A DNA stretch of 64,000 nucleotides from Cyanocohniella sp. LLY. Lineage in GTDB: Bacteria > Cyanobacteriota > Cyanobacteriia > Cyanobacteriales > Nostocaceae. Location of the stretch: contig JAKOMP010000011.1 of NCBI GenBank assembly GCA_022241785.1, forward strand, positions 1-64,000. The letters run 5' to 3'. Under the pieces are notes generated by a model. That model made no database searches. It was given only the letters and a program-made list of their open reading frames with translations, and was not told the DNA's origin. The position numbers and the translations under genes were made by a program. This document shows positions 1 through 64,000 of this stretch, in pieces (position 1 is the stretch's first letter; every line of letters begins with the position of its first letter).

Positions 1-141
1 TCAGGTTGCTGGGGTATGCTTTACTCATGTTACTCTCTCGGTGCTGTCTATTATCTATTCACAGCTTATACTGAGAGAGCTTTTTTACATCCTTTCCGAC
101 TTTTCAAACATCCTCTAAAGCAATAGCCTTTCCTTTATTTT

Positions 142-426
142 TCAATAAACTTCATCATGAGTACCAAGATCAATTAGTACAATCATATCCTCATCTTCAT
201 CAGGATTTGGCTGAAATGCGTAGATAATACGGCAATCATATTCGACCCAACAAGCCCACATTCCCTCTAAATTACCTCTTAATTTATGTGATTTTAAAGT
301 AGGTGCAAATGGTTCAGCTACAAGTAATTCTAAAATCTCAAAAATTTTTTCTTCTAAACGAGGATTTTTACGAACCACTCGTTTAAATGCACGCTTGAAG
401 CTACTATCCCAAACAAGAACTCTCAT
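142..426 (-). CDS. RelE/YafQ-like mRNA interferase toxin
   Basis: This 94-residue protein has the size and fold pattern of the RelE/ParE toxin superfamily: an N-terminal basic helix (SFKRAFKRVVRKNPRLEEKI), a middle PFAPTLKSHKLRGNLEGMWA segment, and a C-terminal strand block ending DLGTHDEVY. RelE-type toxins cut mRNA on the ribosome and are held inactive by a partner antitoxin. Its ATG overlaps the stop of the antitoxin gene by four bases (423-426), so the two are translationally coupled in the usual antitoxin-first order. The family assignment is good. RelE versus YafQ/YoeB type, and whether it is active, cannot be settled by eye. Confidence 0.85.
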   Translation of the reverse strand: MRVLVWDSSFKRAFKRVVRKNPRLEEKIFEILELLVAEPFAPTLKSHKLRGNLEGMWACWVEYDCRIIYAFQPNPDEDEDMIVLIDLGTHDEVY

Positions 427-644
427 TCTTCACTTAGTAAATCAGCCTGCAAATCCTCAAGAGTACCATAATGGGCTGTACCTGTTCTAATCGCTTTCAG
501 GGTTTGTGCAGCATTTGTGGCAATTTCTTGACGCCGTTTTTCAATGCGTCTTTTAGAAATTAGTTCAAGTAGTAAATCTTGCTCTTCGTTTGAAAGAGCT
601 TCCACATATTCAATAACTGTCTGAAAAGATATAGGTTTGCTCAT
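423..644 (-). CDS. Antitoxin of the RelE-like toxin
   Basis: This 73-residue, charged, helical protein sits directly upstream of the toxin gene and overlaps it by four bases. That position and size are typical of a type II antitoxin that binds its toxin and represses the shared promoter. The N-terminal half (EYVEALSNEEQDLLLELISKR) resembles short cyanobacterial antitoxins of unassigned family. The C-terminal tail (GTAHYGTLEDLQADLLSEE) is the likely toxin-wrapping part. No ribbon-helix-helix or AbrB motif is obvious, so its identity rests mainly on gene order. Confidence 0.7.
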   Translation of the reverse strand: MSKPISFQTVIEYVEALSNEEQDLLLELISKRRIEKRRQEIATNAAQTLKAIRTGTAHYGTLEDLQADLLSEE

Positions 645-790
645 AGACAGTGTGGTTATTCTTGCAAAAGTTGATACGTTTTCATTTTATAGTATTTCTC
701 TATTTCTTATCTATTTGTCCCCCAGCTATCAATAAACCGCTTTCTTCTATCGTCGCCGTGTGTGCATCAAAAATAGCGACAAAATCACCT

Positions 791-1600
791 CTATAGATTC
801 TCCTGTTTGGCAATTTGGGCTTTTGCTTGCTGCCATAAAGACTCTAACTCATCCAAACTGTAATCAGATAAGGGGCGATCAACAACCGCTTCCATCTTTT
901 GTAATCGTTGCACAAAACGCTGATTTGTCCCCTGTAATGCTGCACTAGGGTCAAGATTATGCCAACGCGCTAGTTGTATAATTGCAAATAATAAATCCCC
1001 CAACTCCGCTTGTTGTCGTTCCGGTGTTTCCTCAGCCAACGCTTGCTGAAACTCCCCCAACTCTTCGTGAAACTTAGCCCAAACTCCATCAATATTTTCC
1101 CACTCAAACCCCACAGCCGCAGCCTTTTCGGAAATCTTCATCGCCGCCATTAACGGAGGAAGAGTCCGGCTATAACGACCGAGTTTAGTGCTAAGTTGAT
1201 GCTTCTCTGGAATTTGCGCCTTTTCTGTGGCCTTAATCGCCTCCCAATTTTGCCGCACCTCATCCACATTTTGCACCGACACATCACCAAACACATGGGG
1301 ATGACGACGAATCAACTTTTGGGAAATTCCTCTAGCCACCTCCGCCATGCCAAATAAACCAGATTCACCCGCGATTTGGGCTTGTAAAACAACCTGTAAT
1401 AATAAATCCCCCAACTCCTCCGCGATCGCCTCCTGTTCACCTCCTTGAATCGCATCCACTACCTCATAAGCCTCCTCAATCACATAAGGAGTCAAACTTT
1501 GGGGCGTTTGTGCCAAATCCCAAGGACAACCCCCATCAGGCGATCGCAACCTAGCCACCACTTCAATTAACTCTTGTAAAGCCGCCAAACTCTCATCCAT
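791..1600 (-). CDS. mazG: MazG nucleoside triphosphate pyrophosphohydrolase
   Basis: MazG removes pyrophosphate from nucleoside triphosphates, cleaning the nucleotide pool and influencing ppGpp levels. The 269-residue protein shows two MazG repeats: the first around residues 15-125 with CPWD, then EEAYEVVDAI and EELGDLLLQV, whose acidic residues bind Mg2+; the second around residues 160-260 with FHEELGEFQQA and AELGDLLFAI. Length and double-domain layout match bacterial MazG. It is followed downstream only by intergenic sequence and does not form an obvious operon. It is not a toxin-system MazG partner, since no mazEF lies next to it. Confidence 0.93.
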   Translation of the reverse strand: MDESLAALQELIEVVARLRSPDGGCPWDLAQTPQSLTPYVIEEAYEVVDAIQGGEQEAIAEELGDLLLQVVLQAQIAGESGLFGMAEVARGISQKLIRRHPHVFGDVSVQNVDEVRQNWEAIKATEKAQIPEKHQLSTKLGRYSRTLPPLMAAMKISEKAAAVGFEWENIDGVWAKFHEELGEFQQALAEETPERQQAELGDLLFAIIQLARWHNLDPSAALQGTNQRFVQRLQKMEAVVDRPLSDYSLDELESLWQQAKAQIAKQENL

Positions 1601-1704
1601 AGAAACCTCCTCGTAACTTTGTCTTGAAAAGTTTACTCAACGGGGAGAACCCCCGCACGTAACTTTTCGCTGCGCTTACCTTAGCGTACCTCTGCGTTCA
1701 AAAA

Positions 1705-2271
1705 TTACCTTTTCCTCCTCCTTGGAGTTTTCTTCACCTTTCTACTAGGAAGCAAACTCCGAACCCCTTGCTTTTGCACCCGTTTATAAGCCGAACCTCC
1801 CCAATCGCTGAGAGAATGACTCATCGCACCGAGTTCTAAACCCAAAAACAAAGCCAAGTATTCAGTACTGTAAACCACAAGCGATCGCCCCAAAGCCACA
1901 CCCAAATCCTGCCAAGTCAAAGCCAAAAATCCCAACTTTTCCCCAATCACCAAAATCACAATCGTCACAATCGCCAGCAAACAGCCTAGATAAATTACCC
2001 GTACCGTTGTGCCAATAATCGGCCCGTGAGAAATAACAGAACGATGGCGGAGATTTTTTTGATAAGGTAACCAAATACAGCGCAAAAAGCCCCAGCGTTG
2101 GAACTGACGCGAGTAAATATCCAAATCGGGGCCAAACATCAAACCGCTAAACATAAACCCACTAGCAACCAACAAAGTTAAATTGCTACTGCGAGTTTGC
2201 CATAAAGTCACACCAGCGATTAACGGCAGAGTATATAAAGTGATGCGATCGTGCGTTCGACCAGAGGGCAT
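1705..2271 (-). CDS. Predicted metal-binding membrane protein (DUF2227/YdjM-like)
   Basis: This 188-residue protein begins PSGRTHDRIT and carries spaced His and Asp residues (FGPDLDIYSR, NLRHRSVISHGP, MSHSLSDWGG) that form the putative metal site of the cyanobacterial DUF2227 family, which is distantly like YdjM membrane hydrolases. Several hydrophobic stretches (about residues 20-45, 75-110 and 130-150) suggest membrane segments. The C-terminus is a strongly basic tail (KVKKTPRRRKR). No substrate is known. It is a single gene with a short upstream region before the tRNA-Val gene on the other strand. Confidence 0.75.
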   Translation of the reverse strand: MPSGRTHDRITLYTLPLIAGVTLWQTRSSNLTLLVASGFMFSGLMFGPDLDIYSRQFQRWGFLRCIWLPYQKNLRHRSVISHGPIIGTTVRVIYLGCLLAIVTIVILVIGEKLGFLALTWQDLGVALGRSLVVYSTEYLALFLGLELGAMSHSLSDWGGSAYKRVQKQGVRSLLPSRKVKKTPRRRKR

Positions 2272-2396
2272 TTGCAGTGCTAAGTGCTGATTACTGAGTG
2301 ATTATAAGATAAAAAAATATTTTTCCCAAAATGACTTGCGCCCTGAGAAATATTTTGCTATATTGTTTAATTGTGAGCGCAAACGCAAACGCAAGC

Positions 2397-2469
<73 letters not shown>

Positions 2470-2552
2470 TATATAAAAAGGTCGTCTTTATGGCGGCTTT
2501 TTTAGTAATTATTTGTCTCAGTACGTATTTTTTTGTAAAAAGCAGAATTATC

Positions 2553-3072
2553 GGGGGAGGGAGTCGGACATAAGCCGGGTTCTGTTCTTACAGGTATTTT
2601 AAAGTACCTTTAAGGGCAGTTATCTATCTGGGACGCCTGTTACCAGACGCCTCGAGCGGCTCTACTTTTGGAAACTGGTAAAAGACCAACCATAGCTTCC
2701 GTTACCTTGCTCCCAACCGGGGTTTACCGAGCCAGCGCCTCTCGACGCTGCTGGTGCGCTCTTACCGCACCTTTGCACCCTTACCAAAGATTGGGAGTGG
2801 TGAGTGGTGAGTGGTGAGTGGGGTTTTTCTTCCCCTATTCCCCTTCGGGTTCGCCAGTCGCTCATGGGGGAAACCCCCAAGACCGCGCTGGTCTCACCTA
2901 CTCCCTACTCCCTACTCCCAATTCCTGGCGGTATCTTTCTGTGGCACTATCCTCACGATCGCTCGCACTGGACGTTATCCAGCAAGTTTGGTCTTTCGGG
3001 AGCCCGGACTTTCCTCAAACCAATCGTTGTGATTGATCTGCAACCGCCTGCGCCTACTCCCTCCCTAATTCC
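2553..3072 (-). ncRNA. rnpB: RNase P RNA with inserted repeats
   Basis: The minus strand carries the signature ends of cyanobacterial RNase P RNA, the catalytic RNA that trims tRNA 5' ends: GAGGAAAGTCCGGGCTCCC near the 5' end and AACCCGGCTTATGTCCGACT near the 3' end. The P1 helix is visible: GGGAGGGAGT (plus-strand 3056-3065) pairs with ACTCCCTCCC (2555-2564). At roughly 520 bases it is longer than a typical bacterial RNA. The excess lies at about 2795-2925 and consists of two blocks of seven-base repeats around a hairpin repeat. STRRs inside rnpB are an established trait of heterocyst-forming cyanobacteria. The exact ends are approximate. Confidence 0.93.
2797..2925. repeat. STRR blocks and hairpin repeat inside rnpB
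   Basis: Two seven-base tandem arrays sit inside rnpB: GAGTGGT units at about 2797-2820 and CTACTCC units at about 2897-2921. Between them, 2860-2889 holds a compact hairpin (GGGGG-AAA-CCCCC core) flanked by GCTCAT and AAGACCGCGCT. Those flanks recur beside larC at 56931-57005, so this segment is an interspersed repeat that landed in an RNA gene. Confidence 0.85.
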
Positions 3073-3093
3073 AGTTTAACTGTCTGGTGCGGA

Positions 3094-3792
3094 TTATTTC
3101 TTTTTATTCCAAGGTAAGGCGTAAGTCCAGGGTAATTTTTTGACTGTAAAAGGACAATTTATAATACACATGGGAGGAACGTTTACACCAGGGGTTAGAC
3201 CTACACGTACCTCAGAGATGCGTAGCACTAGCTGGAGCGAAAATCCTAGTTCTATTCTTTCATTCATAAAGTCGTTATATATTTTTTTTTGCGGTGGCCC
3301 TGCTTTGCTTAACCCACTAATATTCATAATGGGTTTTTTGGCTAAGTAGGTTCCGGCTACAGGATCACGCTCAAAAACATCTTCTGCTGTGACTGTCTCA
3401 GAAAGGGTTTTTTGAGGAGCAATCAGACTAGGACTTTGGGATACAGCTAAGTCACGGGTTAAGTCGGGTGATTTGCGAATGACTCGGCGTGATTGCTTGT
3501 CGTCAACCAAAGAGCTATTGTCCCAGTCAACGTATACAGCAATATTTTCCGATTTATTCTCAATACTCACAGATAAGTCTTTGAGGTCGTCTATGGCATA
3601 TGAAGGTTTAAATTTAAAAGCAATCCCAATCTGGTCTTGGAGATTTTGTTCTTTTAGTTGGTCATCAACGACAGCCTTTTTAAAATCAAACCTAACTTGA
3701 TCATCAATGGATTCGACCATCCGATTAAAGACGTAAGCTACGCCAATAATATACAGGGTCAAAATAACTAAATTTTGGTCGCCACTCCTCAT
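3094..3792 (-). CDS. Unknown membrane-anchored protein
   Basis: I do not recognise this 232-residue protein. It has one hydrophobic segment near the N-terminus (about residues 8-24, VILTLYIIGVAYVF) followed by a hydrophilic, mostly beta-like region, which suggests a single membrane anchor with an exposed domain. Around residues 60-100 a stretch reading SVSIENKSENIAVYVDWDNS resembles an immunoglobulin-like or extracellular fold of the kind seen in cyanobacterial envelope proteins. It lies between rnpB and corA on the same strand. The corA gap is about 56 bases, so cotranscription is possible. Confidence 0.6.
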   Translation of the reverse strand: MRSGDQNLVILTLYIIGVAYVFNRMVESIDDQVRFDFKKAVVDDQLKEQNLQDQIGIAFKFKPSYAIDDLKDLSVSIENKSENIAVYVDWDNSSLVDDKQSRRVIRKSPDLTRDLAVSQSPSLIAPQKTLSETVTAEDVFERDPVAGTYLAKKPIMNISGLSKAGPPQKKIYNDFMNERIELGFSLQLVLRISEVRVGLTPGVNVPPMCIINCPFTVKKLPWTYALPWNKKK

Positions 3793-3848
3793 AAATTAAG
3801 ATATTAACTCCCTAGAATAATTTTGTATATTTGACTAATGAGCTACTG

Positions 3849-4991
3849 TCAATCCGGCTTAATTGTTACAGAATTGTGGAGCCAGCCTCGTCGCCAAAAA
3901 AAGAATAGCAAACCCAAGGCGATCGCTGCCATTACTGCCAAGCAAATTGGGTAACCCCAATACCAATTCAGTTCAGGCATATTATATGGAGATTTTTCGG
4001 GATTAAAATTCATCCCATATATTCCCACCACAAAAGTTAAGGGAATAAAAATAGAAGAAACCACGGTTAACAATTTCATGATTTCATTCATTTTGTTACT
4101 TACTGACGACAAATAAACTTCCATCAATCCAGATGCTAATTCCCGATAATTTTCTACCATATCCATTACTTGCACTGCATGGTCATAACAATCTCGCAAA
4201 TAGATTTGCACTTCTGCTCCTATAAGTTCGCTGCTATCTCGAATTAAAGAATTAACTGCATTCCGCTGGGGCCAGATAGTACGACGTAGTTGCAGCAGTT
4301 CTCGCCTGATTTGATAAATTTGTTGTAGTGTTTTACGGGTAGGGTTAAGTATGACTTCCTCCTCTAATTCTTCCAGTCGCTCCCCGTACATTTCCAGAAC
4401 TGGGAAAAAGCCATCAATAATTGCATCTAACAGGGCATAAGCTAAGTAATCGGCCCCCTGTTTACGAATGATACCTTTACTTCTATCAATTCTTAATCTC
4501 ACTCCTTCAAAGCAATCATATTCTGCTTCTTCCTGCACTGTTAGTAGATAATGTTTGCCCAACACAAAACTCACTTGCTCGCTGTGAAACCCAAAGGTTT
4601 TTTCCATTGGCACTACCATTTGAGCAATTATGAGTAACTGGTCTTCATAATCTTCAATTTTAGGACGTTCTCCCATATTGACTACATCTTCTAAAACTAG
4701 AGGATGTAAATCAAAAACTTTACCCAATCGTTGTAGTATGTCTTGATTACCTAATCCTTGGACATCCACCCAAGAGACAGATTCCTGCTCTAGATAAGTG
4801 ATACACTCTTCAGGATTTTCTATTTGTTTGCGAGTGAAATCATGTTGGTTATAGTCAAACAAAATAATGTTGGGAGCCTCAGCATATTCATCAACAATGA
4901 TAGTTCCTGGAAGAGTTCCTGGTTTGTGATAAAATTCTTTTTTATAGAACTTCTTCACTGCTTTGGGTATACGGCGAAGTTTTCTTACCAT
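3849..4991 (-). CDS. corA: CorA-type magnesium/cobalt channel
   Basis: CorA forms a pentameric inner-membrane channel for Mg2+ and Co2+. The 380-residue protein has the long N-terminal cytoplasmic domain, an extended helical stalk (about residues 190-310) and two C-terminal transmembrane helices. The first helix ends in the diagnostic YGMNF selectivity motif and the second ends in a basic tail. The region HPLVLEDVVNMGERPKIEDY is also typical of CorA. It appears monocistronic, with about 300 bases separating it from groEL. Confidence 0.95.
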   Translation of the reverse strand: MVRKLRRIPKAVKKFYKKEFYHKPGTLPGTIIVDEYAEAPNIILFDYNQHDFTRKQIENPEECITYLEQESVSWVDVQGLGNQDILQRLGKVFDLHPLVLEDVVNMGERPKIEDYEDQLLIIAQMVVPMEKTFGFHSEQVSFVLGKHYLLTVQEEAEYDCFEGVRLRIDRSKGIIRKQGADYLAYALLDAIIDGFFPVLEMYGERLEELEEEVILNPTRKTLQQIYQIRRELLQLRRTIWPQRNAVNSLIRDSSELIGAEVQIYLRDCYDHAVQVMDMVENYRELASGLMEVYLSSVSNKMNEIMKLLTVVSSIFIPLTFVVGIYGMNFNPEKSPYNMPELNWYWGYPICLAVMAAIALGLLFFFWRRGWLHNSVTIKPD

Positions 4992-5228
4992 ACATTTTTT
5001 CCTAATATTTAGGGGACATTATTCAACGGTCAAAAACTATCAATTTGGAAATTTGCATAGTTAATGTTAGGACAGTAGCTATATTGATGTGGTCTATTGT
5101 CAGAAATTTTACAATATTGAATATCAAGATGGTAATTTATAGTTGATTTTGATGTAATTTTGTCAAAAACAACACCCGTATGTAAGCGGTTATCATATTA
5201 TTCCATTGCCTTTGAATCAGCAAGGGTA

Positions 5229-5261
5229 TAAAAAAACAGTTTGCCTTGTGACAGCAAACTG
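5229..5261 (-). terminator. Rho-independent terminator of groEL
   Basis: On the minus strand, directly after groEL, an eight-base perfect stem (CAGTTTGC / GCAAACTG) with a nine-base loop is followed by a run of seven T residues. This is a textbook intrinsic terminator and supports groEL being transcribed alone. Confidence 0.9.
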
Positions 5262-5292
5262 CTAAGAAAATATTTATGTGTGGTAGGAAGGA

Positions 5293-7022
<1,730 letters not shown>

Positions 7023-7118
7023 TTAAACTAGCACCTCAGATTATAAATGGAAATAAAAAAATTGATTAAGATTACAGTTGATGCTCATCTTTATTGGCAG
7101 TAATGGTTGAATTGGGGG

Positions 7119-8192
7119 ATGAACTTATCTAACTTTCTTAAATCCCTCGGCATTGCCGACCCTAGCGGCTCCGGCTGGTTGGCAGTAGTATTTACGTTTT
7201 TCTTGGCTTGGTTAGTCACCTGGCGCTTGATTCCCACAGTACGTAAATTTGCCTTACGGGTAGGTTGGGCAGACCAGCCCAACGCACGACGGCTCAATCG
7301 AGAACCTTTGCCAAATGCAGGAGGTTTGGCTATTTATGCGGGTGTGATTGCCGCAATGGTACTAGCTACTCTTTTGCGACCCATCGCCCTACAAAACGTC
7401 TTAGCTCAGGTCTTAACTATTTTACTAGGAGGTTCAATCCTAGTATTGGTCGGTTTTATCGATGATCAGTTCGGTTTACCCCCCTCGGTGCGCCTATGGG
7501 CACAAATTGTCACGGCATTGTTGCTGTATGCTAACGGCATCAGTATCGAGGTTGGTTTCAACACACCCATTGATCCATTCCTTTCCGTGACGCTTACTGT
7601 GCTTTGGGTAGTAGGTATTACTAACGCCATCAATTTGATGGACGGCATGGATGGATTGGCAGGGGGAGTCAGTTTTATCACTGCCATGAGTTTGTTAGGG
7701 GTTGCAGCCCAATTTCCCAACCGGGCAGCGGCTATTTTAGTTCTGGCTGCCTTAGGTGGTGGTGCCTTGGGCTTTTTGCGCCATAACTTTCATCCGTCAC
7801 GCATTATTATGGGTGATGCGGGAGCATACTTTTTTGGTTATGTGTTGGGTGCAACTAGTATTTTAGGTAACTTGCAAGAAAGTACTGTCTTTGCCTTAGG
7901 GCCGACAGCTTTATTTGTTCTGTTACCAGTGGTGGACACAACACAAGTATTTATCCGCCGGCTATTGGCAGGCAAAAACCCTCTGAGTACTCCTGGTAAA
8001 GACCACTTACACCACCGCTTGCTTGCCTGGGGATTCTCTCAGCCTCATGCTGCATTAACCCTTTGGTCTGTGACTTTATTTTTTAATTTGCTGGCTATGA
8101 GAATACAAGGGATGAGTTTAGTGGTAATAATTTCTACCGCTATTAGTATTATTTTCTTGTTGAGCTTTACTGTCTGGCAAAGAAAAATCTGA
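7119..8192 (+). CDS. WecA/MraY-family undecaprenyl-phosphate sugar-1-phosphate transferase
   Basis: This multi-pass membrane enzyme transfers a sugar-1-phosphate, probably GlcNAc-1-P, from a UDP-sugar onto undecaprenyl phosphate, the first step of lipid-linked glycan synthesis. The family's cytoplasmic loops are present: FIDDQFGLPP (Asp pair), NAINLMDGMDGLAGG (catalytic Asp loop), FGDAGAYFFGYVL-type loop IIMGDAGAYFFG, and DHLHHRLLAWG (His loop). The last loop resembles WecA/TagO more than MraY. Length is normal at about 357 residues. I take ATG 7119; an in-frame TTG lies at 7107. It may supply primer for the glycan locus at 16-25 kb, but that is inference. Confidence 0.88.
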   Translation: MNLSNFLKSLGIADPSGSGWLAVVFTFFLAWLVTWRLIPTVRKFALRVGWADQPNARRLNREPLPNAGGLAIYAGVIAAMVLATLLRPIALQNVLAQVLTILLGGSILVLVGFIDDQFGLPPSVRLWAQIVTALLLYANGISIEVGFNTPIDPFLSVTLTVLWVVGITNAINLMDGMDGLAGGVSFITAMSLLGVAAQFPNRAAAILVLAALGGGALGFLRHNFHPSRIIMGDAGAYFFGYVLGATSILGNLQESTVFALGPTALFVLLPVVDTTQVFIRRLLAGKNPLSTPGKDHLHHRLLAWGFSQPHAALTLWSVTLFFNLLAMRIQGMSLVVIISTAISIIFLLSFTVWQRKI

Positions 8193-8244
8193 AAAGCCTG
8201 AGCTATATCATGTCTGTTTAATTACCTAAGATAAAAGAAGCCCT

Positions 8245-8292
8245 GGCGACTAAAAGTCACGCCTACACAAACAAAGCCCACCTGCGTGGGCT
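8245..8292. repeat. Double-hairpin repeat between convergent genes
   Basis: Two small hairpins lie in tandem: GGCGACT-aaa-AGTCACGCC (8245-8263, with a bulge) and AGCCCAC-ctgc-GTGGGCT (8275-8292). The same two-hairpin architecture recurs downstream of larC (57051-57086). Position between convergent wecA-like and fabG genes suggests it also works as a two-way terminator. Confidence 0.65.
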
Positions 8293-8321
8293 AAATTGCA
8301 ATACGGTTCAGATAACTGATA

Positions 8322-9068
<747 letters not shown>

Positions 9069-9246
9069 TTAATATTCCTCAAACTTGGAGATACCGCGCT
9101 AATGATCTTATGGTGATTTGTGCCTGGAATTTCCAGAATTTCAAGTTTTTCAATTCAGCAACAATAAAAACAAAATTATGTTACGACAATTCTTGAATGT
9201 ACGCATTACTATTAAAAGCAATCAATAAAAAATTGGTGTGTATCAC

Positions 9247-9564
9247 ATGGCTAATCAAAAACAATTCAACAGTTTTGAAGAAATGCTATCTGGTTCTGAT
9301 GTACCTGTTTTAGTAGATTTTTACGCCGATTGGTGTGGTCCTTGTCAGATGATGGTGCCGATTTTAGAACAGGTGAATGCCCAGCTAAAAGACCGTTTAC
9401 GTATTGTCAAGATTGACACAGAAAAGTATGCAGCGTTAGCAAGTCAGTACCAAGTTGAAGCTCTCCCAACGCTGGTACTGTTTAAACAAGGTAAGCCTGT
9501 AGACAAAATTGAGGGTGTGATGCAAGCGCCACAATTGGTACAACATCTCCAAAATTTCATTTAA
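9247..9564 (+). CDS. trxA: Thioredoxin
   Basis: This small cytosolic disulfide reductase has the active site DWCGPCQMM within YADWCGPC, and the cis-proline region VEALPTLVLFKQGK. At 105 residues it has standard length. I choose ATG 9247 (ANQKQFNSFEE), though an in-frame GTG lies three codons upstream at 9238. No clear Shine-Dalgarno precedes either. A hairpin at 9580-9603 follows. Confidence 0.95.
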   Translation: MANQKQFNSFEEMLSGSDVPVLVDFYADWCGPCQMMVPILEQVNAQLKDRLRIVKIDTEKYAALASQYQVEALPTLVLFKQGKPVDKIEGVMQAPQLVQHLQNFI

Positions 9565-9579
9565 GAAATATTAAGCTAA

Positions 9580-9603
9580 AGAGACGCGAGATTTTGCGTC
9601 TCT
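9580..9603 (+). terminator. Hairpin after trxA
   Basis: AGAGACGC pairs with GCGTCTCT across an eight-base loop, 15 bases after the trxA stop. There is no U-run, so it may be a 3'-end stabilising hairpin or a cyanobacterial hairpin repeat rather than a classical terminator. Confidence 0.5.
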
Positions 9604-9653
9604 AGATATTAAACTGGGTAAATTGGATAAAGCGATCGCCGTAGATCAACTAA

Positions 9654-9854
9654 TTAAAGTTTTTATCCCACGTCAATCCTTTAAGTTACGAAGTAGACGC
9701 ATTCCGTGGGACAATGTTAGGCAACGGCATTAGTGTCTATGGTTATCGTTGGGACTGTATGATTCTCTTGTTAACATTAATAGGCTTCACCCTTATTTGT
9801 GGCAAACGTGATCCACGGGTAGCAATGTCATCAGGAGAACAACAAGCATTATGA
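9654..9854 (+). pseudogene. 3' remnant of an ABC-2 transporter permease
   Basis: An open stretch of 66 codons without a plausible full start encodes LSHVNPLSYEVDAFRG followed by a hydrophobic segment (ILLLTLIGFTLICG) and KRDPRVA before its stop. The HVNPLSY.VDA.RG motif and final transmembrane helix are characteristic of the C-terminus of drug-efflux ABC-2 permeases (DrrB-like). Nothing recognisable of the rest of the permease or its ATPase remains upstream, where a stop (9651-9653) closes the frame. Its TGA overlaps the marR ATG (ATGA at 9851-9854). I infer a decayed efflux operon of which only the regulator survives intact. Confidence 0.7.
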
Positions 9855-10327
9855 AAGCCGATAAACCTACGCAGGGCGCAACTTCTGAAGAATGCGCTGC
9901 CAAAGTAATGGAGACAGTTCCATTAGTGATGCGGTTTATTCGTTCGGATATGCGGGTTCATAGTGCGGCTTCTTTATCAATACCACAGTTGCGATCGCTA
10001 GCATTTCTTAACCGCAATCCAGGTGCTTCACTATCTGATTTAGCAGAACATTTAGGTGTCACCTGTGCCACAGCATCAGCCACAACAGAAAGGTTAGTAC
10101 AACGCAACTTAGTACAGCGTATAGATGATCCCCAAGAACGGCGGCGAGTCCTGCTGAGTCTAACTGAAGAGGGTAAGCATCATTTAAAGCAATCTCAAGA
10201 CCAAACTCGTGTTCATATTGCCGAACTACTGGATAATCTGACACCAGAGCAAATTTCCCATATTGAAGAAGGGTTGGGACTACTAAAAAATGTCTTCGAG
10301 CGAACGGAAATTAAACCTACCCAATGA
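9851..10327 (+). CDS. MarR-family transcriptional regulator
   Basis: This 158-residue winged-helix regulator is probably dimeric and ligand-responsive. The MarR DNA-binding core is visible around residues 50-110: LSDLAEHLGVTCATASATTERLVQRNLVQR as the helix-turn-helix, then DDPQERRRVLLSLTEEG, the wing with the family's DxRxxx-like signature. The start ATG overlaps the stop of the permease remnant by four bases, so the pair were once translationally coupled. Such regulators usually control a neighbouring efflux pump; here the pump is gone, so the present target is unknown. Confidence 0.88.
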   Translation: MKADKPTQGATSEECAAKVMETVPLVMRFIRSDMRVHSAASLSIPQLRSLAFLNRNPGASLSDLAEHLGVTCATASATTERLVQRNLVQRIDDPQERRRVLLSLTEEGKHHLKQSQDQTRVHIAELLDNLTPEQISHIEEGLGLLKNVFERTEIKPTQ

Positions 10328-10780
10328 ATGAGGCCTATTTTTAATTAGCAATGTTGCCCATATTTCAATATGTTTAAGTATATATACTTATTTGTCTAGC
10401 TTGGTTAATCAAGTGTAATTTAATTTATCATCGATATTATAGATAAAAAAATTAGCAGTAAGAAATAAAGCTGATGACAAAGCTAGCTTTTAACTTGATA
10501 TTTTTGATGAATCAGTAGACGCTTCAGATTGTAGTCTCGGCATTACATTCCAAGCTACCTGGTTTAACCTCTTGTTGGCGTTGCCTATGCTCATAATACA
10601 TTACCTTTAGCTAGTAAAGCGATCGCTCCTGAAAAACCACCCAATTAAATTAACCCTAAACCATATTTTTATGTTCCGTTACCAGGATGATCGCCATTTG
10701 GTGATTATCTTGTGGCCTAATCTGATTAATAAAGTGGAGCTTGAGATTAGTTCCTACGCAAGTCAAAAACTAGAGTACCT
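10328..10780. other. Gene-free stretch, 10328-10780
   Basis: About 450 bases between marR and the ethylene-receptor-like kinase. I see one HIP1-like site near 10620 and AT-rich sequence but no convincing gene, RNA or terminator. A 67-codon open frame at 10671-10874 overlaps the start of the kinase in another frame and shows no family resemblance. Confidence 0.5.
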
Positions 10781-12916
10781 ATGTCAGAATTTATCTCAGC
10801 ATTATGGACTAATGTATTTAGCGCAGGAGCATTTATTCCTCATGGACACTGCTATTTATGGCAAAGAAATTTAGTCTGGCTACATTTAGGATCTGATGCA
10901 CTGATTGCCATAGCGTATTATTCCATTCCCAGTACCTTATTTTACTTTGTTCGTAAGCGGCGGGATTTACCCTTTGATTGGATTTTCTTACTGTTTAGTG
11001 GATTTATTGTGGCTTGTGGCACTACGCATTTAATGGCCATTTGGACACTTTGGCATCCAACTTATTGGCTATCGGGGTTAATCAAAGCCGCAACTGCAAT
11101 CATATCTGTGTTGACAGCAATAGAACTAGTACCTTTAGTACCAAAAGCAGTAGCACTTCCTAGTCCTGCTCAACTGGAAACAGCTAATGAAGAACTGCAA
11201 ACACAAATAACTGAGAGGCTACGCATAGAAAGGGAGTTGAGAAAATACCAGAATCATCTAGAGGAATTAGTGGTTCTGCGTACCCATGAGCTGACTCAAA
11301 CCAATGAGCAATTACAACAAGAAATTGCCGAACGCCAGCGCATTCTAGAAGTTTTACGCCAAAGCGAAGAACGCTACCGTTACTTGGCTGAGGCAATTCC
11401 TCAACTCGTCTGGACAAGTAATGCTGAAGGGGAATGTGATTATTTTAATCAAAATTGGTGCGATTATACTGGGCTAACATTAGATGAGTCTTTAGGTTCT
11501 GGCTGGTTAGCGGCATTGCATCCAGAAGATATGGAAAAAGCAGCACAAGTATGGTTTCATGCTGTTAGTAGTGGTACTGTATATGAAATTGAATATCGCC
11601 TCAAATATGCTGCCGATGGTTCTTATCGCTGGCTGTTAGGGCGAGGCTTACCGCTCACAGATAATCAAGGGCGTGTAGTTAAGTGGTTTGGTACTTGTAC
11701 CGATATCCACGAACAAAAACAAATATTACAAAAACGAGCGCAATTAATTGAATTAGAACAAGCAGCAAGAACTAAAGCAGAAACAGCTAATCAAATTAAA
11801 GATCAATTTCTAGCTGTACTTTCCCATGAGTTACGCACTCCTTTGAATGCTATCCTTGGCTGGTCTAAGTTGTTACAAAGCCGTAAGTTTGATGCAGCAC
11901 AAACATCCCAAGCACTAGCCACAATTGAGCGGAATGCTACTTTACAGGTGCAATTAATTGAGGATTTGCTGGATATATCCAAAATTTTACAGGGTAAGCT
12001 AGCGCTAACAATTACTCCTATCAACTTAGAAACTGTAGTCTTGTCTGCACTAGAAACAATGCGTTTAGCGGCAGAAAGTAAGTTAATTCAAGTAACACCA
12101 ATTTTTGAACCGAATTTAGGGCAAGTAATGGGTGATTCGGCTCGCTTGCAACAAGTTGTGTGGAATCTGCTTTCCAATGCTGTTAAATTTACACCCAAAG
12201 AGGGGAGGGTAGAAGTACGAGTCAGTCAAGTTGATGACTTTGCCGAAATCACAGTTACTGATACAGGAAAAGGAATTAGTAACGATTTTTTACCCTATGT
12301 ATTTGATTATTTCCGCCAGGCAGATAGTAGTTCTACGAGAACATTTGGTGGCTTAGGTTTGGGACTGGCAATTGTTCGTAATATTGTGGAAATACATGGC
12401 GGTACAGTAAAAGCAGAAAGCCCTGGTGAGGGAGAGGGGGCAAAATTTACTATTCATTTACCTCTAACTACAGATAAAAATATAAACATGGCTGATGAAC
12501 TCAATCAAGATTCCTTCTTAGATTCTCAATCTTTATCCTTGACTGGAAGGCAAATTTTAGTTGTTGATGATGATCCTGATTCCCGCGATTTTATTACTTT
12601 TGTCTTAGAAGATGATGGGGCTGAAGTGATTTCACTATCTTCAGCTTTGGCCGTATTACAAACCCTCAAAAGTGTCAAACCAGATGTGTTGGTGAGTGAT
12701 ATTAGTATGCCGGAAATGGATGGCTATATGCTCATTCATGAAGTGAGAAATTTGACACCAGAACAAGGGGGAGATATTCCCGCGATCGCCTTGACTGCTT
12801 TTGCCAGTCTCCATGACCAAGAAAAAGCATTAAAAGCAGGGTTTCAGATGCATTTAGCTAAACCTTTTAATCCTGATGAATTAGTAGCAGCCATTATTCG
12901 TTTGATGGCTAAGTAG
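10781..12916 (+). CDS. Ethylene-receptor-like hybrid histidine kinase
   Basis: This 711-residue membrane sensor kinase begins with an ETR1-type ethylene-binding domain of about three transmembrane helices (residues 30-120). Residues matching those needed for Cu(I)/ethylene binding in plant ETR1 all occur at a constant offset: Asp39, Tyr46, Ile49, Pro50, Phe75, Ile76, Cys79 and His83 (motif VACGTTH). A coiled coil follows (about 125-190), then a PAS domain (about 195-312), a HisKA domain with His349 in LSHELRTPLNA, an ATPase domain (GLGLGLAIV), and a C-terminal receiver with Asp640 in SDISMPEMDG. Synechocystis Slr1212 is the known cyanobacterial relative. The receiver here is fused. No DNA-binding output is present. 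Confidence 0.92.
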   Translation: MSEFISALWTNVFSAGAFIPHGHCYLWQRNLVWLHLGSDALIAIAYYSIPSTLFYFVRKRRDLPFDWIFLLFSGFIVACGTTHLMAIWTLWHPTYWLSGLIKAATAIISVLTAIELVPLVPKAVALPSPAQLETANEELQTQITERLRIERELRKYQNHLEELVVLRTHELTQTNEQLQQEIAERQRILEVLRQSEERYRYLAEAIPQLVWTSNAEGECDYFNQNWCDYTGLTLDESLGSGWLAALHPEDMEKAAQVWFHAVSSGTVYEIEYRLKYAADGSYRWLLGRGLPLTDNQGRVVKWFGTCTDIHEQKQILQKRAQLIELEQAARTKAETANQIKDQFLAVLSHELRTPLNAILGWSKLLQSRKFDAAQTSQALATIERNATLQVQLIEDLLDISKILQGKLALTITPINLETVVLSALETMRLAAESKLIQVTPIFEPNLGQVMGDSARLQQVVWNLLSNAVKFTPKEGRVEVRVSQVDDFAEITVTDTGKGISNDFLPYVFDYFRQADSSSTRTFGGLGLGLAIVRNIVEIHGGTVKAESPGEGEGAKFTIHLPLTTDKNINMADELNQDSFLDSQSLSLTGRQILVVDDDPDSRDFITFVLEDDGAEVISLSSALAVLQTLKSVKPDVLVSDISMPEMDGYMLIHEVRNLTPEQGGDIPAIALTAFASLHDQEKALKAGFQMHLAKPFNPDELVAAIIRLMAK

Positions 12917-13061
12917 CCATAATTAACTATAGGAGTCCGATTTGATTATTGAAAAAAGACAAGTATCTAAAGTTGTTCCATGCGGTCGAGAAGATACAGG
13001 TACTTGTTCGTAATCAATAGCTTGTCCGTGGCAAATCTAAATTAAGCTATTGGGGTAAATC

Positions 13062-13308
13062 AACGTGAGTTCGATGAACCTCTCCCCAACCCCTCTCCGA
13101 CGCGGAGAGGGGCAGACATATTTCGCATTTTCAACGAAAAAATAGGCGTTTCAAAGCCTCTAACGCCACTTGCTACAACGCGGCGGCACTTCCTTCAAGT
13201 CGGGCAACCCGCCCAACGGAGTGCCTTGGGAACCCGCGCAACGCAGTGGCTCCTCCTTGCAGGGGAGAGGTTTGGAGAGGGGTTTTTTAGATCCGTCGAA
13301 CTCACGTT
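13062..13308. mobile_element. MITE-like element, copy 1 (with nested insertion)
   Basis: A 247-base non-coding element has terminal inverted repeats AACGTGAGTTCGA / TCGAACTCACGTT and is flanked by a five-base direct repeat AAATC (13057-13061 and 13309-13313), the mark of a transposition event. The interior includes the GC-rich stem CCCTCTCC...GGAGAGGG. A second copy lies at 48910-49063. Relative to it, copy 1 carries about 90 extra bases (about 13162-13251), which are themselves nested hairpins. No transposase is encoded, so it would be moved in trans. Confidence 0.85.
13185..13225. repeat. 41-base hairpin repeat nested in the MITE
   Basis: GGCACT and AGTGCC close a 41-base hairpin that lies inside a larger GCCACT/AGTGGC pair (13165-13250). 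On the minus strand its core (CCGTTGGGCGG, CGACTTG, AGGA) is identical to that of the 41-base hairpin at 56947-56987, while the closing stem differs by paired, compensating changes. Confidence 0.8.
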
Positions 13309-13781
13309 AAATCAGCAATTTCAGTGAGCATCTCGATAGTGCTTAACCGAAAACCACACGATGTAAATAACTTTCGTGCGCTTTCATTAATTGCTGCTGT
13401 ATCTAATCGAATTTGCTTAACACTCATTTGTTGAAAGCATTCAATACTCAGCATTATTATCTGTCTGCCAATACCTTGTCGTCGATATTCAGGCTCCACC
13501 CATAAATCATGAATAAAAGCAAATTCTTTTAAACGGTAAACAGGTATTTCTTTCTCTACTGTCGCCAATAGAAACGCCACAAGCTGCCCTTCATTGTCAG
13601 CTACTAAAAACACACTTCGCTCATCATTAACTAGCCGAGTTAACCATTTTTGATAACGTTGTTCTGGATGTGAAAGAAAACCATATTTAGCAGAATCCCA
13701 GTACTCATGTAAAGCACAAGTTTTGCTAACCATTGGTAAAACTGCGGTGACATCATCTGTTGTAGCAGAGCGGATCAGCAT
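13302..13781 (-). CDS. GNAT-family N-acetyltransferase
   Basis: This protein of about 159 residues transfers an acetyl group from acetyl-CoA to an unknown amine. The GNAT core is visible: a strand pair ending FAFIHDLWVEPEYRRQGIGRQIIMLS, where RRQGIG is the acetyl-CoA pyrophosphate loop, then IRLDTAAINESARKLFTSCGF, the usual C-terminal motif B. I choose ATG 13781 over an upstream TTG. The stop codon TGA (13302-13304) lies inside the terminal inverted repeat of the MITE copy 1, so the insertion changed the last codons. The substrate is unknown. Confidence 0.85.
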   Translation of the reverse strand: MLIRSATTDDVTAVLPMVSKTCALHEYWDSAKYGFLSHPEQRYQKWLTRLVNDERSVFLVADNEGQLVAFLLATVEKEIPVYRLKEFAFIHDLWVEPEYRRQGIGRQIIMLSIECFQQMSVKQIRLDTAAINESARKLFTSCGFRLSTIEMLTEIADLT

Positions 13782-13796
13782 AATTTTTTGATACAA

Positions 13797-14257
13797 CCCA
13801 CATTCCGCACTTCATTTTGTATTTGGTTCGGTAGGTTACTTCTTAACACAATATATGATCAAGCGATCGCTCTTTTGCTAATTTCTTTAGGCGCAATCAT
13901 AGAAAACCTGACATCCGCAAGCACGTAGCTTAGATTATAACCTGCCTTTTGCCTTTGTTGATAATCAGCTCTCAATTTTAGCATTCAGCGTTACTTGAGA
14001 GAATGAAATAGCCCTGGTTTTTTGTTCCCTTAACTCTATAAAAAGCGGTTATTCATTACTTAATTATGCCAAAAACGTCTATACATTAGCTCATATCCCT
14101 TACTGGGCAAAAAATATAGCTTTTAACCTTGACGTTTGAGCTTTTGCGAGAAAATCTAGGTTCTAACTGTCTGAAACTCCTGATTTTAAAGGAAAATTCC
14201 TAATTTTAGTTTGAAGTTTAGCATAACACCTACGGAAGAGCCGTTTTTCTAGCCACC
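13797..14257. other. Gene-free stretch, 13797-14257
   Basis: About 460 bases of AT-rich sequence between the acetyltransferase and a sensor kinase. The short string CATTCCGCACTTCA near 13800 recurs near 15507 and looks like a short dispersed repeat. Nothing else is supported. Confidence 0.5.
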
Positions 14258-15355
14258 CTAATAGGGCAGTTTAGGCAACTTAACGATAAAGCTTGTCCCC
14301 TTGCCCTGGGCACTTTCAACTTCAATCGTCCCCTGATGCGCCTCAATAATACTTTTTGCTAAAAATAATCCTAACCCCCATCCTGTTTGATCCTCAGAAG
14401 AGATGGTTCGACGAAATTGTTGAAATAAGATTGATTGAGCTTCTGAAGAGATCGGATTGCCCTCGTTGTGGATAGTCAAGCTGATATGCGTTTCAATTTG
14501 CTCAAGCGTAAGTGTAATTGGTGTATTAGCAGCACCATACTTCACAGCGTTAATAGCTAAGTTTTCAATTACCCGTCGTATCTCTTTACGGCTACAATTG
14601 CTCCTGATAGCAGTATCAGAAACTACAATAAACCGCTCTCCATAAGCAAGGTTCAAATCCTCTACTACGTCCTGAACAAGGCTGTCTAAATTGCATTCTT
14701 CAAATTCAAACTTTAAGCTCTGCCCTGCCCGCAGCCGACTAGCATCGAGCAAATTTTGAATCATCGAATTCAACCGATCAACTGCTTTTAGCATTTTCGC
14801 CGCGATATTCGCATGAGTGTCTCCTTGTTCAAGCCGACGCAGAATCAGGTGAGTACCCATTTTTATGACATTGAGTGGGCCTCTGAGATCGTGGGTCAGT
14901 GTCACCATAAATAATTCTTGAATATCTTGCAACGTCTGGGAAAATTGAGTCGCCGCATCGTTAACGGCTTGCTCAATGGAATCGATGATAATATCTCGTT
15001 CCCTCACCTCCAAAGCCGCTTCTTCTTCTAAAATTTCAAATATGGTCTGACGGAGAATGTGGTACTCAAAAATCACTTGAGTCAGCGAGTAGTCGGCATA
15101 ACTTGCCCGCTCATGTCCATGCTTTTTCCCAATCCGAGTGCTTTCTAGTTTATCGGTTTTTATTCTGGCTGGTGTCCTTTCAATCTTCGTTGATAGCTCA
15201 TCCACCAATTGCTCTAGATACTCAGGTAGCGAATTTTGTAGCATCAGAGAGTCCTGATGCATTGATGCAACAACTTCATCACGCGCCCGCTCTTCCCACC
15301 TCTGCATAATTCTTTCAGCATTTTGCTGAAGACGCTTAGACGTTTGGTTAGACAT
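14258..15355 (-). CDS. Sensor histidine kinase with helical N-terminal domain
   Basis: This 365-residue kinase has no transmembrane segment. The N-terminal part (about 1-140) is all helical (RIMQRWEERARDEV..., LPEYLEQLVDELS) and resembles the RsbR-type or related input domain of soluble sensors, so the signal is unknown. The HisKA helix carries the phosphoacceptor His155 in THDLRGPLNV. The ATPase domain shows ENLAINAVKYG (N box) and TGWGLGLFLAKSII (G box). I prefer ATG 15355 over a start nine codons upstream. There is no adjacent response regulator, making this an orphan kinase. Confidence 0.88.
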   Translation of the reverse strand: MSNQTSKRLQQNAERIMQRWEERARDEVVASMHQDSLMLQNSLPEYLEQLVDELSTKIERTPARIKTDKLESTRIGKKHGHERASYADYSLTQVIFEYHILRQTIFEILEEEAALEVRERDIIIDSIEQAVNDAATQFSQTLQDIQELFMVTLTHDLRGPLNVIKMGTHLILRRLEQGDTHANIAAKMLKAVDRLNSMIQNLLDASRLRAGQSLKFEFEECNLDSLVQDVVEDLNLAYGERFIVVSDTAIRSNCSRKEIRRVIENLAINAVKYGAANTPITLTLEQIETHISLTIHNEGNPISSEAQSILFQQFRRTISSEDQTGWGLGLFLAKSIIEAHQGTIEVESAQGKGTSFIVKLPKLPY

Positions 15356-15904
15356 AGATTGTAAAAACACCAAAACTAGCAAGTAGTTAGCTTGAAACTG
15401 TATGTATTGTACAAGGTATTAAGTGGCACGCTAGTAAGTGGAATTCAATTGCCACAAGCACAGGCACAACGGCTAATTAAATGGCTGCAAACATATAAAC
15501 TCGCATTCCGCACTTCAACTTGAATTACACAGAGATTACGTCAATCAATATTCGTGACATCTTTCCCAGATATACAGAAACTCCAAGAAATAAATTATCC
15601 AATTCTACCCCAGTCTCCCCAACTCCCCCAGGTTCAAAAGGGTTTGCGTAGCGTCCCGCAGGGATTGGAACATTTATTTATTTAGAACTCCCTACCTCAT
15701 TCTGACAGATGTAGTTTAATTTACTTTACCCACTTTAACTAATGCCAACTGATCACCCTTTAGACAGACGAGTTTCAATTTTTAAAAAGTTAAATTTTGG
15801 AGCTATGTGATCCTTTATTATGCCTTTTTTAAATGCATCTCATGAGTTCATGATTCGACGATAAATCGTTTTGAACGAAATAGGCGTTTTGGGAATTTGT
15901 TAAA
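15356..15904. other. Gene-free stretch, 15356-15904
   Basis: About 550 bases upstream of the polysaccharide island. An open fragment near 15424-15524 (LPQAQAQRLIKWLQTYKLAF) looks protein-like but is too short to name, and may be a gene remnant. Near 15630-15672 is GC-rich sequence typical of Nostoc interspersed repeats. No promoter was identified for the island. Confidence 0.4.
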
Positions 15905-18256
15905 GTGAAAAATTACTTTATGGGATTTTTATCTCAACCAAAGTCACTGTCTAGTATTTCTCAGCTAAGTAGTAGCAAAATCGCTATTATTATTGTCACT
16001 CATAATAAAATTAATTCTCTTTGCTTACTTCTAGAAGATATTTGTAAACTCAAATTGTCTCAGACGAAAATTGATATTTATGTTGTAGACAACAATTCTC
16101 ATGATGGTACACAAGCTTATCTAGAAAAATTTTACTTTGCTAATGTTAAGGTTTTACAAACTGGTAAAAATTTAGGTGGTTCTGGTGGTTTTTCTTATGG
16201 TTTACAGGTTGTTAGTCAACTTAAATATGATTATATCTGGCTACTTGATGATGATGTGCGTCTTGATCCGTTAGCCCTCAGCGCCCTAATTACTACTTTA
16301 CAAAAGCACCCTGAAGTGGGCGTAGTGGGTTCTCAAATTCGTAAGCTTAAAGCACCTAATACTATTCAAGAAATTGGCAGCTTTGTCAATGATGCTAAAG
16401 CACATTTAACAATTAATTGGCAAAATCAAAGTAATATTTCTTATCAAGATATTCTTCAAGGAAAATCTTACATTAGTGTAGATGTTTGTGCTGCCGCATC
16501 GCTACTATTACGCCGTCAAGTGGTACAACAAATTGGCGTATTTGAAAATTATTTTCTCCACTTTGACGATGTAGAATGGTGTTTACGCGCTCAACAAGCT
16601 GGTTGGATTGTTGCTGTTAATCCTTATTCAATTATTTGGCATGATTCACCTGATTTTAAATGCCGTCCCTGGATTAATTATTACGATGAGCGTAATCTTT
16701 GTTATTGTTGGCAAAAACACCGTCCACATCTGTTATTAAAACGGGTCATTGTCAATGTACCACGGCTAGTTTATTACGCCGCTACAGGACGTTATTTTCT
16801 AGCTGAATTGACTATTGTAGGGTTTCAAGATTTCATCAATGGTATCCAAGGAAAGATGCCAAGAAATCTTAATTACACTGAATTATCTTTGGCAGAGATT
16901 CTTCAGATACCAGCTAAAGTTTTAGTGCAATCTTTTATCTATCAAGATGATGGGCAAAGTCAGCTTTTAAAGCAGATGGAGTTTGAGCAAAAACTCATTC
17001 CTTGGTGTTTACCTGATAAGTTCGGGATTCGCTTTTGCTTCTGGTTAGCTGCTTGGTTTCACAAACCAGTTGATATCGCCTTAGTTACTTATCAACATCC
17101 AGAACTTGATACCCTCCATTTGGCAAAACAAGTTTACTACTTTACGGGTAACGGCTATGTGTCTGTTTCCATGAATCCTTTAGTTCTCATGCAAGCAGTT
17201 GTCAAGACTGTGAAGCAGATGTGGCAGATATATTGGCAAATTCACAAGCTGAAGTTATCGCAAATGCCCAAACAAAAGTCTACTCCATTAGATACCCTAG
17301 TTTCTATCATAATTTGTACAAGCGATCGCCCGATTTTTTTAGAGAAGGCATTACAAGCCCTCGAATTGATTAATTACCAAAAATTTGAGGTAATTGTTGT
17401 TGACGCTTCATCCACAACTGAGACAAAAGAAATAGTCAGTAAGGTAGCTAGTAAACATAGCTTTAAAATCAATTTTCTGAAAGTTGAACCGAAAAATATT
17501 AGTTACTCCCGCAATATGGGAATTAAGCTAGCGACAGGTTCCATTGTTGCTTTTTTTGATGATGATGCTATTCCCCCATCGGAATGGCTAGAACAATTGT
17601 TAAATATTTATTCGCAGCATGGAGAAAAATGTGCGGCGGTTGGCGGTACTGTTCGAGACTTAACTCGTCCTGGATATCCTTTACAATTCCATCGGGGAAT
17701 CACCAATGTTTTCAGCGAAACAATCGCCATTCGTCGTGATGATGCGGCAAATTATAACCAAGCTAATGGCTTTTGGTTTAACGGGTTAATGGGAACTAAT
17801 TCATCTTTTCGTAAAGACTTGCTAGAAAAAATCAATGGATATGATGAATTTTTTGATTATTATCTCGATGAAACAGATGTTTGTTTACGCTTAATTCAAG
17901 CAGGATATCAAGTTCATTATGCTGATGTAGCTGTAGACCATTATCCTCAACCTAGTCATAACCGCATTGACCAAACACATCTAACTTGCTGGTACTCTTT
18001 AGCCAAAAATACCACTTATTTTGCTGTCAAGCATGGATTAAAAAAAGTCATTTTACCTGTTTTAGTTGTTCGCTTGACATTATTACTTATCTATCGATGT
18101 ATGTTAAGAATAATTCGGCTGAAATTTACACATAATTTACCCAATGCTGTTTTGATAAATTACACCAAACAAGCTTTTTATGGTATGTATGTTGGTTGGC
18201 AAAGCGGATTTCAGAATCATAAACTAATGTTTGACAAGGCTGAATTATCAAAGTAG
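15905..18256 (+). CDS. Bifunctional family 2 glycosyltransferase
   Basis: This 783-residue protein contains two GT-A glycosyltransferase domains. The first (about residues 25-260) has IAIIIVTHNK, the donor-binding LLDDDVRLDP, and GGSGGFSYG typical of rhamnosyl/galactofuranosyl transferases. The second (about 455-700) has VSIIICTSDRP and AFFDDDAIPPSEW, with LDETDVCLRL near its end. A linker of roughly 150 residues joins them. It opens a five-gene run; the next gene starts 19 bases downstream. It likely adds two sugars to the exported glycan. GTG 15905 or ATG 15920 could be the start; neither has a clear ribosome site. Confidence 0.88.
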   Translation: MKNYFMGFLSQPKSLSSISQLSSSKIAIIIVTHNKINSLCLLLEDICKLKLSQTKIDIYVVDNNSHDGTQAYLEKFYFANVKVLQTGKNLGGSGGFSYGLQVVSQLKYDYIWLLDDDVRLDPLALSALITTLQKHPEVGVVGSQIRKLKAPNTIQEIGSFVNDAKAHLTINWQNQSNISYQDILQGKSYISVDVCAAASLLLRRQVVQQIGVFENYFLHFDDVEWCLRAQQAGWIVAVNPYSIIWHDSPDFKCRPWINYYDERNLCYCWQKHRPHLLLKRVIVNVPRLVYYAATGRYFLAELTIVGFQDFINGIQGKMPRNLNYTELSLAEILQIPAKVLVQSFIYQDDGQSQLLKQMEFEQKLIPWCLPDKFGIRFCFWLAAWFHKPVDIALVTYQHPELDTLHLAKQVYYFTGNGYVSVSMNPLVLMQAVVKTVKQMWQIYWQIHKLKLSQMPKQKSTPLDTLVSIIICTSDRPIFLEKALQALELINYQKFEVIVVDASSTTETKEIVSKVASKHSFKINFLKVEPKNISYSRNMGIKLATGSIVAFFDDDAIPPSEWLEQLLNIYSQHGEKCAAVGGTVRDLTRPGYPLQFHRGITNVFSETIAIRRDDAANYNQANGFWFNGLMGTNSSFRKDLLEKINGYDEFFDYYLDETDVCLRLIQAGYQVHYADVAVDHYPQPSHNRIDQTHLTCWYSLAKNTTYFAVKHGLKKVILPVLVVRLTLLLIYRCMLRIIRLKFTHNLPNAVLINYTKQAFYGMYVGWQSGFQNHKLMFDKAELSK

Positions 18257-18275
18257 ATAAACTGCAAATAACACT

Positions 18276-19082
18276 ATGTTTCCCACATTGAAAGTGAGTT
18301 TTAATAAATCAGAATTGCAGCATTACTGGGAATTATTACAAGTTTTAGTTAGCCGAAATTTAAAAGTACGTTACCGAGGATCTTTTTTAGGTGTTTATTG
18401 GTCGCTAATTAATCCACTTTTAATGACAGGAGTATACACAGCAATTTTTGGTACTGCTTTTGCTGCATATTATGACAACTCTATTATTAATTATGTGTTG
18501 GCAGTATTTACGGGTTTAGTAGTAATTAATTTCTTTTCCGCATCGACAAGCCAAGCATTATGGAGTGTAGTCGGTAATGGGGGATTATTAAATAAAATTT
18601 CTTTACCTGTGAGTATTTTTCCGATTTCGCTAATTGCTGCCAATATATTTCAATTTGTCATTGGGGTGTTGCCATTACTGGCAATTATGACATTAGTTAA
18701 CTCTAGAAGCTTGTTAAGTGTGCTAGCACTTTTATTACCTTTATTGGGGTTAGTTTTAGTATGTATTGGGATGAGTTTGTTAGTCAGTTCTTTGTTTGTA
18801 TTTTTTAGGGATTTACCTTACTTATATGAATTGGTGGTATTCATGCTGTGGTTGAGTAGTCCTATATTCTACCCAGCCGCCATTGTCCCAAAATCGGTGC
18901 AGTCGTTTCTTTTACTAAATCCTTTGTTACCAGTTATTGAAAGTATCCGCCAGATTTCTTTATCAGGAACAACACCAGATATTTACTTAATTTTCCATGC
19001 ATTATGTAGCGGAGTAATTATTTTTGGGATCGGACTGAGTTGCTTTCACTGCTGGCGTCATTCTTTTATGGATTTATTGTAA
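18276..19082 (+). CDS. ABC-2 polysaccharide export permease (Wzm-like)
   Basis: This 268-residue inner-membrane protein has six predicted transmembrane helices, and the N-terminal signature NLKVRYRGSFLGVYWSLINP is diagnostic of the Wzm/TagG/KpsM export permeases. The LSSPIFYPAAIVP segment late in the protein is also typical. With the following ATPase it forms a complex that flips a finished lipid-linked glycan across the membrane. Its stop codon is followed immediately by the ATG of that ATPase, so the two are cotranslated. Confidence 0.94.
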   Translation: MFPTLKVSFNKSELQHYWELLQVLVSRNLKVRYRGSFLGVYWSLINPLLMTGVYTAIFGTAFAAYYDNSIINYVLAVFTGLVVINFFSASTSQALWSVVGNGGLLNKISLPVSIFPISLIAANIFQFVIGVLPLLAIMTLVNSRSLLSVLALLLPLLGLVLVCIGMSLLVSSLFVFFRDLPYLYELVVFMLWLSSPIFYPAAIVPKSVQSFLLLNPLLPVIESIRQISLSGTTPDIYLIFHALCSGVIIFGIGLSCFHCWRHSFMDLL

Positions 19083-19844
19083 ATGGAAGTAATACGTCTC
19101 AATCAAGTTTCTTTGTGGAGAAGAACCCAAGAGGAGTTTTCTTATGATTTAAAGAAAACAATCTTGTCGTTTATCGAAGGGAAGTATCGTCAACCCACAA
19201 AAAGATTAGTTCTAGATAAAATTAATTTTGTGGTGAGAACAGGTGAAAAAATCGGTATTATAGGCGCCAATGGTGCAGGTAAATCTACACTTTTAAAAAT
19301 TATTTGTGGAATTTTACAACCAACGTCAGGAGTTGTCAGGGTAGCGGGAAAAATTGCGCCTTTAATTGAATTAGGTGCAGGGTTTGATGGCGAAATTTCC
19401 GTAATTGATAACATTATTTTTTATGGAGTAATGTTAGGGTTCTCGCGCCACGAAATGATTGCTAGAGTACCATCAATTTTAGAATTTGCCCAATTACAAG
19501 ATTACTCTTTAGTCCCAGTGAAGGTTTTATCATCTGGAATGGCTGCGAGATTAGGCTTTGCGATCGCAACTGATGTCCAACCTGATATTTTAATCTTGGA
19601 TGAAGTATTATCAGTGGGCGACGAAAGTTTTAGAAATAAGTGCAAGCAGCGAATTGCTAACTTTTGGGATGCAGATGCAACGGTGTTAGTCGTCTCTCAT
19701 GATTTGGAGTTTATCAAACACTCTTGTGAGTGGGTAATTTGGTTAGATAAAGGAAAAATCAAATTAATTGGTGATGCTAAAAAAGTTGTTCAAGAGTATC
19801 TACAATCCACAATGATTATTGATATTTGTAGTACTTCTATCTGA
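19083..19844 (+). CDS. ABC polysaccharide export ATPase (Wzt-like)
   Basis: This is the ATPase partner of the adjacent permease: Walker A GANGAGKST at about residues 61-69, signature VKVLSSGMAARLGFA, Walker B DILILDEVLSVGD, and H-loop VVSHD. The order SSGM rather than LSGGQ is characteristic of polysaccharide exporters. At 253 residues it lacks the C-terminal carbohydrate-binding domain of long Wzt proteins, so export probably does not require recognition of a terminal cap, as in Klebsiella O2a-type systems. That comparison is inference from length. Confidence 0.94.
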   Translation: MEVIRLNQVSLWRRTQEEFSYDLKKTILSFIEGKYRQPTKRLVLDKINFVVRTGEKIGIIGANGAGKSTLLKIICGILQPTSGVVRVAGKIAPLIELGAGFDGEISVIDNIIFYGVMLGFSRHEMIARVPSILEFAQLQDYSLVPVKVLSSGMAARLGFAIATDVQPDILILDEVLSVGDESFRNKCKQRIANFWDADATVLVVSHDLEFIKHSCEWVIWLDKGKIKLIGDAKKVVQEYLQSTMIIDICSTSI

Positions 19845-19881
19845 AATTTAGCCACAATATTTTCAACAAGGATAAAATCTC

Positions 19882-21741
19882 ATGTCAGATATTCTTTTAA
19901 ATCCCATAATTAACAAACCATTTACTCAAACTACTGTTAAACTGCAAAACATTATTTTGCCGAATTTAGATATTTGCACTACAGAAGAACTTTTTTTGAG
20001 GTTAAATACTAAATCTGTATTGAACTACGAATACAGTCATGTAGAACTAAAAAATTCGGGTGTGATCAGCTTTGATACATATTTCAATGCTTTTTCAATA
20101 CAAAAATGGCTAGATTACACTAGGGTAAAAAACATATGTTTAAATCTAACGTTGAAGGGTAAGTGTAAGGTTAGCTTATTTAATATAGATTACGCCTCAC
20201 AAGTGAAGAAATTAGTGAACCAAAAAGTAATTAATAATCATGAGTTAGCAGAATGTACCGTATTCAGTAATATAGATATTAGTTTATACAAAGGGTTACT
20301 TTATGTAGAAATTGAAGCATTAGCAAATAATTGTATTTTTGAAAATGGATATTTTTATGCAAATATTACTCAAACACAAAATTTAGATCAGAAAATAGCC
20401 GTTGTTATTTGTACATATAAAAGAGAATACTATATTAATAAAAATATTGAATTAATAGATAATTATTTATTCAAACAGTCAAGTATAGGAAATAAATTTG
20501 AAATCTTTATTATAGATAATGGCAGAACTCTCAAAAATATATATAGCTCACAAATACATGTGATCCATAACAAGAATGCAGGCGGTAGCGGTGGATATAC
20601 CAGAGGAATGCTTGAAGTATTAGACCGTAAATCTGATTTTTCTCATATCATTTTGATGGATGATGATGTCGTGATAGCCCCAGAAGTATTTGAGAGAATA
20701 TATAACTTTCAAAATGTTGCTATTGATGCAAATTTTTGCATTGGTGGTAGTATGCTGCTTCTAGATAATCAATATATACAACACGAAAATGGGGCGATTT
20801 GGGATCAGGAAGTAGTACGAATTAAACCTGATTTAGATTTGAGAAATATCAACAATGTATTATTTAACGAAATAGAAGAATACATTAACTATAACGGTTG
20901 GTGGTTATTTTGTTTTCCTACAAGACTGATAGATGATTCTAAATTACCTTATCCATTTTTTATTAAAATGGATGATATGGAATTTCCTCGAAGATTAAAT
21001 CACAAAATTATAACTCTAAATGCTGTGTGTGTATGGCATGAAGCACTAGAGAAAAAATACTCCGCCATGATGAACTATTATTTAAAAAAGAACGAATTAA
21101 TTTTAAATGTAATTACTAATGATAATTTTAGCAAGCTAGATGCCATCAAATATTTTGTAAAATTTAGTATGAGAGAGGCATTTTGTTATAAATATAAAAG
21201 TGCCAATGTAGTCTTTCAAGCGGTTGCTGATTTTTTAAAAGGACCTGAATATTTGAAAACACTCGACCCAGAAGAAAAAAATTTAGAAATTAGAAGTATG
21301 GGTGAGAAAGCAGTAAAAAATCATCAATTACCTTTTATTTATGGAAAATATCAAGAAAGTCTAAATGAAACAGAAAATACATTTTATCGTTGGTTTAGAC
21401 TTGTTACATTAAATGGTCATTTATTACCTTCTATATTTTTCCATAAAAACAATAAATTGACACAGCAAACATACAAAATTATTTCTATGCAAAACTACAG
21501 ACCTATTAACGTTTTTAGGTCGAAAACAGCTTTGTACCATAACTTAAATAATTCAGAAGGCTTTGCTGTTAATTTTTCTAGAGCAGAATTTTTTAAAATT
21601 TCCATCAAAATCATCTTTTTATCTATACAAATATTCTTTAACTTCTCCCAAGTCAAACGCAAGTATAGAGACACCTTACCAGAACTTACCAATAGAAATT
21701 TTTGGGAAAGCTATTTAGAAATTAATAAATATTCCTCATAG
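19882..21741 (+). CDS. GlfT2-like galactofuranosyltransferase
   Basis: This 619-residue protein resembles mycobacterial GlfT2, the polymerising galactofuranosyltransferase that uses UDP-galactofuranose. The layout agrees: an N-terminal beta-rich domain (about 1-165), a GT-A domain with AVVICTYKRE, GGSGGYTRG, and the metal-binding Asp260-Asp261-Asp262 (MDDDVVI). An acidic pair Asp364/Asp365 (KMDDMEFP) and His386 (VWHEAL) match GlfT2's catalytic base and metal His. A helical C-terminal region follows. It lies 64 bases upstream of the UDP-galactopyranose mutase gene that would supply its donor, strongly supporting the call. It is notably AT-richer than its neighbours. Confidence 0.87.
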   Translation: MSDILLNPIINKPFTQTTVKLQNIILPNLDICTTEELFLRLNTKSVLNYEYSHVELKNSGVISFDTYFNAFSIQKWLDYTRVKNICLNLTLKGKCKVSLFNIDYASQVKKLVNQKVINNHELAECTVFSNIDISLYKGLLYVEIEALANNCIFENGYFYANITQTQNLDQKIAVVICTYKREYYINKNIELIDNYLFKQSSIGNKFEIFIIDNGRTLKNIYSSQIHVIHNKNAGGSGGYTRGMLEVLDRKSDFSHIILMDDDVVIAPEVFERIYNFQNVAIDANFCIGGSMLLLDNQYIQHENGAIWDQEVVRIKPDLDLRNINNVLFNEIEEYINYNGWWLFCFPTRLIDDSKLPYPFFIKMDDMEFPRRLNHKIITLNAVCVWHEALEKKYSAMMNYYLKKNELILNVITNDNFSKLDAIKYFVKFSMREAFCYKYKSANVVFQAVADFLKGPEYLKTLDPEEKNLEIRSMGEKAVKNHQLPFIYGKYQESLNETENTFYRWFRLVTLNGHLLPSIFFHKNNKLTQQTYKIISMQNYRPINVFRSKTALYHNLNNSEGFAVNFSRAEFFKISIKIIFLSIQIFFNFSQVKRKYRDTLPELTNRNFWESYLEINKYSS

Positions 21742-21805
21742 TAGAAGCTTTCTTTTTCTCTTAGACATTCCTTTGAGTTAAAAATAAAAATTTCTTGTAC
21801 AAAAT

Positions 21806-23578
21806 ATGATCACTAATTGTAATTTTACTAGCTTTACAACAGAGATATCTAATATAGTTTGCTTCTCTAATTTACATTGGAATTGTATTCATCCTAGACT
21901 GCAACATATTCTCAGTCGCTGCACTTGCGAAAAGCGGGTATTCTTTATCGAAGAAGAAGTATTTAATGACGAACCATTGGCGCGCTTAGATGTCAATCAA
22001 GACAAAAGTGGCGTCATGGTTGTGGTGCCATATCTGCCCAAACATCTGAGTGAGGAGGCGATAAATGCCAACTTACAGACATTAATCAATGATTTATTGA
22101 GCGCAAATAATATCTGTAAATACATTTGCTGGTATTGTACATCGCAGGCGATCGCCTTTACCCGCCACTTACAACCCCAGGTTGTCGTATATGACTGTAT
22201 AGATGAGTTACCGACATTTCCGGACTACAAAACAGAATTATTTGCTATTGCAGACGTAGTATTTATCAGTGAACAAAGTACTCACGCCATTCAAGCACAC
22301 CAGCACCCCAACATCTATGCGTTTCCTAGTAGCGTTGATTGGGAACGCACCTGGATATCAATGATGAAACTGATAGACTTTGCCGTTACCGCCCGCCAGG
22401 ATGAAGATACCCCTGATTTCCATCCTGCAATGCTGGGTTATCAATTCTCGGACACTGTGAATACAGATATGGTATTTGATTACTTGATTGTAGGCGCAGG
22501 CTTTTCTGGTAGCGTGATTGCAGAACGGTTGGCGAGTCAATCTGGTAAAAAAGTGCTAGTTGTGGACAAGCGCCATCATATCGGCGGTAATGCCTACGAT
22601 CATTATGACGATCATGGTATTCTCATTCATAAATATGGCCCCCACATCTTTCATACCAACTCCCGCGAAGTCTTTGAATACCTCTCACAGTTTACTCAGT
22701 GGCGACCTTACGAACACCGCGTCCTCACCAGCGTCGATGGACAACTGCTTCCCATACCCATCAACCTTGACACCATCAACCAACTTTATGGTATGAACCT
22801 CAATTCATTTGAGGTAGCAGATTTCTTCCAGTCCATAGCCGAACCGAAAGAATATATCCGCACATCAGAAGATGTAGTGGTGAGTAAAGTTGGTAAAGAA
22901 CTATATACAAAATTCTTCCAAGGCTACACCCGCAAACAATGGGGACTCGACCCCTCAGAACTCGATAAATCAGTAATAGCCAGAGTCCCTACTCGTACCA
23001 ACCGCGATAACCGATATTTTACCGATATCTATCAGGCAATGCCGCTGCATGGTTTTACGCGCATGTTTGCGAAGATGTTAGACCACCCCAATATCAAGGT
23101 GATGCTAAATACTGATTATCGGGAAATCAAGCGGGTGATTCCTTGTCGGGAAATAGTTTACACCGGGCCAATTGATGAATTTTTTGATTATCGCTATGGC
23201 AAACTTCCTTATCGTTCCATCAATTTTCAGCATGAAACCCACAACACCCCTGTATTTCAACCCGCGCCAGTTATTAACTATCCCAATGAACATCTGTATA
23301 CCCGTGTCACAGAGTTTAAATACTTGACTGGACAAGAACACACAAAAACTAGCATTGTCTATGAATTTCCTCAAGCTGAAGGAGACCCTTATTACCCTGT
23401 ACCGCGTTCTGAAAATAACGAAATTTACAAGAAATATAAAGCGCTGGCAGATGCAACACCAAAAGTGTATTTTGTGGGACGTTTAGCAACCTATAAGTAT
23501 TACAACATGGATCAATGTGTGGCTCAAGCTTTGTTTGTGTATCAACAAATTGCTGCTTTAGCAGTACGGCGACCATAG
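21806..23578 (+). CDS. glf: UDP-galactopyranose mutase fused to a truncated glycosyltransferase
   Basis: Residues from about 222 to 590 form a complete flavoprotein mutase that interconverts UDP-galactopyranose and UDP-galactofuranose: YLIVGAGFSGSV for FAD, KRHHIGGNAYDH, GPHIFHT, and the late PYYPVPR and VGRLATYKYYNMDQ motifs. The first 220 residues resemble the N-terminal half of a GT-B glycosyltransferase (RVFFIEEEVF, VVVPYLP, VVYDCIDELP, FPSSVD) but jump at residue 178/179 straight to the last helix of that family (WERTWISMMKLI). The C-terminal nucleotide-binding half is therefore missing. The mutase is intact; the appended half-domain is likely non-catalytic. Confidence 0.9.
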   Translation: MITNCNFTSFTTEISNIVCFSNLHWNCIHPRLQHILSRCTCEKRVFFIEEEVFNDEPLARLDVNQDKSGVMVVVPYLPKHLSEEAINANLQTLINDLLSANNICKYICWYCTSQAIAFTRHLQPQVVVYDCIDELPTFPDYKTELFAIADVVFISEQSTHAIQAHQHPNIYAFPSSVDWERTWISMMKLIDFAVTARQDEDTPDFHPAMLGYQFSDTVNTDMVFDYLIVGAGFSGSVIAERLASQSGKKVLVVDKRHHIGGNAYDHYDDHGILIHKYGPHIFHTNSREVFEYLSQFTQWRPYEHRVLTSVDGQLLPIPINLDTINQLYGMNLNSFEVADFFQSIAEPKEYIRTSEDVVVSKVGKELYTKFFQGYTRKQWGLDPSELDKSVIARVPTRTNRDNRYFTDIYQAMPLHGFTRMFAKMLDHPNIKVMLNTDYREIKRVIPCREIVYTGPIDEFFDYRYGKLPYRSINFQHETHNTPVFQPAPVINYPNEHLYTRVTEFKYLTGQEHTKTSIVYEFPQAEGDPYYPVPRSENNEIYKKYKALADATPKVYFVGRLATYKYYNMDQCVAQALFVYQQIAALAVRRP

Positions 23579-23583
23579 GAAAT

Positions 23584-23605
23584 AATGAGGACTTAAGTCC
23601 TCATT
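23584..23605. terminator. Palindromic two-way terminator
   Basis: A perfect 22-base palindrome centred on GGACTTAAGTCC, flanked by A/T runs, sits between the convergent glf and glycosyltransferase genes. It would fold into an 8-9 bp hairpin on either strand, fitting a bidirectional terminator. Confidence 0.8.
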
Positions 23606-23635
23606 AAAAACCTTTAAATATTAGTACTTACCTAC

Positions 23636-24580
23636 TTAAAAAATACCTAACAATAATGCCAGCAGAGGTTTTGCACTCAGCTTTTTTCTCTTAATGACAT
23701 ACCACAAATGAGAACGTGCTGCTTTTGTTTCCCTAGCTTGCATTAAATTAATTCCTAAAACATAATTAGCTTCTAACAATCGCCGCTGAAAATATGGTTT
23801 AAACGCATTTAGCCTAGCATCTTCCATAAATCGCTCATAGCAGAATATTTGATTTTTCGCTTTGCGAATGTTAATTGGTGGATTGCTAATCAATGTATCG
23901 CTTTGCTCATGTTGTCTATATCTAGTGAGTTTTTCTGGACAATAATACGCTCCTAAACCAGAACGACAACAAAGATAGTTTATATATAAATCGTAGCAAC
24001 CACCAACTTCTTCAGGAATTGCATCCCAATCGACAACATCCTTACGAATAACAGCAGCACAGGCACTGGCTATAGACATTTTAACTATGCCAATTTCATA
24101 AAAAGGTTGATAAATACCTTCTTTTAAGGTGTCCCGATTCCATATCTGCGAATTATTTTTTGTGAGAACCTCATCTATGATGCTATCTGTATTGATTATG
24201 TAAGAATCGCAAAAAGCTACAGCTAAGTTAGGATTAGCTTCCAAGGTTGGTACCAGCTTTTCTAAGAATTTTGCTTCCCACATATCATCGTCGTGTAAAC
24301 TGGCAACATACTTTCCCTTTGCCATTTTAAAACCATGTTTAATATTACCTAACATGCCGATGTTATGAGAATGTCGCCAAAAGCGAATTCGTGGATCTTG
24401 GAAACTATCAATTATTGGTTGAAAATTTTCATCACTACAGTTATCACAAACAATGATGTCAATATTTTGATAAGTTTGTTTAACTGCACTAGCAATTGCT
24501 TGTTTAAGATAATGTGGTCGATTATATGAGGGAATAATAACACTGACTAAGGGTTGAGCATATTCATTATTTTCTGACAT
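23636..24580 (-). CDS. Family 2 glycosyltransferase
   Basis: This 314-residue GT-A enzyme shows VSVIIPSYNRPHYLKQAIAS at the N-terminus and the donor-binding YVASLHDDDMW around residues 95-105, with a helical C-terminus. It belongs to the large GT2 family; donor and acceptor cannot be told. It is transcribed toward the glf operon, and the acetyltransferase gene lies about 135 bases upstream on the same strand, so the two may form a small unit that decorates the glycan. Confidence 0.88.
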   Translation of the reverse strand: MSENNEYAQPLVSVIIPSYNRPHYLKQAIASAVKQTYQNIDIIVCDNCSDENFQPIIDSFQDPRIRFWRHSHNIGMLGNIKHGFKMAKGKYVASLHDDDMWEAKFLEKLVPTLEANPNLAVAFCDSYIINTDSIIDEVLTKNNSQIWNRDTLKEGIYQPFYEIGIVKMSIASACAAVIRKDVVDWDAIPEEVGGCYDLYINYLCCRSGLGAYYCPEKLTRYRQHEQSDTLISNPPINIRKAKNQIFCYERFMEDARLNAFKPYFQRRLLEANYVLGINLMQARETKAARSHLWYVIKRKKLSAKPLLALLLGIF

Positions 24581-24715
24581 TTTTGCTCCTATATTTGTTA
24601 TATTCTGATTTATATGATGTCCGCTAAATCATCCATAATAAACAGTTTGTATGGGGACTAACGCGTCTACAGTCCCTAAAGTCAGGATTAAAGTCTTGAC
24701 TACGAGCAAACTTTT

Positions 24716-25411
24716 TTATTCCGCAGAGTTAACAATTTCTTTCTTGTTACGGCTTTTAATTACTTTTGCAGGTACACCCACAGCTATGGAAAATGGGGGA
24801 ATATTTTTTGTGACAACAGAACCAGCGCCAATGACACTGCCATGACCAATAGTAACTCCATCTAATACTTTGACTCCGGAACCAAGCCAACAATCATCCT
24901 CAATGGTAATTCCCTGGCAAGTTACACCTTGGGAACCAATGGGCTTGGTGGGGTCTGCATAAATATGATTATTAGCAAATATTCCTGAGTGTGCTGCAAT
25001 TAAACAGTTTTTACCAATTGATATATCTCCTGGCCCAGCAATAGTAACGTAAGGCCCTATAAAAGTACGTTCGCCGATGTGGATAGACGTATTTATTAAT
25101 GCTTGAATGTCAATACCATAACTGAAAATTACTTCATCCGCCAGATAAATGAGATTATTTATGTGTCCACTGGCATCGATATTGACACCTCGACAAATTC
25201 TCACATTATTACCAAGTTTAATACAACTAGGTGCGATAAATTCTACACCGTATTGAATACAAACTGTTTTTCCCATACTATAAAAAATATGGCGATACAT
25301 TGAATTTCTCAATTTATTGCCCAAAAAACTTGTGGGCATTCCTCTTAACAAATTAAATATTAAAGTTTCTTGAATTTTCTTCCATTTTGTAGGATAATGT
25401 TGGGGCTTCAT
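24716..25411 (-). CDS. Left-handed beta-helix acyltransferase (WbbJ-like)
   Basis: This 231-residue protein has the hexapeptide repeat pattern of trimeric O-acyltransferases: [50 protein letters not shown] and [30 protein letters not shown], ending with [17 protein letters not shown]. Such enzymes add acetyl or other acyl groups to sugars. The position beside a glycosyltransferase and the export operon suggests it acetylates the surface glycan. The substrate is inferred only from context. Confidence 0.88.
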
Positions 25412-25625
25412 TTTTAGAGAAACTGCAATAAATTACGGTGGCTTATTTATAGCAATTTTTATTTTTTAAATCATGCCAAAATGACCAAAATATCAAAGAT
25501 AAATAGTAGAAAAGGATAATTATTTATATTTGATTTTTAATATACATATTTCTCATTTTAAGGAGAAAAAATAATTCTTAAGGTAGACATAATTCTGGAT
25601 AATTAACTTAAAGAAAACTGGCAGG

Positions 25626-25661
25626 GAGTGGGAAACTACTTCTTCAACAAGAATCCCACTC
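25626..25661 (-). terminator. Hairpin after the alpha/beta hydrolase gene
   Basis: GAGTGGGA pairs with TCCCACTC across a 20-base loop, just past the end of the minus-strand hydrolase gene. No T-run follows, so terminator function is likely but not certain. Confidence 0.45.
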
Positions 25662-25672
25662 GCTACTCCCCA

Positions 25673-26611
25673 TTAATGTGGAATCGACAAAACCCAATCT
25701 CGTAACAGTGGGTTTACCTGTTCTGGGACTTCATCGTGGGGACAATGACCAGCTACCAGAAAATGCTCTGTGAGGTCGGGATAATATTGACGAAACTTTT
25801 GGGAACGTTCCCGCGCATTCATCCAAGGATCAGCTTCTCCCCACAATAGCAACAGAGAACAAGTTAATTGCTTTAATAAAACATCAACTTTCTCTCCTTG
25901 GGGAGTACTAAACACAGAAACAAATACATCCAAAGCCCCAGGATCATCAGCAGGGCGGCGAATTTCTGCTATTAATTGGTCTGTAATTGCACTTTTATCG
26001 AGATAAACTTTCTCTAAAGTTTGGCGAATTACCCAATGTTGACGTATGTATTGAAATAACAAAAACTGGGCGAATTGTTGTTGAAACATCCACTTCACAG
26101 AATCACCTAAAAGTTTCTGTAAGGGAGAAGGTTGTTTGGGTGGCTGAATTTGTGATTGTAATGCTTCCGGTTCAGAACTAGTTTGGTTTTGGCTAAAAGG
26201 GCCAGCGCTATTGAGCAACACTAAGCCAGCCGCAGCATCAGGACACTGGGACGCAACACACAAACAAGCATACCCACCTAAAGAATTGCCTGCCAATACT
26301 GATTTTTGACCAATTACTTCACTGATAAAATCAGAGAGTTGATCGCGCCAGAGGTCGCCACCGTACTGCAATTTAGGTTTTGCTGAACGGCCAAATCCCA
26401 AAAGGTCAATGGCAAATACTTCAAAATCTGCACACAGTCCTGTGATATTCTTGCGCCAGTGGTCTGTGGAAGCACCAAACCCATGCACCAATAGTAATGG
26501 TGGACGTTGTGGTTGTTTTTCTCCTGCATGGACATAGTAAATGTTGTGTCCGCGCCACTGCCAATATTGACCAGGAATGGTCTGTGTAGATGAGGCTGGG
26601 GTTACCTGCAT
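25673..26611 (-). CDS. Alpha/beta-fold hydrolase
   Basis: This 312-residue hydrolase has the canonical pieces: LLLVHGFGASTDHW oxyanion region, FAIDLLGFGRSAKP, nucleophile elbow AGNSLGGY, the acid region LLLWGEADPWM, and catalytic His in VAGHCPHDEVPE. Many cyanobacterial proteins of this type sit near aroE or photosynthesis genes without known substrate. ATG 26611 (MQVTPASS) is preferred over an upstream in-frame start. It is divergent from aroE, sharing an intergenic space of about 80 bases. Confidence 0.87.
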   Translation of the reverse strand: MQVTPASSTQTIPGQYWQWRGHNIYYVHAGEKQPQRPPLLLVHGFGASTDHWRKNITGLCADFEVFAIDLLGFGRSAKPKLQYGGDLWRDQLSDFISEVIGQKSVLAGNSLGGYACLCVASQCPDAAAGLVLLNSAGPFSQNQTSSEPEALQSQIQPPKQPSPLQKLLGDSVKWMFQQQFAQFLLFQYIRQHWVIRQTLEKVYLDKSAITDQLIAEIRRPADDPGALDVFVSVFSTPQGEKVDVLLKQLTCSLLLLWGEADPWMNARERSQKFRQYYPDLTEHFLVAGHCPHDEVPEQVNPLLRDWVLSIPH

Positions 26612-26693
26612 GATATAAAGAAATGTTAAGTAACTTCTAATAATTCTAGTCCAGCAACGCTGGGTAGAAGTCAAAAAAATTATCAGCTGACTA

Positions 26694-27572
26694 ATGACTA
26701 AATTATTAATTACAGGTAAAACTCAACTTTTGGGCGTAATTGGTTATCCGGTGGAACATTCGCTGTCACCTGTGATGCACAATGCGGCGATCGCTCAATT
26801 GGGATTAGATTATATTTATCTGCCTTTTCCTATAGAACCACAGAATTTAGAGGTGGCGATCGCAGGCTTTGCCGCTATGGGGGTGGTGGGTTTTAGTGTG
26901 ACTATTCCTCACAAACAAGCAATTATGCCTTTATTAACAGAAATTACTCCCATTGCTCAAGCTATTGGGGCGGTGAATACTGTTTATCGTCAACATGATC
27001 AATGGGTAGGCACAAATACTGATATCGAGGGCTTTATTGCCCCTTTACAAACAACATATCAGCAAAATTGGAGTCAGCAGGTAGCGGTGATTTTAGGCAA
27101 TGGTGGTGCAGCTAGGGCAGTTGTCGCCGGGTGTCATCAATTAGGGTTTGCTCAAATTCATGTTGTGGGGCGTAATATACAAAAGTTAGAGCAATTTCGT
27201 CATAGTTGGGGAAATTCACCCTTGTCTGAGAATTTACAAGTACATAAATGGGATAAACTAGCGAAATTAATCCCCCATGCCAATTTACTAGTAAATACAA
27301 CCCCTGTGGGTATGTATCCCCATGTGGATGCGTCACCTTTGAGTACAGAGGAGATGGAGAAAATAACCCCAGGCGCAATCGCCTATGATTTAATCTATAC
27401 TCCTAACCCGACACAATTTCTCCAACAAGCCCAAACACAAGGTGCTATTGCCATTGATGGCTTAGAAATGTTAGTCCAACAAGGCGTAGCAGCATTAAAA
27501 ATCTGGTTACAGTTGGAAACTATCCCTGTGGATGTGATGCGTCAAGCTTTGCGAAATCACCTGAGATTGTAG
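26694..27572 (+). CDS. aroE: Shikimate dehydrogenase
   Basis: AroE reduces 3-dehydroshikimate with NADPH in aromatic amino-acid synthesis. The 292-residue protein has the substrate motif GYPVEHSLSPVMHNAA (Ser-Leu-Ser), the catalytic Lys in TIPHKQAIMP, the paired Asp in VGTNTDIEGF, the nucleotide loop GNGGAARAV, and NTTPVGMYP near residue 205. Length is normal. The gene is monocistronic and ends close to an STRR block. Confidence 0.96.
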   Translation: MTKLLITGKTQLLGVIGYPVEHSLSPVMHNAAIAQLGLDYIYLPFPIEPQNLEVAIAGFAAMGVVGFSVTIPHKQAIMPLLTEITPIAQAIGAVNTVYRQHDQWVGTNTDIEGFIAPLQTTYQQNWSQQVAVILGNGGAARAVVAGCHQLGFAQIHVVGRNIQKLEQFRHSWGNSPLSENLQVHKWDKLAKLIPHANLLVNTTPVGMYPHVDASPLSTEEMEKITPGAIAYDLIYTPNPTQFLQQAQTQGAIAIDGLEMLVQQGVAALKIWLQLETIPVDVMRQALRNHLRL

Positions 27573-27640
27573 TCGAGAATGGAGAGTGGACAGTAGGGAT
27601 TGGGGAGATGAAGAAGATAAGGAAGTATTTTTGTTCTTTT

Positions 27641-27700
27641 CCCCTTGTCCCCTTGTCCCCTTGTCCCCTTGTCCCCCTATCCCCTTATCCCCTCTTCCCG
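27641..27700. repeat. STRR array (CCCTTGT units)
   Basis: At least four seven-base CCCTTGT units, then degenerate CCCTATC/CCCTTAT/CCCTCTT units, lie between aroE and a kinase gene. The array covers the stop codon and last codons of the kinase gene that ends at 27677. Confidence 0.9.
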
Positions 27701-29272
27701 CTTTAACGGTAATTGCACAGTAAATCTTGTCCACCCCTCAGTGCTAGTAACTGAAATATTGCCTTGGAGATATTGCACTAACTTTTTCATCACGGCCAAA
27801 CCCAATCCTGTACCTTCATGTTGCCAGCGATCGCTTTGCGGAATCCGGTAAAATAGATCAAAAATCCGCGATTGTTCTTCTTTAGGGATGATTACCCCAG
27901 AATTACTGACTATAATTTCCCACAAGGGCATTTGAGCATCTGTGCTGGTTACAAGTTGGGCATTGACGGTAATCTGTTCCTTAACAGGAGTATACTCGCA
28001 AGCATTATTGAGTAACTCTGACATAATCCTGGTGAGGATAGACATATCTGAAATCACAGGCGGTAAATCTGGGGAAACACTAACTTGTAAAGTTTGTTGC
28101 CTAGCTTCAGCACGTTCTTGAAAGGCATCAATAACATGAGGTAGCCAATTTTGAATGTTAATAGAAGTTAATTCTGAAGTATAAAAATCGGCATCAATAA
28201 TCCGCATGTAGAGCAAGTCATCAACTAAGTCTAGCTCTTGTTCACACTGCTCACGTAAAATACTTAAATAGCGGTTTACTGACCAAGATGTAGCAGGCGG
28301 TGCTGACTGCAAAATTCCTTGTTGATCCAGAATATGTTCTAACATGCAGATAGCCATTTTCATGTTTGATAATGGCGTTCGCATTTCATGAGATGTGGTT
28401 GCTAGAAAATCCTCTTTCAACTGGTTTAATCTTTGCAGTTCTACCACTTGAACTTCTAGTTGTCGGGCGCGTTCATCGGCAAGATTGCGTTCTTCCATCA
28501 GCCGACGTTGGGTATCATCTCGAAAAACTAAAACAGCACCTGTAATTATACCGTTATTGTCTCTCAAAGGTGTAGCACTATCAGCTATGGGAATAGTTTT
28601 GCCATCTTTAGCAATCAGTAGCACACGACTTTCTAAATAAATAGTAGTTTCGTTTTGGAGGGCTAAAACGATAGGATTGACTACGGGTTTTTGAGTTTGT
28701 TCATCAATGAGTTGAAAAACTGTGGTTAATAACCGTCCTTTTACTTGATCCCATCGCCATCCTGTGAGTGCTTCAGCTACTTGATTGATGTACTTAATCT
28801 GCAATTGCGGATCAACCACAATCACTCCATCCCCCATACCCCGCAAGACAGAACTCAAAAACTGCTCGCGTTCATAGCGATTGAGTGCTGTTTGAATGGC
28901 AACATAAAGTTCTTGCTCTTTAATCGGTTTAAGAATATACCCAAAGGGGGATGTCAAAGTTGCCCGCTCTACTGTGCTTTTATCGGAATGTCCGGTAACG
29001 TAAATCACAGGAATTTGCAACCGATTCCAGATATGCTCTGCTGCCTGGATGCCATCCACTTCTCCCCGCAGGCGGATATCCATTAAAATCAAGTTTGGGC
29101 GCAGTTCATTGGCTTTGGCAATAGCATCTTCTGCGTTGTCGGCAATATCTATCACACTATATCCCAGAGATTCTAAACTTTCTTGTAAGTTGATAGCTAG
29201 GATATATTCATCTTCAACAACAAGAACCCGAACTATTTTTGTTGTCTGGTTATTTGCTGTCATACTGATCAT
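27677..29272 (-). CDS. Response regulator-PAS-histidine kinase
   Basis: This 531-residue protein starts with a receiver domain (VLVVEDE, phosphoacceptor Asp in LILMDIRLRGEVDG, VTGHSD, ILKPI), followed by a PAS domain (about 135-255, INQVAEALTGW), a coiled coil, a HisKA domain with TTSHEMRTPLSN, and an ATPase domain ending GTGLGLAVMKKLV. A receiver at the front makes it a relay kinase that could be switched by the upstream kinase. Its ATG overlaps the stop of that kinase by four bases (29269-29272). The last residues (KREEGIRG) are encoded by the STRR block. Confidence 0.92.
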   Translation of the reverse strand: MISMTANNQTTKIVRVLVVEDEYILAINLQESLESLGYSVIDIADNAEDAIAKANELRPNLILMDIRLRGEVDGIQAAEHIWNRLQIPVIYVTGHSDKSTVERATLTSPFGYILKPIKEQELYVAIQTALNRYEREQFLSSVLRGMGDGVIVVDPQLQIKYINQVAEALTGWRWDQVKGRLLTTVFQLIDEQTQKPVVNPIVLALQNETTIYLESRVLLIAKDGKTIPIADSATPLRDNNGIITGAVLVFRDDTQRRLMEERNLADERARQLEVQVVELQRLNQLKEDFLATTSHEMRTPLSNMKMAICMLEHILDQQGILQSAPPATSWSVNRYLSILREQCEQELDLVDDLLYMRIIDADFYTSELTSINIQNWLPHVIDAFQERAEARQQTLQVSVSPDLPPVISDMSILTRIMSELLNNACEYTPVKEQITVNAQLVTSTDAQMPLWEIIVSNSGVIIPKEEQSRIFDLFYRIPQSDRWQHEGTGLGLAVMKKLVQYLQGNISVTSTEGWTRFTVQLPLKREEGIRG

Positions 29273-32200
29273 GTTAATATCCGGTTATTTCTAAAAATAA
29301 TTTTGAACTCTGTTCCCTGCTGGCAGTTAATTTCCAGATTTCCCCTTAACTGTTTAACTAATCCTTGAACCAAGGTTAATCCCAAGGTATTCAGCTTTTT
29401 GCTATCAAAGTCTGTAGGTAGTCCAATACCATTATCTCTAATAATGAGTGTTAATTGTCGATCACTTTGTTGATAAAATTTAACTTGAATTTCGCCTGGA
29501 CGATGATCAGGAAAAGCATACTTTAAAGCATTAGAAACTAGTTCATTAATAATCAAGCCACAAGGTATCGCTGTTTCTATGTCCAAGCTAGCATCATCAA
29601 CTTGAATATTTAGTTGAATTTGTTGGGAACTGACATTATAGGAATCAAATAAGTGAGTTGTTAAATCGGGAATATATTGAGCAAAATCAATATCAGCAAG
29701 TTCTTCAGAACGGTATAGTTTTTCATGCACTAAAGCTATGGAGGCAATGCGGTTTTGGCTATCTCTTAAAATTGCCGTTGCTTGCGGATCTTTTGTCCGT
29801 CGGCACTGCATTTGTAGTAAGCCGCTGACAATTCCTAAATTGTTCTTGACGCGATGATGAATTTCTTGGAGTAATACCTCTTTTTCTTTCAAAGATGCTT
29901 TGATTTTTTCATCAGCTTGCTTTTGCTCAGTAATATCTTGTTGAATAGCAACCAGGACGTTGCCATATTCAGGATGCCCAAAAACTGAGGTGGTTGCACG
30001 ACACCAAAACGGTGTACCATCTTTCTTGACATTGTGGATTTGATAGGTGACTTCACCCCATTGGTTGATAGCTGCGGCGATCGCCTGATGAGCTGCTTGG
30101 GCTGTAGTATGTTCATCTTCATAGTTGAAAACTGACACATGTTGACCAACTAATTCACCAGACTCATAACCAAATATCTGCTCAAACTTGGGATTGGCAT
30201 AGACAATGATGCCATCAGAGGCTCTAATTAAACAAATGCCTTCTGCCATGTTCCGGATGATTACAGCTTGCAGTTCTAACATCTGTTCTGCACGTTTGCG
30301 ATCGCTGATTTCCACAACCACAATGCCGACACCAATTGGTTGAGTAGTTTCAGACAAAATCGGAAAGTAAGAAGCCAACCACGTCCTAATGACACCAGGT
30401 AGTTTGGGTGTTTCGCCACTGATTTCTGCATCTAAAACTGCTTCACCTGTGGTTAAGATATGTTGAAAAATTTGTTCCTGCTTTGGTGCAATATCAGGGA
30501 CAACTTCCCACGGTGTTTGACCAATATGCTCTGCTGCGGTAATACCGTTGATTTCTGCCAATGCTTCATTAATTAATGAGTAACGCAATTGTTGATCAAG
30601 GACGGTTATCCCTACGGGAGCGCTGGTAATGAAGGCATCTAATAATTGTTGCTTGTGAGCCAGTTCCCGTTCTAAAGTTCTCCGTTCTGTAATATCAATG
30701 GCTACCCCACCCACTAACTTGTGTTCAGACACTCCGGGAATCGGAAACTTGTAAACTAAAAACTCATGCAGGCTACCGTCTGGTTGAGGTGCGAACTCAA
30801 TTACTTCCATTACCTGGTTCGTCTGGGCAACTATGCGAGTGTTATCCAGATGGTTTTGAGCAATCTCCGGTGGATAAATATCAAAAATCGATTTTCCAAT
30901 CCTGTCTTCGGGTAGGATGTCAAATGTACCGATACAAGCATGGTTTAAGTAAACTATACGCCCCGTGTCATCCGTAATCCATGCCAGCGCCGGGCTATTG
31001 TTCATAAATGCTTGAAACCGGGCTTCACTGTTTTGTAAGGCGATTTCTGCTTGTTTGCGATCGCTCACATCAATAATTACACCCAGCATTCGGATAGGAT
31101 CGCCTGTGGCGTTATAAATTCCGCGTCCTCTGCCAATTAGCCAGCAAATTTTGCCATCGGGATGAATGATGCGATATTCGGTTGCAAAATTAGTATGTTG
31201 TACCAGTGCTTGAGAAACAAGCTGTTCTACGCGTTCTAAATCCTCTGGATGAATAGCATCGCGCCATAGCTGATATTTTGCTACTGTTGTTTCTGGATCT
31301 AACCCTAATAAGCAATAATGATTGTTGTTCCAAATCACCTCATTAGTGTCAATATTCCAGTCCCAGCTACCGATATGGGTAAATTCCAAGGCAAGTCGCA
31401 GTTGTTCTTCACTTTTAACCAATGCTGCTTCTGCTCGGTGGCGATCGCGTAGGGCAATTTGCTGTTCGGTTACGTCTTGGGCTGTGCCATAAAGACGAAC
31501 TACCTGCCCCTCCCGATTGCATCCAGCATGTCCAATTCCCTCAAAATAGCGATTCGAGCCATCCAGTTGAGGCACACGGAGAATTAATTTGTAGGATTCA
31601 CCAGTGGTGATGGCCTTTTCTATGGCTTGGTGAAGTTTGGCAGCATCTTCTGGGTGATATAGTTGTAAATTTTCTGCATAAGTCGGCTCCTGTTGTCCTA
31701 AATTGTGGTGAAAAAGGTCAAATAGCCCTTTAGACCAGCTAACTTTACCAGTAGCCAAATCATAGTCCCAATTACCCAGACGAGCGACTTGCTGTGATTC
31801 TTCCAAACGAGCTTCGTTTTGTTTGCGATTGCTCACATCTTGGACTAAACCATGCCAAGCGACATCTCCATTGCATCGACGCTCTGGCATAGAATTACCT
31901 TGCAACCATTTGAGTTTTCCCGAAGGGGTAATGATTCGCCATTCATGGGAAAACGGTTCTAAGTTCTCATAACTTTTGTTAAATGCCTGTTGATAGCCTT
32001 GAACATCATCAGGATGCATTTGTCCCAAACAGAGCATGGCATTCTCTAGTACTTGCTCCGCTGTGACTTCATGAATTGCCTCAACAGCTGAATTAATATA
32101 CTCGAAATGAACACAGCCATCTGGAGACTGGACAAGGGTGTAAATATTTCCCGGTAAGTTAGCTGCTAAGTGATGAAATCGCGCTTCACTTTGCCGGAGT

Positions 32201-32640
32201 GATTCTTCTGCCTGTTTGCGATCGCTAATATCGAAATTAGTACCCGTGACAATCCAGTATTGTGCATCTTCCACATAACGGGAGATATAGGTAGCTGATA
32301 TCCATCGCAGAGAACCATCTGTGTGATGAAATCGGTATTCTACAGTTACCGTGCGTTCAGCAAAGACATCTGCAAACATTGGTATGATGATTTCTTCTCT
32401 ATCCTGGGGATACACTCCCAACATCCACAAATCTTGATTAGTGATAATTTCCTGGGCAGTATAGCCAAAGATAGCTTCACAGCCAGGAGAAAGGTAATCA
32501 CACTGCCAATCGTAGTTAGGGAAGACACGAAAACTGACAATAGCAGTTGCGATCTCGCTATTAAGAATTTCCTGAAAATGGTTGGCTTTGCTGCGTTCTT
32601 GCTCTAACGTTTTTCTATAAACTGATTCAGGATTATCCAT
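29269..32640 (-). CDS. Seven-PAS HisKA_2-type sensor kinase
   Basis: At 1123 residues this is the largest protein in the window. Seven PAS units can be traced, starting near residues 12, 150, 285, 412, 540, 660 and 795, most ending in a W-[FLY]-G...D-[IV]-[ST]-[ED]-[QR]-K signature. The kinase core is of the HisKA_2 class: phosphoacceptor region LQEIHHRVKNNLGIVSGLLQ, then an ATPase domain with ELVSNALKYAF and DNGIGLP. There is no membrane segment, so it senses cytoplasmic signals (redox, flavin, heme or small molecules; unknown). It is translationally coupled to the downstream receiver-kinase. Confidence 0.92.
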   Translation of the reverse strand: MDNPESVYRKTLEQERSKANHFQEILNSEIATAIVSFRVFPNYDWQCDYLSPGCEAIFGYTAQEIITNQDLWMLGVYPQDREEIIIPMFADVFAERTVTVEYRFHHTDGSLRWISATYISRYVEDAQYWIVTGTNFDISDRKQAEESLRQSEARFHHLAANLPGNIYTLVQSPDGCVHFEYINSAVEAIHEVTAEQVLENAMLCLGQMHPDDVQGYQQAFNKSYENLEPFSHEWRIITPSGKLKWLQGNSMPERRCNGDVAWHGLVQDVSNRKQNEARLEESQQVARLGNWDYDLATGKVSWSKGLFDLFHHNLGQQEPTYAENLQLYHPEDAAKLHQAIEKAITTGESYKLILRVPQLDGSNRYFEGIGHAGCNREGQVVRLYGTAQDVTEQQIALRDRHRAEAALVKSEEQLRLALEFTHIGSWDWNIDTNEVIWNNNHYCLLGLDPETTVAKYQLWRDAIHPEDLERVEQLVSQALVQHTNFATEYRIIHPDGKICWLIGRGRGIYNATGDPIRMLGVIIDVSDRKQAEIALQNSEARFQAFMNNSPALAWITDDTGRIVYLNHACIGTFDILPEDRIGKSIFDIYPPEIAQNHLDNTRIVAQTNQVMEVIEFAPQPDGSLHEFLVYKFPIPGVSEHKLVGGVAIDITERRTLERELAHKQQLLDAFITSAPVGITVLDQQLRYSLINEALAEINGITAAEHIGQTPWEVVPDIAPKQEQIFQHILTTGEAVLDAEISGETPKLPGVIRTWLASYFPILSETTQPIGVGIVVVEISDRKRAEQMLELQAVIIRNMAEGICLIRASDGIIVYANPKFEQIFGYESGELVGQHVSVFNYEDEHTTAQAAHQAIAAAINQWGEVTYQIHNVKKDGTPFWCRATTSVFGHPEYGNVLVAIQQDITEQKQADEKIKASLKEKEVLLQEIHHRVKNNLGIVSGLLQMQCRRTKDPQATAILRDSQNRIASIALVHEKLYRSEELADIDFAQYIPDLTTHLFDSYNVSSQQIQLNIQVDDASLDIETAIPCGLIINELVSNALKYAFPDHRPGEIQVKFYQQSDRQLTLIIRDNGIGLPTDFDSKKLNTLGLTLVQGLVKQLRGNLEINCQQGTEFKIIFRNNRILT

Positions 32641-32759
32641 ATCATTGACTCAGCCCCTTCAGGGCAGGAACAAATAGAAATTATTAAAAATAAATGATCC
32701 AAATATTACTTGATAATTTATTTATCATTAGGTAAATACAGATAGAATTAATTTCCTTA

Positions 32760-32866
32760 GGGACTTCCAAAAAATAAATTCTCCAATTTACTGAGATGAA
32801 AGTTTGTCTTTCTCCCCCCTGCTCCCTGCTCCCTGCTCCCTGCTCCCTGCTCCCTGCTCCCCTGCC
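32760..32866. repeat. Interspersed repeat, copy A, ending in STRR
   Basis: Bases 32760-32812 (GGGACTTCC...GTTTGTC) match 34167-34222 on the opposite strand with about four differences. Both copies run into an array of CCCTGCT units (here 32813-32866). The two copies bracket the genes at 32884-34132 as inverted repeats. Confidence 0.85.
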
Positions 32867-32883
32867 TACCCAGTGCCCAATCC

Positions 32884-33495
32884 CTACCTCTGCGGCCACC
32901 GCCAATTGTAACGATTCCATTCATAAATGCCTTGAATTTCGTACTCAGAACCGTCGTAGAAACGCACCACGCAATTAGTAGGACAATCATCGCCATCGTA
33001 AATATCATCAACTTGCAGCACTATGCAAGAAAACCATTCCCGTATGCAAGGGCCATCGTCTTGTACCCATTCCCATAGTGCATTGGAAACTTCGATGCGA
33101 TCGCCTATTCTCAGTTTGAGTGCATCTTCAAAGTAAGAATACTTATCAAAATGATATGATTCTACACGATTTAGCCATTGCAAACCGTAGCGTTGGCGAA
33201 TGAATTGTACATTGCCAGAGTCGTTGTCATGTAACCAGTCGTTGAGTAATTGCACCTTCCAAGTGCGGTTTTGTTGTTCCTCCATCTTGACGAACTGTAA
33301 AAACACTTCTAATTCTTCTGAAGTAAGTTCGTCTAAGGGATTGGCTACATCTGACATCCGAGATTTCGAGTTTCCCTGAATTTGCTCGATTACTTGCAAT
33401 AATATCTGTTTCTGCCTATCAGAGAGAGGGCAACTAGCTGCATCACAACTATTAAATGCTGCTTGCATGGCTGTTTCAATCTCATCTGGAGTCAT
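32884..33495 (-). CDS. Conserved cyanobacterial protein of unknown function
   Basis: I do not know a function for this 203-residue protein. It is acidic and rich in Trp, Tyr and Asp, with no signal peptide or membrane segment. The N-terminal 60 residues include two pairs of cysteines (SCDAASCPL). The second half contains RIEVSNALWEWVQDDGP, WFSCIVLQVDDIYDGDDCP and CVVRFYDGSEYEIQ, which reads as a small beta domain of the SH3-like kind. Its stop codon is 18 bases from the STRR of repeat copy A. Confidence 0.65.
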   Translation of the reverse strand: MTPDEIETAMQAAFNSCDAASCPLSDRQKQILLQVIEQIQGNSKSRMSDVANPLDELTSEELEVFLQFVKMEEQQNRTWKVQLLNDWLHDNDSGNVQFIRQRYGLQWLNRVESYHFDKYSYFEDALKLRIGDRIEVSNALWEWVQDDGPCIREWFSCIVLQVDDIYDGDDCPTNCVVRFYDGSEYEIQGIYEWNRYNWRWPQR

Positions 33496-33673
33496 AAGTT
33501 AATGGCAACTGAAGGGTGTATTTCCCTAATTATTACAAAAAAGTTAAATTGCATGGACTGGAGGAGATGGGGGAGAGTCGCTAATGACCAATGACCAATG
33601 ACTTAATTTTGAGTGAAGTTCCGTTTACCATATTTAAATATCGAAGACATCAACAAATTCACCAATTTTAGCT

Positions 33674-34132
33674 ATGCAGAAATATTCAAAAATCATAACT
33701 CAGTATGCAAAATTAACATCTGTCGTCTTGATTGCCTGTGTAATCACGTTTCTCTCGTGGGTACATACTCCCTCAGCTGTAGCGCTGACACAAATTAAAC
33801 TATTTGATCTTTCCTATCAAGATTGTCCACCAGAACTGGCAGAAGGCGCTGTGATCAGTAGTGGTAGTGCAGCAGCTAACTGCTTTATTGTCACGGGCAA
33901 AGCAGAAAATGGTACTTATAAAACAGTATACGACGCAGATATCTTCGGACGGGTCTATGATGCTAACAATAACCCAGTGATGCAAAACCGCACCCGTCTT
34001 GGTTCTATTGCCGAAGTTCCTCCAGGTATCAGTGACTTTGAGTTGAGAATATCCGTAGCTGCGAACCAGCCGGAACCTTTAAAGTTGAAGCAGTTTAAAG
34101 CAGCCGGCTTTAGTGGACAAGTTCGCAGGTAA
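33674..34132 (+). CDS. Secreted protein of unknown function
   Basis: This 152-residue protein begins with a signal peptide: a basic start (MQKYSKIITQYAK), a hydrophobic core (VVLIACVITFLSW) and probable cleavage near SAVAL. The mature part is a predicted beta sandwich (FIVTGKAENGTYKTV, IFGRVYDANNNP, LRISVAANQPEPLKLKQFKA). The NPEPL-type ending resembles exported cyanobacterial proteins that bind other molecules through an immunoglobulin-like fold, but no family is certain. Two cysteines (DCPPEL and NCFIV) could form a disulfide. Confidence 0.65.
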   Translation: MQKYSKIITQYAKLTSVVLIACVITFLSWVHTPSAVALTQIKLFDLSYQDCPPELAEGAVISSGSAAANCFIVTGKAENGTYKTVYDADIFGRVYDANNNPVMQNRTRLGSIAEVPPGISDFELRISVAANQPEPLKLKQFKAAGFSGQVRR

Positions 34133-34140
34133 AAGAGGCA

Positions 34141-34222
34141 AGGGGGCAGGGAGCAGGGAGCAGGGGAGAGACAGACAAACTTTCATCTCAGTAAATTGGA
34201 GAATTTAATTTCTGGAAGTCCC
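34141..34222. repeat. Interspersed repeat, copy B, with STRR
   Basis: This is the inverted partner of the repeat at 32760-32866: the same unique part (34167-34222) and AGGGAGC units (34141-34165). Confidence 0.85.
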
Positions 34223-34240
34223 GATTCATAGGCAATAGAA

Positions 34241-34268
34241 AAATCCCCATAATTAAATTAGGGGATTT
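34241..34268. terminator. Two-way terminator between the secreted protein gene and yggT
   Basis: AAATCCCC pairs with GGGGATTT around a 12-base AT-rich loop. The minus-strand version ends in GGGGATTTTTC, consistent with termination of yggT. Confidence 0.7.
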
Positions 34269-34375
34269 GAACAAGGACATATTGAAGTTCTTGATTTTTC
34301 TCCATTAATTTGCTTAGTACCTAATTTTCGGGGCTAATTTCTTCCCTATCCCCCATTCCCTGTTCTCTGCTACAC

Positions 34376-34654
34376 CTAAAATCCCTGTACAAATGTCAGG
34401 CTAGTTAAGGTTCTCAGTAAGCCACCAATTAAATTAAGTGCCAAAAATGCCAAAATGGGTGATAAATCTATACCGCCCAGTGGGGGAATAATTGAGCGAA
34501 ACAGATTAAGATAAGGGTCGGTTATCTGGCTTAAAGCAGCAAAGGGCTGGTTATACCAGTTGATGGTGGGGAACCAGGTCAATAAAACCCGAATAATTAG
34601 CAAATAGCTATAGAATTGGACAAAGGTAGCCAAAGTGGTAAACAGTAAATTCAT
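34376..34654 (-). CDS. YggT-family membrane protein
   Basis: This 92-residue protein has two hydrophobic segments (residues about 3-25 and 62-85) separated by a conserved loop with WFPTINWYNQPFAALSQITDPYLNLFR. The DPYLxxFRxxIPP motif defines the YggT family. In cyanobacteria and plastids (CCB3/YlmG) such proteins affect nucleoid or thylakoid distribution and cytochrome assembly. The exact role here is not known. Confidence 0.9.
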   Translation of the reverse strand: MNLLFTTLATFVQFYSYLLIIRVLLTWFPTINWYNQPFAALSQITDPYLNLFRSIIPPLGGIDLSPILAFLALNLIGGLLRTLTSLTFVQGF

Positions 34655-34841
34655 GGATAAGTTACTTTCCTGCTAAGTGTCAAAAGTGGTCTTATTATTG
34701 ATTTTAATTTAGTCCACGACATGAAGTGTGCGGATTGCCGCATTAAACAGTATTAGCACTTTGTCTGGAGATTTCCCAGAAACTAGAAATAAATTTTTTA
34801 GTTTCTACATCCAGCACAACATCTTCTTGATCTTTCTCCCT

Positions 34842-34926
34842 TTGCACCGCACTGAGCTTGTCGAAGTGTCCCCTTGCACCGCACTGAGCTTGTCGTTCGC
34901 GCAGCATCTCGAAGAGAAGTGTCCCC
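34842..34926. repeat. Tandem repeat with an inserted segment
   Basis: A unit starting TTGCACCGCACTGAGCTTG occurs twice in a row (34842-34873 and 34874-34926). The second copy carries about 20 extra bases before the shared GAAGTGTCCCC end. The unit contains an imperfect CACT...AGTG hairpin. Confidence 0.8.
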
Positions 34927-34943
34927 TTATCCACCACCCACCC

Positions 34944-35291
34944 TCATGAATCTTGGGTAAGAGAGCGGTCATTCACCGACTGAGTGGAACTACCGTTAAC
35001 ATTTCCTAGTTGTTGGCGCACTTCATCAATTGTGGCATTCAACTGAGCTATTTTATCTTCGAGCGATCGCCTGGCCATTTCCATGTCTTCATCATCTGAG
35101 GCGATTATTTGCCGCCGTTTCGCTGATACTTTTTTGGTTCCTTTTTGGCCATTAATTAGTTCTGTTTCTTCTTCGGCCATCAATTCCCCATCCCGGCGAG
35201 AAACAATCACAGCACCGAGAACGCCACCAACTACGCTACCAAAAATTGCTCCTGCGAAAAAACCACTGGCAAAACCATCACGCTGACTCAT
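34944..35291 (-). CDS. YtxH-like glycine-zipper membrane protein
   Basis: This 115-residue protein has one N-terminal helix rich in Gly and Ala (GFASGFFAGAIFGSVVGGVLGAVIVSRR), resembling YtxH-family anchors, followed by a charged stretch and a predicted coiled coil (MEMARRSLEDKIAQLNATIDEVRQQL). It probably sits in the membrane with the coiled coil in the cytoplasm. No function is known. It lies upstream of yggT on the same strand, separated by about 290 bases and a repeat. Confidence 0.65.
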   Translation of the reverse strand: MSQRDGFASGFFAGAIFGSVVGGVLGAVIVSRRDGELMAEEETELINGQKGTKKVSAKRRQIIASDDEDMEMARRSLEDKIAQLNATIDEVRQQLGNVNGSSTQSVNDRSLTQDS

Positions 35292-35439
35292 ACTTTACCG
35301 CCTTGAACAAATCTTGCAACTTCTAGATGTAGTTCAGCTATTTTTCGTTCATAGCTGCATACTAGCTTCAAAATCAAAAAATAACCAATCGCTGTGTAAG
35401 CAAAAAAGCAGGGAGAATAAGTTATTTTTGGGAATTTCC

Positions 35440-36090
35440 CTAAGTCCCAAAGATGCGATCGCCTGCATCTCCTAATCCCGGTACAATGTATCCCTGATCA
35501 TTGACTATTTCATCAATAGTGGCAGTGTAAACTATTAAACCTGGATACGCTGCACTCAGTTTTTGTAACGCTGGTGGAGCAGCTACTACACATACAATTC
35601 TTGTCAAAGCTGGGTCAACACCCCGTTGTGTTAATTCTGCCATGGCCGTCATAATTGACCCGCCGGTTGCTAACATCGGGTCGGTAATTAACACCCTAGT
35701 TTGGGGGTCAATTTTTTCTGGTAATTTGTTCAAGTAGCAGCTAGGCTCCAGTGTCTCTTCATTTCGCACCAAGCCTAAGTGGTAAATCGAAGCCAGCGGT
35801 AGCAAGGTTTGCGCTCCTTCTAATAATCCTAGCCCTGCCCGTAAAATAGGCACAACTGCCATAGGCACTTCTGGATTAATCAAAGTTGCTGGACATGCAT
35901 CTAAAGGACTCTGCACCATTGTTTCTAAAGTTGGCAACCACTCTCGTGCCGCTTCGTAAGTCAGCCATCTGCCCAACTCTGTCATGGCACTACGAAATAA
36001 GACCGAGGGCGTAGCAGCATCACGGGCAACTGCCAGCCAGTGCTTGATTAAAGGATGGGGTGGAACATAAACACGCAGTTGTACCGTCAT
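35440..36090 (-). CDS. upp: Uracil phosphoribosyltransferase
   Basis: Upp salvages uracil by joining it to PRPP, giving UMP. The 216-residue protein shows VPILRAGLGLLEGAQTLLP, the PRPP loop VLITDPMLATGGSIMTAM, and the uracil-binding C-terminal region YTATIDEIVNDQGYIVPGLGDAGDRIFGT, a good match to the family's conserved ending. ATG 36090 is preferred over a TTG two codons upstream. It is divergent from crtH, with a candidate small RNA gene in between. Confidence 0.95.
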   Translation of the reverse strand: MTVQLRVYVPPHPLIKHWLAVARDAATPSVLFRSAMTELGRWLTYEAAREWLPTLETMVQSPLDACPATLINPEVPMAVVPILRAGLGLLEGAQTLLPLASIYHLGLVRNEETLEPSCYLNKLPEKIDPQTRVLITDPMLATGGSIMTAMAELTQRGVDPALTRIVCVVAAPPALQKLSAAYPGLIVYTATIDEIVNDQGYIVPGLGDAGDRIFGT

Positions 36091-36185
36091 AGCCAAAAAT
36101 GGGCGCTTACATTTTCTAAGAACTGAAACATCATCATACTCTTTCCGGCGTACTGCTGACCGCTAAAATCAGCATTCTCCAATTT

Positions 36186-36204
36186 AATGCAAAAAGTTTG
36201 CATT
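36186..36204. promoter_or_regulatory. Palindrome in the upp-crtH region
   Basis: AATGCAAA-AAG-TTTGCATT is a perfect eight-base inverted repeat located six bases upstream of the -35 box of the candidate small RNA and about 95 bases upstream of upp. It could be an operator for either gene. Confidence 0.4.
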
Positions 36205-36209
36205 AATAG

Positions 36210-36239
36210 TTGACATTTATTCTCAACCAAGGCTATATT
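36210..36239 (+). promoter_or_regulatory. Sigma70-type promoter of the candidate small RNA
   Basis: TTGACA (36210-36215), an 18-base spacer and TATATT (36234-36239) form a near-consensus housekeeping promoter reading rightward. Expected start is near 36247. Confidence 0.75.
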
Positions 36240-36246
36240 GTTAATC

Positions 36247-36315
36247 AGTGTTCTCCTCTCTTTAAGGATCGGCAGACGGGATTGGCCAGCGGTAGCAGGC
36301 TTGTCCCTCTTTTTT
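36247..36315 (+). ncRNA. Candidate small regulatory RNA
   Basis: A predicted transcript of about 69 bases starts just after a strong promoter and ends in an intrinsic terminator: GGGATTGGCC pairs with GGCTTGTCCC (one mismatch) around a ten-base loop, followed by six T. The 5' half has a C/U-rich stretch (TTCTCCTCTCTTTAAGGA), as in trans-acting regulatory RNAs that pair with Shine-Dalgarno regions. It is reminiscent of Yfr1 in layout but does not contain Yfr1's exact core, so I give no name. No open reading frame fits it. Confidence 0.65.
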
Positions 36316-36480
36316 ATGCAAATTTAACTGAGCAAAATCTCATTTCTACAAGTTTTAAAGGGCTGAATCCCAATATATTCAAAGTTTAGCAGCCCTTGGC
36401 AGCAAATATTAAGATAAAGTGCGTATAATACTTCTAAAAAAAGTAATATAAAATACGATTTCCTTAAATAATTTCATGTA

Positions 36481-38022
36481 ATGGCTGACCGCATATCCCC
36501 GACTTTCAGTACAGCAACTTCATCTGTTGATTCTTCTTTTGATGTAATTGTCATTGGTTCTGGTATTGGCGGTTTAGTCACAGCAACCCAGTTAGCAGCC
36601 AAAAAAGCTAAGGTGCTGGTACTAGAAAGTTATTTAATTCCAGGTGGTAGTTCCGGTTCCTTCCAACGCCAGGGCTATCGATTTGATGTGGGTGCATCCA
36701 TGATTTTTGGATTTGGACAAAATGGTACTACTAATTTACTTACCCGCGCCCTTGATGCTGTAAATGTTAGCCAAGAAACAATCACTGATTCCGTACAGAT
36801 TCACTATCATTTACCTAATAAATTAGACCTGAAAGTTGAACGGGTTTATGATAACTTCTTGCAAAATCTTATTGCCTATTTTCGCCATGAAGAAAAAGGT
36901 ATTCGTCGCTTTTATGACGAGTGTTGGCAGGTTTTCAATTGCCTTAATAGCATGGATTTACTGTCGCTAGAAGAACCTCGGTATTTGCTGCGAACTTTCT
37001 TACAGCATCCCTTAGCGTGTCTTGGTTTGGTCAAATATCTCCCCCAAAATGTTGGCGATGTCGCCCGACGCCATATCAAAGATCCAGAATTATTAAAATT
37101 TATTGATATGGAGTGTTATTGCTGGTCGGTGGTGACAGCTGACATGACGCCAATGATTAACGCGGGGATGGTTTTTTCTGATAGGCACTATGGCGGAGTT
37201 AACTATCCTAAAGGCGGAGTAGGACAAATTGCCCAAAAATTGGTAGAGGGTTTAGAAAAAGCTGGAGGTAAGATTCAGTACCAAGCTAGAGTCACAAAAA
37301 TTATCACAGAACAAGGGCGCGCCGTCGGAGTGCAATTAGCTAATGGTAAAATTTATCGTGGTCAAAGAATAGTTTCTAATGCTACACGTTGGGATACTTT
37401 TGAAAAATTACTACCTGTAGAGAAAATACCCTCTAATGAGAGAAAATGGCAACAAAGCTATAAAAAATCGCCAAGTTTCCTGAGTCTGCATATGGGGGTA
37501 AAAAGTTCAGTATTGCCTGAAGGGACAGAGTGCCATCATATAATTTTGTCGGATTGGCAGCAAATGACAGCACCATCTGGCACACTGTTTGTTTCTATTC
37601 CCACATTGCTTGACCCTGATTTAGCTCCAGAAGGATATCACATTATCCATGCCTTTACACCTGAGTGGATGAGTGAATGGCAAGGACTGTCTGCTAGTGA
37701 GTACGAGGCGAAGAAAGAAACAGCCGCTTGGCAAATCATTGACCGACTAGAGAAATTTTTCCCCGGCTTAGACGCTGGCTTAGATTATTTAGAAGTAGGG
37801 ACACCCCGCACCCATCGCCGCTTTTTAGGGCGTAAAGATGGTACTTATGGGCCCATTCCCCGGCGCAAGTTACGGGGGTTGTTGGAGATGCCATTTAATC
37901 GCACAGCGATTCCGGGACTTTATTGTGTGGGAGATAGTACCTTTCCTGGTCAGGGATTAAATGCAGTAGCATTTTCTGGTTTTGCTTGCGCCCATCGTAT
38001 AGCTGTAGATTTGGGATTATAA
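36481..38022 (+). CDS. crtH: Carotene cis-trans isomerase (CrtISO)
   Basis: CrtH converts poly-cis-lycopene to the all-trans form in carotenoid synthesis. The 513-residue flavoprotein has the dinucleotide-binding loop VIGSGIGGLVTATQLAAKK near residue 25, VLESYLIPGGSSGSF, and the C-terminal FAD site PGLYCVGDSTFPGQG and FSGFACAHRIA. Features such as GGVNYPKGGVGQIA distinguish isomerases and related desaturases. Length agrees with other cyanobacterial CrtISO proteins. The downstream hydrolase starts 81 bases after its stop, so cotranscription is possible. A related retinol-saturase-like function cannot be fully excluded. Confidence 0.88.
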   Translation: MADRISPTFSTATSSVDSSFDVIVIGSGIGGLVTATQLAAKKAKVLVLESYLIPGGSSGSFQRQGYRFDVGASMIFGFGQNGTTNLLTRALDAVNVSQETITDSVQIHYHLPNKLDLKVERVYDNFLQNLIAYFRHEEKGIRRFYDECWQVFNCLNSMDLLSLEEPRYLLRTFLQHPLACLGLVKYLPQNVGDVARRHIKDPELLKFIDMECYCWSVVTADMTPMINAGMVFSDRHYGGVNYPKGGVGQIAQKLVEGLEKAGGKIQYQARVTKIITEQGRAVGVQLANGKIYRGQRIVSNATRWDTFEKLLPVEKIPSNERKWQQSYKKSPSFLSLHMGVKSSVLPEGTECHHIILSDWQQMTAPSGTLFVSIPTLLDPDLAPEGYHIIHAFTPEWMSEWQGLSASEYEAKKETAAWQIIDRLEKFFPGLDAGLDYLEVGTPRTHRRFLGRKDGTYGPIPRRKLRGLLEMPFNRTAIPGLYCVGDSTFPGQGLNAVAFSGFACAHRIAVDLGL

Positions 38023-38103
38023 ACCCTTCTTCGACGCAGATGGAGAGCAACAAGTGTTTCGCAGTACCATATAAGCGCCAACTATCTCTCCAATGCTGGA
38101 TGT

Positions 38104-38946
38104 ATGACCATGCCTCTACGTCAAACGTTATCAAAACCTGATATTCAACTTTCTTATTTAGAGTGGAAGCAAGGTACAGAACCCTTACTGCTGTTACATG
38201 GTTTAGCTGACCACGCCCTAGTTTGGTCTAGCTTAGGAAATGACCTAGCGGCAGATTATCACATTGTGGCCCCAGATATGCGCGGTCATGGTGAAAGTAA
38301 CAAGCCAAAAGATGATTATACCTTTGCCAGTGCGATCGCTGACCTGGAAGCACTCATGGATCATCTGGGATGGTCTTCGGCCCATATTGTCAGTCATTCT
38401 TGGACGGGTAAATTAGCTGCTATTTGGGCTAGAGAAAATCCCGAAAGATTACGCAGTATGGTTTTGGTTGACCCAATTTTTATTTGGAAGATGCCTAGTT
38501 TCCTGAAGTTAACTTTTCCCTTGTTGTACCGTTTCTTATCGTTTCTCAAAGGTATGGGCCCCTTTGCTAGCTACGAGGAAGCCGAAACACAAGCGCGTCA
38601 GTTAAACCAATATCAAGGATGGACTAGCTTACAACAACAAGTATTTCAAGCCGGAATTGAACAAAAACTTGATGGCAGTTGGGGTAGTAAGTTTACTATT
38701 GCGGCCCGTGATGGAATTTTTGCAGATGTGATGTGTGTACCTGGTTTTACTGTTCCTCTGGATATCCCTGCTATGTTTGTGCAACCAGAAAAAGGACTAA
38801 ATCGACAAGATTGGCAAATTAAACCCTACAAAACTTATCTCAAAAATCTTCACCTCTGCCAAGTTCCCGGAAACCATTGGCCATTTTTGACGGAACCTGA
38901 GGCATTTAACCGGACTGTAGCTACATTCTTAGCAGAATGTAAGTAG
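38104..38946 (+). CDS. Alpha/beta-fold hydrolase with an unusual nucleophile elbow
   Basis: This 280-residue protein has LLLLHGLADHALVW (oxyanion loop), VAPDMRGHGESNKP, and a His-containing ending (VPGNHWPFLTEP). The segment where GxSxG is expected reads HIVSHSWTGKLAA, so the elbow is Ser-His-Ser-Trp-Thr, lacking both glycines. It may still use that Ser, or be a non-hydrolytic relative. It lies directly downstream of crtH and upstream of the pseudokinase gene. Confidence 0.8.
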   Translation: MTMPLRQTLSKPDIQLSYLEWKQGTEPLLLLHGLADHALVWSSLGNDLAADYHIVAPDMRGHGESNKPKDDYTFASAIADLEALMDHLGWSSAHIVSHSWTGKLAAIWARENPERLRSMVLVDPIFIWKMPSFLKLTFPLLYRFLSFLKGMGPFASYEEAETQARQLNQYQGWTSLQQQVFQAGIEQKLDGSWGSKFTIAARDGIFADVMCVPGFTVPLDIPAMFVQPEKGLNRQDWQIKPYKTYLKNLHLCQVPGNHWPFLTEPEAFNRTVATFLAECK

Positions 38947-38978
38947 AACAAGTCTGATTTTGACTTTTATATTCAATC

Positions 38979-40211
38979 ATGAGCCTTTGTATAAATCCAG
39001 TTTGTCCTCAACCCTATCACCCAGATAATCAAGACCGTTTTTGTAAAAGATGTGGTTCTCAACTAGAATTGCTAGGACGCTATCGGGTGATGCGTTGGTT
39101 GAGTGATAAAAATGGTTTTAGTAAGGTTTATGAGGCAGACGAACAAGGCACACCAAAAATTATTAAGGTACTCAATGAGAATTTATCAAATGATTCTCAA
39201 GCAGTAGAATTATTTTGCCAAGAAGCATCACTTTTAGAACATTTACATCATCCGGATATTCCTGAATTTGCTGGTTATTTTCAGTATCAAACTCGCAATA
39301 ATTTATTGTTACACTGCATTGTCTTGGAAAAAATTGACCAACCCAAATTAGAGGAGTGGTTAAAGCAGCAAAATAGTTATATTTCTCAAGCACAATGTGT
39401 GGATTCGTTAAAACAATTGATCCAGCAACAGATGAAAACTAGTACACCAAATGTAGTCACTAGTTCTCAATCTCCAGCAACTTTACCCAAACCACCAGTC
39501 AAGCATTCAGACAAAGTACCTCTACCAGCCCTGGTGGCAGCTTTATTAGTTTCCTTCGGATTACTTAGTTTGACAGCTTTAGCAACTCTTTCCCCACAGT
39601 TTGCCTTTTTGGCAACATCAACCCAATCTCCCCAAAGAAGAAGTACAGTTGATTACTTTCCTTATGCGGAAGGTATGGATAGTCAAGGAAAAACTGCCTT
39701 ATTTAATATAGCTATTTTGTCGGTTGAATATAAATGGCTGCCAGGGAGTAATTTTCAAATTATATATAATGATCAAATCATTAGCGTCGATGTTTTAAGG
39801 TTGACACTAGAACAGGCAGGTATACAGACAATTATGGAAGAGCCTAGTGAAATTATTGCCATAGGGATTGCTGCTTGTGGAGGTAACCGAGAAGTTCAAG
39901 AACGGAAAGCTTTAGAACGTTCTCAGCAAATTCAACGTTTAGCAAAAACTTTATTTAGCAATACACCCAGTGTGCAAGGATATCGTTTATTAAATCTTGG
40001 TCAATTTCAACGCCATAATTGTCAACCAAATCAAAATTTAACTGCATACCAAAACAGTGTCATTATTATTGGTGCGAAACCACAATCAAGTAATGTAATT
40101 CTCGATGAAGCCCTACGAGATAGATTAGAAAATAAAGCCTTTGCAGATTTTAAGTTGCAAGATTATTCTTTGGGTGCCGTGGAGAATTTTAGAACTATAG
40201 CTAGGGATTAG
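38979..40211 (+). CDS. Zinc-ribbon, kinase N-lobe membrane protein (pseudokinase)
   Basis: This 410-residue protein opens with a zinc ribbon (Cys4, Cys9, Cys22, Cys25), exactly as in cyanobacterial Ser/Thr kinases. A kinase N-lobe follows: RYRVMRWLSDKNGFSKVYEA replaces the glycine loop, and IIKVL keeps the Lys. The protein then breaks off after CVDSLKQLI, so the catalytic loop, DFG and whole C-lobe are absent. A transmembrane helix (about 183-206) leads to a C-terminal domain (about 220-410) of unknown type containing IAIGIAACGGNREVQERKALERSQQIQ. It cannot phosphorylate; I infer a sensor or scaffold. Confidence 0.75.
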   Translation: MSLCINPVCPQPYHPDNQDRFCKRCGSQLELLGRYRVMRWLSDKNGFSKVYEADEQGTPKIIKVLNENLSNDSQAVELFCQEASLLEHLHHPDIPEFAGYFQYQTRNNLLLHCIVLEKIDQPKLEEWLKQQNSYISQAQCVDSLKQLIQQQMKTSTPNVVTSSQSPATLPKPPVKHSDKVPLPALVAALLVSFGLLSLTALATLSPQFAFLATSTQSPQRRSTVDYFPYAEGMDSQGKTALFNIAILSVEYKWLPGSNFQIIYNDQIISVDVLRLTLEQAGIQTIMEEPSEIIAIGIAACGGNREVQERKALERSQQIQRLAKTLFSNTPSVQGYRLLNLGQFQRHNCQPNQNLTAYQNSVIIIGAKPQSSNVILDEALRDRLENKAFADFKLQDYSLGAVENFRTIARD

Positions 40212-40221
40212 GAAGTCAAAA

Positions 40222-41136
40222 TTATGGGCTAAATCTTGTCAATAATTCTGCACGAGATAATTGCAAACACAAAGGAGTAAACTCTTCTGGAGATAACTGT
40301 AATAAACTGTCAATAACTTGTGAAAGTTCTTCATCCACAGAACCAAATCTGTATCTCAACAAATTTTCCACAACTAAACGTTGTCCTTGCTGTACTCCTT
40401 GTTGTACTCCTTCTTGTACTCCTTCTTGTACAGCCTGCGCTCTGGCTTCTTGATAAGCTTGAGTTAAGTTCATAATTAGCTCCTGATCATCTTCAGTTAA
40501 TTCTTGCTGAGTCATGACGTTGATTCGCCATCTATAAACTATTTCTAAAACATTACGACGCACTAGGTTTTCTGGTGGTAATGCAATTAGTTCTTGGACT
40601 GCTTGCTGTTGAACGCTTCCTCTACCTAGAAGCCTAAACCATAGTGTCTCCTCTGTTAGGGGTAACTCATTAATTGCAATTATCGCTGTTCGCAAACTAT
40701 CAGGCAGAAAATACACTCCAGATAGCCAGTTGTCTAACTTTAGTTTAGCGCTAAAACTTTCCAGCAATCCTGGGGAAGCTGATGGTGATAAAATCCACAA
40801 CCTTGCTAAATTATCCTCTGGTAAGGTGGCGTTTTCTCGCTTGGCTTGGCGTTGGGAATCAGCAATCACTGTTAACAATTTGAGCAGACAATTCCGTACT
40901 TCTGTCTTGCTGGGTTGGTTGCGAAACGGTTCGAGTAAAGCTGTATTCAAAACAGCAATTCTTCCTAAGAGTCCGAGGCTTTGTACTTGTGCTGAAGATG
41001 TGGGTGCTGGCGAAAATAACACATCAACTTGTCGCGCCTCATCAATGACTTCCTTGTTGGCTTCTACCTTACCCAAGGGGGATAATAATTCTTCTAAAAA
41101 TTGCTTGGCAAATTGATCGTGAGGTTTGCGGGTCAT
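40222..41136 (-). CDS. Rpn-family PD-(D/E)XK nuclease with DUF4351 tail
   Basis: This protein of about 304 residues starts TRKPHDQFAKQFLEELLSPLG, then ANKEVIDEARQVDVLFSPAP, the entry into the PD-(D/E)XK fold of the Rpn/DUF4351 proteins common in cyanobacteria. A Gln/Glu/Gly/Val repeat (QEGVQEGVQQGVQQGQ) precedes the DUF4351 end VDSLLQLSPEEFTPLCLQLSRAELL. Such proteins promote recombination or act as accessory nucleases, but in most hosts the function is unknown. It begins one base after the stop of the hybrid kinase, so it is the last gene of the phytochrome operon. Confidence 0.82.
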   Translation of the reverse strand: MTRKPHDQFAKQFLEELLSPLGKVEANKEVIDEARQVDVLFSPAPTSSAQVQSLGLLGRIAVLNTALLEPFRNQPSKTEVRNCLLKLLTVIADSQRQAKRENATLPEDNLARLWILSPSASPGLLESFSAKLKLDNWLSGVYFLPDSLRTAIIAINELPLTEETLWFRLLGRGSVQQQAVQELIALPPENLVRRNVLEIVYRWRINVMTQQELTEDDQELIMNLTQAYQEARAQAVQEGVQEGVQQGVQQGQRLVVENLLRYRFGSVDEELSQVIDSLLQLSPEEFTPLCLQLSRAELLTRFSP

Positions 41137-41137
41137 A

Positions 41138-43462
41138 TTAAATAATGTGCAAAGGCAACTTGATGGTAAATGTAGATCCTTGTTGTTCACCTTTGCTGGC
41201 GGCCTGAATTGTTCCCCCATGCAGTTCTACTAAATGACGGGCGATCGCTAAACCTAGTCCTAATCCACCTTGTCTGTATGTACAATCTGCTTGATGATAC
41301 CGTTCAAAAATATAAGGTAGAAACTCAGGGCTGATGCCGATACCAGTGTCACTCACTGTGATTTGAGCGTATTTGTTAGTTGTCAAGGGGTTTTCTGGGA
41401 CATCTATTATTGATAAGCAAATTGTCACCCGTCCCCCAGAGGGCGTGAATTTAATCGCGTTGGCAAGTAAATTACCTAAAACTTGTAGTAAGCGATTGAT
41501 ATCACCCATAATGGGTGGAAGACATTCATCAATGACAGACTCTAATTGGATGTTTTGAGCATTGGCGCTGGGGTAAGCAGTTTCTACCGCTGCTTTGACA
41601 AGGCTTGCTAAGTTGACTGAGGTGAGTTCTAACTGTAACTTGCCCCGCAGAATCCGGGACATATTCAACAAGTCTTCTAAAAGTTTTGCCTGAGACTGGG
41701 CGTTGCGTTCGATGGTTTCTAGGGCAACGTTTATAGTATCTGGATCTAATTGTCGAGTCCGCAACATTTGGGCCCAACCCAGAATCGCATTCAGAGGCGA
41801 TCGCAGATCATGAGATACCATGGCCACAAATTCATCTTTGGTTTGGTTGGCTTTTTCAGCTGTCGCACGGGCAAGTTGTTCGAGTTGCAACAGTCGATCC
41901 CGTTCGGCTTCTAGTTGCTTGCGATCGTTTATATCTGTGCCGGTGCCAAACCACTTAATGATTTTTCCCTGTTCATCTTTGATGGGTACACTTCTGACTA
42001 AATGCCAACAATAGCTGCCATCACGTTTTTGATAGCGTATTTCTTGTGTATAAGTTTTTCCCTCCGACAAGGCTTGTGTCCATTCCAGCATGACTGACGG
42101 CAATTCTTCTGGATGGATAACTTTTGTCCAACCAAACCCTCTTGTTTCTTCAACTGTTTGCCCAGTTAATTCATACCATTGTTGATTGACATGTTCACAT
42201 TCCCCTTGGATATTGCAAATCCAAACAATTTGCGGTATTACGTTGGATAAATAACGGTAGCGTTCTTCACTTTGGCGCAAAGCCGTTTCCGCACATTTGC
42301 GTTGGGTTAAGTCGAGAACAAAGCAGACGCTATAACCATCTTCTTGTCTGCCATCAATTAAAGCAATTCCTAATAAAATAGGTACACGAGTGCCATCTCT
42401 GCGAAAATACTCCTTTTCAAAGGGGGTACAAACGCCAGAGATTTGCAGTTCTCTAATTTTTTGCTGGTCAAGGTCATAGTATTCTGGCGGTGTCATGCCA
42501 TCCCAGTGGATATTTCCTGCTTCCAGTTCTGCACGGCTATAACCAAACATGTCTAAAAAAGCATCGTTGGCTTCATAAATCTGACCGCTAAAGTTACCAA
42601 AATATACGCCCACTATATTGGATTCCACAATGCGGCGGAACTTATTTTCACTTTTGTGTAATTCTGCTTCTGCTCGTTTTTTTGCGGTTACATCTCGCCA
42701 GGAAGCAACGAAGCCATCTTCCATTTTAGTGATGCGAATATCAATAGCTCTGGCTGATTGCTGCTGACTATTCAAAGCAGTGTAAATTAGTGATTCTTTA
42801 ACTACAGGCTGACTTGTTTCTACTACTTGGCAACACTGATTAAATAAGCCACTTTCATGTAAATTAGGTAAAACATTGCACAGGTATTTACCCTGTAGTT
42901 CCTCATAACCCGTCTGACAAAATTCACAAGCTGCGGCATTCATGTAATCCACGCGAAAGTGCAGGATTTGACCTGTATGATCACGCACAGATGAGAAAAT
43001 GCCGAAGCAGTCTAGCATATTCTCCACAGAGGTACGAAACCGTTCCTCACTGCGTTGTAATTCCTGACTTAACTGAGCATTTTTAATGGCTGAATGCAGA
43101 GTTGAGCGCAAATGTTTACCAGTAGTTTGTCCTTTAACTAAATAATCTTGGACACCACTTTTCATCGCCTGTACAGCTAAGGCTTCGTTACCATAGCCAG
43201 TTAACATAATCACTGCTGGCATGGCTGTTTTTAACTGCTGTTTTAATTCTGCCAAAAATTCCAAACCATCCAAGTCTGGTAGCAAAAAATCTAATAAAAT
43301 GGCATCGGGCTGAAATTGCTCACACAATGTCAAAGCGCCTTCTCCCGATTCTTCTTCGAGAATTGTGTAGCTGTGTTCCTGGTCTTGCAGCAGATAGCGA
43401 CGATAAACCTGGCGGTCTTCAGGACAATCATCGACGATTAAAACAGTCAGCGGTTGCGCCAT
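41138..43462 (-). CDS. Receiver-PAS hybrid histidine kinase
   Basis: This 774-residue protein has an N-terminal receiver (LIVDDCPED, Asp in AILLDFLLPDLDG, MLTGYG, DYLVKG), then three PAS domains (about 150-265, 270-390, 395-515), a HisKA domain with MVSHDLRSPLNA and an ATPase domain (FTPSGGRV, DTGIGISPEFL, GLGLGLAIA). It is the third gene of a four-gene run: phytochrome, Rcp-type regulator, this kinase, Rpn protein, with two bases separating it from the regulator. The receiver at the front suggests it takes phosphate from the phytochrome branch. Confidence 0.92.
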   Translation of the reverse strand: MAQPLTVLIVDDCPEDRQVYRRYLLQDQEHSYTILEEESGEGALTLCEQFQPDAILLDFLLPDLDGLEFLAELKQQLKTAMPAVIMLTGYGNEALAVQAMKSGVQDYLVKGQTTGKHLRSTLHSAIKNAQLSQELQRSEERFRTSVENMLDCFGIFSSVRDHTGQILHFRVDYMNAAACEFCQTGYEELQGKYLCNVLPNLHESGLFNQCCQVVETSQPVVKESLIYTALNSQQQSARAIDIRITKMEDGFVASWRDVTAKKRAEAELHKSENKFRRIVESNIVGVYFGNFSGQIYEANDAFLDMFGYSRAELEAGNIHWDGMTPPEYYDLDQQKIRELQISGVCTPFEKEYFRRDGTRVPILLGIALIDGRQEDGYSVCFVLDLTQRKCAETALRQSEERYRYLSNVIPQIVWICNIQGECEHVNQQWYELTGQTVEETRGFGWTKVIHPEELPSVMLEWTQALSEGKTYTQEIRYQKRDGSYCWHLVRSVPIKDEQGKIIKWFGTGTDINDRKQLEAERDRLLQLEQLARATAEKANQTKDEFVAMVSHDLRSPLNAILGWAQMLRTRQLDPDTINVALETIERNAQSQAKLLEDLLNMSRILRGKLQLELTSVNLASLVKAAVETAYPSANAQNIQLESVIDECLPPIMGDINRLLQVLGNLLANAIKFTPSGGRVTICLSIIDVPENPLTTNKYAQITVSDTGIGISPEFLPYIFERYHQADCTYRQGGLGLGLAIARHLVELHGGTIQAASKGEQQGSTFTIKLPLHII

Positions 43463-43464
43463 AA

Positions 43465-43920
43465 CTACTTGCTAACAGCATCAGGGAGTATTACTATATC
43501 TAACCAATAAGTGATGAAGCTTTGAATAGTTTCGACTAATCTATTAATATCAATTGGTTTAAGCATATAACTAGCAACGCAACATCGGTAACAAATTTCG
43601 ATATCTTTAGGGTTAGAAGAAGTAGTAAATACAACTACGGGGATATGTTGCAAATCTTCATCTTGCTTGATTTGTTCTAAAATTTCTCTGCCATCGGTTC
43701 CTGGTAAATTCAAATCGAGTAAAATAATTGAGGGACGGGGAGCTTTTTGCCTATCTTTGTAAGACCCGTTATGGTAAAGGAAGTCTAGTGCTTCATCGCC
43801 ATCGGTGCAACGAAAAATGGGATTGACAACCGCTTGTTTTTTCATCACTCGGCATAACGCTTCAAAGTCTTCGTCACTATCTTCAATTACCAGCAAAGTT
43901 CGGGTAGGATTACCAATCAT
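43465..43920 (-). CDS. Rcp-type response regulator of the phytochrome
   Basis: This 151-residue single-domain receiver is of the Rcp1/RcpB class: [14 protein letters not shown], phosphoacceptor in [25 protein letters not shown], and the insert-rich C-terminus [25 protein letters not shown] typical of phytochrome regulators. Its ATG immediately follows the phytochrome stop (43921/43920), as in the cph-rcp pairs of other cyanobacteria. It carries no output domain, so it acts by binding a partner. Confidence 0.93.
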
Positions 43921-46179
43921 TCAGCCCACTCCCTGTAACGTGAAATAGAAAGTACTACCTTCCCCGTAGGTTGACTCTACCCAAATTTTACCGCCATGTC
44001 GTTCCACAATTTTTTTGGCAATGGTTAATCCTGCCCCAGTACCACCACCATATTTATTGGGCCCATGCAGTCGTTTGAAGATCCGGAAAATTGAATCAAA
44101 ATGCTTTTCTTTAATACCAATGCCATTATCTCGCACGTAGAATGTGATTGGTGCTAATGACTCGTCAATGTAGCCAATTTCAATGATTTTCTTGGCTTTA
44201 TCGTTGTATTTAATCGAGTTAGCAATCAAATTGTTAAAGACTTCGCCCACCTGGACGCGATCGCAATACACTGTTGGTAGCGATCGCGGAATTTGAATCT
44301 CTACTTGCATCTGTTCAATGCGGGCGCTCAATAAGTCTAAACTGCGATTGACTAGATGATTCAGGTCTGTTTGCTGCATGGAAAGGTCTACCCTTCCTAA
44401 GCGGGAAAAATGCAGCAGCGAATCGATTAAATCTTCCATGCGTTGGGTAAGACGAATCAATGTTTGTAATTTGGTCTTACCTTCTGCGTTAAGAGTGTCG
44501 CCGTAATCTTCAATTAGGAAGTTAGAGTAATTATGAATCCCGCGCAGTGGTTCTTTTAAGTCATGGGAAGCAATGTAGGCAAAAGCATCTAGTTCGTGGT
44601 TACTGCGTTCTAGTTCGATATTTAGCTGTGCTAGTTCATCTGCTTTTCGCAACACTATGCCAATAATTGCGCTTCTTAATTCCAGGGCTGCATTCAGTTC
44701 ATAAGGTTTCCAGGGCAGTGATTTTAATAGTACTGTCTCTTTCCATAATGCAAAGGATTTGCGGGGCGATAAGCGCACGCTACCATTAGATTTTACTTCT
44801 ACAGGTTTATTCGGATTTCCACCCCAATCGATAGTTCGTACTACTTCTGGTCGAAACCACAAAACATAGTTTTTTTGACTTTTGGAGATGGAAAATGCCA
44901 TCAAACCGCTAGCAACATCCCGCAATTTTTCTGCCTCTGGGTAAATTTGTGATAGTGAATCAGTGCAGAAAATCTCTTCATGTAGGTTTTGATTAATCCA
45001 TTCCACTAAATCTTGAATATCCTGTTGTTCAGGAGTAATACCAATTGTAAAATAGTTGCCATTAAAACAAATTGCTGCTCCTTGAGCATTGACCAGATTG
45101 AGTATATTTGGTTGGTTATTAATTAAACCGTCAACGAAGTTATTTTCTAATGACATATACTCCACTAACTTGGAATGGTCAGATTTCACTTGTATTTTTG
45201 CTTCCACATCTTCACTATCTTCTTTTGCCGCCATTTCTAAAGATGTCATGTGACCTAAAAATTCACAGGCATTACGAATTTCATAAGGAATATATTTAGG
45301 TGTTTGATGATGACAAGCAATTAATCCCCACAATTTTTTGTCTTTCATAATGGAAATTGACATAGATGCCGTCACGCCCATATTGTGCATGTACTCCACA
45401 TGTAAAGGTGACACACTCCGCAAGACTGACCTGCTTAAATCTACGGGTTGGTCAGTCAAAGGATTATTTGTGGGTATAATTTCCGCAGGCTGATAGTGAG
45501 CATTTGGTATTAATCTCAGCCAGTTTTGGCTATAAAGTTTTCTCGCTTGTGTAGGAATATCGGAAGCAGGGTAATGCAAGCCTAAGTAAGCTGTGAGATA
45601 TTCCGGCTTTTCTTCAGCAATCACTTTTCCATCCCAATTTTCATCAAAGCGATACAGCATTACCCGGTCAAAGCCAGTAATTTTCTGCACTTCTTTCACA
45701 AGTATCTGACTAATTTCGGCTAAATTAGATGCAGACTGTAGCTTGGACATGACCATTTTTACTAAATGGTAAAACTTAAAAAAAGTATTACTTTTTTCTG
45801 AATATCTGGGTTCTAACTCTAAAATTAAAGTTTCAGCAGAACGGTGGAGAATACCATCACAATGTACTAATTTATGATTGTGATTTATGGTAAACTCAAT
45901 AGGGTTGACAATTGGTAAATCATCTTGAGATAAAGAATCTTTTAATAACTTAATTTGGTCTGCTTCGAGTAAACAGCTTAAATTTTTATTTAGTAAATCT
46001 TCGGGGTTTAAACCAAATAATTTCCCTGTATTGTTACTAATTTGTAAAATAGTTAAATCTGCTTCTTTTAGTGCTAAAAGAACTCCATGAGGCTGAATAG
46101 AACCAGGAATATGAATTTGCTCTCTATTACAGTTGCTCAGATCAACTTGGAAAGGAATGGTAATATCATTACTACTCAT
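43921..46179 (-). CDS. cphB: Bacteriophytochrome (CphB/BphP type)
   Basis: This 752-residue red/far-red photoreceptor kinase has the order PAS (about 17-130), GAF (about 150-320), PHY (about 330-500), HisKA/ATPase (about 525-750). The biliverdin-attachment Cys17 is in LSNCNREQIHIPGSIQPHG. In the GAF domain, YPASDIPTQAR is conserved, but the position of Cph1's phycocyanobilin Cys is Leu259 (SPLHVEY). Together these predict biliverdin rather than phycocyanobilin. The kinase has ASHDLKEPLRGIHNY and GGGTGAGLTIA. The response regulator follows directly. CphB of Calothrix, also with Leu at that position, is the known counterpart. Confidence 0.93.
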   Translation of the reverse strand: MSSNDITIPFQVDLSNCNREQIHIPGSIQPHGVLLALKEADLTILQISNNTGKLFGLNPEDLLNKNLSCLLEADQIKLLKDSLSQDDLPIVNPIEFTINHNHKLVHCDGILHRSAETLILELEPRYSEKSNTFFKFYHLVKMVMSKLQSASNLAEISQILVKEVQKITGFDRVMLYRFDENWDGKVIAEEKPEYLTAYLGLHYPASDIPTQARKLYSQNWLRLIPNAHYQPAEIIPTNNPLTDQPVDLSRSVLRSVSPLHVEYMHNMGVTASMSISIMKDKKLWGLIACHHQTPKYIPYEIRNACEFLGHMTSLEMAAKEDSEDVEAKIQVKSDHSKLVEYMSLENNFVDGLINNQPNILNLVNAQGAAICFNGNYFTIGITPEQQDIQDLVEWINQNLHEEIFCTDSLSQIYPEAEKLRDVASGLMAFSISKSQKNYVLWFRPEVVRTIDWGGNPNKPVEVKSNGSVRLSPRKSFALWKETVLLKSLPWKPYELNAALELRSAIIGIVLRKADELAQLNIELERSNHELDAFAYIASHDLKEPLRGIHNYSNFLIEDYGDTLNAEGKTKLQTLIRLTQRMEDLIDSLLHFSRLGRVDLSMQQTDLNHLVNRSLDLLSARIEQMQVEIQIPRSLPTVYCDRVQVGEVFNNLIANSIKYNDKAKKIIEIGYIDESLAPITFYVRDNGIGIKEKHFDSIFRIFKRLHGPNKYGGGTGAGLTIAKKIVERHGGKIWVESTYGEGSTFYFTLQGVG

Positions 46180-46642
46180 AGTTAAGTCCTATAAATTACC
46201 AGTAGCCTTGAGGCTGCCTCTAATGTGTTGATTTAGCTATCGTGTTTAATTTTTTAAATTCCTCTTATGCCTGAATAGTCACCCATTCCAGGATAACTAT
46301 AAGTACAAACATAATTAATCACATCTGTACTATTGATTCGTCAGTTTCTGCTTGCATGGTTCACAATTGATTTGAAATTGCTGTATTTTCGCATAAATAT
46401 CTATTTACAATAGTATGAAAAAAGTTAACAAAAAGTTAAGCTAAGTAACGATTTTAGAAAATTTATTAAAAGTAGCTTCTAATACAAAAAATAGATTTAG
46501 GCATATTTGCGTGAGCAAGTTACCCCAATATCTGTTATTGGGCTGATTCCAGGAAATCATTGGTGGTAAAAAAAACACGCGATCGCAGTACAATTGCCAT
46601 TGGCAGGGTGTGTATGACAAAACCAGCTGATCGTTAGCCAAA
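46180..46642. other. Gene-free stretch, 46180-46642
   Basis: This 460-base divergent promoter region lies between the phytochrome operon and a receiver gene. It is AT-rich, with TTTTCGC... and AAAGTTAACAAAAAGTTAAG near 46420 (a repeated AAGTTAA). No gene or RNA is supported. It should contain promoters of both operons. Confidence 0.4.
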
Positions 46643-47095
46643 ATGATTACTTTTCCGACCAATATGGAAGAAGTTACACAAAATTCTTTAGTTCTTGCTG
46701 GCTTACGCCTTCTTGTAGCAGATGATGATGATGATAGTCGCTTTTACATCACCACTGTCTTAGAAGGAGATGGAGCCATAGTTAACACAGTGGCATCAGC
46801 AACCGAGGCTCTAGACCTGCTACCCGAATGGCAACCTGATGTTTTTATCTGTGATATTGCTATGCCTGGGGAAGATGGCTATAGTCTGATTCGCAAAGTG
46901 CGAGCGTTAAAGCCAGACCACGTTGGACAAGTGTTAGCAGTTGCTTTAACTGCCTATGCTGATAGTGAGGATCGCATCCGTGCCTTAGAGGCTGGCTTTC
47001 AAATTCATGTGGCTAAACCCATTGACCCAGGAACATTAGTTGAGACTATCGCTAACTTGATGGACACTAGCAATCCTCAGCACCGCAAATCGTAA
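46643..47095 (+). CDS. Single-domain response regulator
   Basis: This 150-residue receiver-only protein has LLVADDDDDSRFYI, phosphoacceptor Asp in VFICDIAMPGEDGY, VALTAYA, and VAKPID. The segment resembles the receiver fused to the ethylene-receptor-like kinase (ISMPEMDGY, LTAFA, LAKPFN), so the two may descend from one regulator. It is divergent from the phytochrome operon and ends eight bases from the CDF gene on the other strand. Start 46643 or 46664 both fit. Confidence 0.9.
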   Translation: MITFPTNMEEVTQNSLVLAGLRLLVADDDDDSRFYITTVLEGDGAIVNTVASATEALDLLPEWQPDVFICDIAMPGEDGYSLIRKVRALKPDHVGQVLAVALTAYADSEDRIRALEAGFQIHVAKPIDPGTLVETIANLMDTSNPQHRKS

Positions 47096-47103
47096 TGGTG
47101 CTG

Positions 47104-48006
47104 CTAATTTGCACCAGACTCAAAGCTAATTTTCTCGGACTGATATGTTGGTGGCTCGACATGAATTAAAATCCTGGCAGGGCTGAAACGTTGTTTTAGT
47201 CGGCTTTCTACTTCTTCTGTAATAGAGTGGGCAGTTTCTACATCTGGTGCATTAACGATTAAATGCATTTCAATGAAAACTTGGCGGCCCACAACACCCC
47301 GGGAGGCAATGTCATGACAATTAATCACGCCAGGAACAGCGGTAGCGATGGCATGAATCGTTTCTGGTGCGATGGCCATTTGATCTACAAGCCAAGGTAA
47401 ATTGCTTTTTAACACTGACCAACCGCTCCAAAACACTAACAAAGCCACAGGAAAAGCTAACACTACATCCAGCCATTGATAACCTAGCCAAACTCCTATC
47501 AAACCGCCAATTACAGTGATGGTTACCCAAACATCGCTCATGGTGTGTGTAGCATCGGCCAACAAAATGGCGCTACCTACACGCTTACCTACCCCACGTT
47601 CATAAAACGCCACAAAAATATTTACACCCAAGACAATCAGCAATAACCACAATTCCACTGGGGATATGTTCACAGGTTCACTACCCTGAATAATCCGCTC
47701 AACGGCACCTTGGAAAATTTGCCAGCAGGCGATGGCCAAAAAGGCGGCAATTCCCAAAGCTCCCACAGCTTCAAATTTCTGGTGTCCATAAGGATGCTCA
47801 CGATCTGGGTGGGGGGAAGAATATCTACTAGCAATTAACCCTAAAACGTTGTTAGCGCCATCGGTCACACTATGCAAGGCATCAGCTAACAAGCTTAAAG
47901 AACCTGTCACATACCCCAAAAATCCTTTCAATGCGATCACCAACAGGTTAAGGAATAGGGTGATTATTAAAACTTTTCGAACTTCCGTACGGTTGTCATA
48001 AGTCAT
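47104..48006 (-). CDS. Cation diffusion facilitator transporter
   Basis: This 300-residue metal exporter, probably for Zn2+, Fe2+ or Mn2+ in exchange for protons, contains the CDF signature SLSLLADALHSVTDGANNVLGL in transmembrane helix 2 with paired Asp/His residues, and HPYGHQKFEAVGA. A second metal motif in helix 5, LADATHTMSDVWVT, is kept. Five to six transmembrane segments are followed by the cytoplasmic domain (about 210-285) with HDIASRGVVGRQVFIEMHL. Metal specificity cannot be read from sequence alone. Confidence 0.92.
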   Translation of the reverse strand: MTYDNRTEVRKVLIITLFLNLLVIALKGFLGYVTGSLSLLADALHSVTDGANNVLGLIASRYSSPHPDREHPYGHQKFEAVGALGIAAFLAIACWQIFQGAVERIIQGSEPVNISPVELWLLLIVLGVNIFVAFYERGVGKRVGSAILLADATHTMSDVWVTITVIGGLIGVWLGYQWLDVVLAFPVALLVFWSGWSVLKSNLPWLVDQMAIAPETIHAIATAVPGVINCHDIASRGVVGRQVFIEMHLIVNAPDVETAHSITEEVESRLKQRFSPARILIHVEPPTYQSEKISFESGAN

Positions 48007-48371
48007 AGAGTATTTACCATTAGTTTCTATGACTTCTAATGTTAAACTTAAAACTCTGATTCAGTGTATCAAAGTCTTACGCAGTCGGGATTATATCTCT
48101 CTGTAGGCTCTAATTTTTTCCTAGTTTAGTGAGATTATTTGTAATTAAAATTTTCTCTAACCCTAATATTAGGTAGGCGATCGCCATACCAATCACAGCA
48201 TATTATTATCATTAATGGTAGTAAATTTCGGTATGAAGTTTTTCTAGTAAGTTCACACCACCATGTCAAAAAATTTCAGTCATGTAGGAAACCTAGATCC
48301 TTGGTAAATCGAATAGGAGTCCTCTATTCCGGTAACATAGGTAATTATCAATCAGTCTTCATTAATAACTC
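48007..48371. other. Gene-free stretch, 48007-48371
   Basis: This 365-base region holds a HIP1-like GGCGATCGCC site near 48178 and a small hairpin GAATAG...CTATTC (about 48308-48327) before the next gene. No coding potential is supported. Confidence 0.4.
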
Positions 48372-48722
48372 ATGTCTTCAACTCCTCTGACACTGAATCT
48401 GGTTGAAGGTTCTGTCACCTTCAGTTTTTCACCCCAGGCAGCACGGGAATTAAAGGCAGCAACCGATCAATTAATAATGCGGCTCAAAGCAGTTGCTACT
48501 AAACAGACTCCCACCGGTAAAGCTACCCCCCAACCCCCTCTAGAGTATCGTTACACTGGTGACGTTTTTTTAGAAGTATTCTGTAATCCCAATATTTGGC
48601 CTACTCCCTTTGCCGCTAAAGTCCTACTGACTATCCGCGATGTTAACATTCGCTTAACTACAGAAGCTGAACTCACCAGAATGATTGAAGATGTCAACCA
48701 GTATTTAGAACAAGTAGGGTAA
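48372..48722 (+). CDS. Small conserved cyanobacterial protein
   Basis: This 116-residue soluble protein has no known function. The sequence is mixed alpha/beta: TLNLVEGSVTFSFSPQAARELKAATDQLI at the start, then a proline-rich loop, then PLEYRYTGDVFLEVFCNPNIWPTPFAAKVLLTIRD and an amphipathic C-terminal helix LTRMIEDVNQYLEQV. The WPTPFAAKVLLTIRD segment looks like a conserved core of a family restricted to cyanobacteria. No neighbour suggests a role. Confidence 0.65.
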   Translation: MSSTPLTLNLVEGSVTFSFSPQAARELKAATDQLIMRLKAVATKQTPTGKATPQPPLEYRYTGDVFLEVFCNPNIWPTPFAAKVLLTIRDVNIRLTTEAELTRMIEDVNQYLEQVG

Positions 48723-48909
48723 TTGAGGATTGGGAATTTATTCTTTACTGAGATTTGAAATCAAAAATTAAGTTATTTATGATACATTAACTTTACAAAA
48801 GTAAATGTCAGTAATGTTCACGTGTGAAACAAGTCTCAGGAAAATACTCTCTGAAAAACTACCGAGGCAGTTTAACACGTTAAGCTACCTCGGCCAGTTA
48901 ATCTACATT

Positions 48910-49063
48910 AACGTGAGTTCGATGACCTCTCCCCAACCCCTCTCCGACGCAGAGAGGGGCTTAAATATATTGAAATATCAACAAAAAATAAAGCTTTTGA
49001 AGCCTCTCTCCTTGTAGGGGAGAGGTTTGGAGAGGGGTTTTTAAAATTCGTCGAACTCACATT
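48910..49063. mobile_element. MITE-like element, copy 2
   Basis: This 154-base copy has the same termini as copy 1 (AACGTGAGTTCGA, and TCGAACTCACATT with one change) and a five-base direct repeat ACATT on both sides (48905-48909 and 49064-49068). The interior matches copy 1 except that the nested ~90-base insertion is absent. It is intergenic. Confidence 0.87.
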
Positions 49064-49318
49064 ACATTAGACGTTAAAGTTATGGCTACAGATTGAGATC
49101 ATAACTTGCATCTATGTGTTATGGATTGAAAAATTGTATAATTTGAGACTTTAAAGCTTTTGCGTTAAGGAAACATCTGAAAATTCTGGATCGGGAAATA
49201 GGTATTAACACCAAAGATCATCCATCAAATTAGTCATACTATTGTTAGTTGTCAAATCGAGACATCCAAAATAAACTCCCAATCCAAAATCTGAAATCAC
49301 ATCCTGATTACATCCTGA

Positions 49319-49564
49319 TTAATCGTTATCCCATTGTTCACGACCAATCAAATCGCCAATGCGATCGCGTAATAAGAAGTCACATTTTTCTAACTCACAT
49401 TCAACGCAAACCCACTCTCTCGCGGGGATATATTGGCAGAGTGTATATATTGGCTGTTGTCGGCTAACCATCCCTTTTTGCACCAGTCGGCGTGCTTCGT
49501 CTTGGATGATATCCAACGAATAGTAAGAGGAGTAGTTGATAGAAGGCACCGTATTGACACTCAT
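49319..49564 (-). CDS. DUF4327 protein
   Basis: This 81-residue protein is highly conserved among cyanobacteria: DIIQDEARRLVQKGMVSRQQPIYTLCQYIPAREWVCVECELEKCDFLLRDRIGDLI. It is helical with several Cys residues and acidic clusters, cytosolic, and of unknown function. It sits alone between a MITE and a long gene-free stretch. The repeated TACATCCTGATTA near 49306 in its 3' flank may be part of its termination region. Confidence 0.85.
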   Translation of the reverse strand: MSVNTVPSINYSSYYSLDIIQDEARRLVQKGMVSRQQPIYTLCQYIPAREWVCVECELEKCDFLLRDRIGDLIGREQWDND

Positions 49565-50089
49565 GGTTGTTACTCACAAATTTACACGTAGATAGTATTC
49601 CCATTAATTACGGGGAACAAACACAGCAGGGATGAGACTTGTGGCTAGGGTTTTGTAGTTTGCTATACGGAACTAATTCCATTTTGACGCTATACACCTT
49701 CAAATTATCTAAAGAAATGTTAACTTTGTCAAAGTTCCCTGACATTATCGACAATTGCATCTAATTATCGAATTTTATGGTAATTAACTTAACCGTAGGG
49801 CAAAATAAATTAATTTGAATTTAAGAGTGATCAAAGTCTTGCTGCTGTTGATTGTCGGCATAGTTGTTTGGCCAAGAATATTTCATTTAGGAGCTTGCTC
49901 ATGTCTTAAATCATCACTATAAAGCCCTGATTCAGTAGTTGTGGTATTTGTTCATGATCAAATATTTCAGAATTTTTAGGATGACAATCGGTATAAACTA
50001 TGGCAAAACATCAGGGCTAAGTTACACTACAAAAACCTCAAAAGTGATATCTGTTAATCTTTTCTTAAAAAATTAGACTATATTTTTGG

Positions 50090-50265
50090 TGAATTACAGC
50101 CCTGTGGATAAATATCATACTCCGGGTAAAAACCTGAGACAGAATAGAATCCTGTGGCTCTATGCTCAGATTAGCAGTAGTTTAGGCAAGGAATGTGCCA
50201 ATTTGAGTCAAACAATTTAAGATTTTAGATTGACCCCACAGATAAACCTAGTACGTTAGGTTTTC
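50090..50265 (+). ncRNA. Candidate structured RNA of about 176 bases
   Basis: A -10-like TATATT (50079-50084) precedes it. CTGTGG (50102-50107) pairs with CCACAG (50236-50241) to close the fold. Inside, CTGAG (50134-50138) pairs with CTCAG (50165-50169), and ATAGA (50144-50148) with TCTAT (50159-50163). At the end AACCTA-gtacgt-TAGGTT with TTTTC resembles a terminator. Length and closed-rod shape would fit a 6S-like RNA, but I see no decisive sequence match. Confidence 0.35.
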
Positions 50266-50448
50266 TGACTTCACGGCGGTACTCAAGGATTGGACGAGTG
50301 AGGAATTATTGGGCAAAAAGCTTTTATTTGGGATTTGTGAACTTTTTGATAGAGTATCTCTATTTAAGTCGTACTCTTTTAGCCTCTAGTACTCTGCGGC
50401 GTAAATAAACAAACCAGTTGAAATCAATGAAAAGCTTATAGAATAAAC

Positions 50449-50494
50449 TTTTTGACTTTTGACTTTTGACTTTTGACTTTTGACTTTTGACTTC
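50449..50494. repeat. STRR array (TTTTGAC units)
   Basis: Six or more seven-base TTTTGAC units lie in tandem about 130 bases downstream of rbfA. Seven-base periodicity is the STRR hallmark. Confidence 0.93.
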
Positions 50495-50621
50495 CGCGCA
50501 GCGGTACTAGCCCCTTCTCCCATACTCATATTGAAACAGACGTGATTAGATCGCGTCTGTAAACTGCTTGGCGAATTCTCTGGAATTGAATTGTTCTAAA
50601 GTTACATTGTTACAGGGTTAC

Positions 50622-51038
50622 TTATTGGGCAGTTTCATCATCTTCATCGCTAGTATTCTCGGCTACTGTCATATTTGCAGGCGATCGCTCATCCTGGAGT
50701 TTGTTCAACAGCGTCAGCACTTTAGTACCGCGTTCTAAAGAATCGTCTTCAATAAAAATCACTTCTGGTGTCCGACGTAATCTCACCCGCGAACCAAGTC
50801 CACTACGCACAAAACCTGTGGCGGACTTCAACCCTGCCATTGTTTCTGCTTTGGCTTCCTCTGTACCATAAATACTGACGTAGATTTTGGCATGTTGTAA
50901 GTCACCAGACACATCTACATCTGTAACACTGACCATTCCTGCACCCACACGATCATCTTTAATACCGTGGAGTAGCATTTGGCTAACTTCCCGTTTAATT
51001 AATTCAGCAACTCGGGAAATGCGGCGATTTGTAGCCAT
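50622..51038 (-). CDS. rbfA: Ribosome-binding factor A
   Basis: RbfA binds the 30S subunit during 16S rRNA maturation. The 138-residue protein has the KH-like core [55 protein letters not shown] (positions about 3-58) and [18 protein letters not shown], family hallmarks. ATG 51038 is supported by GAGGAGG about ten bases upstream. The DUF751 gene lies upstream on the same strand, a common cyanobacterial pairing. Confidence 0.95.
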
Positions 51039-51163
51039 AAGATTCTGCCTCCTCACAGAGGTTGTAGGACATAAACAAAAATATAACTTGGGGAGAACAG
51101 AGCTTGACGCACACAGCGCCCCCAGCCACTGTCTGTGGGTTAAGTACCCGACATAGCCCTAGT

Positions 51164-51370
51164 TTAAACTGCACCCAAGCCAAGCATTGCCCGGAGGGTG
51201 AGAGTTAGAAAGGTTAAGCTACCCACAAAAAACCCCAACAGAGCAATCAAGGTGACTGGGCGTTTTAACAGTGGCATTAATGGCTCAACCGTATTGAGTA
51301 ACACCCCTAAGATGATGGTAACGAAGTAGCGGGGGTAGCGAAAGATGTTATCCCAAAATCCGTCAAACAT
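51164..51370 (-). CDS. DUF751/Ycf33-like membrane protein
   Basis: This 68-residue protein starts FDGFWDNIFRYPRYFVTIILG and has two hydrophobic helices; this is the DUF751 family that includes plastid Ycf33. It is likely a thylakoid or plasma-membrane protein of unknown function. It precedes rbfA with a gap of about 125 bases, as in many cyanobacterial genomes. Confidence 0.88.
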   Translation of the reverse strand: MFDGFWDNIFRYPRYFVTIILGVLLNTVEPLMPLLKRPVTLIALLGFFVGSLTFLTLTLRAMLGLGAV

Positions 51371-51526
51371 TTGAATATAGACTGCCTTGTTATAGACTTA
51401 CGTTTACTTTAATATCTCTTCAATTGTAATCTATGCAGATACAAATTACTCAACTAATATAAAATATGGTTCGTTCGATATATTTGTTATATTTAGTAGC
51501 TGAGTTTGAGATCAACTGTGAAATAA

Positions 51527-52360
51527 ATGGTAATTCAAGTCCCCAAAGCAACTTGCCCTCGTCCATTTTTAAAGTGGGCAGGGGGAAAAAGCAGGTTAAT
51601 CCAACAATATATTCCTCATTTTCCCAAACATTATACAACTTATTATGAGCCATTTTTAGGTGGGGGAGCTATTTTTTTCTATCTTCAACCATCAGCAGCA
51701 ATTTTAACTGATATTAATGCCGAATTAATTACTACTTATCGCTGTGTTCGGGATCATGTTGATCAATTAATCTGTCTTCTAGAAGAACACAAAAATAAAC
51801 ATAGTCGAGAATATTATTATGATGTGAGAGCTTGTCCTGGAGGTACTGATTTAGAACAAGCTGCGCGGTTAATTTATTTGAATAAAACCTGCTTTAATGG
51901 TTTGTATCGAGTCAACTCCCAAGGTGAATTTAACGTGCCATTAGGCAAATATGTTAATCCCAATATTTGTCCTACAAGTTTGCTGCGAGCCGCTTCAGCA
52001 GCACTAGCGACATCAAAAATTACCCAGGCCGATTTTACCAATATTCTTGATTATGCCAAAAGCAGCGATGATTTTGTTTTTTTAGATCCACCATATCATC
52101 CCATCAGTAACACTAGTCATTTTACAAGTTACCATCGCAATTCATTCAGTGCCACAGACCAAGAACGCTTGCGAGATACTTGTGCAGAATTAGCCAATCG
52201 TGGGGTAAAAATGATGATCTGTAATTCTGATTGTGAATTAATCAGAAATTTGTATACAGAAATTGATTTTAAGATTCACCCGATAGTGGCTTCACGCTCC
52301 ATTAATTGTAATACCAAAAAACGGGGGATGATTTATGAATTGTTAATTACGTCATATTAA
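51527..52360 (+). CDS. Dam-family adenine DNA methyltransferase
   Basis: This 277-residue N6-adenine methyltransferase has FLKWAGGKSRLIQQYIPHFP at the N-terminus, the AdoMet motif YYEPFLGGGAIFF, and the catalytic motif FVFLDPPYHP (DPPY). It is in the D12 class with Dam and M.DpnIIA, so GATC is the likely target. HIP1 (GCGATCGC) contains GATC, so its many sites would be modified. Anabaena's essential GATC enzyme DmtA is a possible homologue. Eleven bases separate its stop from that of a convergent nuclease gene, raising a restriction-modification pair instead. Confidence 0.9.
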   Translation: MVIQVPKATCPRPFLKWAGGKSRLIQQYIPHFPKHYTTYYEPFLGGGAIFFYLQPSAAILTDINAELITTYRCVRDHVDQLICLLEEHKNKHSREYYYDVRACPGGTDLEQAARLIYLNKTCFNGLYRVNSQGEFNVPLGKYVNPNICPTSLLRAASAALATSKITQADFTNILDYAKSSDDFVFLDPPYHPISNTSHFTSYHRNSFSATDQERLRDTCAELANRGVKMMICNSDCELIRNLYTEIDFKIHPIVASRSINCNTKKRGMIYELLITSY

Positions 52361-52370
52361 TGAAAAATTA

Positions 52371-52847
52371 TTAAAAATGCTTATTTGCCCAAGCAATAAA
52401 TCTATCTAAAGTATATACTTCTAATAAATTTTTATTATCTTTAACTTGCTGTCTAAGCCATTTAATCGCACCTTCTCTCATACCTTCACCGCCAATAACG
52501 ACGATAGTAGGTGCAGGGTAAGAGTTCTGAATATTCAAATTTAAATAAGGAAATTTTTCATCAACTGAACCACCACTTTCTTGCCATTTACATTCGATAA
52601 TTACCCCTGATGGTATTAGTGGTAAACCAACAACATAAAAATCTACTTTCAAGGTAGTGTGATAAATGCCCCTACCAATACAAACTTGTTTGGCGTAGCG
52701 TTTTGTTAATAAATTCGCATTTAATAAAAAATCTTTGCTGACATGATTTCCTACCTGAAAATAACCATGTGCATTTAATATAGTTTCTACATTACTTTCT
52801 AAAATCTTACCTGCTTGATTCGCCCGCCCACCTTGAGTCAGAGCCAT
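52371..52847 (-). CDS. PD-(D/E)XK nuclease, restriction-like
   Basis: This 158-residue protein begins ALTQGGRANQAGKILESNVETIL and contains a PD-(D/E)XK core: VDFYVVGLP (Asp), then GVIIECKWQESGGSVDEKFPYL (Glu-Cys-Lys) followed by a helical end. The family is seen in cyanobacteria as a restriction-like nuclease. The frame continues to a TTG at 53012, but ATG 52847 gives the normal family start. It converges on the Dam-like methyltransferase, which would protect host DNA if the nuclease targets the same site. Confidence 0.82.
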   Translation of the reverse strand: MALTQGGRANQAGKILESNVETILNAHGYFQVGNHVSKDFLLNANLLTKRYAKQVCIGRGIYHTTLKVDFYVVGLPLIPSGVIIECKWQESGGSVDEKFPYLNLNIQNSYPAPTIVVIGGEGMREGAIKWLRQQVKDNKNLLEVYTLDRFIAWANKHF

Positions 52848-53215
52848 TTTTAACCCTTTGCCAAAAGTTCCGCTTATTCTAGGATTCCACGGAAGTGGCA
52901 ACAAATGGTCAGTTGCTTTATATGAATTTTTAATTAGTAATTTTTCATAGGCTAGGACACGATGCGCTGTCAGCCTTTGATTGCTTTGGTATGGGTGGTT
53001 GATTGACCACAAATTTACAAGGTTAGTTGGTAAAGCTGAGGCAATTAATGGTACTTTTGTACTGTAAGAAACTCCGTTTTACCAATTAGGAAATTTATAA
53101 ATAAGCGAAACTCTTGGTGTTTTCCTGATTTTTATCTTTTAAATGATCATAAATGTACAAAAGTACTAAAGGTAGTTTTTTGTAGTCGCGTATTCAGGAA
53201 ATTTCTTGGTTATCT

Positions 53216-54436
53216 TTAGCCTGCTTGAACATCCGTGTGACCATTACGGATAGCCCAGGCTATTTCTAGCATTTGAGTCCAGCGCTTTTGGAGTTGTTTG
53301 GGGGTACATTTGATGATTTTAGCGATCGCCTGATCACCTTGCTGGTTAATTTTCAATTGCAAGATTTGCTGCTGTTCGGGAGACAGTACCTGCACAAAGG
53401 TTTCCCACTGCTGGGAGGTTAACCCCAATTTTTGCTCTAAACTAGCACCTAACCATTGATGTACTAATTGCCAATGGTGATTTTTGGCGAACTTTTCCAC
53501 ATGATATTTAAACCGCTGTTGCAGATAATCGCGCTGACGGCTAGTTAAACCGAGAATTTGGTCAATTTCTGGGGCTGAAAGGTCTTGCAGTTTCAAGGTG
53601 AGGTAATCTACACAGTCAGATTGACCTTGAGCTTCCAAGTAGTTTACCAATTCCGCAATCACGCGATCGCGCTCCGACTCTTCTGAGGGATCGAAGTTCG
53701 TTTGGGCAACCATTTGTGATCTAATTTGCTGCACCGCTGAGTTACGCTGGTAAGATTCTGCTTCTTCACTCTTGGCAGATTCCACAGCCATTTCAATATC
53801 TACAGTAGTTTCTTGGGGCTGACGGCGGGCAAAACCTTGGGCCCGTAGGATAATTAATTGCTGATTATTCCCACCAGGTAAATTAATCCGGCGCTTGGCA
53901 TACTGTTCTGTAAAGGCAATGTATTCGGCTAATTGCAACTTAGTCCGCGGCTGGTAATCTGTTGGTAGTTCGTTTTCCCGTCGGAAAGCTTTAATAGCTT
54001 CGATATAAAACGCTTGGAGAAAATCCTCAATTAAATTGTAACGGGCATCAAAACCCAAATCTGAGCCAGCAAGTGTAATATGGCGGTAAACCATAGCACC
54101 TAAAGTACTATGTAATTCTACTCTGCCGCGCCGAGAACCCAATTGATAGTAATGCAGGCACTTTTGTAGGCGATGTCTAGCCAAACTCACTTGCCATGAC
54201 TGGACTTGCCCAGATTCTTGAATGCGAGAGCTTTTTTCACAAATGCGTTTGACTTCTGTCGCTATGCGCTGTGCTACTGATTGCACACACTCAGATGCCG
54301 CTTTGACTTGAGCTTGCATTTCCTGAGAAAGCAGTTGTATCAAAGTCTGATTATTTTCTGCGGGTATTTCCTCAGGTGAAACAGGGCAGAAAAAATTGGC
54401 GCTAGAGGTTGGTAGATTTGCAAGATTGGCTTTCAT
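53216..54436 (-). CDS. HetZ-family regulator
   Basis: This 406-residue protein matches the HetZ family, which in Anabaena acts early in heterocyst differentiation and binds DNA. Conserved elements include RHRLQKCLHYYQLGSRRGRVELHSTLGAMVYRHI (about 107-140), FYIEAIKAFRRENEL, FTEQYAKRRINLPGG, and the helix-turn-helix-like ILGLTSRQRDYLQQRFKYHVEKFA (about 308-330). Canonical hetZ is next to patU genes; here none are, so this looks like a paralogue. Its role in differentiation is inference. It is monocistronic and followed by about 200 gene-free bases. Confidence 0.8.
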   Translation of the reverse strand: MKANLANLPTSSANFFCPVSPEEIPAENNQTLIQLLSQEMQAQVKAASECVQSVAQRIATEVKRICEKSSRIQESGQVQSWQVSLARHRLQKCLHYYQLGSRRGRVELHSTLGAMVYRHITLAGSDLGFDARYNLIEDFLQAFYIEAIKAFRRENELPTDYQPRTKLQLAEYIAFTEQYAKRRINLPGGNNQQLIILRAQGFARRQPQETTVDIEMAVESAKSEEAESYQRNSAVQQIRSQMVAQTNFDPSEESERDRVIAELVNYLEAQGQSDCVDYLTLKLQDLSAPEIDQILGLTSRQRDYLQQRFKYHVEKFAKNHHWQLVHQWLGASLEQKLGLTSQQWETFVQVLSPEQQQILQLKINQQGDQAIAKIIKCTPKQLQKRWTQMLEIAWAIRNGHTDVQAG

Positions 54437-54805
54437 GAATATTCCTGGGTGTGGTATCGCACCTTAACTACAACGCAGATACAGCAACTCAAGCCAGTCT
54501 TGGCTGGAGAAATATTTATTATTCATCCATCAAAACCCATTGCAAGTACTGCTCATATATAAGACTGTAGGCAATTTAAAAAGTTACAGGGAAACTAGTG
54601 TGTCGCTTTTTGTACAAGCAACCACGTCGAGTATGGCACATAGATATCTACCACGCCGTAAAAGTGGTTACAACCATTGCTGTAGCGACTTTGCTCACTG
54701 TCCTGTTATATCCACTCCCAGATGATGTAAGTATGACGATCCTAAAACTGGAGTTTTTTATAACTATTTTGCGAAACTGGATCAGCAACCCGTGAAGTTA
54801 AATAA
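54437..54805. other. Gene-free stretch, 54437-54805
   Basis: About 370 bases upstream of the HetZ-family gene. A 65-codon frame with a GTG start (54598-54795) encodes one hydrophobic helix (VVTTIAVATLLTVLLYPLP), so a small membrane protein is possible. It has no ribosome site I can see. The area likely holds the promoter of the HetZ-family gene. Confidence 0.35.
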
Positions 54806-55456
54806 CTATACCCATGCTGCTGCGGCTTCCCAACCTAAACCCCTTCTTGTGATCATTGGTTCGTCTCCCGTCAGGTCTAAAATCGTAGACACCTCATATG
54901 TTGGTTCCTCGCCAGTGTCTATAATTACATCTACTAAGTTATCCAAGCGGTCAAATAACTCCACCCGTGACAATCTAGGTTCAGAATTTATTTCTATTTG
55001 TTCATCATCGGGTGGTAGATGTGCCGAAGTGGAAATAATCGGATTTTCTAATGCTTCTAGTAAAGCCAAGCAGACAGGATGGTCTGGTACGCGAATCCCG
55101 GTAGTTTTGCGCTTGGGACTTTGTACTAGTCGCGGCACTAATTTGGTGGCAGGTAGTAGAAATGTGTAAGTTCCTGGTATTAAGCGCTTCATAATCCGAT
55201 AAGCTGTATCACTGACAAAGGCATAAGTTGCCACATTTGATAATGAGGGACACAAAAACGTCAGTGGTTTATCATTTGCTAGCTGTTTAATTTGCCGCAC
55301 TCTTTCTACTGCCGACTTGGCATTTAAATCACAACCGATGGCATAAACTGTGTCTGTAGGGTAGAGCATAACTGCGCCACTAGACAGCGCTGACTTTATT
55401 TCCTCTATTCGGCGGCTTTGAGGATTATCAGGATGGACAGCGAAAATTTTTGCCAT
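54806..55456 (-). CDS. Sua5/YrdC/TsaC-type threonylcarbamoyl-AMP synthase
   Basis: This 216-residue protein would make threonylcarbamoyl-AMP for the t6A modification of tRNAs that read ANN codons. The YrdC core is clear: GAVMLYPTDTVYAIGCDLN, then KQLANDKPLTFLCPSL, and IPGTYTFLLPATKLVP, with KTTGIRVPDHPVC and ISTSAHLPPDDE near the C-terminus. ATG 55456 is chosen over an upstream start. It lacks the extra Sua5 C-terminal domain. It is divergent from larC. Confidence 0.9.
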   Translation of the reverse strand: MAKIFAVHPDNPQSRRIEEIKSALSSGAVMLYPTDTVYAIGCDLNAKSAVERVRQIKQLANDKPLTFLCPSLSNVATYAFVSDTAYRIMKRLIPGTYTFLLPATKLVPRLVQSPKRKTTGIRVPDHPVCLALLEALENPIISTSAHLPPDDEQIEINSEPRLSRVELFDRLDNLVDVIIDTGEEPTYEVSTILDLTGDEPMITRRGLGWEAAAAWV

Positions 55457-55611
55457 AAAAGCTTCTGGGTGAAAGGTGTAAGTTTGGCATCGCGGGAAAA
55501 CTGTCATAGTTGCTATTTTCACAGTTAGGCGATCGCCTGGCGCAAATACGTAAAGATTTAGCTGACAATAATTGTGCAACCTCTAAAAATAAAGCTGACT
55601 CATTTATATAT

Positions 55612-56892
55612 ATGATTAAAGTTGCTTATCTCCAATGTCCCACGGGCATTTCTGGCGACATGTGCCTGGGGGCGTTAGTTAGTCTGGGTGTTACCGTAGA
55701 GTATTTAAGTGAAAAACTCAATCAGTTAGGAATTACCCACGAGTACAAGTTAAGGGCCGAACTGGTGCAGCACAATGGTCAACAGGCGACGAAAGTTCAT
55801 GTGGATTTAGTACATGATCATCACCATGACGATCATCAACACAGTCACTACCACGGCCGCCATCTGCCAGAAATAGAAAAAATGATTATCCAAGCCCAGT
55901 TACCATCACGGGCAGAAACTTGGAGTTTGGCTGTATTCCGACAGTTAGCTGTAGCCGAAGGGGCAGTACATGGCATTGAACCAGAGAAAGTACACTTCCA
56001 TGAAGTAGGTGCTGTAGATGCCATTGTGGATATCGTTGGCACTTGTCTGGGGTTGGATTGGTTGGGAATTGATAGTAATGAGCAAGGATTACCCTTACTA
56101 TACTGCTCGGCATTCCCCACAGGTGGCGGAACAGTGCGAGCTGCCCACGGACAAATGGCTGTACCAGTACCAGCAGTTTTGAAGTTATGGGAAATGCGGG
56201 GTTGTCCAGTTTATAGCAATGGTATTGACAGGGAACTAGTGACACCCACAGGTGCAGCCATCGCCACTACCCTGGCTAAAGAATTTGGTTCGCCACCACC
56301 CATGACCATCAAGCAGGTAGGATTGGGCGCAGGGACACTCAATTTACCCATTCCTAATATATTACGCCTGTGGATGGGCGAAAGCACCGAATTACAGTCG
56401 GATTTATCTAATTCTGGCGATACTAGCCCCAATTTAGAAACCATTACCGTATTAGAAACCCAAATTGATGACTTAAATCCCCAGGCGATCGGTTATGTGT
56501 TGGAAGCTTTGTTGGCTGCTGGTGCGTTGGATGTCTTTACTCAACCCATAGGCATGAAAAAGTCTCGTCCGGGGATTTTACTCACTGTTATTTGCTATCC
56601 CCAAAATTTACTCGATTGTGAAGCAATATTATTCCGCGAAACCACAACTTTGGGAATTAGGCGCACTACCCAACAGCGTGCCATCTTACAACGAGAAATT
56701 CAACCAGTAGAAATTGCTTATGGTCAAGTGCGAGTCAAAGTAGCATGGCAAGGACAATCAAACAATAAATGCATTGCTAATGTCCAGCCAGAATATGAAG
56801 ATTGTGCAGAATTAGCTCGTAACCACAATATCCCCTGGCGCGAAGTTCAACGGTTAGCGTTACACAGTTGGTATGTGGCGCATCAACACTAA
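55612..56892 (+). CDS. larC: LarC nickel insertase for the pincer cofactor
   Basis: LarC inserts nickel into the pincer cofactor of lactate racemase and related enzymes. The 426-residue protein shows [21 protein letters not shown] at the start, a His-rich metal-storage loop at about residues 70-85 ([17 protein letters not shown]), [15 protein letters not shown], and [19 protein letters not shown] with [10 protein letters not shown]. These match LarC from lactic acid bacteria, where it is made by ribosomal frameshifting; here it is one frame. No larA or larB gene is near, so the enzyme served is unknown. Confidence 0.93.
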
Positions 56893-56930
56893 GTAGGACG
56901 AAGTAAATAATTAAAGGTTTGTAGTGAGTT

Positions 56931-57005
56931 AGCGCGGTCTTGGGGAGCCAGTCCGTTGGGCGGCTATGCCGACTTGTAGGAACTGGCGTGGTCTCCCCCA
57001 TGAGC
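56931..57005. repeat. Nested hairpin repeat after larC
   Basis: An outer hairpin repeat (AGCGCGGTCTTGGGG ... CCCCCATGAGC) contains an inserted 41-base hairpin (56947-56987) closed by GCCAGT/ACTGGC. The outer part, read on the minus strand, is the repeat found in rnpB at 2860-2889; the inner part is the hairpin found in the MITE at 13185-13225. Confidence 0.85.
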
Positions 57006-57039
57006 CACTAACGTACAGCCTGCGGCATCCGGAGGCATC

Positions 57040-57086
57040 ACTCGAAGAGTGAGGACTTTAGTCCTCAAATAAGGGCTGAAGCCCTT
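57040..57086. repeat. Triple hairpin repeat
   Basis: ACTC-gaa-GAGT (57040-57050), GAGGACT-tt-AGTCCTC (57051-57066) and AAGGGCT-ga-AGCCCTT (57071-57086) are three short hairpins in a row, an interspersed cyanobacterial repeat and probably a termination region for larC. Confidence 0.75.
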
Positions 57087-57162
57087 ACTACGAAATGAAT
57101 TTTAATTATTTTACATTGCTTAACATAGTTTGATTTTTCTCGCCGACTTATTTAATTATTAA

Positions 57163-57193
57163 TGAAAACCCCGGCTTCATAAAGAAAACGGGG
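57163..57193 (-). terminator. Terminator of the 210-residue lipoprotein-like gene
   Basis: On the minus strand CCCCG pairs with CGGGG across a 15-base loop and is followed by TTTTCATT. It lies 46 bases beyond the stop codon. Confidence 0.7.
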
Positions 57194-57238
57194 TGATTTA
57201 ATTCAGCTAAACTAGCCTGAAACAAAAACTATGAAAGA

Positions 57239-57871
57239 TTAATCTAAATCTAAAGTTCTTTTCGCTGCGTCAGCTGTATCCTGGGCTTTACGTTGGAGAG
57301 TTGTTGTAGTGTCTTCAGCACCACGTTTAACGTTCTTGCTCAAGTCTGTAGCCGCACGTCCAGTATTTTGTTGGATATTGTCTACTCCGCGTTGAGTATT
57401 TTGTTTAATATTTTCTACTCCGCGTTGAGTACCTTTAGTCAACCCTTCACCTAATTCTTCAGCAGAACTGCCGATATTATCACCTAGGCGCTTGACTCGT
57501 TTATCTAAGGGTGTACCTTCTTGAATATTACGGATATATTCATCAGTACTATCAACACCTTTTAGTTCCACATTTCTGCGGGCATTTTTCGCCAGTGCGT
57601 CAGCTCTAGCATTTGCTGCTTTTTCTGCGGCTTTAGCTCGAGGATCTACATCGCTAAAGTTGTTCATTCCACCCTGAGGCTCGTTGAGTTCATAATTTTT
57701 GGTAGCGTCGTACCGTTCAACGTTAGGTGGTTGGGCGCTGGGCTGGGGTGGCTGTTGTGCAATTCCCGGACGATTACAAGCCTGTGCCATAAATAGAAAT
57801 GTTGCTGCCAAAAAGACAGTTAACATTTTTACAGGACGGATATTTTTTAGCCAATTCATGACTCTGTTCAT
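57239..57871 (-). CDS. Lipoprotein-like protein with LEA-type repeats
   Basis: This 210-residue protein has an N-terminal hydrophobic signal (MLTVFLAATFLFMAQAC) ending in a lipobox-like AQAC, so it is probably exported and perhaps lipid-anchored. The rest is highly hydrophilic and helical, rich in Ala, Lys, Asn and Asp. Two perfect 11-residue units (QRGVENIKQNT and QRGVDNIQQNT) are encoded by a 33-base tandem repeat (57364-57429). Such amphipathic repeats recall LEA proteins that protect membranes during drying, but that function is inference. A second lipoprotein-like gene lies 72 bases upstream. Confidence 0.7.
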   Translation of the reverse strand: MNRVMNWLKNIRPVKMLTVFLAATFLFMAQACNRPGIAQQPPQPSAQPPNVERYDATKNYELNEPQGGMNNFSDVDPRAKAAEKAANARADALAKNARRNVELKGVDSTDEYIRNIQEGTPLDKRVKRLGDNIGSSAEELGEGLTKGTQRGVENIKQNTQRGVDNIQQNTGRAATDLSKNVKRGAEDTTTTLQRKAQDTADAAKRTLDLD

Positions 57872-57943
57872 AGTGTTACTCCTTGAATGCTTGTTACTAA
57901 CGTTAAATGTGAGATCAAACCAGATCTATGCAAAACCACAGTT

Positions 57944-58513
57944 TTATCTACGAACTGCCGGATTTGGTTGTAATTCTGGTCTGTTACTTGCTTCCTCTGC
58001 TTTGTCTGTCAAAAAGTCGGAAGCTTCCTGCACTGAATCTTGGACAGTTTCAATGCGTTCTTGAATACGAGTCCCTATACTGGGTTCTCGTTGAATCAAA
58101 CCACCCGCTTCAGGTCGTTGAAAGTCTTTTTCAGTAATGATTGGCAATTCTCTTTCTTTTTGCAATCTACCTGCTGGTGTCTCGGCACCAGGGTAAAGTA
58201 TTTCAGAGTCTTTATGTGCGGCAATCAATACTGGGAAATCGGACTGTAAACTAGCTCGATTATTTCCTTTCTCACCTTCGGCATCAATTACTTTGGGGTC
58301 GGTGGTCATATGATATTTGGTATATTTATCTCCACCGTTCTTATAAGGATTGTTGGCGCCACCAGCTTGTACAGCAGGATTATTGGGATTTGCACCTTGA
58401 GGATTTGCACCACTACAAGCCGTGGTAACTATCAATAATAGACCAGCTATAAAAATAGTTAATATTTGGCGTAGTTTGAGCTTTTTGCAAAAAGCTATCA
58501 CACTGTTCATCAA
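57944..58513 (-). CDS. Lipoprotein-like protein of unknown function
   Basis: This 189-residue protein has a signal sequence ending LLIVTTAC, giving a possible lipobox Cys, followed by an Asn/Gly/Pro-rich linker, then a soluble domain with PKVIDAEGEKGNNRASLQSD and GAETPAGRLQKERELP. A C-terminal amphipathic helix (IQERIETVQDSVQEASDFLTDKAEEASNRPEL) ends the protein. It shares its signal type and alanine/aspartate-rich helix with the neighbour downstream, suggesting a pair with related roles in the envelope. No family is certain. Confidence 0.65.
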   Translation of the reverse strand: MMNSVIAFCKKLKLRQILTIFIAGLLLIVTTACSGANPQGANPNNPAVQAGGANNPYKNGGDKYTKYHMTTDPKVIDAEGEKGNNRASLQSDFPVLIAAHKDSEILYPGAETPAGRLQKERELPIITEKDFQRPEAGGLIQREPSIGTRIQERIETVQDSVQEASDFLTDKAEEASNRPELQPNPAVRR

Positions 58514-59054
58514 GTCCTCCTTATTACGGGAAAATAGGTTATCTGTTTGCTTAATTTGTTTATTTGGATTTAATAGGCAAATATTTAATAACCCTTATTA
58601 AGATTAGGAATAAATAAAATATTTCGCCTCTAGCGTAGGTCACATTTTCTTTGCTACTGAAAGAGGAATTTTATCTAACTCTAGAGAGATATATTTTTGC
58701 TAAGTATTTTAGTTGCAAGGATGAAGAGATATTGATTTTTTATTCTTATTCAAGAATGTATACACTATTAAATGTTTTATATTATTAATCTCAGCCCTTA
58801 GCAAGATATTAAATATGCCGCTCTAATATATATCGAGCCGACTACCTTAGTTAATTAACCTAAAATTCTGGTTAGCAAAATTACCTAGAATATATAAGTT
58901 ATGATTATAAGGATACGTAGCAATAAATTCCTAACTTTACCAGTTACAACATATCAAATAACTTGTAAAGCTGCTATTTAAACTGGATATGATTGTATGT
59001 ATTGAATAGCAGTGAAATCTAGTTTTATTTTGCTGGAATAATTGAAAAACCAAA
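58514..59054. other. Gene-free stretch, 58514-59054
   Basis: This 540-base AT-rich region is divergent between the lipoprotein pair and the SnoaL-like gene. I see no RNA or coding signal in it. The two promoters must lie here. Confidence 0.4.
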
Positions 59055-59519
59055 ATGGTAAGGATATGTAGATGGGTATTATTAGGGTTAATTTACCTTA
59101 CTATTACTTTTAATACTTTTAATACACCTGCATTTGCCCAACAATTTATGAATCCCCAAGATATTCGCATATTGATTGAACAAGCTAGAGATGCCTGGGT
59201 TACTCAAGATGTTGATGCGATCGCTCAATTGTTTACAGAGGATGGCGAACTCATTCTACCTGGTCAACGTTGGCAGGGAAAAGAAAAAATCCGGGAAGAA
59301 CTTATTCATTTTTCACAACAGTATTCAGATGTCAAAATAGAGATCCACCGCATGATTATTCAAGGCGACCAAGCCGCAGTGGAGTGGTACTATGAAGACA
59401 CTGAAAAAGCAACAGGTCATCGTAATAAAGCTGATGATGTAATTGTGATAGATTTCCAAGATGACCTTATTAGTAGTTGGCGAGAATATTTCGATACCCA
59501 AACGCCTGTGACCAGATAA
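59055..59519 (+). CDS. Secreted SnoaL-like protein
   Basis: This 154-residue protein has a signal peptide (RICRWVLLGLIYLTITFNTF, cleavage near AFAQQ) followed by a domain of about 125 residues with the SnoaL/NTF2 pattern: IRILIEQARDAWVTQDVDAIAQLFTEDGELILPGQRWQGKEKIREEL, then VKIEIHRMIIQGDQAAVEWYYEDT and ISSWREYFDTQ. Such folds hold enzymes or ligand-binding proteins. Export is unusual for this fold, so it may act in the periplasm. The catalytic role is not determinable. Confidence 0.85.
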   Translation: MVRICRWVLLGLIYLTITFNTFNTPAFAQQFMNPQDIRILIEQARDAWVTQDVDAIAQLFTEDGELILPGQRWQGKEKIREELIHFSQQYSDVKIEIHRMIIQGDQAAVEWYYEDTEKATGHRNKADDVIVIDFQDDLISSWREYFDTQTPVTR

Positions 59520-59534
59520 AATTAGCAATAAATA

Positions 59535-59584
59535 TACCTTAACTGTCTTACTTGATAAATGAATTATCTGAGACAATTAAGGTA
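59535..59584. terminator. Long hairpin after the SnoaL-like gene
   Basis: TACCTTAA-c-TGTCT pairs with AGACA-a-TTAAGGTA, with an inner GATAA/TTATC pair, 15 bases after the stop codon. It is strongly folded but has no U-run, so it is either a terminator or a stabilising 3' structure. Confidence 0.6.
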
Positions 59585-59620
59585 ATTTCATAAATTTAGT
59601 TGAGTTAAGACAACAGACGT

Positions 59621-59671
59621 TTACTACCTCAGACCGCTCTGATGAAGGGTTTCGCCTTCCTCTGGTAGTAA
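59621..59671. repeat. Nested hairpin, interspersed repeat
   Basis: TTACTACctCAGA pairs with TCTGGTAGTAA (two-base bulge). Inside lies GAAGG-gtttcg-CCTTC. The nested arrangement resembles the hairpin repeats at 13165-13250 and 56931-57005. Confidence 0.6.
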
Positions 59672-59984
59672 CAAAGTGGAAGAAGCGACAAAAACTCCAC
59701 ACCGTTATTGCCATTTATATGCACTGTTCAAACATCTGCCGTCGCTCTACTTCGATGTCTGATAATGGGCCACTGCGGCAAAACACCCAATCCAGTGCTG
59801 TTTATTGTTATTGACTATAGAATAACTGCTTGCTAACAGTAAAAGCGTCATTCTGGAGTGGTAATTATATTCAGCCTAGGGATCTAATCAGACAACTTAC
59901 TCGTGTATATCAAACAGAGTAGGCATAGTGAGAAAGCTGAGATTTAAAACCTTTGTCATTACCAACCAAATGAGTAAAAATGTC

Positions 59985-60044
59985 TGCGATTCCTACGGAG
60001 CGCTGAGTGCAAGGCACACGCTTCGCGAACGCGATCGCCTCAGC
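59985..60044. repeat. Interspersed hairpin repeat with HIP1
   Basis: GCTGAG (60002-60007) and CTCAGC (60039-60044) close a loop with CGCTTCGCGAACGCGATCGC, which contains a HIP1 octamer. It is typical of Nostoc interspersed repeats. It lies about 85 bases upstream of the UPF0104 gene. Confidence 0.55.
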
Positions 60045-60127
60045 ATCTGTGTTCAGAATATAGTTAATATTACTTAATCTCTGTCACAAGGGGCATGGGT
60101 GACTGCTTGATCTGTTAAATTACCAAA

Positions 60128-61051
60128 ATGATAAAGCAAATTTTACGCTGGTTAATTTTGGGCGGGACACTATTTTTTTTAGTGAAAGCCTTGAACAATC
60201 ACTGGTCTGAAGTGACAGCTATCCAAATTGATGCACTAGGATGGTCAATTTTAGCGATCGCCACAGGTGTCACTTTACTGGCACATACTTGGGGAGGCTG
60301 GATCTGGACTCAGATTCTCCAGGAATTAAATCAACCTGTGCCGACTTCACAGTTTGTTCAAGTTTATCTCAAAACGAATATTGCCAAATATTTACCAGGT
60401 AATGTCTGGCATCATTATGGGCGCATCGTCGCCGCGAAAAATGCTCAAGTTTCTGCTGGTGCGGCTACTTTAAGTGTGTTGCTAGAACCATTATTACTGG
60501 CGGCGGCTGCTTTAATTATCATTATTTTATGTGGCAGTCAATTTGCTGTTACTCATACGACTTTAGGCATACCAGCATTACAATTTTTCAGTTTGGCTGT
60601 GGTACTATGTGCAGTCCATCCCTGGTTTTTAAACCCAGTAATTCGTTTGGTATCCAAATTAAAGGCGAAAAAGTCTGTAAATAACAGTCCACCTATTGTT
60701 GCTTTCAAACTTAAGCGTTATCCTCTCAAACCCTTATTAGGTGAACTAGGTTTTTTAGTCTTGCGTAGCACAGGGTTTATTTTAACTGTGTTGGCTCTAA
60801 CTTCCTTAAATATCAATCAAATACCTTTACTGCTAGGGGCGTTTAGCTTTGCATGGTTACTAGGATTTGTTGTTCCTGGTGCGCCTGGTGGGTTGGGTGT
60901 ATTTGAAGTCACTGCGATCGCCCTGTTGCAGCACCGCTTTCCATCTGCTGTGATTATTAGTGCGATCGCTTTATATCGACTCATTAGTATCATCGCTGAA
61001 ACCGCTGGCGCAGGGTTGGCTTGGCTTGATGAACGCTTGGCTAGGTCTTAA
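60128..61051 (+). CDS. UPF0104/AglD-type membrane protein
   Basis: This 307-residue protein has six to eight transmembrane helices and the pattern of the lysylphosphatidylglycerol-synthase transmembrane domain family: LKTNIAKYLPGNVWHHYGRIVAAKN near residue 80, and LLGFVVPGAPGGLGVFEVTAIALLQ near residue 250. PGxxGVFE is the family's signature. The domain flips or handles lipids, but without the cytosolic synthase domain its substrate is unknown. Its 3' end overlaps by 81 bases the 3' end of a gene on the opposite strand. Confidence 0.87.
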   Translation: MIKQILRWLILGGTLFFLVKALNNHWSEVTAIQIDALGWSILAIATGVTLLAHTWGGWIWTQILQELNQPVPTSQFVQVYLKTNIAKYLPGNVWHHYGRIVAAKNAQVSAGAATLSVLLEPLLLAAAALIIIILCGSQFAVTHTTLGIPALQFFSLAVVLCAVHPWFLNPVIRLVSKLKAKKSVNNSPPIVAFKLKRYPLKPLLGELGFLVLRSTGFILTVLALTSLNINQIPLLLGAFSFAWLLGFVVPGAPGGLGVFEVTAIALLQHRFPSAVIISAIALYRLISIIAETAGAGLAWLDERLARS

Positions 61052-62365
61052 ATTTTCCCTCAATTGAGAAAATACACAGTAAGCATCCAAATTGCGCTGA
61101 GTGTGACAAACTTGTTGATTTTTTGGTATTTTAATCAAGTTATAGTCCACATTTTCTGCATAAATGGCAAAAGTTATATTAAAGACTTCTATAAAATTAA
61201 TTAACCACTTACAGTCGTCTGCCGAATAATCTTGGTAGTAACTAATTAAATTTGCAATTCGTACTTCTAAATGACTACGAGTATTTTTGCAAATCAGAAT
61301 AATTTTTAACAGTATAATTACTAATGTAAGAGCATGACCCTGAGAAAGTAACAAAATAAATAAAGGTGCAGGTTCCTGGTTATTGTTAATAGTTAAACAA
61401 TCAATAACTCGGTTACAAATTCTCAGCAATAAGTTCTTGTGGATAATCTCTTCGTCTTGTTCAACCTTCCAGGAAGATAAATTATTTGTCAATTCCTGAT
61501 GCAAAATTTCTACCAATTCCTGGTTTTTTACAGAAAAAAATAAATATTTTATTATATTATCTTTAAAATCTTTTAAGTTTTGGTTTTGAGTTTGCTTAAT
61601 AAATATATGAGCAATATTTTCGTAACTAAATACTCCTTTTTTTACGATAATCATTTTGATTAATCGCAAAACATTATCTCCTAATATACTGGGATTTTTA
61701 TAGCGGGTTGTACTTGAAGCAGCAGACTGAGAACGAGCAATATACATTGCTAATTCAAATTTAAATCTTTCTTTCATCTGCAAAGAAAGTATTCTCGCCG
61801 CCTCTTGTTGCTCTGGGGAATTATTGATATCAAAAGACTGAGCAACTAATAAATAAGCTGTATAACGAGTAGTCCAGTGTTCTTGGTTTTTTGCTTCAAA
61901 TTTATTAGCGAATAGCTTGAGTTCTTCATAGTCTTTACTAAAAACAAATCTTTTTAACCAGTTTTTGTAAATATCTAGATTTTCATAATTATTTAATTCT
62001 TGTTTAGGAGAATATTTGGTAAACAAGTTAACCAATTCTTGAATATATTTGTGTTTTCTTTTAGATGCCCAATTGTTTACTAAAATATAGGAGCTTCGTT
62101 TAATAGTATTACGAAACACATACTCATTACTAAGATGATTAATTATATTAATTGCTGATAAGTTATCTCCAATATTTATATCTACACAGTCTATAAATAA
62201 CCGTTTAAATTCTCGTAAAACATCATGGGGTTGCCATGTATTGACAATTTCTACTAAATAATTATAAATTGTCTCCTCTTGTTTAATTTGCAAATTTAAC
62301 TGCGGAGAATTGGAATTAATAATATCTTCGTGTTTTTGAATATTCGGTAAACTAGTAGCGGTCAT
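60971..62365 (-). CDS. Large unknown protein overlapping its convergent neighbour
   Basis: I do not recognise this protein of about 464 residues. It is all helical, Asn/Ile/Lys-rich, with no signal peptide, membrane segment or catalytic motif. The helices look like repeats of a cytoplasmic alpha-solenoid (KRHKYIQELVNLFTKYS, NWLKRFVFSKDYEELKLF). Its final 27 codons overlap the UPF0104 gene on the other strand; the ending (CASGFSDDTNESI) is not protein-like, so the true end could be frameshifted. ATG 62365 is preferred to an upstream TTG. AT-rich codon use suggests transfer. Confidence 0.6.
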   Translation of the reverse strand: MTATSLPNIQKHEDIINSNSPQLNLQIKQEETIYNYLVEIVNTWQPHDVLREFKRLFIDCVDINIGDNLSAINIINHLSNEYVFRNTIKRSSYILVNNWASKRKHKYIQELVNLFTKYSPKQELNNYENLDIYKNWLKRFVFSKDYEELKLFANKFEAKNQEHWTTRYTAYLLVAQSFDINNSPEQQEAARILSLQMKERFKFELAMYIARSQSAASSTTRYKNPSILGDNVLRLIKMIIVKKGVFSYENIAHIFIKQTQNQNLKDFKDNIIKYLFFSVKNQELVEILHQELTNNLSSWKVEQDEEIIHKNLLLRICNRVIDCLTINNNQEPAPLFILLLSQGHALTLVIILLKIILICKNTRSHLEVRIANLISYYQDYSADDCKWLINFIEVFNITFAIYAENVDYNLIKIPKNQQVCHTQRNLDAYCVFSQLRENLRPSQAFIKPSQPCASGFSDDTNESI

Positions 62366-62377
62366 GTTAGTTCTCAA

Positions 62378-62722
62378 GACAAATAAATTTTCTGTCCTAT
62401 TGGTATCAGCTTACCCTTGCTAGCCCATAGGATCAATCTATGTATTCAAAGATTCAGTAATGTTTAGAGATAATTTGATAAATTTACGGAGAACTCTAAT
62501 TAAATCTTAAATTTATGCAGAAAAATTACGCATAATTACTGAGATGTCACCAATGGTGTTATGAAGATTATGAGATTCGGCTACAAACCTTCCTTGATGA
62601 ACAAGCATTATTAGACGAAGAGTAGGGCATTACGGATAAATCTGTTTGTGTAAAATCAAAGTGAAGCAGAGATTTTTCTATATGAAAGTGTGCGAGTCAT
62701 CCAACCCAGGAGTTTCCCCACC
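62378..62722. other. Gene-free stretch, 62378-62722
   Basis: This 345-base divergent region holds no gene or RNA that I can support. The AGGAG at 62708-62712 is the ribosome site of the following gene. Confidence 0.45.
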
Positions 62723-63322
62723 ATGATCGCAGCCAAAGACAACGCCCCTCGCCTCACCCCAGACGAGTACTTTGCCTGGGAAGCCACCCAACTGGAAAAA
62801 CACGAATACATCCACGGCAAAGTTTACGCCATGAGCGGTGGTAGTATCAATCACGGTCGTATCGCCATCCGCTTCACCGCCATGTTCGATAACCACTTAG
62901 AAAATACAGGTTGCATCACCGGAAATTCTGATGTCAAAGTCAATATCTTTGGCAGTAATAATTATACCTACCCAGATGCCAGCGTTACCTGCGACCATCG
63001 GGACAAAACCACCACCGAATACATTACCTACCCCTGCTTAATCGTTGAAGTTCTCTCAAAAACTACCGAAGCCTATGATCGCGGGGGCAAATTCCGAATG
63101 TACCGCCAAAACCCAGCCTTAATCGATTACCTACTAGTCAGTTCAACCAGCATCGAAATCGACCTGTATCACAAGAACGATGCAGGCGATTGGTTGATTA
63201 TCAACTACAAAGCAGGCGACATAATCGAACTCAAAAGCATTAACCTCAATTTCCCGATTGAACAAGTCTATCGCGGTTTAACCTTCACCCCAGAAACCCC
63301 AACAGACGTCATTAGGGAATAG
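62723..63322 (+). CDS. Uma2-family (DUF820) nuclease
   Basis: This 199-residue PD-(D/E)XK-like protein is of the Uma2 family, very abundant in cyanobacteria. Typical features are RLTPDEYFAWEATQLEKHEYIHGKVYAMSGGSINHGRIA, then SDVKVNIFGSNNYTYPDASVTCD (catalytic Asp), and YPCLIVEVLSKTTEAYDRGGKF (Glu in a strand) with YRQNPALIDYLLVSS. The function is unknown; related proteins are thought to be nucleases. ATG 62723 is favoured over a GTG at 62690 because AGGAG (62708-62712) lies 10 bases upstream. Confidence 0.9.
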   Translation: MIAAKDNAPRLTPDEYFAWEATQLEKHEYIHGKVYAMSGGSINHGRIAIRFTAMFDNHLENTGCITGNSDVKVNIFGSNNYTYPDASVTCDHRDKTTTEYITYPCLIVEVLSKTTEAYDRGGKFRMYRQNPALIDYLLVSSTSIEIDLYHKNDAGDWLIINYKAGDIIELKSINLNFPIEQVYRGLTFTPETPTDVIRE

Positions 63323-63405
63323 GTAGTTGGAAGTATAAGCTTGCCGTTGCGGCAAAGTTATGGCTAAAGTCACAAGGCAGGCCAATGGAAAATTTAATTT
63401 TTTAG

Positions 63406-63771
63406 TGGGGGTGGAGGGACTTGAACCCTCACGACTTTTTACAGTCAACGGATTTTCATTCTCTTGCAGCTTTCACTACTGCCAGGTTTTAATAACCGTC
63501 GGCTTTGAGAATTGGACTCTCCCTTTACCCTCGGCTTAACGTTAGGGTAGCTCCCGTCGAGTCTCTGCACCTTCCCTTAATTTTTAGTTCTGGATCTAGG
63601 ATTGATGAACAATCTCACATCTAAAACTGAAAATTTTTGGGCTTGGCTCAGGATTGCCTTGTCTGTTAACAGATTTAGGTTTCCCTGAGTTTGAGAGCTG
63701 CCACTTGAAAGATTTCTCGATCAAGGCTCAGTTATCTAAGTCCGTAGCGTCTACCATTCCGCCACACCCCC
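63406..63771 (-). tRNA. tRNA-Leu(UAA), interrupted by a group I intron
   Basis: On the minus strand the 5' exon (63738-63771) opens GGGGGTGTGGC and ends CTT, and the 3' exon (63406-63456) opens AAAATCCGT and ends CCTCCACCCCC plus A. Joined, they give an 85-base leucine tRNA with a long variable arm, acceptor pairing GGGGGTG/CACCCCC and anticodon loop CTTAAAA (UAA). The CCA end is not encoded. Confidence 0.95.
63457..63737 (-). other. Group I intron in tRNA-Leu(UAA)
   Basis: This 281-base self-splicing intron sits between U34 and A35 of the anticodon, the classic ancient site shared by cyanobacteria and plastids. It begins AGATAACTGAGCC, ends in G, and contains the core elements AATCCTGAGCCAAGCC (P/Q) and GGTGCAGAGACTCGACGGGA (R/S). 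The 281 bases are longer than the shortest versions and the extra length lies in the P6b stem (TTAGATGTGAGATTG... region). It has no reading frame. Confidence 0.95.
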
Positions 63772-64000
63772 TCGTTTATGAGGAGCTTGTTATTCTTTAG
63801 AGGTAGCAAATACCTCCTCATCTATTCCATCATCAATTGTGTCTTTTGTGCAACTAAATTGAAAAATTTTTTTCTAGAGTTAAGAAGTGTCTGTTGTTGC
63901 TTCTTTATTTATCTGAATTAGCTTTTTCAATTTTGCTTGACTAAAACAGTCCTTGCTTACTGGCTTTGACATTGTAGCATCTATATCGGTAGATGCAAGC
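63772..64000. other. Right end, no gene seen
   Basis: The 229 bases upstream of the leucine tRNA gene are AT-rich and hold its promoter. I see no other feature. Confidence 0.4.

Follow-up and report, generated by a model that had tools for sequence, protein, structure and literature searches.

Related small mobile repeats

The nearest known kind of sequence to the hairpin family considered here is the small dispersed repeat (SDR) of cyanobacteria, beside which the family is placed by description. SDRs have a length of about 21–27 bases and were reportedly presented by Elhai et al. in 2008 as tiny, dispersed sequences of Nostoc-type genomes, thought to be mobile and found nested in other repeats. 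The present family is likewise small, dispersed, apparently mobile, nested in other repeats and carried by Nostoc-type hosts, but its unit measures 45 bases. Single-strand transposition of the IS200/IS605 kind makes no target duplication, uses a short target on one side only and acts on a hairpin substrate; the 45-base unit resembles it in its one-sided target and in the absence of a target duplication wherever the site is unambiguous.

Other described systems share part of this anatomy. REP and REPIN sequences are short mobile hairpins, and compensatory changes in REPIN hairpins are reported in an excerpt of PMC3116915; the present family differs in lacking a GTAG or CGTC tag at its 5' foot, in having one hairpin as its unit and in showing no detected link to Y1 transposases. 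Rickettsia palindromic elements, which the MITE review PMC10969869 describes as palindromic mobile DNA of about 150 bp lying in frame within genes, share this in-frame presence, whereas the unit described here is 45 bp long, cyanobacterial and mostly outside open reading frames (ORFs). Miniature elements of the MITE type, such as the cyanobacterial Nezha, are also non-autonomous and multicopy, but their definition, as worded in an extract of PMC3733652, includes terminal inverted repeats of 15–30 bases, which the single-hairpin unit lacks. According to PMC4390886, SDR5 inserts within the HIP1 sequence GCGATCGC, between nucleotides 3 and 4. The Nostoc trnL intron is covered in a section of PMC4476775, and further related literature includes PMC2884548 and PMC5987646. 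No cyanobacterial paper is present among the 15 matches listed, of 17, for the core sequence in the literature.

The window, that is, the whole 64,000-nucleotide stretch of Cyanocohniella sp. LLY DNA analysed, contains two copies of the family. The family is multicopy, its stems covary, occupied and empty sites differ by 45 bases and there is no general target duplication; its sites include other hairpins, heptamer arrays and, in frame, genes. We consider it likely that the family represents a mobile element that is non-autonomous and very small, has the form 5'-RA-[41-base hairpin]-GY-3' and is moved in trans as a folded strand.

The two hairpins of the window

As the first-pass annotation had proposed, the hairpins at 13185..13225 (minus strand) and 56947..56987 (plus strand) are both exactly 41 bases long and hold CCGTTGGGCGG, CGACTTG and AGGA in common, with closing stems of GGCACT/AGTGCC and GCCAGT/ACTGGC, respectively. 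The flanks of the two sites, compared by eye, are unrelated. In the 13185 copy a 6-bp stem is followed, past a bulged A, by two more pairs, then by an internal loop GTTG/TTGAA, an inner 6-bp stem with one G.A mismatch and a triloop. Its fold is better than that of dinucleotide shuffles (z −3.28; 1 of 200 equally good), as is the fold of the 56947 copy (z −2.60; 4 of 200). With up to one mismatch, CCGTTGGGCGG occurs three times in the window against 0.34 expected, a number reached by one shuffle. A covariance model of the family gives two strong matches in the window, of 61.3 bits for the 13185 copy and 63.5 bits for the 56947 copy, the third best scoring 15.6, and neither site matches any Rfam family at gathering score.

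Several other structured sequences were seen in the window. The RNase P RNA gene at 2556-3060 (minus strand) carries heptamer-like repeats and a hairpin of the type termed gamma below (2853-2893), which reads GACCAG CGCGGTCTTGGGGGTTTCCCCCATGAGCGA CTGGC with GA on each side, resembling the 45-base family. A related hairpin with a shorter internal loop, AAAAGTTACGTG CGGGG..CCCCG TTGAGTAAACTTTT, lies at about 1627-1667 (minus strand) and is a partial match to the covariance model. Matches to the Group I intron and CyVA-1 RNA families at gathering score are found at 63500-63747 and 59721-59798 (minus strand). A location of the loci L121 and L161 inside a known RNA gene found no support, as six hairpin loci searched against Rfam, these two included, gave no match.

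Copy number and distribution

The genome, 6.78 Mb in size, contains 13 exact copies of the core CCGTTGGGCGG, against 7 for the reversed pattern. The pattern CGTTGSGCGG-N3..25-TTGWAGSAA has 35 occurrences against 0, and GCGTTG-N6..36-TTGWAGCA has 33 against 1. Reading of 33 contexts at these own-genome loci yielded 19 distinct 41-mers, from which a covariance model (R1) was built. This model finds 75 matches in the genome at E<=0.1 and 65 at E<=0.001, including a few partial ones, and seven different places share the top score; both counts may be lower bounds because, of about 2400 first-look candidates, scoring covered 150.

The hairpin is present at E<=0.001 in 23 of 40 relatives, with 0 to 135 matches per genome, and it is concentrated in the host's own family, where 22 of 24 genomes (own included) carry it, as compared to 1 of 16 in the other families of the order. 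A wider contig scan, indicative of spread and not of counts, found at least 116 stretches with the hairpin; the 80 listed are mostly from Nostoc, Calothrix, Scytonema, Brasilonema and comparable cyanobacteria, with a few from Pleurocapsa, Xenococcaceae, Phormidesmis, Hydrocoleum and Waterburya. The hairpin also occurs in six plasmid records.

Conserved fold and covariation

The consensus fold has an outer stem of 6 bp and, beyond a bulged A, two further pairs, an internal GTTG/TTG[AT]A loop, an inner stem of 6 bp and a triloop. The constancy of the loop (GTTG / TTG[AT]AG) is not independent evidence, because the search patterns largely required those bases. The view that both arms change together, drawn originally from the two window copies, is borne out by compensating stem changes that recur across many copies, and the closing pairs also covary among the other genomic copies. 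Among the 19 own-genome sequences, both-side changes occur at 9 of 14 pairs, with a covariation score of 0.427 as compared to 0.141 (sd 0.022) for shuffled and at most 0.081 for slid alignments. A larger alignment (A2: 111 matches from 100 loci, 72 distinct rows) shows both-side changes at 11 of 14 pairs and a score of 0.319, against 0.075 (sd 0.009) for shuffled and at most 0.033 for slid versions; A2 leans towards the model to which it was fitted, and both shuffles leave relatedness in place.

A further 44 loci were searched, giving 52 matches. Among 94 distinct 41-mers, the outer 5-bp stem is perfect in 73, has one mismatch in 16 and more than one in 5, and the perfect stems are of ten kinds. 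When the 3' arms were re-dealt within classes of equal inner stem, a mean of 28.1 and a maximum of 40 perfect stems were obtained in 2000 deals. Covariation extends to the two pairs beyond the bulge, where GC goes with GC, CC with GG and AC with GT. Against the fold, G.A stands at pair 14-26 in 65 of the 94, and T.T or T.C at pair 6-36 in 26. Mismatches of the G.T and A.C kinds (17 and 9, leaving aside pair 14-26) scarcely tell which strand folds. The 94 include L140 (minus strand, coding DNA, core TAGTTG), which is probably a chance match.

Joint change of the two arms could have a source other than selection, as template switching is known to rewrite both arms of a quasi-palindrome at once without it, and quasi-palindrome correction could maintain arm complementarity with no selection on the fold. 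We regard this explanation as highly improbable, because correction would erase the mismatches that instead persist: the G.A at 14-26 recurs in most of the 41-mers and the internal loop remains unequal, although the latter carries less weight with the loop partly fixed by the search.

Boundaries of the unit and target preference

The flanks of the hairpin were compared over 114 flank-distinct contexts, out of 163 found and 160 with enough flank. At the left boundary, 112 contexts have A at position −1 and all 114 have G or A at position −2; at the right, 108 have G at +1 and 89 have T at +2, and the information falls to 0.06 bits at +3. From the conserved −2 to +2 positions and the drop at +3, the unit is therefore taken as 5'-RA-[41]-GY-3', 45 bases in all. 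The window copies correspond to AA-[41]-GC at 13183..13227 (minus strand), which is missing from similar host hairpins elsewhere in the genome, and GA-[41]-GT at 56945..56989 (plus strand), for which copies of the host exist with an uninterrupted hairpin.

Beyond the unit, the target preference is one-sided, being WWGRG-like upstream with almost nothing downstream. The left-hand bases from −7 to −3 (WWGRG) carry 2.55 bits and those from +3 to +7 carry 0.44 bits, with a bootstrap 95% interval for the difference of 1.55–2.71 bits (0.83–2.79 in a stricter set of 39). The commonest words at −4 to −1 are GGGA (34) and AGGA (32), and those at −5 to −3 include GGG (31), GAG (27) and GCG (2 of the 114); the last is what the SDR5-type insertion into HIP1, GCG|ATCGC, would leave, and that pattern is not the one seen here.

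Empty sites and nested hosts

Mobility of the hairpin, as claimed at first pass, is supported on the evolutionary scale by precise empty sites. The 56947 copy splits a hairpin termed gamma (56928..57012, plus strand), which was compared with uninterrupted copies of the form GTTAG CGCGGTCTT GGGGG TTT CCCCC ATGAGCGA CTAAC and is itself related to the 41-base hairpin. Gamma sits within a larger dispersed repeat (56890..57154, plus strand) identified by genome search, where a 701-base query around it returned 69 matching pieces, self included. Other own-genome copies of this repeat carry the hairpin whole, CTTGGG|GGTTTCCCCC, and differ from the occupied copy by 45 bases, with a 1-base shift possible; the window copy has further single-base differences from them (GGTCTCCCCC, GAGCC). 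A second occupied gamma copy, L255, ends in AT instead of GT.

The 13185 copy splits a hairpin of its own family (13165..13250, minus strand), whose letters are GCCACT GCGTTG CGCGGG..CGCG TTGTAGCA AGTGGC, at GGGTTCCC|CGCG. Uninterrupted hosts of this type occur elsewhere, four exactly as expected (L023, L027, L041 and L042) and two with single-base differences (L015 and L040). Both hairpins lie in a repeat at 13062..13308 with 20-base terminal inverted repeats that are 85% complementary.

The short target duplications that the first pass had proposed to look for are absent where the host sequence is unambiguous, as removal of 45 bases restores the gamma host, the nested host and the period-7 arrays, and no duplication of the DDE/MITE kind is found at these sites; at L044, L047 and L056 a 2-base duplication is possible, since two bases repeat at the junction. 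In 18 of the 114 contexts, taking out the element together with some flank bases leaves an array whose period of 7, 8 or 9 is perfect across the junction, as compared to a mean of 1.8 and a maximum of 4 in 30 re-dealings of the flanks. Removal of exactly 2+41+2 bases restores period 7 in 8 of the 114 (uniquely in L112, L154 and L186, and also in L048, L120, L158, L164 and L183), against a mean of 0.13 and a maximum of 1 with re-dealt flanks. Another six periodic contexts need period 8 or 9 to fit 2+2, and four of the 18 (L217, L234, L184 and L198) misfit 2+41+2 at every period tried.

Copy number does not equal insertion number, because many copies ride within larger repeats. The nested form of the 13185 type is found in 9 of the 13 core loci, and these nine probably descend from one nesting event. 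Such an arrangement, together with the dispersed repeat hosting the 56947 copy, would suit passive spread inside larger repeats, the hairpin being kept for an RNA role such as terminator or mRNA stability. We consider this highly improbable, since the 114 flank-distinct contexts share the same RA..GY ends with unlike sequence from +3, the empty sites are exact to 45 bases and in-frame copies occur in unrelated genes.

Further layers were seen at other loci. Gamma hairpins at L250-L254, L260, L263 and L269 contain additional small modules (TACAGCCCTTCGGGCATCCTTCGGCG), themselves split by TCCCAAGGGGAGACGCCAAAGGCGAAC in five of these eight loci. A second small element of about 27–30 bases, ending in GGCTTCTCGCAGAG, lies in the 3' internal loop of the hairpin at L009 and L292, placed after GTAG with TAG on either side.

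Copies within genes

Mechanically called ORFs of at least 100 codons are untouched by 86 of the 114 contexts and touched by 28. The 45 bases amount to 15 codons, so the element can stay in frame within genes. Pfam was run on 10 of the 28 ORF copies, nine of which scored above the curated cut-off, the tenth falling short by 0.2 bits. The families are AAA_22, Uma2 (two, with the unit at the same place), TnpB (three), WD40, AIRS (ThiL-like) and RNase HII, and the reading frame is open through the unit in nine of the ten proteins, those that pass the cut-off. The inserted stretch is by eye longer than 45 bases in both Uma2 copies and in one TnpB copy (L111). In the two Uma2 genes (L066 and L136), which belong to different genomes, the hairpin peptide reads VSQCVARVPRVEATD and its shared place lies upstream of VS[TS]NW.

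Comparison at the level of relatives covers the ThiL-like protein and an ATPase. The hairpin peptide of the former is missing in all eight aligned relatives, whose linkers vary; two of the ten loci were omitted for internal stops. Opposite the own-genome ATPase copy (L044), genus g4 (L332) has a 45-base gap, whose place is uncertain by 2 bases because GA repeats there; the alignment contains an unrelated indel nearby, and another relative (L333) is too diverged for use.

Candidate enzymes and proposed movement

Of the earlier proposal, mobility is supported and the trans-acting enzyme stays putative; the two enzyme groups tested, Y1 transposases and group II maturases, show no link to the hairpin. 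A REP-like element moved by RAYT or another Y1 (HUH) transposase would share with the IS200/IS605 route the lack of target duplication, the one-sided short target and the hairpin substrate. In 45 of the 114 contexts GTAG does lie within the 3' internal loop, as part of TTGTAG, and Nostoc and Anabaena are reported to have GTAG-tagged REPs in a passage of PMC3733652. Despite these points the explanation is unlikely, as GTAG, GGAG and CGTC are found at the 5' foot (−4 to −1) in none of the 114, and GTAG, CGTC or their complements at +1 to +4 in just 7. The genome has one Y1_Tnp gene for its 65 hairpin matches, the counts of the two across 24 genomes are uncorrelated (rho 0.08, p 0.70), and 21 Y1 loci of about 3 kb each gave no match to the hairpin model at E<=1. 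These loci were taken from 529 Y1 matches in 60 genomes, hairpin counts being known for part of these, and a single Y1 subfamily could still act on the hairpin.

Movement through an RNA copy, inserted by a group II intron protein or another reverse transcriptase, would agree with the covarying, RNA-like structure and with the related hairpin in transcribed RNA (the window's RNase P RNA). The link was tested through the group II maturase domain (GIIM), whose counts show a weak positive trend with those of the hairpin that is not significant (rho 0.32, p 0.13). The hairpin-rich genomes G015 (90 hairpins) and G023 (69), and also G014 (12), have no GIIM match, and an exact 45-base insertion with neither tail nor target duplication would be unusual for this route, which makes it quite improbable. 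G039, which belongs to the same order and has a genome of 3.8 Mb, gave 100 GIIM matches, the highest number among the 40 genomes.

Movement by a trans-acting enzyme as a folded strand, the reading favoured here, can be given a provisional mechanism. A putative enzyme would recognise the outer stem with its bulged A, the loop GTTG/TTG[AT]A, the inner stem and the triloop on a folded strand; the element would be moved as a single strand, DNA being likelier than RNA, and joined downstream of a short purine-rich site. We infer the single-strand mechanism from the anatomy, namely a hairpin, no duplication and a one-sided target. On this proposal the stems may drift while pairing is kept because the enzyme reads shape and loop. 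A more specific form, which we hold tentatively, is that the 45-base hairpin may be a complete transposition substrate, with a putative Nostocales enzyme, neither RAYT/Y1 nor group II, reading the shape and conserved loop and pasting the unit 3' of WWGRG with no duplication.

Significance

The family adds 15-residue insertions to genes, and Rickettsia palindromic elements are the best-known source of such protein change. If the complete-substrate proposal is true, the 45-base hairpin would rank with the smallest known mobile DNA units. In this family the unit and the empty sites are defined exactly, the structure has a recognisable signature and the target preference is one-sided, so that the search for the enzyme turns into a direct experiment.
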